From: Candidatus Sysuimicrobiota bacterium CSP1-3
Lineage (GTDB): Bacteria > Sysuimicrobiota > Sysuimicrobiia > Sysuimicrobiales > Humicultoraceae
DNA length: 34,430 bases
Assembly (NCBI GenBank): GCA_001443485.1
Contig: LDXQ01000011.1
Location: forward strand, 1 to 34,430
Reading direction: 5' to 3'
Part shown: positions 1 through 34,430 of the stretch, one piece after another
How positions within the stretch are numbered: the first letter of the stretch is position 1
Layout of the letters: each line of letters opens with the position of its first letter
The notes under the pieces: generated by a model
Told to the model about the DNA's origin: nothing
Databases searched by the model: none
Seen by the model: the letters and a program-made list of their open reading frames with translations, nothing else
Made by a program: the position numbers and the translations under genes

Positions 1-371
1 AGCCACAGGGGCGTATCGGGCACGAGCTCCTCGACGGCGCGGATGACGCTCACCGCCCAGGCCGGCCGCGTCCACACGGACTCGTGCGCCAGCGCGAGCA
101 GGTTCAGCGACGTGTCCAGACGGAGTTCGCCCGCGTCCATCAGCAGCCCGGCGACAGACGTGCCCGCCCGGCGGGCCAGCAGGAGCAGCGTCTCAACTGA
201 AGGGTACGAGCGCGCGGTTTCGAGCAGGCTGACGAAGCTCTTCGAGAGGTCCGCCCCGGCCAGTTCGGCCTGGGTCAGCCCCATGCGGCCGCGAGCGCGC
301 TCGAGCCGCTGTCCGAAGGCGACGATCCAGCGGGTCCGCGCAGTGTCAATTGTCTTCTGTGGCTTGACCAA
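1..371 (-). CDS. XRE/Cro-type helix-turn-helix transcriptional regulator (C-terminus off window)
   Basis: Reading the reverse strand from a TTG at 371 gives an open frame to the window edge, so at least 123 residues. Residues about 16-75 are a classic XRE DNA-binding domain: FGQRLERARGRMGLTQAELA, then a recognition-helix region SKSFVSLLETARSYPSVETL. Residues after about 80 (LNLLALAHESVW...AWAVSVIRAVEELVPD) look like paired amphipathic helices, as in TPR-containing RRNPP-type regulators, but too little is visible to assign that family. No ribosome site precedes the TTG. A CATAAT -10-like box lies only 8-13 nt upstream (379-384), so a leaderless transcript is possible. It lies 97 bp downstream of, and on the same strand as, a small exported-peptide gene (468-599). 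The HTH call is secure; the start and the role of the C-terminus are not. Confidence 0.8.
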   Translation of the reverse strand, partial: MVKPQKTIDTARTRWIVAFGQRLERARGRMGLTQAELAGADLSKSFVSLLETARSYPSVETLLLLARRAGTSVAGLLMDAGELRLDTSLNLLALAHESVWTRPAWAVSVIRAVEELVPDTPLW

Positions 372-467
372 GGATAAATTATGTTCGACGGCCGGGGCAG
401 AACGTCCTGCAGGGACAGCGGGTCCCCCAGGTTTCGTCGATCTTCCTGCTAAGCTCCCGCGAACTGA

Positions 468-599
468 CTACCCTCCGTTCTCGCCGGGCAGCCCACCCGA
501 GATCTCCACGGGCGGCGTACTCACCGCTGCCAGGCCGGTTCCGAGCAACGCCAGCGTGAGCAAGACAGCACCAAGAAGCATGCGGACTTTGTGCGTCAT
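468..599 (-). CDS. Small exported-looking peptide (43 aa), candidate signal peptide pro-form
   Basis: The ATG at 599 is preceded by a near-ideal ribosome site (GGGAGGG, 7 nt spacing), which favours it over the upstream start at 656. The 43-residue product begins MTHKVRM, then has a hydrophobic stretch LLGAVLLTLALLGTGLAAV typical of a signal peptide or single membrane helix. It ends in a short polar, Gly/Pro-rich tail STPPVEISGGLPGENGG. The layout of positive N-terminus, hydrophobic core and short tail resembles Phr/Aim-type pro-peptides. It lies directly upstream of an XRE regulator on the same strand. No homologous family is recognised. That it is translated is well supported by the ribosome site; the signalling role is inference. 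Confidence 0.6.
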   Translation of the reverse strand: MTHKVRMLLGAVLLTLALLGTGLAAVSTPPVEISGGLPGENGG

Positions 600-676
600 G
601 CCAATCCCTCCCGATTCGGTTGAATTTGGGGGACCCGCCACTGGCCCGGTTTCCACACGCGTCCGGCGATTCCTTT

Positions 677-695
677 CTAATGTTTAGTAATTATA
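677..695 (-). promoter_or_regulatory. Promoter -10 box and short palindrome upstream of the small peptide gene
   Basis: An AT-rich island in GC-rich surroundings holds a perfect TATAAT on the minus strand (690-695). An 11-bp interrupted palindrome CTAAACATTAG (677-687) follows where transcription would begin. No good -35 box is visible. The palindrome sits where a repressor would act, and the nearby XRE protein is the obvious candidate. The -10 call is good; the operator is inferred. Confidence 0.45.
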
Positions 696-730
696 GGTTT
701 TGGGCATAGGGGTCTCTGGAGGCCCCAGCC

Positions 731-979
731 GTGGAGAACTGGATGGACGGCATGCTCGCCTTTGTCCTCTGTCCGGCCGGAGAGTGCCGGTACAGCGAGG
801 GCTTTCCGGATCTCCGCGCCGCGCCGCACGACTGCCCCCAGTGCGGCCGGGCGCTGCTTGCCGGCTGTCCCCACTGTGGCATGCTCCTGCGCAATCGCTG
901 GGGCATGTGCACCAACTGCGGCCTCCTCCTCTTCTCCCTGGCGGCCGCCGTCGTTCAGCCCACGGTCAAACTGGCCTAG
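731..979 (+). CDS. Small zinc-ribbon protein (82 aa)
   Basis: GTG start with GGAGG 8 nt upstream (718-722). The product has eight cysteines arranged as CPAGEC, CPQC, CPHC and CTNC, which predicts two zinc-ribbon knuckles in residues about 14-67. A short hydrophobic tail LLLFSLAAAVV follows and could be a membrane-proximal helix. Small multi-ribbon proteins of this kind are common and mostly uncharacterised; no function is assigned. It is divergent from the peptide gene and 114 bp upstream of, and on the same strand as, the gamma-glutamyltransferase-like gene. The long ORFs on the other strand and frames here have no recognisable content. Confidence 0.7.
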   Translation: MENWMDGMLAFVLCPAGECRYSEGFPDLRAAPHDCPQCGRALLAGCPHCGMLLRNRWGMCTNCGLLLFSLAAAVVQPTVKLA

Positions 980-1093
980 GTTCCACGGCCAACGCGGCCC
1001 GATCCCGCGACGGCGGCCCGCCGGCGAGGAAAAGGGCTCGCCCCACTCCCCGCGGAAAACCTCACCGTTCCACGGCACGCGCGGAGGCAGACG

Positions 1094-2884
1094 GTGAGCG
1101 GACAGAGCGTCTCCCACGGTTTCGAACTGGAAGGCAGCGCGACGCGGCCGGTCATCCGGGGTCGCCATCTGGTGGTGGCCTGCGGCCACTACCTGGCGGC
1201 GCTGGCCGGCATGCGCATGCGCGACCGGGGCGGCAACGCCATCGACGCCGGGGTGGCCATGGCCTTCGCGCAGGCGGTGCTGGAGTTTCAGAGCTACGGG
1301 TTCGGCGGGGAGTGCCCGATCCTGATCTACGCGGCGGCGACGCGCGAGGTGGTCGCGATCAACGGCAACACGCGGGCGCCCGCCGCCGCGACGATCGAGT
1401 GGTTCCGGGACCACGGCATGACCCTGATTCCGGGCGATGGGTTTCTGCCGGCCGGGGTTCCCGCGGCGCCGGATGCGCTGATTACGGCGCTGGATCGCTA
1501 CGGGCGGCTGGCGCTAAAGGACGTCCTGGCGCCGGCAATCGAACTCGCCGCGCACGGGTTTCCGGTCTACGAGGGGATGCGCGACCGCATCGCCGCCACG
1601 GCCGACCGCTTCCGCAGCGAGTGGCCCACCTCCGCCGCCCTCTTCCTGCCGGCCGACCGCGTCCCCGATGTCGGCGATACCTGGCGCGACCCCGACCTGG
1701 CCCGCACCTTCGAGAGACTGGTCGAGGCCGAGGACAACGCCCGGCACAACGGACGCAGCGCCGGCCTCCGCGCGGCGCGCGACCGCTTCTACAAGGGCGA
1801 CATCGCCCGCGAGATCGTGGCCTTCCAGCGCGACACAAAGGTGCGCGACGCGAACGGGATGGAGTCGAGCGGTCTGCTCACTGCAGAAGACTTCGCGGCG
1901 TTCGAGACCCGCGTGGAAGCCCCGGTAACGCTGAACTACCGCGGGTACGATGTCTACAAGTGCGGCCCGTGGAGCCAGGGGCCGGTCTTCCTGCAGCAGC
2001 TGGCGCTGCTAGAAGGATTCGACCTGGCCGCACTGCGCCATAACTCCGCCGACCACATCCACCTGGTCATCGAAGCGACCAAACTGGCCTTCGCCGACCG
2101 GGAGCGCTACTACGGCGACCCGCAGTATGCCGACGTACCGTTGCGCGGCCTCCTCTCCAAGGCTTACGCGGCGGAGCGGCGGGGGTTGATCGACATGCAG
2201 CGGGCATCGCTTGAGCTGCGTCCGGGAAACCCGTATCCCTACGAGGGGCGCGAGCGTGAACCCGACCTCAGTCCGCTGCGCGGCCGGGCGGGAGATGCGG
2301 GCACGACGGGCACGCGGGCGATCGACGAGGAGGGAACCATGTTCTCGGCGACGCCCAGCGGTGGGTGGTTCTACGCCTCACCGATCATCCCGGGGTTAGG
2401 CTTCTGCCTGGGGACGCGCTGCCAGATCTTCTGGCTGGATCCGCCCGACCACCCCAATGCCCTGCGGCCGCGGAAGCAGCCGCGCACGACGCTGACCCCG
2501 TCACTGGTGATGAAGGACGGACGCCCGGGCATGGTCTTCGGCACCCCCGGCGTGGACAACCAGGATCAGTGGACGCTGCAGTTCTTCCTGAACGCGGTGG
2601 ACTTCGGGATGGACCTGCAGGACGCCATCGACGCGCCCGCCTTCCACTCGGTCCACTTCCCCAGTTCGTTCTATCCGAAGGAGGCCAGCCCGGGCGCGCT
2701 CGTCGTGGAAGCGCGCATCCCGCCGGAGGTGCGCGAGGAACTCCAGCAGCGGGGGCACGTGGTCAGCGTCGTCCCCGGGTGGAGCCTCAACTTCACGACC
2801 GCGGTGGCGATCAATCCCCAGCGCGGCGTGATCGAAGGCGCAGCGAGTTCCCGCGGCGAGCGCAACTACGCGCTCGGCTGGTAA
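1094..2884 (+). CDS. Gamma-glutamyltransferase family enzyme (Ntn hydrolase), cytosolic type
   Basis: 596 residues, typical for the family. GTG start with GGAGG 6 nt upstream. The N-terminal part carries the family's GGNAIDAGVAMAFA and YGFGGECP motifs. The self-processing and nucleophile region is at residues 403-420: G-T404-T405-GTRAIDEEGTMFSATPSGG. One of the two threonines is expected to become the N-terminal nucleophile after autocleavage, and the SATPSGG loop matches the substrate-binding loop of these enzymes. The C-terminal half includes TLTPSLVMKDGRPGMVFGTPG, another family signature. There is no signal peptide, unlike periplasmic glutathione-degrading enzymes, so a cytosolic hydrolase acting on gamma-glutamyl or oxamate-like amides is possible. 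The usual TTH motif reads TTG here. Family assignment is confident; the substrate is unknown. Confidence 0.88.
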   Translation: MSGQSVSHGFELEGSATRPVIRGRHLVVACGHYLAALAGMRMRDRGGNAIDAGVAMAFAQAVLEFQSYGFGGECPILIYAAATREVVAINGNTRAPAAATIEWFRDHGMTLIPGDGFLPAGVPAAPDALITALDRYGRLALKDVLAPAIELAAHGFPVYEGMRDRIAATADRFRSEWPTSAALFLPADRVPDVGDTWRDPDLARTFERLVEAEDNARHNGRSAGLRAARDRFYKGDIAREIVAFQRDTKVRDANGMESSGLLTAEDFAAFETRVEAPVTLNYRGYDVYKCGPWSQGPVFLQQLALLEGFDLAALRHNSADHIHLVIEATKLAFADRERYYGDPQYADVPLRGLLSKAYAAERRGLIDMQRASLELRPGNPYPYEGREREPDLSPLRGRAGDAGTTGTRAIDEEGTMFSATPSGGWFYASPIIPGLGFCLGTRCQIFWLDPPDHPNALRPRKQPRTTLTPSLVMKDGRPGMVFGTPGVDNQDQWTLQFFLNAVDFGMDLQDAIDAPAFHSVHFPSSFYPKEASPGALVVEARIPPEVREELQQRGHVVSVVPGWSLNFTTAVAINPQRGVIEGAASSRGERNYALGW

Positions 2885-2906
2885 CGGCGGAGCGGGGTCG
2901 ACCCCC

Positions 2907-3644
2907 TTAACGCCCCAGCGGGAGCAGTGCCAGCGCCCCTTCCGCCTCCAGCAGCTGCCGCTTGAGCGCGACACCGCCCCGCAGCGAGTAACCGCCGAGT
3001 TTCCCGTCGCTGCGCACGACGCGGTGGCAGGGGATCAGTAGCGGCAGCGGGTTACGGGCACAAGCCGTCCCCACCGCGCGCGCCGCCGACGGTTTCCCCA
3101 GCGTCCGCGCGATTTCTCCGTACGTGCGCACCTGACCGGGCGGGATGCGCCGCAGCGCCTGCAGCACCGCCCGCTCAAACGGTGGCACCAGGCTCAAGTC
3201 CACCGGGCCACGGTAGGGGGCGTGGTCGCGGATCGCGTGCATGACTTCGGCCCGCAGGTCGGCCGGCGGTTCGGGATCTGCCACGGGACCGCTCCCGAGC
3301 ACGCGTTCGGCTTCGCGCTCGAAAGCCGCGGGCGAGTTCGCCTGGCTGACCATGAGGGGGCCGTTCGGGCCGTAGGCGACGAAGATTGTCCCGAACGGGG
3401 CCGGGACGCTCATGTAGCGATACTTCGACGGTGCTTCGGGCTGGCCCGGGGCCGTCGCGCCGCCGTCGGCGGCGACGCGGGAAGTGTACCGCAGGACGAA
3501 CTCCTCGAGGTCGGCGTCGGTGAGCCGGGTGAGGGCGGCCACCGGCTTGCCCCGGCGCGTTACGATCACCGCCTCGCCCCTCCCGACCTGCCGAAGGAGC
3601 GCGTTGGTCCGGTTCTTCAGCTCCACGGTGTTGACCATCTTCAT
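2907..3644 (-). CDS. ogt: Phd/YefM antitoxin-like domain fused to O6-alkylguanine-DNA alkyltransferase
   Basis: 245 residues. Residues 1-50 (MKMVNTVELKNRTNALLRQV...AVIVTRRGKPVAALTRL) match the DNA-binding fold of Phd/YefM antitoxins. Residues about 73-245 form a complete MGMT: an N-terminal subdomain, then PPFERAVLQALRRIPPGQVRTYGEIA, and the active-site PCHRVV with acceptor Cys206, followed by GGYSLRGG. MGMT transfers the alkyl group from O6-alkylguanine to its own cysteine. A good ribosome site (GGGGGAG, 7 nt) supports the ATG at 3644, so the antitoxin-like part is translated as one protein. No toxin gene is adjacent. The promoter carries a perfect palindrome. The fusion suggests a DNA-bound or self-regulating repair protein, which is inference; both domain calls are firm. 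Confidence 0.9.
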   Translation of the reverse strand: MKMVNTVELKNRTNALLRQVGRGEAVIVTRRGKPVAALTRLTDADLEEFVLRYTSRVAADGGATAPGQPEAPSKYRYMSVPAPFGTIFVAYGPNGPLMVSQANSPAAFEREAERVLGSGPVADPEPPADLRAEVMHAIRDHAPYRGPVDLSLVPPFERAVLQALRRIPPGQVRTYGEIARTLGKPSAARAVGTACARNPLPLLIPCHRVVRSDGKLGGYSLRGGVALKRQLLEAEGALALLPLGR

Positions 3645-3688
3645 CGCCGGCTCCCCCTCAGCGGATGGGCTCCTCGCGCCCGCCGCGA

Positions 3689-3751
3689 CATAGCCAGAAA
3701 AACGGCTATGTTCATAGCCTTATACTAAGCTAGCGGGAGCGGATTCGTCAA
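3689..3751 (-). promoter_or_regulatory. Promoter with 16-bp palindromic operator in the Phd-MGMT / PCD divergent region
   Basis: For the minus strand, TTGACG (3746-3751) and TAGTAT (3722-3727) are separated by 18 bp and form a plausible sigma-70 promoter. A perfect palindrome GGCTATGTTCATAGCC (3704-3719) covers the expected start site. A third half-site CATAGCC recurs at 3689-3695, exactly 24 bp from the copy at 3713-3719. The plus strand reads TATACT at 3721-3726, a possible -10 for the divergent dehydratase gene, so a protein bound here could control both directions. The repeats are seen directly; the regulator is inferred to be the Phd domain of the downstream gene. Confidence 0.6.
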
Positions 3752-3802
3752 CCGCTGCGGGGGTCTCCTTGCAGGAACTAGACGTCCCGCCGGAGGCCGT
3801 AC

Positions 3803-4216
3803 ATGATGGAATTCGAGCGGCAAACACTGTTCGGGGGAGGAACGTACTCACCGATGCTCGATCTGGCGTCCCGCCGATGCGTCCCGTGCGAAGGGGGCGT
3901 GCCGCCGCTTGGCCGCGAGGAGGCGGAGCGTCTGCGCGCCGCCGTGCAGCGGTGGGAGTCAGATGAGGACGGGAAGGCGATCCGGCGGACCTTCAAGTTT
4001 CAGAACTTCAAAGAGGCGATAGCCTTCGTCAACGCCGTGGCCGACATCGCGGAGAGCGAAGGCCACCACCCGGACATCACAATCCGCTACCAGCGGGTCA
4101 CGCTCACCCTAACCACGCACGCCATCGGCGGCCTCTCCGAGAACGACTTCATCCTGGCCGCCAAGATCGATCGACTGCACGGCGCGGCCAAACCCGCGGA
4201 GGCACTGGATCCCTAG
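3803..4216 (+). CDS. Pterin-4a-carbinolamine dehydratase
   Basis: 137 residues; family members are usually about 95-115, so there is a short N-terminal extension. It dehydrates 4a-hydroxytetrahydropterins to quinonoid dihydropterin. The family core is evident: FKEAIAFVNAVADIAESEGHHPDITI with the active-site H88-H89-P90-D91, then LTTHAIGGLSENDFILAAKID. The start at 3803 has GGAGG 6 nt upstream; the Met at 3854 would match the usual family length but has a ribosome site 13 nt away. No aromatic amino acid hydroxylase is nearby, so a role in molybdopterin metabolism or as a moonlighting factor is equally possible. It is divergent from the Phd-MGMT gene and convergent with the cyclase gene. Confidence 0.92.
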   Translation: MMEFERQTLFGGGTYSPMLDLASRRCVPCEGGVPPLGREEAERLRAAVQRWESDEDGKAIRRTFKFQNFKEAIAFVNAVADIAESEGHHPDITIRYQRVTLTLTTHAIGGLSENDFILAAKIDRLHGAAKPAEALDP

Positions 4217-4231
4217 CCGGTCGGCGGGCAT

Positions 4232-6187
4232 TCAGCGCCAGTCGATCTGCACAACCTGGATCGGTTCGGCGATTCCCTTGAGGGTCATTGTCCGGGGTTC
4301 CGACATGGGGAAGCGGGATGGCGCCGCCCGGGCAGTATCGAGGCTGGCCACAATCTGGCCGGCGTCGGCCAGGGCCGCGATGCGCGCGGCCTGATGGACG
4401 CCCTTCCCCTGGTAGCGTGTTCCCCGACGGGTGGCCTCCACCGCATGCAACCCGATGCGCACCTGCGGCGAAAAGCCTTGCGTGCGGCGGTGCTCGACCA
4501 GCGTCCGCTGGATGGCCACCGCGCAGTCCACCGCCGCAGCCGGCGTGTCGAAGGCGACGAAGAACCCATCGCCCGCGTGATCGACCTCGGTCCCGCCGTG
4601 TCGGGCAAACAGCGTCCGCAGCGTTTCGTCGTGCCAGCGGAGCAGATCTGCCCAGGCGTCGTCGCCGATCGCCTCGACCAGGTTCGTGGACCGGACGATG
4701 TCGGTAAACATGAAGGTCTGCGTCAGGCGGACCGCCGCCGCCCCGGGTGCGGCCGCGTCCGTGGCACGTTCCAAGAGTTCGGCGGCGCGGCGAGCATCCG
4801 GGACGGCACCGAGGCGCTCGAAGGCTGAGTGCGCGGTTTCCAGCTCAAGGATCGCCGCCTCCGCATCGCCGGCGGCCTGGTAGGCGGCGCAGAGCAGCAG
4901 TCGCGTGCGCGCCATCTCGTACGGGACGTCGACGTCCCGCCACAACTCCAAGCCGCGCCGCAGGCTGCGCGCCGCAGCGGCGGGGTCCCCCTCGGTCAAC
5001 TGGACGGTGCCGCGAGCACAGGACGCGCTGGCCATCAGGGCCGCGGTCTTGTAAGTGTCCGCAATGGCTTCGAGTTCCTCCGCCGCCGCGCGGGCACTTT
5101 CCAAATCCCGGGCGGCCAGGGCAATCTCCACCATCGCCGGCAGCAGCCGGGCCCGGGCGCGGCGGTCGCGCGGCTCATCGACCAGCGCACGGCGGATCAA
5201 CGTCAGCGCCGCATCCACTTTGCCTTCCGCCAGTCGGAGCAGCGACAGGCCGGGCTGGGGCTCATGTCCCAATTCGTGCGCCTGCCGGAAGGCTTCTTCG
5301 GCGGCGGGGAGATCTCCGACGCGAAACCGGATCTCCCCGACCTCATAGAGCGCGGCCGCCGCATAGCTCAGGTTGAACTCCATCAACTCGCTGCAGGCGC
5401 GCCGGGCCTCCTGCTCCGCCTCGCTCCAGGTCCCCCGCAGGCGCATGATCTCAGCCCGGTAGACGCGGCACATGCCCGGAAAGCCAGCGATCGCCTGCCG
5501 CTCACACCAGCGTTTGGCCGCCTCCGTCCAGTCCGCGGCGCGCCGGTAGTCGGCCATGTCGCGGCAGGCCGCGATCGTGTTGCAGTAAATGGCGGCCGTC
5601 GGGTACGGGTCGATCTCGCCTCCCACGGCGGCAACGGTGGCTTCGTCGATGAGCGCCGTCCCCTCGGCGACGCGCCCCATCGCGATCAGCACACCGCCCT
5701 GATCGTGGAGCCCCAGCGCCTGCAGGTTGCGGTCGCCGAAGCGCATTCCGATGTCCAGTTCGCGGCGGGCTAACTCCAGCGCGCGCTCCAGGTCGTCCTC
5801 GCGGAAGGCCACGCGCATGCGCGCCCGCGCCAGGTAGCCGTGCTCCCGGGCTTCCGGTTCCTCTTCGAGCAGGCGTTGCGCCCGGTTGTGCCACGCCTGC
5901 GAAATCGCCTCGGCTCGCTTGTCCTCGTAATCGTGGGAGAGTTCGAGCGCTACCCGGGCCGCTCCGCGCCGGTCTCCCCGTTCCACGTAGATCGCGTAGG
6001 CCCGCTCCCGTGCCGCGATGCAATCCGCCAGGCGGCCGGTCCACCAGGCCGCTTCCGCCAGGGCCTCCAGATCTTCGGGTGGCAGGCCACGCGAGGCGTC
6101 CGCGGCGTTGAGGAGGTCAAATGCTTCCCTCCAGGCGTGTCGCTCGAACGCCTGCCGACCTGTTTGGAGTTCTCCGTCGATGCTCAT
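4232..6187 (-). CDS. TPR protein with C-terminal class III adenylate/guanylate cyclase domain
   Basis: About 651 residues from ATG 6187; a GTG at 6211 is the alternative, and neither start has a well-spaced ribosome site. Residues about 5-480 are helical TPR-like repeats rich in Ala, Arg and Glu. Residues about 490-651 are a cyclase domain: the metal-binding Asp of FTDIVRST, a second Asp in DHAGDGFFVAFD, then QVRIGLHAVEA and RYQGKGVHQAARIAALADAGQIVAS. The position usually held by the transition-state Asn (VNLAAR) is His here (VHQAAR), a variant I associate with cyclase domains found in large TPR/LuxR-type proteins, so activity is uncertain. There is no AAA ATPase or membrane segment. It probably couples a protein-binding repeat scaffold to nucleotide signalling. 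Confidence 0.85.
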   Translation of the reverse strand: MSIDGELQTGRQAFERHAWREAFDLLNAADASRGLPPEDLEALAEAAWWTGRLADCIAARERAYAIYVERGDRRGAARVALELSHDYEDKRAEAISQAWHNRAQRLLEEEPEAREHGYLARARMRVAFREDDLERALELARRELDIGMRFGDRNLQALGLHDQGGVLIAMGRVAEGTALIDEATVAAVGGEIDPYPTAAIYCNTIAACRDMADYRRAADWTEAAKRWCERQAIAGFPGMCRVYRAEIMRLRGTWSEAEQEARRACSELMEFNLSYAAAALYEVGEIRFRVGDLPAAEEAFRQAHELGHEPQPGLSLLRLAEGKVDAALTLIRRALVDEPRDRRARARLLPAMVEIALAARDLESARAAAEELEAIADTYKTAALMASASCARGTVQLTEGDPAAAARSLRRGLELWRDVDVPYEMARTRLLLCAAYQAAGDAEAAILELETAHSAFERLGAVPDARRAAELLERATDAAAPGAAAVRLTQTFMFTDIVRSTNLVEAIGDDAWADLLRWHDETLRTLFARHGGTEVDHAGDGFFVAFDTPAAAVDCAVAIQRTLVEHRRTQGFSPQVRIGLHAVEATRRGTRYQGKGVHQAARIAALADAGQIVASLDTARAAPSRFPMSEPRTMTLKGIAEPIQVVQIDWR

Positions 6188-6290
6188 CCTTATCAAAATC
6201 AAAAGCCGCACGGACCAGGGATTAAGTGTGTGGAAGGCTTCGCGGGGCGCTCCCGCCTCTCCCTGCAGGGAAGTACCGACGCGAGGAATC

Positions 6291-7586
6291 TTAAGGCAGC
6301 GCGTAGATCCGGCTTGCCTGGCCCGGCGGGAATATGGTGATCCAGTCGACCGCGCCCACCGGGGCGTGCCCGGGCCCGGCCTCGGCGTGCTGTTTGTCGG
6401 AGGTAATGGCGAAGGCGATCCCGAGGTCGTTGTAGATCATGATCCGCGCGCCGCCCAGGTTCGGCATGGTGATCTCCTGGCGCGCCGGCGACATCCCGTA
6501 GGCCATCAGCACCGCCCCCTGAGAGAAGCCGAAGGCGATGCCCTTGTCGGTGCGGTAGCGCCGGTCGGCGATCTCCAGCCCGACCAGTCTGTTCCCGTCC
6601 GCCGGATCAACCAACGCCCCCAGGCCGCTGGTCCAGAAGACCACGGGTGCGCGCAGCCCGGGGGTCGGGTCCCGGTTGGTGGGATTCCCCAGCCGGCCGG
6701 TGAGGTCGGCCACGGACTGGTCGAGGGCAAACGGACCGATCCCCCTCCCCGGCGCGATGAGGAACTCCGCGGCGACCGCGGGGACGGTGACTCGCTCGGC
6801 CGCGAGCGGCACCCGCTGGGCCTTCGACTGGAGGGCCAGCGCCACGCGGATCGTCTGCCCCTGTGCGCTGACCTCGACCTGGGCCTCGAACGTGGTTTCG
6901 TCGTTGAGCCGCAGCAGGCGGCCGCGCTCCACCGCCCAGAAGAGCTCGCCGGTCCCGCGGATCGTCCCGGTCGCGCGGCTCTGCGCGCCGGGAGGCAGCG
7001 GCCCGATATCCGCGCCGGAGACCTGCCCCTCCACCGCGTAGGTGATGCGGGCGACCCGACCCTCCGCCGCCCGCTCCACGCCGGCCAGCGTGTAGGTCAC
7101 GGTGCCCTGGCCGGTGATGCCACCTTCCTCGAGGCGTGTCTGGCGGGTCCAGCGCTCACCGATGCGCGCCGCGCGCCCGGGAAACCCAAAGGGGAAGTCC
7201 TCTTCGGAATAGTCCCCGGTCTGCCGTTCCACGACCCTTCCATCCGGCCGGACCTTCAGGGTGATCGGGGCGTCGATCGTCTCTTCGGTACGCCCCCCCT
7301 CGCTGATCCGGAAGTCCTCAAACACCACCTCGACGGTTATGGTCCCGTCGGGATCCACCGCCAGGACGCGCGTGACCTCCCGGGCCTCGACCGTGAAGCT
7401 GGCGGTCTGGCGCTGGTCGGCGACCTGAAAGGCGATCTCGGCGGAGGCGGTGAACGTGGCGTGGACGACCTCGCCGCGGCCGAGCCTGAGCTGAAACTCA
7501 ACGGTCTCCTGCCCCGCGGCCGGCGCCGCCCATAGCGCCGCCGTCAGGGCCACCATCACAACCGCGACCCGCATCGCCCGGGACAT
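6291..7586 (-). CDS. Secreted protein of unknown function with a C-terminal domain shared with the gene at 19179-19806
   Basis: 431 residues, ATG at 7586 with GGAGG 8 nt upstream. A clear signal peptide (RVAVVMVALTAALWAAPAAG, then Q-E) predicts export, with cleavage near residue 25. Residues about 27-280 are beta-rich (repeats of V-x-V and T-x-T, segments such as GTITVEVVFEDFRIS). Residues about 290-431 form a second domain starting GRGIGPFALDQSVADLTGRLGNP and containing YRTDKGIAFGFSQGAVLMAYG and IMIYNDLGIAFAI. The same pattern occurs in the broken gene at 19179-19806, so this is a paralogous exported module. There is no catalytic motif. No function is assigned. Confidence 0.75.
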   Translation of the reverse strand: MSRAMRVAVVMVALTAALWAAPAAGQETVEFQLRLGRGEVVHATFTASAEIAFQVADQRQTASFTVEAREVTRVLAVDPDGTITVEVVFEDFRISEGGRTEETIDAPITLKVRPDGRVVERQTGDYSEEDFPFGFPGRAARIGERWTRQTRLEEGGITGQGTVTYTLAGVERAAEGRVARITYAVEGQVSGADIGPLPPGAQSRATGTIRGTGELFWAVERGRLLRLNDETTFEAQVEVSAQGQTIRVALALQSKAQRVPLAAERVTVPAVAAEFLIAPGRGIGPFALDQSVADLTGRLGNPTNRDPTPGLRAPVVFWTSGLGALVDPADGNRLVGLEIADRRYRTDKGIAFGFSQGAVLMAYGMSPARQEITMPNLGGARIMIYNDLGIAFAITSDKQHAEAGPGHAPVGAVDWITIFPPGQASRIYALP

Positions 7587-7649
7587 CGCCCTTACCTCCG
7601 GCCGGAACCCGGCCTCGGTCTCTTCCCTAAAGCACTCTTCCCCGCAACC

Positions 7650-8624
7650 CTACCCGCGCGACATCGAAGTTGCCGCAGACCGCAGGCCGTTCACCACACC
7701 GGGCGACGGCGCGATGCGGGAGATGCGCACCCCGGCGGCGTCCGCGGCCAGGACGCGCACCCGCTCCTGCGTGCGAAAGCGAATCACGGGCAGCGCCTCG
7801 TCGTCCACCGTGGCGACGAGTTCCCCGGATAGCCCCTGCGCAGCGGCGGCGGGCAGCGCGCGGGGCACATACGCCGGATCCTGGATGCTGCGGCCCCACT
7901 CCGCGTCGGGGATCAACTCCGCACGGACCTTATCCCGCGGCAGCCACACACCAGGACCGTCCGGCCGTCCGGCAAAAGGCGCCAGCGCACCGGGCAGATG
8001 GAGCAGGGAGACGCAGGTCTCCGCGAAACTCCGCACGACTGTGGGGTCGGTGGCCGGACCGGAGAGCAGCAGCAGCCGGCAGCGCAGCGGCGGTGCGCCC
8101 GCGGCGCGGGCGAAATCCGCGATGGCGTGGAGATCGACACTCGAGCCTACCAGGACCGTGGGGAGGCGGCGAAACGGGAAGAGCGTCAGGTCGGGTCTGA
8201 AGGTGACGGTGAGGACGGCGAGCGGCAGGACCTGCACGCCGAGCGGCGGGCGGTCCGGCACCAGGGAGTCCGCGGCCGCCATCAGGAAAGGCAGCGCATT
8301 GCCGACCCACGGCCCCTCCGGCGCGACCGAGAGGACGACGTCGCCGGGACGCAGGCCGGCGTCGCGGAAGACGTCCAGCGCCCGCCGCGCCTCCGCCGCG
8401 ACGTCATCGTGCGCGAAGGGTATCCAGACCGGATCATCGCCGGGGACGGGATGCAGCGCCCACAGCACCGCGGGCCGGATCAGCGCTCCGGCGTGCCGTT
8501 TGACCATCCGCCGCCACGCCCACGCCGTCACGAACGGTGCCTCTTCGAGCGCGCGCGGGGTGCGGCCATGCCAGTGGGCGCGGTAGAGCGGGAGGGTCGC
8601 CGCGCGGTCCAGGAGGGTGCTCAT
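7650..8624 (-). CDS. Degenerate PaaK-like adenylate-forming protein (probable pseudoenzyme)
   Basis: 324 residues. The ATG at 8624 overlaps the stop of the upstream gene as TGATG and has AGGAGG 7 nt upstream, so translation is coupled; a GTG at 8627 is an alternative. The N-terminus LPLYRAHWHG resembles the PFYR motif of PaaK enzymes, and GELVATVDDEALPVIRFRTQERV matches their GE-V-T...PLIRYRTGD segment. However, the Ser/Thr/Gly-rich phosphate loop is absent, the RTGD aspartate is replaced (RTQE), the CxCG motif is missing, and there is no C-terminal lysine domain. It is about 100 residues shorter than its neighbours. It is likely inactive as a ligase and may partner with one of them. The superfamily link is moderately sure. 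Confidence 0.7.
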   Translation of the reverse strand: MSTLLDRAATLPLYRAHWHGRTPRALEEAPFVTAWAWRRMVKRHAGALIRPAVLWALHPVPGDDPVWIPFAHDDVAAEARRALDVFRDAGLRPGDVVLSVAPEGPWVGNALPFLMAAADSLVPDRPPLGVQVLPLAVLTVTFRPDLTLFPFRRLPTVLVGSSVDLHAIADFARAAGAPPLRCRLLLLSGPATDPTVVRSFAETCVSLLHLPGALAPFAGRPDGPGVWLPRDKVRAELIPDAEWGRSIQDPAYVPRALPAAAAQGLSGELVATVDDEALPVIRFRTQERVRVLAADAAGVRISRIAPSPGVVNGLRSAATSMSRG

Positions 8625-10072
8625 CACGGCGCCTCCTCGATGACGCGCCGCCGCTTGCCGCTCCAGGTGCGCACCTCGTCGATCTGGGGGACGGCCTTCA
8701 CCTCGACCGGCAGGACCAACCCGTTCTCGATGCCCAGCCGCAGGACGTCGATGTCGTTCATCGCGCGCGTCGCCGCGTCGGTCATCTCAGCCGGGTCGGC
8801 GCCCGTCGTCGGTACCAGGTACAGCATTGGCTGTGGCTTGTACCCGCGGCGCACGATGCGTAGCTGCCAGTTGGTGATCCCGCCAAGCGCCCCCAGCCGC
8901 TGGTCGAGTTCCGCCGTGGAGAAGCGGATGAGCCCCAGGTTCACCAGGTCGTCTCGCCGGCCGCGCACGCGGATGCGCGGGTGGGTGCGGCCGCAACCGC
9001 AGCGGGCGACAGCGAGCACCTCGATGACATCGCCGGTGCGGTAGCGCACGAGCGGGAGGGCGCGGGCGAAGCTGGTGAAAACGAACTCGCCCAGCGCGCC
9101 GGGGGCGGCGTCGAAGAGATGGATCGCGGCCGGTACGCTGCCGTCGGCCTCCTCCCGGTCGAGCGCCTCCAGCGGGATGATCTCGGGAATGCACCAGTCG
9201 GCCCAGAGGTGAATCCCGCTCTGCTCGGGACACTCCACGTGAAAGCAGGGGTATTCGGTCATGGCGTAGAGTTCGTACGCGCGCAGGCCCCAGGCGTCCA
9301 GCAGGGGGCGACGGTACGGGGCCAGCGGCTCGCCGCCGAACAGGCCGATCTCCGGGCGGTAGAGGTGCCGCGCCTGGAGGCGCAGCATCCGCGTGGCCAC
9401 CACACCGGCAAACGTGCGCAGCGACGGTTCGTCGCGCCACGCCGCCCGCGCGGCCTGTGGGGCCTCCGCGGCGATGCCCTCGGCGATGCGCAGGAGGAGG
9501 CTGGGGAAGCCGATCACGGCGGTCGGGCGGCGGTCGGCCAGGAACGAGAGCGTCACGGCGGCCTGGGTGGGCGAGGAGAGGATGTACTCCACGGGCAGCC
9601 GCGCGGCGACGTGCGCCGCCAGCAGCGCGTATGCCGCCGCGTCGCTGACGAACGGCGCGGGTGTCCCGAAGATGGCGATGCGGAAGGCGTCCTGCCGCGT
9701 GGTGGTCATGTGGTAGACGCGGAGGACGACCTCCTCGAACATGGCCAGTTCCTGCCGGCCGTAGGGCGTCCACTTCGGCGCGCCGGTCGTCCCCGACGTG
9801 GCGAACCAGATGCGCACGTCGGGATCGCAGAGGACGTCGTGCGGATGGTGCTGCCACACCTCACGCAGATCGACGCCGCGGATGTAGGGCAGGCGCTGCA
9901 GATCCTCTAGCGTGCGGATCGCGCCCGGGTCGATGCCGGCCTCGCGCCAGCGGGCCCGATAGAGCGCCGAGCGCGACGCGTGTACCAACAGCCCGTCCCG
10001 GAGTTGGCGCTCCTCCAGCGCGCGCAAATCCCCGAGAGGCGCGGCCTCAACCTCGGGGTGGAGGATCGGCAT
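8624..10072 (-). CDS. PaaK-like (phenylacetate-CoA ligase family) adenylate-forming enzyme, intact
   Basis: 482 residues. It carries all core ANL motifs: phosphate loop FATSGTTGAPKWTPYG (A3), YAMTEYPCFH (A5), GEFVFTSFARALPLVRYRTGD (A7), a CGCG element followed by RVRGRRDDLV (A8), and a C-terminal SGKRRRV with the adenylation lysine (A10). Enzymes of this family activate an aryl or acyl carboxylate as an AMP ester and usually transfer it to CoA. The ATG directly follows the TAA stop of the gene upstream, with no ribosome site, implying reinitiation. It is the middle of three tandem ANL genes and the only one of the three with a complete motif set. The substrate cannot be predicted. Confidence 0.9.
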   Translation of the reverse strand: MPILHPEVEAAPLGDLRALEERQLRDGLLVHASRSALYRARWREAGIDPGAIRTLEDLQRLPYIRGVDLREVWQHHPHDVLCDPDVRIWFATSGTTGAPKWTPYGRQELAMFEEVVLRVYHMTTTRQDAFRIAIFGTPAPFVSDAAAYALLAAHVAARLPVEYILSSPTQAAVTLSFLADRRPTAVIGFPSLLLRIAEGIAAEAPQAARAAWRDEPSLRTFAGVVATRMLRLQARHLYRPEIGLFGGEPLAPYRRPLLDAWGLRAYELYAMTEYPCFHVECPEQSGIHLWADWCIPEIIPLEALDREEADGSVPAAIHLFDAAPGALGEFVFTSFARALPLVRYRTGDVIEVLAVARCGCGRTHPRIRVRGRRDDLVNLGLIRFSTAELDQRLGALGGITNWQLRIVRRGYKPQPMLYLVPTTGADPAEMTDAATRAMNDIDVLRLGIENGLVLPVEVKAVPQIDEVRTWSGKRRRVIEEAP

Positions 10073-11275
10073 TTAGTGGCGGACGGTGGAGCGGACGGGA
10101 CGCGGCCCCGGTTCGCCGGGCGCCGGGGGAATCGCCGCGACGGGCTCGACGGCGATCGTCACCTGCGGCCCGAGGATGGCGGCCACCGCATCGGCCACCA
10201 TCTGCCGCGTGGCCACGCCGTCGCCCGCGGGCCCGACCAGGAAGACGCGCACGCGGTCGGGCGCCTCCTGCACGATTTGATAGCGGTGGACGCCGTCGAT
10301 GTGCTCGATGGCCAGGGTGAGGCGGTAGGGATGGACGATCCGCCCATCGGGCAGGACGAAGGCGTCCACGCGGCGGCCCTCGATCACCTCGAGCAGGGGC
10401 AGCGCGCGGCCGCAGGGGCAGCGGGCCGGGCTCCAGACGGCCACGTCGCCCAGTCCGGCGTAGCGGATGATCGGCGTGGCGAGGTTGGTGAGGTCGGTAA
10501 CGACGACTTCTCCTGCCTCGCCGGGAGCCACGGGCCGGCCGTCGTGCAGCAACTCCGCGATCGTCCGCGTGCCGGTCACATGCAGGCCGCGGTGATGGTA
10601 ACACTCGAGGGCCATCAGCCCCGCCTCCGTGCTCCCATAGGCGTTGAAGTAGGCCGAGGTGAAGACTTCCGCGGCCAGCCGCCGCGTGGGGGCGTCAAAG
10701 ACCTCGGCGGAGAGAACGATGGCGGTGGGATGGTGCACCGGCTCGCCGCGCTCCTTCGCCACGAGGGCCAGGCCGCGCAGCACGCTAGGATAGGTGATCA
10801 GCAGATCCGGGCGGTGGGTGTTCAGTTCCCGCAGCTGCAGCTCCGGCGGGGCCAGCGCGTCCCCCTCGTGCACGCGCAGCAACGCGCGCGGCAGCGAGCG
10901 GACCAGCCCCGCCTCCAGCGTGTGCTCGTGGCGCACGAAGAGCGTCATCAGCCGACGGGCGCGCCGGCCCACCCAGCGCGAGATGTTCGGCGGCGAGGCC
11001 CAAGCGCCGACGGAAAAGAGCGCGCCGCGATCTTTGTACAGCCGCGTGGGTTCCCCCGTCGACCCGGAGGTCTCGACGAGGAAGCAGTCAGCGGGGCGCA
11101 TCCCCGCGGCCAGCAGATCAGACAGAGGTGTCTCCCGCAGGTCAGCCTTGGAGACGATGGGCAGACGCGCTAGGTCTTCCAGAGTGCGGATCATCTCGGG
11201 ACGCACGCCGGCCGCGTCCATGCGGCGGCGGTAGAAGGGGACCCGGGCGTGGGCGTGCCGGACCAGTGCCCGCAA
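10073..11275 (-). CDS. PaaK/CapK-like adenylate-forming protein lacking the C-terminal lysine
   Basis: 400 residues from a TTG at 11275, but the homologous frame continues upstream for 37 codons (to 11386) with plausible family sequence (PFRLRSYQERRLRALVRHAH). A strong ribosome site lies at 11391-11402 and no ATG/GTG/TTG lies between, so the true start is probably farther upstream. Visible motifs: VPFYRRRM, phosphate loop VETSGSTGEPTRLYKD, NAYGSTEAG, PIIRYAGLGD and CPCGR. The C-terminus ends PGEPGPRPVRSTVRH, where the usual SGKxR lysine is missing, so full adenylation activity is doubtful. CapK-like relatives occur in polysaccharide and coenzyme F390-type clusters. It forms a tight operon with the two genes downstream. 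Confidence 0.85.
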   Translation of the reverse strand: MRALVRHAHARVPFYRRRMDAAGVRPEMIRTLEDLARLPIVSKADLRETPLSDLLAAGMRPADCFLVETSGSTGEPTRLYKDRGALFSVGAWASPPNISRWVGRRARRLMTLFVRHEHTLEAGLVRSLPRALLRVHEGDALAPPELQLRELNTHRPDLLITYPSVLRGLALVAKERGEPVHHPTAIVLSAEVFDAPTRRLAAEVFTSAYFNAYGSTEAGLMALECYHHRGLHVTGTRTIAELLHDGRPVAPGEAGEVVVTDLTNLATPIIRYAGLGDVAVWSPARCPCGRALPLLEVIEGRRVDAFVLPDGRIVHPYRLTLAIEHIDGVHRYQIVQEAPDRVRVFLVGPAGDGVATRQMVADAVAAILGPQVTIAVEPVAAIPPAPGEPGPRPVRSTVRH

Positions 11276-11459
11276 GCGCCGCTCCTGATAGGAGCGGAGG
11301 CGAAACGGATCGCGCGTCAGCCCGTCGAGCGCCAGGACCGAGAGAAGATGGCTACCCAGGGAGAGGGCGTTGCGGATCTTGCGGACCGCTCTTCACCTCC
11401 CTGCGCGGCGTGGGCCTTCTCAGTATTCCACTGCGAGCGGCGGTCTCCTGCGCGGGCGA

Positions 11460-12461
11460 TCACCCCAGCCGCTTCTCGAAGGTGATCCAGGCCGGTTCCT
11501 TGACGAAGCCCATCGCCTCGTTGATCCGCAGCATCGGCCGGTTGCGCGCGTCGTTCCCGGTGCGGATCTCCCGGTACCCGTGCGCCTGAGCGTACGTGAC
11601 CGTCTGCAGTTTCAGCGCCATGGCGATCCCCCGGCCGCGGTACTCCCGGAGCAAGCCGGTGAGGTGCTGGGAAAGGACATCCGGCTGCGCCAACCGCCGC
11701 TGCAGGAGGCTCACCCCGACATAGCGGTCGCCGTCCTTGGCCAGGAAGAAGGCGTCGAGCAGGGCCGTGGGCGCCTCGATATCGTGCGCCACGAACATCT
11801 CGAACGTCGTGTCCGTCGGCTGCCCGACGGCCGGGACGTCCCGGCCGCAGGCCTGCTGCAGCTCGTACGCCTTGCGCAGCGCCTCGGGATCACGCTCCCG
11901 CTCCGCCGCCAGCGTGGTCAGGAGTATCCCTTGAGCGGCGACGCGTTCCTCCGCGCCGGCGAACCGCGCGATGTCGAAGGCCGCGACGTCGAGCCGGGAC
12001 TCGAATCCCCGCTGCACCTCGGCGAACCCGCGGCGGGTGAGGAAGGCGACCGATTCGGTCATCGTCTCCTTGGCCACACCCGAGCGCACCGCCAGCGCGC
12101 CGCGGCGCTGCAGTTCACCAAGCAGCGCGTCGTAGATGGCGCTGCCGATCCCGCGCTGCCGCAGGGCGGGATCCACCGTGACGTTGAGGTAGTAGGTCTG
12201 CGGGTGGAACTCCCACGGAATGTGGTTGATCCGCCCGTAGCCGACGGCGCGGCCCGCCGCGTCCTCCGCCATCAGTCGGAGGTACTCGTAGCGTGCGTGG
12301 TTCCAGGAGGCGTCCCAGTGGCGCGCCTCCTCCAACGTCCACGGGTCGTCCGGGAAGGAGGCCACCCCAATCTCGACCATGCGGGGGTAGTCCTCCTCGC
12401 GGAACGGCCGGAGCCGGGCGTTTACCCTCTGCGTGAGCATCGTGGGCTGATCCGGACTCAC
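11460..12461 (-). CDS. Tandem GNAT N-acetyltransferase (two GNAT domains)
   Basis: 333 residues, GTG at 12461 with AGGAGG about 7 nt upstream. Domain 1 (about 15-165) has the acetyl-CoA pyrophosphate loop VDPALRQRGIGSAIYDAL. Domain 2 (about 175-333) has LLREYRGRGIAMALKLQTV, followed by GYREIRTGNDARNRPMLRINEAMGF, the usual C-terminal GNAT signature. Double GNAT proteins include mycothiol synthase-like enzymes and many uncharacterised acyltransferases. It lies between a small protein gene and the PaaK-like genes, so it may N-acylate the product of the cluster. The substrate is unknown. Confidence 0.87.
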   Translation of the reverse strand: MSPDQPTMLTQRVNARLRPFREEDYPRMVEIGVASFPDDPWTLEEARHWDASWNHARYEYLRLMAEDAAGRAVGYGRINHIPWEFHPQTYYLNVTVDPALRQRGIGSAIYDALLGELQRRGALAVRSGVAKETMTESVAFLTRRGFAEVQRGFESRLDVAAFDIARFAGAEERVAAQGILLTTLAAERERDPEALRKAYELQQACGRDVPAVGQPTDTTFEMFVAHDIEAPTALLDAFFLAKDGDRYVGVSLLQRRLAQPDVLSQHLTGLLREYRGRGIAMALKLQTVTYAQAHGYREIRTGNDARNRPMLRINEAMGFVKEPAWITFEKRLG

Positions 12462-12473
12462 CGCGATCCCTCC

Positions 12474-12680
12474 TCAGTTCCCGTTGACACGACCGGCCAC
12501 CCGCGGCAGGGCTTCCGCCTCCGCGAGCGCCGCGCCGAGGCGCATCAACGCGCGCCCCAGCCGCTGCCGCAGGCCCGCGCCCCGCTCGAGCGTCGCCGCC
12601 AGCCGGGCCGCGGCGGCCTCACGATGTAGGTCCTCGTAGCGGGCCTGAGCCCGTAAGCCCCACCAGTTGTGGTGCATCAT
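12474..12680 (-). CDS. Small helical protein (68 aa) of unknown function
   Basis: ATG at 12680 (second Met at 12677) with GTGAGG closely upstream. The product begins MMHHNWWGLRAQARYEDLHR, followed by an Ala/Arg-rich amphipathic helical body. Short proteins with this pattern (Asn-Trp near the start, then a DL-R-EA helix) are, from memory, common in Chloroflexota and Actinobacteria without known function. The gene ends 12 bp before the tandem GNAT and sits about 120 bp after a terminator-like hairpin, so its expression may be conditional. The longer version starting at 12815 has no ribosome site and unconvincing sequence. Confidence 0.55.
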   Translation of the reverse strand: MMHHNWWGLRAQARYEDLHREAAAARLAATLERGAGLRQRLGRALMRLGAALAEAEALPRVAGRVNGN

Positions 12681-12799
12681 CGTCCTCACCCTTTCTGACC
12701 AGCCCACCGCCCCGACGGTCTGGGGCCGGGACCGCCCGCCGGCGCGGCCGCAAAAGGACACGGCGGGTCGATCGTCCCGTGGCCGAACTAGGGCGGAGG

Positions 12800-12834
12800 A
12801 AACAACAACGGCCACGGGTGTCCACCCGTGGCCG
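12800..12834 (-). terminator. Terminator/attenuator-like hairpin in the leader of the small-protein/GNAT/ANL operon
   Basis: A perfect inverted repeat with arms GGCCACGGGT and ACCCGTGGCC separated by 4 nt (12810-12833, one more pair at 12809/12834). On the minus strand it is followed by GTTGTTGTTT, a broken T tract. It lies between a 20-codon leader ORF and the 68-aa gene. A third segment, GGCCACGGGA (minus strand of 12775-12784), could pair with the 3' arm instead. The hairpin is certain; termination and attenuation are inferred. Confidence 0.55.
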
Positions 12835-12856
12835 GGGATCTGTCAGACGAGGGGCT

Positions 12857-12919
12857 CTACGCCGCGAGGTCCTCCGGGCGGGTGGACGCGACAATGTGGG
12901 AAACGCCGAGAATGAACAT
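12857..12919 (-). CDS. Putative leader peptide (20 aa)
   Basis: A short ORF, MFILGVSHIVASTRPEDLAA, starts at ATG 12919 about 38 nt after the predicted transcription start and stops 23 nt before the hairpin at 12809-12834. A GGAG lies 10 nt upstream. The order promoter, short ORF, terminator-like hairpin, operon is the layout of an attenuator leader. The peptide is relatively rich in Ile, Leu and Val but has no run of a single regulatory amino acid. It could also be a small peptide in its own right. Translation has not been shown. Confidence 0.4.
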   Translation of the reverse strand: MFILGVSHIVASTRPEDLAA

Positions 12920-12963
12920 CAGCACTTATCTCCACCCTCCCATTAGCATGATAACGCGAGTGA

Positions 12964-12992
12964 GTTTAAGACGGACCCGCCGTTCTTGTCAA
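12964..12992 (-). promoter_or_regulatory. Sigma-70-type promoter for the leader/small-protein/GNAT/ANL operon
   Basis: A consensus TTGACA -35 (12987-12992) and TTAAAC -10-like box (12964-12969) on the minus strand, 17 bp apart. It begins just past the stop of the GNAT gene ending at 13000, so a new transcription unit starts here. The -35 is perfect; the -10 is weak. Confidence 0.5.
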
Positions 12993-12999
12993 GAATTTT

Positions 13000-13440
13000 C
13001 TAGCGCGCCGGTGACAGACGTTTGCACAACTCCGCGCTGGCCTCCCCTGCGGAAAGGACTTCATAGCCAGCCGAATCATACAGCCCCCGCGCGACCCGGT
13101 TCCAGTGGAAGACGTTGAGGCGCAGGGTTTCCACTCCTTCCGCGGCGAGGAGCGCTTCGAGTGCCTGAAGCATCATCCGACCGTACCCCCGCCCGCGCAC
13201 ATTCTCGTCCACGGTAATCTGGTACAGGTATTGCTCATTCGGCACCCGGCGCGCGTCAGGAGGCGGGCCGATCCAGATCCACCCGCAGAGATGACCGGAT
13301 TCGTTCGCGGCTTTGTAGAAGCGATGGCCCTGCCCGCGGATGACGCCTGTGATCAAACCCTGCAGTGCGTCGCGGGACCGCTGCGGAGCCTCCTCGGGCG
13401 TCCAGAGCCCGGCGCGCGCTTTCTGCGCCGCGAACTCCAC
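13000..13440 (-). CDS. GNAT family N-acetyltransferase
   Basis: 146 residues from a GTG at 13440. The acetyl-CoA loop VDENVRGRGYGRMMLQALEALL and the C-terminal motif LRLNVFHWNRVARGLYDSAGYEVLS identify a complete GNAT. The frame remains open upstream to a TAA just before 13503, and the added residues (LTTLSSEEYAEFVQRQIVEF) look like a natural GNAT N-terminus. The best-spaced start after the AAGGGA ribosome-like site at 13504-13509 is ATT at 13494, so the true protein may be 18 residues longer with a rare start codon. It is last in the transporter/ANL unit, ahead of the new promoter at 12964-12992. Confidence 0.85.
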   Translation of the reverse strand: MEFAAQKARAGLWTPEEAPQRSRDALQGLITGVIRGQGHRFYKAANESGHLCGWIWIGPPPDARRVPNEQYLYQITVDENVRGRGYGRMMLQALEALLAAEGVETLRLNVFHWNRVARGLYDSAGYEVLSAGEASAELCKRLSPAR

Positions 13441-13538
13441 GATCTGCCGTTGGACGAACTCCGCGTACTCTTCGCTCGAAAGCGTTGTCAGAATAAAGAT
13501 GTTCCCTTACCGCCTCTTGCGCTCGGGTTGCTCCTGGC

Positions 13539-15164
13539 TCAACGGGGAATGTGCAGGGGAAGGACCTTTCCCCGAGGGGTGGCGTATGGCATCTCCCGTC
13601 TCACCCTGAGAGTCCCGGCCCGCCGCCAAACGTCCTCCATCATGCGGTTCCCCCGGGACCCCCGCGCCAGCTCCTCGTGGGCGCGGGATAACAGCCTCCG
13701 CTCGTCGACCGGGCCCACGGTCGGGGCCACGCGCAGGGTGAGATGAGTCTGTCCCCGGTGATCCTCCTCCTCGACAAGCTGGTAGTCGCCGGGCCCGCCG
13801 CCGAACTCGCCCGGGAGTGTCTTCTCCAGGAGCCCGAATAGATCCAGCGAGTAGTAATTCATTCCCTCACTGGTCAGTTTCTCGAAACTTCGAACGGCGG
13901 AGACGTGCAGTGTCAGACCCACCGCACCCAACGCGCAACCGCACGTCCGGCGCGACACCGTCGCGTAGTCTCCGCTCTCGACGTTGATCAACAGGCGGGG
14001 GGCGGCCGGGTGCAAGGTGGTGCAGAGCAGCGGGTGAATCGGCGGTCCCTCCGACAAGAGGGACTGCGGGTGGGGGAGGAGGGCCAGGAGGTATTCGTTG
14101 ACGTGGTGGTCGTCGACGTCCGCAGGATCGGCGCAGCCCAGGCCGATGTTCACGCCACCGCCATAGGCATAACGCGGGGTTGGCACCGCGCCCGCTCTTT
14201 CGATCACCTTGCGCTTCTCCTCCGTCAACGGCTCGCCGGTGGTGATGAAGGTCGTCCCCGCCAGGGAGACACCCATCTCGACCGCGGTCCGCGCGATCCG
14301 GGCCGCGTTGCTGGCCGCCGTCGCGATGCAAACCCCCTGTCCGCGGTGGTGCACCCTCTGGATCCACCGGACGATCCGGGCGACGTCCGCGGGGTCGATG
14401 GGCTGGAGGTGCACGGGTCCGGGTCCGAACCGAGAGACGGTGGAGACGATCGCCCGGGTCATCAGGCCGTAGTACTGCCGCGGCACCCATGGATCGACGG
14501 ACCCTGGTCGCGTGAACCACCGCTCAACGGGCACGCCCAGCCGGGCGTAGATCAGGACGTTGTTCACCCCGCCGCCAGACGGAAGAATGCCGTCATAGAT
14601 GGCGTGCGCGCGGTCCCATAGCCCATGTGCCTTGAAGAACACCGCCATGACCAGCGCCCGCTGGGCCAGCCAACCCAACGTGACCAGGGAGCGGATGGGC
14701 CGGTTCATCGTTCCGCTGCTGGCGGTGACGAGCCCGAAATGGACGTCGCGGGAGGCCATATCCTCGGGCATGACCCGGAACGATAGCGTTCCTCGCGCCA
14801 CGGGCCGTTTGCCCTTAAACTCGTCCGAGGTGAGGTAGACGCCGTCGCGGGCCAGCTGCGATAGTGTCTTCTCCACTCCCTCCCGATGCACACTGCTCTC
14901 GAGGTCGCCATACTCACACCCGGCCCAGCGAAAGAGCGTTCGGTAGGGACTGTGGGGCGCCGCGAAGACCTCCGTACGGACGCGCCGCAGGAAGTGCTCC
15001 GCTCGCCGTTCCAGCGCCTCCCTGATCCCTGCTTCGGCCTGCTCGATCGTGAGACGCTCTCGCAGAAAGGCCCGCACGCCCGGAACCAAGCCGACCGTCC
15101 GCTGGACCGCCCGGGGGACTGACATCAGGGTCTCTCTAAGAGCGGCGCCGCCGCTTTTCCTCAT
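13539..15164 (-). CDS. Divergent adenylate-forming (ANL, PaaK-like) enzyme
   Basis: 541 residues, ATG at 15164 with AGGTGGG upstream and only 11 bp after the permease stop. It contains an unusual phosphate loop LVTASSGTMNRPIRSLV, a segment TTFITTGEPLTEEKRKVIERAG like the region before A5, NVESGDYATVSRRTCGC as counterpart of the TGD and CxCG segment, and a C-terminal ATPRGKVLPLHIPR with a candidate adenylation lysine. Overall similarity to standard PaaK is low and the long N-terminal region (about 1-140) is unlike the other three ANL proteins here. It probably activates a carboxylate, but this is less certain than for the 8624-10072 gene. Co-transcription with a transporter suggests it handles the imported compound. 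Confidence 0.7.
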   Translation of the reverse strand: MRKSGGAALRETLMSVPRAVQRTVGLVPGVRAFLRERLTIEQAEAGIREALERRAEHFLRRVRTEVFAAPHSPYRTLFRWAGCEYGDLESSVHREGVEKTLSQLARDGVYLTSDEFKGKRPVARGTLSFRVMPEDMASRDVHFGLVTASSGTMNRPIRSLVTLGWLAQRALVMAVFFKAHGLWDRAHAIYDGILPSGGGVNNVLIYARLGVPVERWFTRPGSVDPWVPRQYYGLMTRAIVSTVSRFGPGPVHLQPIDPADVARIVRWIQRVHHRGQGVCIATAASNAARIARTAVEMGVSLAGTTFITTGEPLTEEKRKVIERAGAVPTPRYAYGGGVNIGLGCADPADVDDHHVNEYLLALLPHPQSLLSEGPPIHPLLCTTLHPAAPRLLINVESGDYATVSRRTCGCALGAVGLTLHVSAVRSFEKLTSEGMNYYSLDLFGLLEKTLPGEFGGGPGDYQLVEEEDHRGQTHLTLRVAPTVGPVDERRLLSRAHEELARGSRGNRMMEDVWRRAGTLRVRREMPYATPRGKVLPLHIPR

Positions 15165-15175
15165 GCGAGCCCACC

Positions 15176-16924
15176 TCAGTACTGGACTCCCGGGTAGCGG
15201 AAGAGACGGCGGGCCGCGGCAATGACCGCCAGCAGGGCCAGCACGAGCAGGATGCCGAGGGCGGCGAGCTCCTGGGGGTGGCCGGACTGCCAGAGGTCAA
15301 AGATCATCACGGACAGGACCTCCCCGCCGGGCCCCCAGAGGAGGATGCTGCTGCTGAGCTCCCGCGCCGAGACGATGACGACGTAGATCCAGCCCGCCAG
15401 GAGCCCCGGGCCGAGCAGCGGCAGGACGATCCGGACGAAACCGCGCCACCAGGAGGCCCCGCTGACCTCCGCCGCTTCCTCGAGCTCGCGATGGATCTGC
15501 AGGAGGGCGGCGGAAGAGGCCCGCATGCCGTAGGGGATGTACCGGGTGACATAGGCGATCAACAGGATCCAAAGTGTCCCATAGATCGGCACGGGCAGGA
15601 CAAGGTAGGTCGTCGCCAGGGCCACACCCAGCACCACCCCCGGGAAGACGAGGGGCAGGGACGCCAGCTGGTCCAGCAGCCAGCGACCCCGCAGTCGACT
15701 CCTCACCGTGACCCAGGCGATGACGGCCGTCAGCGCCATCACGGCGGTGCCACTCCCCACGGAGAGCAGAGTCGTGTTCACGATCGCGCGCTGGATACTG
15801 GGCAGCGTCAGCACCGAGGCGTAGTTGCGCAGTGTCAGCAGCGGGAGCGCGCGCGCCGATGGTGGGAGATAGAACGGCAGCAGTGAGTTCCAGAGCAGCA
15901 CGAGGAGCGGCAGCAGCACCATGAGTCCGAGATAGCCGACGACAAGCGCCGCCGTGAGAAAGCGCCACGGTCCCAGATCGCTGAGCCGCGGCCGGTACCC
16001 CCTGCCGGTGACGGTGGCAAAGCGGTTGGCCTGCCGCGTGACCCGGGCATAGAGGTAGATGCTCGCCAGGGACATCAGCAGCAGGATCGTGGAGTAGGCG
16101 CCCGCCAGGCCCAGGTTGGAGGGGTAGCCTTTCACCGCCAGGTAGATCCGGGAGGTGAAAACGTGGATCCCCGCCGGCAATCCAATGATCGCCGGCACCT
16201 CGAACGTCTCGATGCCCCGCAGAAACAGCACCAGGATCACGGAGATGACGGTGGGGAGACTGAGCCGCAGCGTGACGCGCATGAACGCGACGAGGGGATT
16301 CGCCCCGGCCATGACGGCCGATTCCTCCAGCGCCGGATCCATCGAGCGAAAAGCCGCGGACATCATCAGGTACACCAGGGGCGACCAGTGAAGCCCTTCC
16401 ACCCAGATCATCCCGCCGAGGGAGTAGATGTTGAACGGGGCGCTGGGGAGGTGCAGCAGACGCTGGATGACGAGGTTGAGGAGACCGATGCGGGGGCTGA
16501 GCAGAAAGATCCAGCTCAGACTGAAGAGGATCCCCGGGATGATGAGCGGGATCAGGCTCAGGCCGAAGAAGACTCTCCGCAGGGGCGTATTCGTGCGCTC
16601 CGTCACCCAGGCCAGTAGCGTGCCGATCGCAAACGCCACGACGGCGGTCCCGCCGGCAAAGGCGACGGAGTTCCCCAGAATGGGCAAGCCGGACGCATCG
16701 AAGTACGCCTTGAGGTAGTGCTGGAGGGTGAAGGTGCCGCCCTGCCCGCCCACGATGGGGGTCAGGAAGCTGCCGTAGAGCAGAAAGACGAGGGGGACCA
16801 ACGCTAGATAGGCCACCAGACCCGCGGCCAGCGCCAAGAGAATCGCCTGCGGAGAAAGCCCTTCCACCCACCGCGGGCGAGTCGGGGTGGTCGAAGCGAC
16901 AGCGATCCCGGCGAGGGATCTCAC
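15176..16924 (-). CDS. ABC transporter permease, two permease units fused (iron(III)/phosphonate type)
   Basis: 582 residues, GTG at 16924 with AGGGGA upstream. About 12 hydrophobic segments fall into two homologous halves. Each half has the cytoplasmic EAA loop that contacts the ATPase: EESAVMAGANPLVAFMRVTL (about residues 205-225) and EEAAEVSGASWWRGFVRIVL (about 485-505). Fused double permeases of this size are typical of FbpB/ThiP/2-aminoethylphosphonate-like importers. It is 27 bp downstream of the binding-protein gene. No ATP-binding subunit gene is present in the window, so the importer must borrow one or have it elsewhere. Confidence 0.9.
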   Translation of the reverse strand: MRSLAGIAVASTTPTRPRWVEGLSPQAILLALAAGLVAYLALVPLVFLLYGSFLTPIVGGQGGTFTLQHYLKAYFDASGLPILGNSVAFAGGTAVVAFAIGTLLAWVTERTNTPLRRVFFGLSLIPLIIPGILFSLSWIFLLSPRIGLLNLVIQRLLHLPSAPFNIYSLGGMIWVEGLHWSPLVYLMMSAAFRSMDPALEESAVMAGANPLVAFMRVTLRLSLPTVISVILVLFLRGIETFEVPAIIGLPAGIHVFTSRIYLAVKGYPSNLGLAGAYSTILLLMSLASIYLYARVTRQANRFATVTGRGYRPRLSDLGPWRFLTAALVVGYLGLMVLLPLLVLLWNSLLPFYLPPSARALPLLTLRNYASVLTLPSIQRAIVNTTLLSVGSGTAVMALTAVIAWVTVRSRLRGRWLLDQLASLPLVFPGVVLGVALATTYLVLPVPIYGTLWILLIAYVTRYIPYGMRASSAALLQIHRELEEAAEVSGASWWRGFVRIVLPLLGPGLLAGWIYVVIVSARELSSSILLWGPGGEVLSVMIFDLWQSGHPQELAALGILLVLALLAVIAAARRLFRYPGVQY

Positions 16925-16951
16925 AGTCCCCTGCGCGCTTTTCTGATCGGG

Positions 16952-18037
16952 CTAGCGACGCCCGATCAACAACTCCTGCCACAGGCTGTCATAGCGGGCG
17001 AAGTTCCGCAGAAACGCCTGCAGATCAACCGTCCGGTAGGCGAAACCCTGATTGAGGTACGGTGGATCGGCCTTGACAAACGGGTGCGCGGTCACCCGGC
17101 CCAGTTTGGCGAGCGCCACCTGCCCCTCTGACGATAGGATGTAATCGACGAAGAGCATCGCGGCGTGCGGGTGAGGAGCCCGGCGGGCCAGCATCACGAC
17201 ATTGGGGATCGCCACCACGGGCTCCAGCGGTCGCCAGTCGATGGGCGCCCCGCGACCCTTCAGCGCCTCGGCGCGGTGGTTGTAGATCGTCGGGGAGAGA
17301 GCCACGTCGCCGGCCACGATCATCTGGGCGAGCAGGGTGTGGCCGCTCCGCACGGAGAGTTGCTGCGCGCCCAACCGCCGGAAAAAGTCCATCGCCCTCG
17401 CCTCACCCCACAGGCCAAACAGCGTGGCCAGCCAGATCTGATCGTCGGCCTCGATCCCCATCCTGCCTCGCCAGCGAGAGTGGAGGAGATCCTCGTAGCG
17501 GCCCGGCGCCTCGGCCGCAGAGATCAGGTCCGTGTTCCACGCCAGGACGAGCATGTTGTAGCGGGTGGCCACCCACTGGCCTCCCGGATCCCTGGCCTGC
17601 CGGGGGTACCCACCGGCACGGGGAGTGAAGTACCGCTGGCCGTAGGCTTCGTTCAGTACCTTGACGACGTCCATGCCTGTGCCCTCGAAGACATCGACCA
17701 GATACCGGCGCGCCCGATACTCGGTGATCATCCTCTGGGACACGTCCTCGCCGTTGGCCCGATAGATCTCGACACGAATGAAGGGGTATTTGCGCGTGAA
17801 CCCCTCAACGAGAGGCCGGGACTCCTGCAGGTCCATCGAGGTGTAGAGCATCAAGGCGCCCTCCTGCCTGGCGCCGGCTTCCAGCCGCGCCGTCCGATCC
17901 GGCCCGCGATAGCCGGCGACCGCAGCGACCACATCGCCACTCTGCCCGGCAGCGGGAAGCCCGGACCCGGCCGTGAGCAGGAGTGAGATGGCGACGGCAA
18001 TGGTCGCTCGAAGAAAGCCAGCCCAGGGCGGGCGCAC
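16952..18037 (-). CDS. Extracellular solute-binding protein of an iron(III)/phosphonate-type ABC importer
   Basis: 361 residues from GTG 18037, chosen because GGGGGG lies 7 nt upstream; the TTG at 18082 has no ribosome site. A signal sequence (RATIAVAISLLLTAGSGLPAAG, cleavage near AAG-QSG) predicts export. The mature part has family features: EGALMLYTSMDLQESRPLVEGFTRKYP, VDVFEGTGMDVVKVLNEAYGQRYFTP, and a C-terminal PHAAMLFVDYILSSEGQ. It binds the substrate and delivers it to the fused permease. The ligand could be ferric iron or an organic compound; the co-transcribed ANL enzyme hints at a carboxylate, which is inference. Confidence 0.88.
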   Translation of the reverse strand: MRPPWAGFLRATIAVAISLLLTAGSGLPAAGQSGDVVAAVAGYRGPDRTARLEAGARQEGALMLYTSMDLQESRPLVEGFTRKYPFIRVEIYRANGEDVSQRMITEYRARRYLVDVFEGTGMDVVKVLNEAYGQRYFTPRAGGYPRQARDPGGQWVATRYNMLVLAWNTDLISAAEAPGRYEDLLHSRWRGRMGIEADDQIWLATLFGLWGEARAMDFFRRLGAQQLSVRSGHTLLAQMIVAGDVALSPTIYNHRAEALKGRGAPIDWRPLEPVVAIPNVVMLARRAPHPHAAMLFVDYILSSEGQVALAKLGRVTAHPFVKADPPYLNQGFAYRTVDLQAFLRNFARYDSLWQELLIGRR

Positions 18038-18193
18038 CTTCAGACCCCCCTTAGAGACGGTTGTGCGTGGTGAGGATAACAAGAGTGTTTGCCCGCCACG
18101 AATGCGATCCCTTCTACCTTATTCCGTATGTTTCTATCTACCGTCCAGAAGAGGCACACTAAGGCGGGTTCGATGGAGCGGCGTTGGGGAATC

Positions 18194-18233
18194 TGGTGCC
18201 GGGAGGGGGATTCACCCCGTTTCGAAAGTGGCC
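18194..18233. repeat. Direct repeat copy 1 containing the tRNA-Leu 3' end (att-like)
   Basis: The first 19 nt (18194-18212) are identical to the 3' end of tRNA-Leu at 20045-20063, in the same orientation. The whole 40 bp matches the copy at 19102-19141 at 37 of 40 positions. The shared right part contains the palindrome TTTCGAAA. It looks like an attachment-site remnant. It lies in the 393-bp gene-free stretch 18038-18430, in which I see nothing else except the antitoxin's ribosome site at its end. Confidence 0.65.
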
Positions 18234-18430
18234 GTCCGGGTTGCTTAGATGGACCGGCGAGGAGGATTCAGCCGGAAATGGCCATCTCTCGCAGTGAGGC
18301 CTGATCATTGTGAGCAGGGATGCCTCTCGACGCACGCCTCCTTCTGGCCATTCGTCCAGGAGCGGGGAAGATCCCGTACCTTGTATCAGGTTGAACATTT
18401 GCGTTACACTTCTCCTGGAGGTGTCGATTC

Positions 18431-18667
18431 ATGCCTTCTACGCATCCCAGGATTAACACAGTACTAGAACCGCCTGTCTACGAGACGGTCAAACGATTGG
18501 CGACCCAGGATGGCGTCTCCCTCTCCCAGAAAGTCCGCGATCTCGTGCGCGAGGCGCTAGAGCTGCTGGAAGACGCGGCCCTGGAAGAGGTCGTCAAGCA
18601 GCGGCGGAAGAATCCCGCGCGTTCGATTCCACACGCAGCAGTCAAGCGACGCTTCAGGATCAGGTAG
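18431..18667 (+). CDS. Ribbon-helix-helix (CopG-like) antitoxin
   Basis: 78 residues, ATG at 18431 with GGAGG 9 nt upstream. Residues about 7-45 (INTVLEPPVYETVKRLATQDG, then LSQKVRDLVREALE) form an RHH DNA-binding domain. The basic tail (KQRRKNPARSIPHAAVKRRFRIR) would wrap the toxin. It is 3 bp upstream of a RelE-type toxin gene. Antitoxins of this type repress their own promoter and neutralise the toxin. Codons are less GC-biased than in the surrounding operons, in keeping with mobile cargo. Confidence 0.85.
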   Translation: MPSTHPRINTVLEPPVYETVKRLATQDGVSLSQKVRDLVREALELLEDAALEEVVKQRRKNPARSIPHAAVKRRFRIR

Positions 18668-18670
18668 CCG

Positions 18671-18958
18671 GTGCGTGACCGCTATGCGGTGGTGTACCGG
18701 CCAGAAGTCGCCACCGAAGACCTCCCGCGGGTGCCACGGAATCTCCGTGCGCGCATCATCCGGGCGGTGGAGACCCGCCTGATGACTGAGCCGGCCAGAT
18801 ATGGCGAACGGCTCCGGCGCTCTTTGATCGGCCTTTGGAAGATCCGGGTGGGTGACTATCGCGTCTGTTACGAGATCGAAGGGCGTACGGTGACGGTGTG
18901 GGCCATCCGCCATCGCCGTGAGATCTACTCAATCCTGGAGCGGCGACGGCCATCGTAA
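18671..18958 (+). CDS. RelE/ParE family toxin
   Basis: 95 residues from a GTG 3 bp after the antitoxin stop, so translation is probably coupled. The fold pattern is typical: YAVVYRPEVATEDLPRVP, a helical pair with RIIRAVETRLMTEP, then LWKIRVGDYRVCYEI and VWAIRHRREIY. RelE members cleave mRNA on the ribosome and ParE members poison gyrase; short length and the RVGDYRV and RHRREIY motifs favour RelE-like. It sits between the two tRNA-derived repeats. Confidence 0.88.
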   Translation: MRDRYAVVYRPEVATEDLPRVPRNLRARIIRAVETRLMTEPARYGERLRRSLIGLWKIRVGDYRVCYEIEGRTVTVWAIRHRREIYSILERRRPS

Positions 18959-19101
18959 GGTTCTGAAGCACCGCCAGACAAGTACTGCCGAGCCGTCGTA
19001 GACTGGCTCGTGCGGCCGGCGGGTCCTTCCCAGGATGTCGGCCTCAGAAAAGTCCACATTGCCATCTGGGGCGCTGTGCCATGTCATTGAACAAACGTTC
19101 G

Positions 19102-19141
19102 TGGTGCCGGGACGGCGGTTCACCCCGTTTCGAAAGTGGCC
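19102..19141. repeat. Direct repeat copy 2 containing part of the tRNA-Leu 3' end (att-like)
   Basis: 37 of 40 positions match the copy at 18194-18233. On its left side, 15 nt (19098-19112) are identical to 20041-20055, spanning the tRNA-Leu 3' boundary. It therefore resembles the tRNA site on its left and copy 1 on its right, as expected of a product of site-specific exchange. Confidence 0.65.
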
Positions 19142-19178
19142 CCGCGGGTAGCATGATGTAGCCCCTCTCGCGGCAACT

Positions 19179-19806
19179 CTACCTGGCGGGTTTGCTCGGG
19201 GCGCTTCCGGGGCGGAAGATGTAGAAATCCCAAAGCTTGTCATCCATGAACTGAAAAGCGATACCGAGCGGGTTGTAGGCTCTGATGGTGTGGGAGCGAC
19301 AGCCGGTGGACCCGGGGGCGCAGTCCCTGCCCTGCAGAGTTGCGTGCCAGGGATCGTCCCAGGTGGGAGGTCCATAGGCCACTTGCACTTCTGATTGGCT
19401 TGCCCGAGGTACGATGCCTCGGTCAGTCTTGAACTCCAGGCTGGCTCACCGGCATCAGGGTATGGCCATCCGGGAGGATTTGGCGATGGCCACCAGAGCT
19501 TGAAGACTTCAACCCTTGCCCACCGGCCAGGACGTAGGCGTCCAAGCGCCATTCCTTCTCAAGGCGCCAAATAAGACCTTGGTATGGGCCCGGAGCATTG
19601 ATGATCGGTATTCTATACGCGCCGGCGAAGGTGAGTCGGAACGGTTCAGACCCCGCGAGCCGAGTGAGATCGGCGACGGATGCTTCCAAAAGGTATTTGC
19701 CGATGCGCACACCGGGGACGATGAGGCTGTCGTCGGAGACTTGAGAGCCGACGGGCAACGCTAGAACCAGGACAACAAGGAGAGCGACGGTGGCAGTGAT
19801 CCTCAT
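19179..19806 (-). pseudogene. Secreted protein gene broken by a 4-bp duplication; paralogue of the C-terminal domain at 6291-7586
   Basis: The ATG at 19806 follows GGAGGTAAGAGCC. The first frame encodes a signal peptide (MRITATVALLVVLVLALPVG), then VPGVRIGKYLLEASVADLTRLAG, which parallels GRGIGPFALDQSVADLTGRLG of the 6291-7586 protein. The frame stops at 19423. In another frame the sequence continues as LEFKTDRGIVPRASQSEVQVAYGPPTW and YNPLGIAFQF to a stop at 19179, matching the paralogue's TDKGIAFGFSQGAVLMAYG and YNDLGIAFAI. At the break the minus strand reads AGCCAGCC (19439-19446). Removing one AGCC joins the two halves cleanly, giving about 207 residues. Confidence 0.75.
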
Positions 19807-20044
19807 GGCTCTTACCTCCGACGCCCGCGGCTCCGGAGTCTGTGGCGTGGTCGCTTATGGGACCGAGGGTTCCGGTTGTAAGAAACCTTTGGTCACAGGG
19901 GTCTGGACTCCTGCCACCATTGGCAGCGAGTTGTCGCATCCGCCCGGCATGAACACCTGCAGCCAGACACGAATGGCTGCCCAGCGGGCAAAAGCTTGGA
20001 GTGACGTGGAGGTTCCACAGCAGGAGAGTGCTAGGACCTTTTCG

Positions 20045-20130
20045 TGGTGCCGGGAGGGGGATTTGAACCCCCATGGGTGACCCCACACGCCCCTCAAGCG
20101 TGCGCGTCTGCCAAGTTCCGCCATCCCGGC
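20045..20130 (-). tRNA. tRNA-Leu (anticodon GAG)
   Basis: 86 nt including an encoded CCA. Acceptor GCCGGGA pairs with TCCCGGC. The anticodon stem CACGC/GCGTG encloses the loop TTGAGGG with anticodon GAG. A class II long variable arm (TGGGGTCACCCA) and T-stem GGGGG/CCCCC with loop TTCAAAT complete the cloverleaf. It reads CUC and CUU. Its 3' end is the core of the repeats at 18194 and 19102, marking it as an integration target. It lies 58 bp downstream of secG. Confidence 0.97.
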
Positions 20131-20188
20131 ACGGGATGAGGCACCTGCGATTATAGCCCGCCGCGCGCAGCAGCGGCAATCAGGCCGG

Positions 20189-20407
20189 CTAGCGGGCGAG
20201 GGCCAGGTAGGTGGCGGTAAAGACGAAGAGGAGCGAGACGGCGGTCGTGAGGCGCAACATCAGCGTCTCCCGCGGCCGCGGGCCGTGGAAGAGGCGCGCG
20301 CTGCCGCCGATGGCCCCCAGGCCTTCCCCTTTCGGTCCCTGGAGGACGACGACGCCGATCACGGCCACCGCCAGGATGAAGTGCGCGATCAGGACGCCCT
20401 CGTACAC
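20189..20407 (-). CDS. secG: Preprotein translocase subunit SecG
   Basis: 72 residues, GTG at 20407 with AAGGAGG closely upstream. Two membrane helices (LIAHFILAVAVIGVVVL and LRLTTAVSLLFVFTATYLAL) flank the conserved loop GPKGEGLGAIGGSARLFHG. SecG assists SecYE/SecA protein export. Its position after tpiA at the end of the glycolytic block is common in several bacterial phyla. Confidence 0.93.
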   Translation of the reverse strand: MYEGVLIAHFILAVAVIGVVVLQGPKGEGLGAIGGSARLFHGPRPRETLMLRLTTAVSLLFVFTATYLALAR

Positions 20408-20480
20408 GGGAACCTCCTTCGTTCCAACAGCACTGTTATTGTACTATGCCCACCCTGCGCCCGCCAGGATGCCGGCGACC

Positions 20481-21245
20481 CTACCCGCCCCCGGCCGCCG
20501 CGCCCACGATGGCCGCGAAGGCCGGGGGATCCAGGCTCGCGCCGCCGACGAGGGCGCCGTCGATCTCCGGCTGGGTGATGAACTCGCCGATGTTCTCCGG
20601 CGTGACGCTGCCCCCGTAGAGCATGCGCGTCTGCTGCGCCCCTTCGCCGAACCGCTCGGCCAGCCAGCCGCGGATCAGCCCACTGACGCGGTTCGCCTCC
20701 GCGCCGGTGGCCGCCCGTCCCGTGCCGATGGCCCAGACGGGCTCGTAGGCGACCACAAGGCGGTCTCCGACGGCCGGATCGAGCCCGGCGGTGCCCCATC
20801 GCAGCTGCCGCGCGATCACCTCTTCCGTGCGGCCGGCGTCGCGCTCGCCCAGCGTCTCGCCGACGCAGATGATCGGCAGGAGTTCGTGGGCGAAGGCCGC
20901 GACGGCCTTTCGTCCCACGTCGTCGTCGGTCTCACGGAAGTAGCGCCGCCGCTCCGAGTGCCCGACGATGACGTAGGTGCAGCCCAGGTCCCACAGCATC
21001 GGCCCGGAGATCTCCCCGGTGTAGGCCCCCTGCGGCTCCCAGTGCATGTCCTGCGCGCCGAGTTCGATGTTGCTGCCCGCCAGGGCGCGGCCGACGTCGG
21101 CGAGCGCGGTGAAGGGCGGGCAGACCACGATATCGACGCCCTCGACGGCCGCGACGAGCGGTTTCAGTGCGGTGACGGCCTCGACGCCCTCGCGCGCCGT
21201 CTTGTGCATCTTCCAGTTGCCGGCGATCAGCGGGATGCGCGTCAT
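20481..21245 (-). CDS. tpiA: Triosephosphate isomerase
   Basis: 254 residues, the usual length. It interconverts dihydroxyacetone phosphate and glyceraldehyde 3-phosphate. Catalytic features: GNWKM with Lys11 (residues 9-12), His96 in VIVGHSERR, Glu168 in AYEPVWAIGTG, and the phosphate-binding LYGGSV. Its ATG overlaps the pgk stop (TGATG), so it is translationally coupled. No anomaly seen. Confidence 0.97.
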   Translation of the reverse strand: MTRIPLIAGNWKMHKTAREGVEAVTALKPLVAAVEGVDIVVCPPFTALADVGRALAGSNIELGAQDMHWEPQGAYTGEISGPMLWDLGCTYVIVGHSERRRYFRETDDDVGRKAVAAFAHELLPIICVGETLGERDAGRTEEVIARQLRWGTAGLDPAVGDRLVVAYEPVWAIGTGRAATGAEANRVSGLIRGWLAERFGEGAQQTRMLYGGSVTPENIGEFITQPEIDGALVGGASLDPPAFAAIVGAAAGGG

Positions 21246-22423
21246 CAGCGATCGTTCAGCACGGCGACGCCGGGCAGGACCTTCCCCTCCATGAACTCCA
21301 GGGAGGCGCCCCCACCGGTGGAGATGTGGGTGATGCGCTCGGCCACGCCGACTTCTTCGACGGCGGCGGCGGTGTCGCCGCCGCCGACCACGGTGGTGGC
21401 GGAGGTCTCCGCCATGGCCTGCGCCAGTGCCGTCGTGCCGTCCGCGAAGGCGTCGACCTCGAAGATGCCCATCGGCCCGTTCCAGAAGATGGTGCCGGCG
21501 CGTTTGACCACGTCGATGAACTGCTCGCGCGTCCGCGGGCCAATGTCCACACCCATCCAGTCCGGGGGCAGGAGTTCCACCGGCACCACCCGGGTCGGCC
21601 CGCCTTCAGGCGACTGCGCCACGACGACGTCCACGGGCAGCTCGAACGCCACCTCCCGCCGGCGGGCCTCTTCCATCAATTCGCCGGCCAGGCCGACCAT
21701 CTCCGGCTCCACCAGCGACTTCCCCACCTCCAGCCCCCTCGCCCGCAGAAACGTGTAGCTCATCGCGCCGCCCAGCAGGATGGCATCGGCCCTGGCGAGG
21801 AGGTGGCGGATCACGGGGATCTTGTCTTCCACCTTCTTCCCGCCGAGGATGGCCACGAACGGGTGCGTCGGCCGGTCCAGGATGGCACCGAGGTGCAGGA
21901 GTTCTTTTTCCATCAGGAAGCCCGCGACGGCGGGGAGATACTGGGCCACGCCGACCGTGGAGGCGTGTGCGCGGTGCGCCGCGCCGAAGGCGTCGTTGAC
22001 GTAGATGTCGGCGAGCGCGGCCAGCTGGCGGGCGAAGGCCGGATCGTTGGCCTCCTCCTCGGCGTGGAAGCGCAGGTTCTCCAGCAGCAGGACTTCCTCC
22101 GGCTTCATCGCGGCCACCGCGGCCTGCACCGGCGGCCCCACGACCTCGTTCGTCTTGCGCACGGGGCGGTCCAGCAGTTCACCGAGGCGCGCCGCCACCG
22201 GATCGAGGCGCAGGCTCTCCACCACCTGCCCCCTGGGCCGGCCGAGGTGGGAGCAGAGGATGACGCGGGCGCCGCGATCGATCAAGTAGGTGATCGTCGG
22301 CCGGGCCTCGCGGATGCGCCGGTCGTCGGTGATGCGGCCATCCTCCAGCGGGACGTTGAAGTCCACGCGGACGAGCACCCGCTTCCCCGCGACGTCGATG
22401 TCCCGCACCGTCTTCTTGGCCAC
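21245..22423 (-). CDS. pgk: Phosphoglycerate kinase
   Basis: 392 residues. It transfers phosphate between 1,3-bisphosphoglycerate and ADP. Signatures: VLVRVDFNVPLEDGRITDDRRI, SHLGRPRG, GGKKVEDKIPV, and the nucleotide-binding VVGGGDTAAAVEE near the C-terminus. ATG at 22423, separated from gap by 64 bp that contain a GC-rich hairpin. Confidence 0.97.
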   Translation of the reverse strand: MAKKTVRDIDVAGKRVLVRVDFNVPLEDGRITDDRRIREARPTITYLIDRGARVILCSHLGRPRGQVVESLRLDPVAARLGELLDRPVRKTNEVVGPPVQAAVAAMKPEEVLLLENLRFHAEEEANDPAFARQLAALADIYVNDAFGAAHRAHASTVGVAQYLPAVAGFLMEKELLHLGAILDRPTHPFVAILGGKKVEDKIPVIRHLLARADAILLGGAMSYTFLRARGLEVGKSLVEPEMVGLAGELMEEARRREVAFELPVDVVVAQSPEGGPTRVVPVELLPPDWMGVDIGPRTREQFIDVVKRAGTIFWNGPMGIFEVDAFADGTTALAQAMAETSATTVVGGGDTAAAVEEVGVAERITHISTGGGASLEFMEGKVLPGVAVLNDR

Positions 22424-22444
22424 GCGGCCTCCTCACACACGAAA

Positions 22445-22470
22445 GGGGTGGGGGCGAAGCCCCGCACCCC
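22445..22470 (-). terminator. GC-rich hairpin between gap and pgk
   Basis: An inverted repeat with arms GGGGTGGGGGC and GCCCCGCACCCC (one bulged base) around a 3-nt loop lies in the gap-pgk spacer. On the minus strand it is followed by TTTCGTGTGTG, a poor T tract, and then the pgk ribosome site. It may be a partial terminator or an mRNA-stability element that sets gap and pgk levels apart. Confidence 0.35.
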
Positions 22471-22487
22471 CTGCGCCCTCTCGTGGG

Positions 22488-23498
22488 CTACAGCCCGAGC
22501 TCGGCCATGTACTGCACCAGATCGGCGACGCGGCAGGCGTAACCCCATTCATTATCGTACCAGGTAAAGGTCTTCACGAAATTGTCCGTGAGGACCGTGG
22601 TCAGCGGGGCGTCCACAATCCCGGAGTACGGGCTGCCCTTGAAGTCCATGGAGACCAGTTCCTCCCCGGTGTAGCCGAGGATCCCCTTCATTTCCTCCTC
22701 GGAGTAGCGTTTGAACGCGGCGTTGACCTGTTCGGCCGTGGCGCTTTTGTCTAACTCACACACGAGGTCGACGATCGAGACCGTGGGTGTGGGCACCCGC
22801 AGGGCGATGCCGTGCATCTTGCCTTTGAGTTCGGGCAGCACGAGGAAGATCGCCTTGGCCGCGCCGGTGGTCGCCGGGATGATGTTCAGTGCCGCGGCGC
22901 GGGCCTCGCGCAGGTTCTCCCCCACCACGTCCAGGATGCGCTGCGTGTTGGTGTAGGAGTGCACGGTGGTCATGAAGCCACGCTTGATACCGAACTCGCG
23001 GCTGAGGACTTTTGCCGTAACGGAGAGTGCGTTGGTGGTGCAGGAGCCGTTGCTGACGACGGTGTGCTTCTTGGCGTCGTACAGGTCGTGGTTGACGCCC
23101 ATGTTTACGGTGATGTCCTCGCCCTTCCCCGGCGCGCTGATCACCACCTTCTTCGCCCCGCCCTGCAGGTGGCCGCGGGCCTTCTCCGCCTGGGTGAAGC
23201 GACCGGTCGACTCGAGCACCAGCTCCACGCCCACCTGGCCCCATGGAATGGCCGACGGCTCGCGCTCCTGGAAGACCTTGATCATCTGGCCGTCGATGAC
23301 CAGCTCGCCGTCGCGCGCCTCCACCGGGCCCGGATAGCGGCCGTAGTTGGAGTCGTAGCGGAAGAGGTGCGCGTTGGTGGCCAGGTCGGCGATGTCGTTG
23401 ATCGCCACCACCGCCACCTTCCCCCCGCCGCGCTCGTGGATGGCCCGCAGCGACTGCCGGCCGATCCGGCCGAACCCGTTGATCCCTATCCGGACCAT
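22488..23498 (-). CDS. gap: Glyceraldehyde-3-phosphate dehydrogenase (phosphorylating)
   Basis: 336 residues. Rossmann start [16 protein letters not shown] with Asp35, consistent with NAD use. Catalytic Cys153 lies in SNGSCTTN (most homologues have SNASCTTN) and the catalytic His is in TVHSYTNTQ. The C-terminal [15 protein letters not shown] is standard. It makes 1,3-bisphosphoglycerate and feeds the adjacent pgk. It is 39 bp downstream of the Sbp gene on the same strand. Confidence 0.97.
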
Positions 23499-23537
23499 GG
23501 CGCACCTCCTGACATCTGGTTACCCGCCGCGCCGCGA

Positions 23538-23906
23538 CTATCCCGTGGCGTCACGCGCGCGTTTGACCCGCCGGAAGTAAACGTCCAGCAGGTCCCGCCG
23601 GATAAAACCCACGTTGTCGAAAATCCGGATGCTGAAGGCGATGACCGCGCCCAGGTAAAGGTCCAGCCCCAGCAGGTCACCCAGCCCGGCCAGCAGCGCG
23701 GCGAACGCGGCGTTGATGATGAAGCCGGAGAGGAAGATGGTGAGGTCAAACCGCGCCTCCAGCTGCGCCCGCACCCCACCCAGGATCGTGTCGATCGCCG
23801 CCAGGATGGCGATGGCCGTGTATTTCACATAGCCCAGCGGAATCTCCACCGGGCTGAGGAGTCCGATCAGAATCCCCAGGAGCAGGCCGATCAGCGGCAG
23901 CCACAC
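23538..23906 (-). CDS. Small basic membrane protein (Sbp, DUF1290)
   Basis: 122 residues, GTG at 23906. Hydrophobic segments LPLIGLLLGILIGLL, YTAIAILAAIDTILGG, IFLSGFIINAAFAALL and LYLGAVIAFSIRIFDNVGFIRR match the DUF1290 family. These multi-pass proteins are usually encoded next to DUF881 proteins near division genes (ftsQ/ftsA/ftsZ) in Gram-positive-type genomes. Here it follows the DUF881 gene by 10 bp but adjoins gap instead of fts genes. Function is unproven in the family; a division or envelope role is inferred from context in other genomes. Confidence 0.88.
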   Translation of the reverse strand: MWLPLIGLLLGILIGLLSPVEIPLGYVKYTAIAILAAIDTILGGVRAQLEARFDLTIFLSGFIINAAFAALLAGLGDLLGLDLYLGAVIAFSIRIFDNVGFIRRDLLDVYFRRVKRARDATG

Positions 23907-23916
23907 GGCGGCGCTC

Positions 23917-24671
23917 CTACGGCCCCTCCCCGGCGGGACGGACGATGGTGAACTGCGTGGTGCCGCGGTAGGCGGGCACGGTCACGCGCTCCAACCCCTG
24001 CAGGCGTAGCGGGAAGCCAAACGCCCGCAGAATCTCGGCCGGGCCGGCGGGGCGCTGCAGATGCGCCAGCAGGCGCGCGGGGTCGCCGATGGCGACAATG
24101 GTGTAGGGTGGCGCGATCCGCTTCGTGTTGCAGAGGATCGTCGTGCCCACGCAGCTGGACCCGTGCGCGTGATGATCCGCTCGCCGTTGACGGCGACCGC
24201 CTCCGCGCCCGCCGCCCAGAGGTCGTTGATCACCGCGTGGATGTCGGTGTAGTGCAGGATCGTCTTGTTCGGGTCGTCGCCGGGCTCGATGGGCCGCGGG
24301 CTGTCGCGCATCTCCACCACCACGCCGGACCCTTCCAGGGGGATGAAGCCGGCCAGCGCCCGCAGCTCGCTCACCTCGCGGTTCATCCGGGCGACGCCGC
24401 TCTGCCGCTCCGCGGCCTCGCGCTCGAGCACGGCCACCTGGTGGCGCAGTTCGCCGACGGCCGCTTCCAGCGAGGCGCGGCGGCGCTCCTGCTTCTGCAG
24501 TCGAATCGCCAGTTCGTTCAGCCGGGTGGACGGAATGCGCAGGTGCTCGCGGATCTCCAGTTCATTGCGGATCTGCGTGGCGGCGAAGTAGCCGCCCACC
24601 GCCAGGACCACGGTGAGGCCGACCTGCCACCAGGGCAGGCGGGGCCGCACCACGGGACGGGCGACGGTCAT
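23917..24671 (-). pseudogene. DUF881 division-associated protein, single-nucleotide frameshift
   Basis: The start at 24671 gives a membrane anchor (WWQVGLTVVLAVGGYFAATQI), then a coiled coil (about residues 45-100, LNELAIRLQKQERRRASLEA) and the start of the DUF881 domain (GSGVVVEMRDSPRP, DLWAAGAEAVAVNGERIITRTG). The frame is then lost near 24157. The remainder, SCVGTTILCNTKRIAPPYTIVAIGDP...QFTIVRPAGEGP, continues in another frame to 23917. One missing C in the CC at 24157-24158 accounts for it. The rest of the gene is undamaged, so a sequencing or assembly error is as likely as a real mutation. It is 3 bp downstream of atpD. Confidence 0.75.
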
Positions 24672-24674
24672 ATC

Positions 24675-25352
24675 TTATGGTCCGCCGGCACGGGCCTGAT
24701 TTGCCGCCGGCGCAGCCCGCCGCTCCTTCGCCTCCAGCTTCTTCTTGATCCGCTTCAGGCGGAAGACGTCCTCGCGGGCGCGCTGCTCCAGCACCGCGGC
24801 GATATAGCGGATCTCGCCGCGGATGCGGGGGATGACCACCTGCTCCAGGGCGTTGACGCGCCGCGTCGTCTTCTTGATCTCCTCGCCGATCTTCTTCAGC
24901 TTGATCTCCGTGGCCGCGACCTGCAGGATCGCCGCCAGGAGTTCCTCAAACTGCGCGGCGCTCTCGATCGTGCGGGCGCTGGTGGCGGTGGGGTTGTGCC
25001 CGCGCTGCAGCAGCGGGCGGCGCACGTTGCGGACGCCGACCTCGGGGATCTTGGTGCCCCAGACGTTCCGCAGCTCGATGTCGACGAGGACCTCGCCCCG
25101 GTCGGTCATCGCCGCCGCCTCGAGGGTCTCCTTCCCCTCGACGGCCTTCGCCAAACTGAGGAAGACGTAGGCTTCCCGCGCCGCCGCGGTGAGGCGTTCC
25201 CGCGCCGCCAGAGCCTCGCGCACGATCTTAAAGAAGTCGGCGACCAGCGCGTCCCGCTTGCGCTTGAGCAGGTCGACGCCCTGCACGGCCACGCGCAGCG
25301 TGTTCCGCCGCTGCAGGAGGTTCATCCGGGTGGGGCTGACGGTCTCGGCCAT
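24675..25352 (-). CDS. atpD: V/A-type ATPase subunit D (central stalk)
   Basis: 225 residues, mainly two long helices. Signatures: SPTRMNLLQRRNTLRVAVQGVDLLKRKRDALV at the start and IEIKLKKIGEEI-like TEIKLKKIGEEIKKTTRRVN, then RIRGEIRYIAAVLEQRAREDVFRLKRIKKKL. Subunit D is the rotor shaft that turns within the A3B3 ring. It is the last subunit gene of the operon, 26 bp after atpB. Confidence 0.95.
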   Translation of the reverse strand: MAETVSPTRMNLLQRRNTLRVAVQGVDLLKRKRDALVADFFKIVREALAARERLTAAAREAYVFLSLAKAVEGKETLEAAAMTDRGEVLVDIELRNVWGTKIPEVGVRNVRRPLLQRGHNPTATSARTIESAAQFEELLAAILQVAATEIKLKKIGEEIKKTTRRVNALEQVVIPRIRGEIRYIAAVLEQRAREDVFRLKRIKKKLEAKERRAAPAANQARAGGP

Positions 25353-25378
25353 GGCTCAGGGTTCCGCCGCCGGCGGCG

Positions 25379-28300
25379 TTACCGGATTTTCCGTTCCTCC
25401 CAGAGTTCCTCTACCAGCAAACCGTAATACTTGTCCACGTGGTCTTCCTTGATGCGCTTCAGCTCGCCCTTGGGGAACATGGAGAGCAGCTGCCAGCCCG
25501 TCGCCAGCGTGTCCTCGATGGAGCGGTCCGTCTGTCCCTGATTGAGGAACTCCTTTTCGAAACGCTCCGCGAACTGCAAATAGAGCCGGTCGCGAGTCGT
25601 CAGCGCCTCCTCGCCGATGATCGCCACCAGCCGCCGCAGGTCCACCCCGTTGGCGTACGAGGCAAACACCTGGTCCTTCACGTTGGAGTGGTCCTCGCGG
25701 GTGCGCCCCTTCCCGATCCCGTCGTTCATCAGCCGGGAGAGACTGGGCAGCGGGTTGATCGGTGGGTAGACGCCTTTGCGGTGCAGCTCCAGGGAGAGGA
25801 CGATCTGTCCCTCGGTAATGTAGCCGGTCAGGTCGGCGATGGGGTGGGTGATGTCGTAGTCGGGCATCGTCAGGATCGGGATCTGGGTGATCGAGCCCTT
25901 GCGGCCCAGGATCCGGCCGGCGCGCTCGTAGATCGTCGCCAGGTCGGTGTACATGTAGCCGGGGTAGCCGCGGCGGCCGGGGATCTCCTCCCGCGCGGCG
26001 CCGATTTCGCGAAGACTTTCACAATTAGATACGATCAAACCATTGTCGACGACGAAGTTATGCGCGGGGTCGACGGTGATGTCGTAGACGAATCCATCCT
26101 GAGGAAGACACTCGTCGATGGAGACGACTACGTCTAAGACGGTCGCATCGTGGGTCAGGGCGACGAGTCGCGCCAGCTCGGGATCCTCAGAATCGCCTCG
26201 AGGCCGGAGGACCTCAGCCCACCTCCGAAACGCCGCTCTCGATGTCCGCCTCGATCCTCCCTCAACCTGCGAGATCGTGCTGGATGGGCCGAGATCGGCC
26301 CCTTTCACTCCGTAGCGCTCTCTTAGGGACCGCAGAAGCCGCCCGCACACCCGGGGGGCCAGGTCGAAGCCGCTGGCCACCTCGGCACGATCCACATAGA
26401 AAGTCCGGGCCTCGTCCAATCTCCGAGCCTTGGCCAAGTGCCCCGCTCCCACGGTCTCGGCGAACGCCCTGACATAGGGCCCGCTCTCGATGACGACATC
26501 ATGGACCCGACTGGTCCCGAAGTCACTCGTGCTCGTGCGCGACTGCACGCGGCTCACGATCCCCAACCTACGCAGCAACATCTGGAGGCGTGTCGCGCGC
26601 CTGCGGTCGGCAGTCGTCAACTGGATGTGTGGCGCCCGGCCTCCTGAACCTCCAACGCACGACCCGTCCCCGTCGAAGTAGCCTCGCAGAAAAGCCGCAA
26701 TCAGCGGCTCGGCCAGTCGGAATACCGGTCTCAGATCGTTGGGGATACCCAGACCCTTGGCCACCTGGACCAAGACACGGCTGTTTACCCGCGCCATCCA
26801 GACGCCATCCTGGTTCCGGTGCAGCTGTATGGTGAGGCCAGGGAACAAGGACCGGAGTGTCCCCATAAAGCGGTCAACAAGACCGCGATCACGATTGGTG
26901 AACGACAGATAGTAGGCGCCCTGACCCTGATTCTCGTAAAGGGTTCCGTCGGCGGCGACCAAGCCCAGGATGTAGAGCAGATCCTCGTTCACACCAACCG
27001 CGGCGACGCGCAAACCCTCGTGTCTGCCAGAAGTTATCCGCTCGACCTCGGGCATGAAGAACGCCAAATCGGTCTCCGCGGCTCGAGCGATCGTCTGAAG
27101 GTCGCCGACGGTGCAGCGACGTTTGCGGGACGCATCGGTCAGGCGCCCGTACGGCAGCCCCAGCATCAACGCGGCCTTGCGCACGCTGCCAAACTTCTCC
27201 CGCAGTAAATTGTTGACCACGCCGTTCTTCATGTGGACGAAGAAGGATTCTGTGGCACCCGCTGCAGCCAGCAGTTCCAGCACCGTCGGGCGCCAGGGCT
27301 GATCCACCGGGATCCTCCTGGCACTGTAGATCTCGTTTCCTGGCCGAAGCCTGTCCGCGGGAATCATCTCCGGACCGTTCTGCGTATCGACGAGAATCTT
27401 GTGGTCCGCGGTGACGCGCAGTTCACCCCCGGAGCGCGTCCTGATCCGCAGTAGTTTCTGCGGAGCGGGCAGCCTGAAGACGTGGCTCACTCGCCCCGGC
27501 TGCACCTGCCCGCTATCAAACGACACAGCGGCTGCGCCGTCAGGATGCTCCACCAGATCTTTGATCGGGATGATCTGACCATCCCCCAGAATGACCTCTG
27601 AATCACCGTCCAGACAGTAGTTGGTCATGTCCGTGAGAATGACCAGCACTTGCATGTCCAGGTCGAAGGCCAAGTACTGCGCGGCGGTCAGCGCCAGGCG
27701 CGGCGTCATCAACCGCTCGATCGCCGGGTCGTCGGCGAGGTTCTGGAAGACGACGCTGCGCGCCAGCGCCCCGGTGGACTCGAACTGCTCGATGAAGTAA
27801 GCCGCCTCGCGCTGCGTGATGCCCATCGCGGCGAAGACCACGGCGAACTGTTCCGCCTCCCCCAGGACCTTGGCCTGGCGGGCAATCTGCGCCGCCACCT
27901 CGTTATGCGGCAGCCCCGCGCCGGAGAAGAGCGGCAGCTTCTGGCCGCGCACCAGGGTGTTCAGCCCGTCGATGCTAGAGATGCCGGTCTGGATGAACTC
28001 CTGCGGCCGCTCCCGGGCCACGGGGTTGATCGGGGCGCCGATGATGGGCAGGCGCTTCTCCGGGATGAGCGGCGGCAGGCCGTCGATGGGATCGCCGCGG
28101 CCGTTGAACCGCCGGCCGATAATCTCGCGGGCGACGCCGAAGCGGGCCACCTCCTCGCGCAGGCTGACGGAGGTGCTGGCTACGTCCAGACCCGTGGTCT
28201 CCTCGAAGACCTGGATGACGGCGTTGCGCTCGGAGATCTCGATGACCTGGCCGCTGCGCACCGACTCGTCGGGCAGGTGGATGTTGACGATGGCGCCGTA

Positions 28301-28384
28301 GGAAAGGTCCTTGGCGCCCTCCACGAAGAGCAGCGGCCCCGAGATGTAGGAGATCGAGCGATACCGCTTTGTCGCCAGTTCCAT
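25379..28384 (-). CDS. atpB: V/A-type ATPase subunit B precursor interrupted by an intein
   Basis: 1001 residues in one frame. Residues 1-256 and 788-1001 together make a normal 470-residue B subunit: start [61 protein letters not shown], then [36 protein letters not shown]. Residues 257-787 are an intein inserted exactly between Tyr256 and the Cys of the invariant TDMTNYCE motif. ATG at 28384 with GGAGG upstream. B is the non-catalytic nucleotide-binding partner of A in the A3B3 head. Function requires splicing. The A subunit has no intein. Confidence 0.97.
26024..27616 (-). mobile_element. Intein with LAGLIDADG homing endonuclease in the V-ATPase B subunit
   Basis: 531 residues. Splicing blocks: Cys1 in [20 protein letters not shown] (block A), TADH with His72 (block B), [22 protein letters not shown] at the end (blocks F and G) with terminal Asn531, followed by extein Cys. 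The penultimate residue is Ser instead of the usual His. The endonuclease has both dodecapeptide motifs, [11 protein letters not shown] (Asp223) and [11 protein letters not shown] (Asp315/317), so it is probably active. Two extra helix-turn-helix-like segments flank it: residues about 133-185 ([20 protein letters not shown]) and about 424-470 ([17 protein letters not shown]). They may add DNA contacts. Confidence 0.95.
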
Positions 28385-28404
28385 CCGCGTTCTCCTCCCC
28401 TACC

Positions 28405-30162
28405 TCACGAGCCCGCCGAGGCGGGCTGGACCGCGAACGCCTGCGGCAGTTGTCGAAAGAATTCCGTGATGTGCGCCTCAAACTGCTCCTTCGGTACGTC
28501 CTTCAGCCGCGCGACCTGTTCGATGGCCGGCAGGTTGAGGAGGTCGTCCATGAGCATGCCGCGCTTCAGCGCCGCCGACCCCTCGTCGTAGAAAGCGAGG
28601 ATGGCCTTGAGAATCCCGTACGACTTGGGGAACGGCGAAAAGGCGTCGTCGCCGAAGGCCGACTGTTGCAGGAAGTCCTCGCGGAGCATCTTCCCGGCCT
28701 CGATCACCAGCCGCTGATCGTCCTGCAGCGCGTCGGGGCCGACCAGCTGCACGATCTCCTGCAGTTCCGCCTCCTGCTGCAGCAGCGCCAGGGCGCGGTC
28801 GCGCAGTTGCTCGTAGTCTGCGGGGAGATTCTCGCGGTACCAGCGGTCGAAGAGCGACATGTACAGGCTGTAGGAGCGCAGCCAGTGGATCGCCGGGAAG
28901 TGACGCCGGTGCGCCAGGCTGGCATCCAGAGACCAGAAGGTGCCGGTGATGCGCAGTGTGGCCTGGGTCACGGGCTCGGAAAGGTCGCCGCCGGGCGGAG
29001 AGACCGCGCCGATGACGGTGATCGAACCGCGGCGTTCCGGCTGGCCCCGGCAGACCCCCCGACCTGCACGCTCGTAGAAAGCGGCCAGGCGGCTGGACAG
29101 ATACGGCGGATAGCCCTCCTCCGCCGGCATCTCCTCCAGGCGGGAGGAGATCTCGCGCATCGCCTCCGCCCAGCGGCTGGTGGAGTCGGCCATCAGGGCG
29201 ACCTTGTAGCCCTGGTCACGCCAGTACTCCGCCATGGTGATCCCCGTGTACACAGACGCCTCTCGCGCCGCCACCGGCATGTTGGAGGTGTTGGCGATGA
29301 TGACCGTGCGTTCCATCAACTTCCGGCCGGTGCGCGGGTCCTCCAGTTCGGGGAACTCGTCCAGAACGTGGGTCATCTCGTTCCCCCGCTCCCCGCAGCC
29401 CACGTAGACGATCACGTCGGCGTCGGCCCACTTGGCCAGCGTCTGCTGCATCACGGTCTTGCCGCTGCCGAAGGGTCCGGGGATGCTCGCCGTGCCGCCC
29501 TGGGCCACGGGGAAGAGGACGTCGATGATGCGCTGGCCGGTGACCAGCGGTTCGCGCGGTTCCAAACGGCGGGCCAGCGGGCGAGCGAAGCGGACCGGCC
29601 ATGTATGCATCAGGCGCAGCTCGCGTCCGTCCTCCAGCCGCCCCACCACGTCCGTGACGCCGAACTCACCGCCGCGGATCTCCTTCACGGGCACGCGGGC
29701 GGCGTCCGGCGGCACCATGATCCGGTGAAGGAATCCGAATTCCTGGACCTCGCCGATGACGTCGCCCGGACCAACCTCGTCGCCCACCTTGACCGTGGGC
29801 CGGAACGCCCACCGCTTGTCCCGGTCGAGGGCGACGGCGGTGGCGCCACGCTCAATGAAGTCGCCCTTCTGCTGGCGGATGTCCTTGAGCGGCCGCTGGA
29901 TACCGTCATAGATCCCAAAGAGCAACCCCGGGCCCAGTTCGACGGCCAGGGGCAGGCTCGTGGATTCCACCGGCTCACCCACGTACAGGCCCGAGGTGTC
30001 CTCGTAGACCTGGATGAAGGCAGTGTCGCCGTCGAGGCGGATGATCTCCCCGATCAGCCGCTCCTTGCCGACGCGCACGATGTCGTACATGCGCGCGCCG
30101 GTCATGCCGCGGGCGATGACCGCCGGGCCGGCAATCTTGATGATTCCGCCTGTAATCGCCAC
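28405..30162 (-). CDS. atpA: V/A-type ATPase catalytic subunit A
   Basis: 585 residues, GTG at 30162 with AAGGAGGG upstream. Walker A GPFGSGKT at residues 229-236, catalytic-site [22 protein letters not shown] (Walker B region), [22 protein letters not shown], and the A-subunit non-homologous insertion (about 115-190). It hydrolyses or synthesises ATP in the A3B3 head. The P-loop, a known intein site in archaeal and yeast A subunits, is uninterrupted. Confidence 0.98.
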
Positions 30163-30229
30163 CGCTGCCCTCCTTCTACTCCCGCCCTCCCGCCCCCGCC
30201 GACCGCTGCGGGCCCGGAGGGCCCAAGGA

Positions 30230-30547
30230 CTACCGCAGCTTCACGTAGAACCCAATGTGCTCCTTGACCAGGCGGGAGATGTAGTCCTCGCCGCTTTCGA
30301 TCTCCGCCTTCGGCGCGGGAAACGGCACCACGATCGGCATCTCCCGCCCGCGCATGAGGCGCGTCAGATCCTCGTCCAAACCCTCCAGCAGCGCTTCGTT
30401 GACCGCGGCCAGGCCGTAGTCCAGCGCGGCCAGCTGCCGCAAGTGCTCGAGCGCCTCCTGGGGCGTCGTGGCTTCGCGCACCTCCACGCCGGCCAGCCGG
30501 AAGCCCGTCGCCATCTCCGGATCCGTGATCACGGCCATCCTATACAC
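30230..30547 (-). CDS. atpF: V/A-type ATPase subunit F
   Basis: 105 residues from GTG 30547 (Met at 30538 is an alternative). [22 protein letters not shown], then [14 protein letters not shown] and [34 protein letters not shown] are the family signature. Subunit F binds the D shaft and tunes coupling. It lies between C and A as in the Thermus operon. Confidence 0.94.
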
Positions 30548-30582
30548 GTACCATCCCCTTTCGCGCGAGGGGCTGGGGTGAG

Positions 30583-31617
30583 CTATACAACGACCATCTC
30601 CCGTCGCACGAGGTCACGCGGGATGCCGAGCATCTTGCTGCGGGCGATGAGACGGAGATTCACGACCTCATTGTACTTCAGGGCCAGATAGCCCACCACG
30701 ATCTCGATTCCCAGCGGGTCGCCCAGGTACAGGCGGGCGGTGCCGCGGGCGAGGAGCAGGTCGAGGGTCTTCTCAAACTCGGTGAGATCGTCCCCCGGCT
30801 CGTGCAGGGGGAACCCGTGCGCCCCCAGCGCCCGCCACCCCTGTTTTGTCGTCTCCGGCGCGGTCAGCAACAGAAAGACGTCCTCGCTGACGATGGCCCC
30901 GCCGGGGATGAGGAAGCGGCGGCGGGTCTCCGCGCCCGGCGGCTGTTCCTGGCGCACCAGTTTGAGCGCGGTCTTCACGTTGAGCGCATCGACCTCCGCC
31001 TGCACCAGTTCGCGCAGGACGGTCTCGTTGTGTCCGGCACCGCGGGCGACGCCGAGCACGTGCTCTGCGTAGTAGCGCCCCACGTGCATCTCCAGCCCCA
31101 GCAGGTCGTGCTCCTCTAGGTAGTCGCGCAGCCCCTCCGCCATGGGGATGGCGAAGGGATGCTCCAGCGCGTCGAGCGTCCCGGCGACCGCGGGGATGTC
31201 CGGCTGGCGGGCGAGTTCGCGCAGCGCGACCTCGGTGAGCAGTCCCGCCGGCAGGACCGATTCCATGATGTCCTCTTCCGAGCGGCCAGTGTGCTTGCCG
31301 CGCAGCACCGCCCGGACGTTGGCCAGGTCCCAACGCAGCAGCAACGCTTCGATCAAGGCCTTGGCTTTACCGTCGCCGAAGCTACGAATCTTCTGCGTCG
31401 TGGCGGAGAAGTTGCGCGCCAGGGCCTCATCCACCGCCTGGATTCCGCGGTAGCGGGCGAGCGCTTCCTGCAGGTCCTTGCCGTAGGGGGTGTTGTTCAG
31501 CCCCGCCAGGAGCGCATCGAAGGTGAGCGCGCCGAGCAACTCCTCCATCCGCCCGGGATCGAGCAGGCGGCTGCGCATGGCCCGCACACGGGCGTTGATG
31601 TAGTCGAAATCCGGCAT
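30583..31617 (-). CDS. atpC: V/A-type ATPase subunit C (d-type rotor cap)
   Basis: 344 residues. DFDYINARVRAMRSRLLDP at the start, NNTPYGKDLQEAL, LLLRWDLANVRAVLRGKHTG and a C-terminal EIVVGYLALKYNEVVNLRLIARSK are conserved in this all-helical funnel protein. It links the D/F shaft to the K ring. Its ribosome site GGAGGTGA lies within the 3' end of atpE, so the two are coupled. Confidence 0.95.
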   Translation of the reverse strand: MPDFDYINARVRAMRSRLLDPGRMEELLGALTFDALLAGLNNTPYGKDLQEALARYRGIQAVDEALARNFSATTQKIRSFGDGKAKALIEALLLRWDLANVRAVLRGKHTGRSEEDIMESVLPAGLLTEVALRELARQPDIPAVAGTLDALEHPFAIPMAEGLRDYLEEHDLLGLEMHVGRYYAEHVLGVARGAGHNETVLRELVQAEVDALNVKTALKLVRQEQPPGAETRRRFLIPGGAIVSEDVFLLLTAPETTKQGWRALGAHGFPLHEPGDDLTEFEKTLDLLLARGTARLYLGDPLGIEIVVGYLALKYNEVVNLRLIARSKMLGIPRDLVRREMVVV

Positions 31618-31629
31618 GCGGCTACCGCT

Positions 31630-32241
31630 TCACCTCCACAGCGTCCGGGCGACCTCCGAGGCCAGCGTGGGCCGCGCCCGCTCCAGGCGGGAGGCGAGCG
31701 TGTTCAGGACGACATACCGGCCGTCGGGAGAGGCCAGACGCACCCCACCCCGAACATCGGCAGCAGATCGCACCTCAGGCTGCCAATTCGCGTCTTGCTG
31801 GGCGAGCGTTCGCCGGATCCCCGAGCCTTCCAGTTGCCCTTTGACGAGAGCCACGTCGTCGGGATGCGCTTCGATGATGACGGGCCCGTTGAACCCTTGA
31901 AGCCCCTCCTCAATGAGCCGCCCTAACACGGGCGCGTAGCGGGCGCGGTCGTGGAGAACCTGGTCCAGCGCCTCCTTCGCACGGCGGAAGACCTCGGTGA
32001 TGGTCCGGTCCTTCTCCTCCAGCAGCAGGGCCTGCGCCGCCAGGTGTGCCGTGCCCTGCGCGCGGGCGCGGCTCGTCCGCAGCGCCGCCTCCTGCTGTTG
32101 CCGCTGCGACTCCACGACCTGCCGGGCCTGCCCCTCCGCGGCGGCGCGGATCTCCTCCGCCTGCGCCCGGGCCTCGGCGAGGACGCGGTCCCGTTCTGCG
32201 GCCGCCTCCTTCTCCAGGAGGGCAAGCAGTTCAGAACCCAT
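31630..32241 (-). CDS. atpE: V/A-type ATPase subunit E (peripheral stalk)
   Basis: 203 residues. A long N-terminal coiled coil (about 5-110, AAAERDRVLAEARAQAEEIR) is followed by a globular tail with EAHPDDVALVKGQLEG and a GGVRLASPDGRYVVLNTLASRLER segment, typical of subunit E. It forms the stator with subunit G/H, whose gene is expected upstream of atpI outside the window. Confidence 0.93.
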   Translation of the reverse strand: MGSELLALLEKEAAAERDRVLAEARAQAEEIRAAAEGQARQVVESQRQQQEAALRTSRARAQGTAHLAAQALLLEEKDRTITEVFRRAKEALDQVLHDRARYAPVLGRLIEEGLQGFNGPVIIEAHPDDVALVKGQLEGSGIRRTLAQQDANWQPEVRSAADVRGGVRLASPDGRYVVLNTLASRLERARPTLASEVARTLWR

Positions 32242-32253
32242 GCGTATCCCGCG

Positions 32254-32583
32254 CTAGCGGATCCGGCCGATGATGAAGAACGCGACCAGAAAACCCAGGA
32301 TGATCATCGTCTCCGGCAGCGCCAGGAAGATCAGCAGACGGCCACCGATCTCCGGCCGCTCCGCCATCGCGCCCGCGGCCGCCGACCCGATGCGGGCCTG
32401 CGCCCAGGCCGTGCCCAGCGCGCCCAGTCCGAGCGCCAACGCCGCGGCCAGAGCCAGCATTCCCGCGCCCAGTCCCAGGCCACCCGTCGGCGCAGCGGGC
32501 TCTTCTGCCGCCGCCTGCGCGGCTCCGGCGATCACCGCCACCGCCAGCAGCGCGAACACCGACACACTAACGACCTTCCGCAA
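32254..32583 (-). CDS. atpK: V/A-type ATPase proteolipid subunit K (rotor ring)
   Basis: 109 residues from TTG 32583, chosen because AGGAGG lies 8 nt upstream; it overlaps the end of atpI by 17 nt. An N-terminal signal sequence (RKVVSVSVFALLAVAVIAGAAQA) precedes two membrane helices. The second helix carries the ion-binding Glu in LALPETMIILGFLVAFFIIG. ALGTAWAQARIGSAAAGA between the helices is the cytoplasmic loop. The layout, including the signal peptide, closely resembles Thermus AtpK/L. Whether it carries protons or sodium cannot be decided here. Confidence 0.94.
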   Translation of the reverse strand: MRKVVSVSVFALLAVAVIAGAAQAAAEEPAAPTGGLGLGAGMLALAAALALGLGALGTAWAQARIGSAAAGAMAERPEIGGRLLIFLALPETMIILGFLVAFFIIGRIR

Positions 32584-34430
32584 CCTGTCCACCTCCTGCC
32601 TTCTGGAATGGCTGGTACTCACGTCCGGTTTCGTCGTGATACTTCACTTTCGTCAAAAACTCGACCCAGTGCAGACGGGCGGGCTGGATGATGTGCCCGA
32701 TGATGGTGAAGGCGAAGAACATCGCCTGGCCGATCCCGGCAATCAGGACCGCGATGATGTACCCCCCAATCCCGCCGGATTTCGCCGCCATCTCGCCCAG
32801 CTGGTTGGCGGCCAGGGCCAGCGCCGCGGCGGCGATGCCGAAGGCCAGGAGCCGGGCGTGGGAGAGCACGTGGCCCAGCGCGGTGAACGATTCCAGAAAC
32901 CACATCAGGCTCATGGGCTTGCGCGACGCCACGGCCGCGCCGACGGCCGCCAGGGCGAAGTAGAGGCTCCAGCGGGCCAGCGCCCCCGGTAGAATCTGCG
33001 CGAAGGTCCCCAGGAAGATGAGGACCGCCGACAGGGCGAGGATCGTGACCAGGCTCTCGAACACGCCCTCCGTGTGCCGGTGGCGAATGCCCATGACCAG
33101 GTGCGCGATCAGCCCCAGGTACACCATGGCAATGCCGGTGAGGATGATGGCGTAGAAGTAGCGCGTCTGGTTCGTCGGGCTGGTCACCCGGTCGAAGATC
33201 GGATGATAGCGGAAGAACAGTTCCGGCAGGTTCCCGAAGAACTCGCCGTAGATCACGCCGAAGCCGATCACCCAGACCGCCATCACCCGGATCAGCCAGG
33301 AGACCTCTGTTGCCATCCGCGGGGTCAGGCGGGCATCAAGCACCGGCACCGTCCAGGGACGCCCGGCACGAGCGCGGTTACGCAACCACCAGCCGAAGAG
33401 GAAGAAGAGCAGGCCGTAGCCCACGTCGCCGATGACCAGGCCGACGAAGAGCGGGAAGGTCACGGCGATCAGCGGGCTGGGATCCCAGGTGCCGTAGCGC
33501 GGCGGCGGGAAGAGGCTGAGCAGCATCTGGAACGGGCGGATCCCCGCGGGGTTATCCAGCAACACCGGCACCCGCTCCGCCTCGTGCGGGTCGGCCGGCG
33601 TGTCGTAGACCACGACCTCGTTGCCGAAGCGGCGCTGCACCGCGCGGCGCACCGCGGCCACCATCCGCGTCGGGGACCACCCGTGCACGACGAAGGTGTA
33701 GCGGGACTGCGTGAGTTGGGGCAGCACCTGCAGGCGGGTGAGGCGGTCCACCACGACGGCGCGCATTGCCACCAAGTGGGAGCGCTGCGCCTGGGCGATC
33801 CGCTGCAGCGCGGCGCCGATGCCGTCGATCTCGCCGGGGAGCGCGGCGCGCCGCTCCTCCATCCGCCGGATCGCTTCGGCCGGCGGCAGATCGGCGAAGA
33901 TACTGGGCAGGCGTAGTTCGCTCACGCCGGCGCGGGCCAGGAACCCGTGCACCGCGTCTGCGTCCAGGCGGTGGAAGGCCGCGACCACGCCGACCTTTCC
34001 CTCCTCCACCACGCGGCTGACGACCTCGATGCGGCCCCCGGTCAACTCGACCAGCCGGCGGCGGAGGTCCGCCACGACGCTCAGGTCGCGCGTGCGCAGG
34101 ATGAAGCCGACCGTCTCCAGCGAGTGGCTGCCCGCGAGCGCCCCCAGCAGCGGCGACAGGACCCGCACCGCGCTCTCGTAGGAGCGGATCAGTTCCAGTT
34201 CGTCCTGGAGTTCGCGGCGCTGGCGCACCAGCGGCTGCACCTGCTCTTCCAGGGCGGCGAGTTCCGTTTCCAGTTCCTCGAGGGACTTCGCGGCGAGTTC
34301 GTCCGTAGCGGGGGCAGGTTCGACCGGCACGGCGGGCAGCAGCGTGAGCAGGCCGTCCCCGCGGGCGCGCAGGCGCTCCAGGGTCTCGACCTGGGCCCGC
34401 TCCGCCGATTCCGGGTTGACGCTGGAGAAC
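32567..34430 (-). CDS. atpI: V/A-type ATPase subunit I (membrane stator), N-terminus off window
   Basis: The frame is open from the window edge to a stop at 32567, so at least 620 residues; the GTG at 34330 is internal, because homologous sequence (SAERAQVETLERLRARGDGL) continues upstream. The N-terminal half is cytoplasmic with a coiled coil (about SLEELETELAALEEQVQPL) and VHGWSP. The C-terminal half has about seven or eight membrane helices with FGVIYGEFFGN, SFTALGHVLSHARLLAFGIA (which includes the conserved Arg that serves the ion channel) and GHIIQPARLHWVEFLTKVKY. It forms the ion path next to the K ring. Confidence 0.95.
   Translation of the reverse strand, partial: FSSVNPESAERAQVETLERLRARGDGLLTLLPAVPVEPAPATDELAAKSLEELETELAALEEQVQPLVRQRRELQDELELIRSYESAVRVLSPLLGALAGSHSLETVGFILRTRDLSVVADLRRRLVELTGGRIEVVSRVVEEGKVGVVAAFHRLDADAVHGFLARAGVSELRLPSIFADLPPAEAIRRMEERRAALPGEIDGIGAALQRIAQAQRSHLVAMRAVVVDRLTRLQVLPQLTQSRYTFVVHGWSPTRMVAAVRRAVQRRFGNEVVVYDTPADPHEAERVPVLLDNPAGIRPFQMLLSLFPPPRYGTWDPSPLIAVTFPLFVGLVIGDVGYGLLFFLFGWWLRNRARAGRPWTVPVLDARLTPRMATEVSWLIRVMAVWVIGFGVIYGEFFGNLPELFFRYHPIFDRVTSPTNQTRYFYAIILTGIAMVYLGLIAHLVMGIRHRHTEGVFESLVTILALSAVLIFLGTFAQILPGALARWSLYFALAAVGAAVASRKPMSLMWFLESFTALGHVLSHARLLAFGIAAAALALAANQLGEMAAKSGGIGGYIIAVLIAGIGQAMFFAFTIIGHIIQPARLHWVEFLTKVKYHDETGREYQPFQKAGGGQVAEGR

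Follow-up and report, generated by a model that had tools for sequence, protein, structure and literature searches.

The window, the whole stretch of 34,430 nucleotides that was analyzed, begins with two genes on the minus strand: a small open reading frame (ORF) for a 43-amino-acid propeptide, with a hydrophobic signal at the N terminus and a Gly/Pro tail, and downstream of it an XRE regulator (Table 1). This arrangement had been proposed in the original prediction and is confirmed by the ORFs, by conservation, and by enrichment across the receptor family. The strong ribosome site ascribed to the peptide gene is borne out as GGGAGGG, and the short gap to the receptor start also stands, although it measures 96 bp and not 97 bp. 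Pfam HTH_31/HTH_3 score above cut-off in the XRE ORF. As noted originally, the receptor C terminus is missing; position 1 is the end of contig C11, so the regulator was cut by the assembly and not by sampling.

Table 1. Features of the peptide-receptor locus in the window
Feature	Position	Strand	Details
XRE/TPR receptor gene, N-terminal 123 aa	1..371	-	start codon TTG, position 371, where the two closest copies have ATG; truncated at contig end
Helix-turn-helix domain, receptor residues 18-74	150..320	-	Pfam PF13560/PF01381
Predicted exported propeptide gene, 43 aa, MTHKVRMLLGAVLLTLALLGTGLAAVSTPPVEISGGLPGENGG	468..599	-	ATG at 599, stop 470..468
Proposed signal word GGLPGENGG, propeptide C terminus	471..497	-	alignment by eye
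Shine-Dalgarno GGGAGGG of the peptide gene	606..612	-	
Putative promoter/operator block ATGCCCAAAACCTATAATTACTAAACATTAG, with TATAAT and small palindrome	677..707	-	alignment of three copies
TATAAT, exact	695..690	-	no -35 hexamer seen with it
Small palindrome CTAAACATTAG	687..677	-	CTAAACTTTAG in the C30 copy; lost in G001 (CTAAACCTCTG)

The draft genome of the host (G000, 2.5 Mb) holds a second copy of the module on contig C30, with 82% DNA identity over window positions 3–715; it comprises a complete receptor (L034:808-2196:-) and its own 43-amino-acid peptide. In a relative from the same genus (G001), a single-copy locus matches both flanks, that of C30 past the receptor and that of the window past the peptide; The modules at the end of C30 and the start of C11 differ in their peptide tails, as would follow from duplication with divergence or from a mixture of strains.

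The peptide ORF is conserved in both copies, with 60% amino acid identity in C30 and 72% in G001, and pairwise dN/dS is 0.17–0.49, calculated from few sites. Searching the host order for the window peptide at other loci returned only these two known relatives, and Pfam, NCBIfam, and Rfam gave no match informative on the peptide. Of the promoter features predicted originally, the exact TATAAT holds; the palindrome is present but poorly conserved, being altered in C30 and lost in G001, and it was rejected as a conserved operator of the window clade because G001 lacks it. The block around it, ATGCCCAAAACCTA..CTAAAC, is conserved across the three copies. A different palindrome, GGCCGTYCGGC, lies 35–51 nt before the start of seven other peptide genes (L155, L159, L179, L195, L196, L198, and L201), compared with 0.02 expected in shuffles; it is a candidate operator in two clades other than the window's, and common descent may explain the sharing.

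Receptor architecture

The original prediction proposed looking for TPR repeats in a full-length regulator, and these are present. The complete C30 receptor has an N-terminal HTH followed by TPRs according to Pfam, and its AlphaFold model (mean pLDDT 91) consists of five HTH helices (residues 14–77) and then 18 helices that form nine TPR-like hairpins. A receptor from Chloroflexota (pLDDT 87.5) is likewise modeled as an HTH plus nine hairpins. RRNPPA receptors have a five-TPR core with an optional N-terminal HTH and an optional four further TPRs (PMC12700828); this architecture was found in the C30 copy and the Chloroflexota relative, and the window copy shows the HTH alone.

In Foldseek searches, the best matches were generic peptide-binding TPR proteins (LGN), and the bacterial matches of the C30 model included Rap(pLS20) and NprR. 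The Chloroflexota model matched Rap phi3T, PlcR-PapR-DNA, RapF, RapH, RapI, and Rap-CSF. RRNPPA structures are thus the leading bacterial regulators, behind generic TPR proteins. No sequence model specific to any named RRNPPA subfamily, whether Rap, NprR, PlcR, Rgg, AimR, or another, was matched: Pfam and NCBIfam gave generic HTH and TPR matches only, and phmmer against the PDB matched no RRNPPA chain. Because generic TPR proteins rank first in Foldseek and no RRNPPA-specific sequence family was matched, we treat homology to RRNPPA in particular as a possibility.

Gene pairing and tail words

A profile built from 17 receptors was searched against 43 genomes of the host order and gave matches in 39 of them (E <= 1e-15; TPR-only proteins included). 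Relatives occur in genomes labeled Armatimonadetes, Bacillota, and "Terrabacteria group bacterium ANGP1" (Ca. Segetimicrobium genomatis, of the Sysuimicrobiota, the former CSP1-3; PMC11604079), and the window is assigned to the Sysuimicrobiota through these relatives. Enrichments of Sysuimicrobiota under chemoautotrophic conditions have been reported (PMC11604079). Eighty-nine distinct HTH-bearing genes from the 43 genomes were examined for paired small ORFs of 25–110 amino acids, which were scored for ribosome site, positive N terminus, hydrophobic core, and tail; signal peptides were judged by a home-made hydrophobicity and ribosome-site rule and not by SignalP. A qualifying exported ORF was found upstream in the sense direction in 40/83 cases, compared with 9/296 for control genes (Fisher p ~2e-22), and five of the nine positive controls were themselves XRE-TPR loci. 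The final tally was 45/89 genes with an exported small ORF directly upstream, which adds genes with little upstream sequence (e.g., C30) and two found by eye (G004 and G034) and omits one two-helix membrane protein. An adjacent propeptide gene, as in RRNPPA systems, is thus present, with the signal peptide assigned by the simple rule above.

Roughly half of the XRE-TPR genes lack a nearby exported ORF, which indicates that a peptide gene next door is not required for these receptors to function. These unpaired receptors fall mostly into clades of their own, and those that were re-examined had no peptide ORF on either side. In one family of unpaired XRE-TPR genes (L183, L184, L186, L188, and L033), a gene for a cupredoxin-like exported protein precedes the receptor gene; the sequence scanned there had been joined by hand in its first part.

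Homologous receptors also occur in Chloroflexota genomes and in one bin labeled Actinobacteria, and the receptor is present in 6/29 genomes of the order of G061. Upstream of each of the eight distinct receptors of the Chloroflexota type lies a gene for an exported peptide with a Cys-bracketed C-terminal tail (AGPCPPADFGC, AAGPCPPADFGC, AAGPCWGGDIGC, AGPRPPCVPGWGC, ADPCPSSGSGGC). The small ORF is therefore found beside receptor homologs in two phyla, a comparison that had been suggested with the original prediction. Neither of the two outcomes named there as refuting, a regulator lacking a peptide-binding domain or a small ORF not conserved beside regulator homologs, was observed.

The tail word is duplicated in 19/45 peptides, in two to six copies. 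Mature RRNPPA pheromones are 5–10 amino acids long, usually C-terminal, and sometimes duplicated; the C-terminal words predicted here span ~8–18 amino acids. Many words begin directly after Ala, as with a signal peptidase cut. Exact internal repeats of 7–22 amino acids were detected in 17/44 scripted peptides and in 0/2000 shuffles of each. Examples are AGDSLPGGS (twice), AGDTWPGGG (twice), AGDVGPGQNGP (twice), and AGHGDGELLSGGW (up to four times). Two more repeat peptides were recognized by eye, GDDNGPGAVYGLPPLVPQ in five to six copies in G034 and APELPGEN twice in G004; in alignment by eye, the APELPGEN unit and GGMPGENGG of G001 both resemble the GGLPGENGG of the window, which reads SGGLPGENGG with its preceding residue. 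Other predicted tail peptides include GDSLPGGS (G020 receptor), GHGDGELLSGGW, and GPCPPADFGC.

Between the repeat copies of the 17 scripted cases, 80/198 codons are changed by 87 nucleotide differences, all of them synonymous, whereas ~27% would be expected to be synonymous if changes were random. The repeats had been chosen for exact identity, which makes the formal P value smaller than is warranted, but recent DNA duplication cannot explain repeats with such synonymous-only divergence, and the word is maintained by selection. Retention of exact tail repeats at the amino acid and not the DNA level supports the peptide quorum-sensing module that was first suggested. Similarity among the words also parallels receptor phylogeny (Mantel r 0.62, n = 43, 0/2000 permutations), which is the kind of co-variation of tail and receptor sought originally. 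A single genome can hold two or three distinct words; in the window genome there are three modules, whose tails end in GGLPGENGG, AEPPGGNGG, and GRGDMDSFGAAVRN.

Spurious ORFs are frequent in GC-rich genomes, and the window ORF alone would be weak evidence that these frames are anything other than chance openings in GC-rich upstream DNA. We regard that explanation as very improbable, as it is contradicted by the antisense (0/83), downstream (0/82), and control counts, by the synonymous-only divergence of the repeats, and by conservation in two phyla.

Neighboring genes, host machinery, and the proposed circuit

The window otherwise carries chromosomal metabolic and housekeeping genes. The arbitrium-like option raised in the original prediction was rejected: in addition to these neighbors, the pair is syntenic in the sister species, and no phage genome matches the receptor. 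A plasmid-borne Rap-like origin was also set aside, with one weak TPR match only. A V/A-type ATP synthase subunit B gene elsewhere in the window (25379–28384, minus strand) contains an in-frame intein that includes a LAGLIDADG endonuclease, according to matches to the Pfam models Intein_splicing and LAGLIDADG_3.

In the clade to which the window receptor belongs, an aldehyde dehydrogenase gene lies 3' of the receptor. In the GHGDGELL clade, a patatin-like phospholipase frame starts 3–14 bp after the receptor (L150, L149, and L151, in G008, G009, and G002, respectively), and in G007 (L052; word GHGDGGAVG), a patatin-like frame lies 65 bp after it. A PF04185 phosphoesterase with a Tat-like signal is found 3' of the receptor in the GDDNGPGAV clade (L160, L162, and L179), with Pfam run on the L160 copy. 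The downstream genes are possible outputs of the receptors, linked to them by position.

The patatin-like phospholipase or phosphoesterase genes may also mean that some of these loci make secreted factors, and exported small ORFs beside regulators are common in bacteriocin loci. The small ORF could then be a bacteriocin-like or other extracellular effector, with the HTH-TPR regulator sensing something else. We consider this improbable because the tails are very short, strongly polar or glycine-rich, exactly repeated, and tied to receptor clade, and inspection by eye of the neighboring ORFs revealed no modification, immunity, or export genes.

We instead consider it likely that the pair is a pheromone-type peptide and the HTH-TPR receptor that reads it, in an RRNPPA-like signaling system. 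Once expressed, the 43-amino-acid propeptide would leave the cytoplasm through Sec, and cleavage by signal peptidase, possibly with another protease too, would yield a short Gly/Pro-rich C-terminal peptide; we infer that processing of the window propeptide releases about GGLPGENGG. An Opp/Dpp oligopeptide permease would re-import the peptide, which may then bind to the cytoplasmic receptor, in the groove formed by its nine TPRs, and alter DNA binding by the receptor's N-terminal HTH. The DNA target most likely includes the promoter of the receptor's own operon. Of the components that an RRNPPA-like circuit would require, the host genome has two signal peptidase I genes and 14 SBP_bac_5 places for oligopeptide-binding proteins, one of them ~8 kb from the C30 receptor; oligopeptide-binding proteins are common in bacteria. 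The presence of several modules with different words in one genome leads us to propose that they serve as separate private channels.

The host also encodes Omp85 and is therefore probably diderm. Action between cells would require the peptide to pass through an outer membrane, and a Sec-exported peptide would reach the periplasm first. The peptide might stay in the producer's own periplasm, with the receptor reading mature or unprocessed peptide in the cytoplasm as a measure of secretion or envelope state and not of cell density. Such self-monitoring needs the same machinery as signaling. We judge it unlikely, though a more serious alternative than an extracellular effector: the presence of several modules per genome, each with its own word, and the tandem copies of the word are better explained by specific signals than by an export gauge, and porins could pass peptides of 8–10 amino acids. 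Passage of the signal between cells is nevertheless held with clearly less confidence than pheromone-type signaling as such.

Relation to known peptide-receptor systems

The best reading of these data is an RRNPPA-like peptide-signaling family in new phyla. Like NprR-NprX and AloR, the pairs combine an XRE HTH and nine TPR-like hairpins with an adjacent propeptide, predicted to be Sec exported and to carry a C-terminal signal, and NprR is among the Foldseek matches. They differ in occurring in other phyla, in a probably diderm host, with no sequence-level family match; in their new words (GDxxPG, LPGEN, GHGGGELL, and GPC..GC); and in gene order, with the peptide gene first in all scored cases except L065, from a bin labeled Firmicutes, where it is downstream of the receptor. 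The original prediction held that the receptor gene usually comes first in known systems, but in RRNPPA systems the propeptide gene can be on either side of the receptor gene (PMC9765709).

Rap-Phr systems share the nine-TPR fold, propeptides that repeat the pheromone, and several paralogous pairs per genome, whereas Rap has no HTH, acts on proteins, and belongs to other lineages. The tandemly duplicated pheromones of Bacillus and its phages have propeptide repeats of 1–4 copies (PMC11343458), compared with up to 5–6 here. PlcR-PapR likewise pairs an HTH-TPR receptor with an exported propeptide, and the PlcR-PapR-DNA structure was matched in Foldseek. PlcR controls phospholipase genes, and two receptor clades here lie directly upstream of patatin phospholipase or PF04185 phosphoesterase genes; PlcR, however, has five TPRs and not nine, and lipase regulation here is suggested by gene position. 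AimR-AimP also consists of an HTH-TPR receptor and a propeptide. Many AimR-type peptides carry a DPG motif (PMC12700828), which has a possible counterpart in the GPG words of some tails here, a resemblance that may be chance; AimR-AimP is encoded by temperate phages, whereas no phage context or match was found here.

RRNPPA cytoplasmic peptide quorum sensing has been attributed to Gram-positive Bacillota and to the phages and plasmids of these bacteria, and the largest survey covered complete Firmicutes genomes and viruses only (PMC10075063). We found no report of RRNPPA-like pairs outside Bacillota in the open-access literature that was searched. In our estimate, the chances are even that RRNPPA-type communication is not a Bacillota invention but is widespread in diderm Sysuimicrobiota and present in Chloroflexota, with signals acting across or within the outer membrane; in this same evenly balanced reading, the Sysuimicrobiota and Chloroflexota pairs would be either a deep sister group, and so an outgroup to root RRNPPA, or of independent origin. 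Whether the RRNPPA ancestor had five or nine TPRs is an open question (PMC12700828), for which these receptors would be candidate outgroups. If the interpretation is correct, the range of RRNPPA would be widened to an uncultured, Omp85-bearing phylum and to Chloroflexota; an Omp85-bearing host would be new ground for an RRNPPA-like circuit, and dozens of peptide-receptor pairs with predicted words are ready for synthesis.
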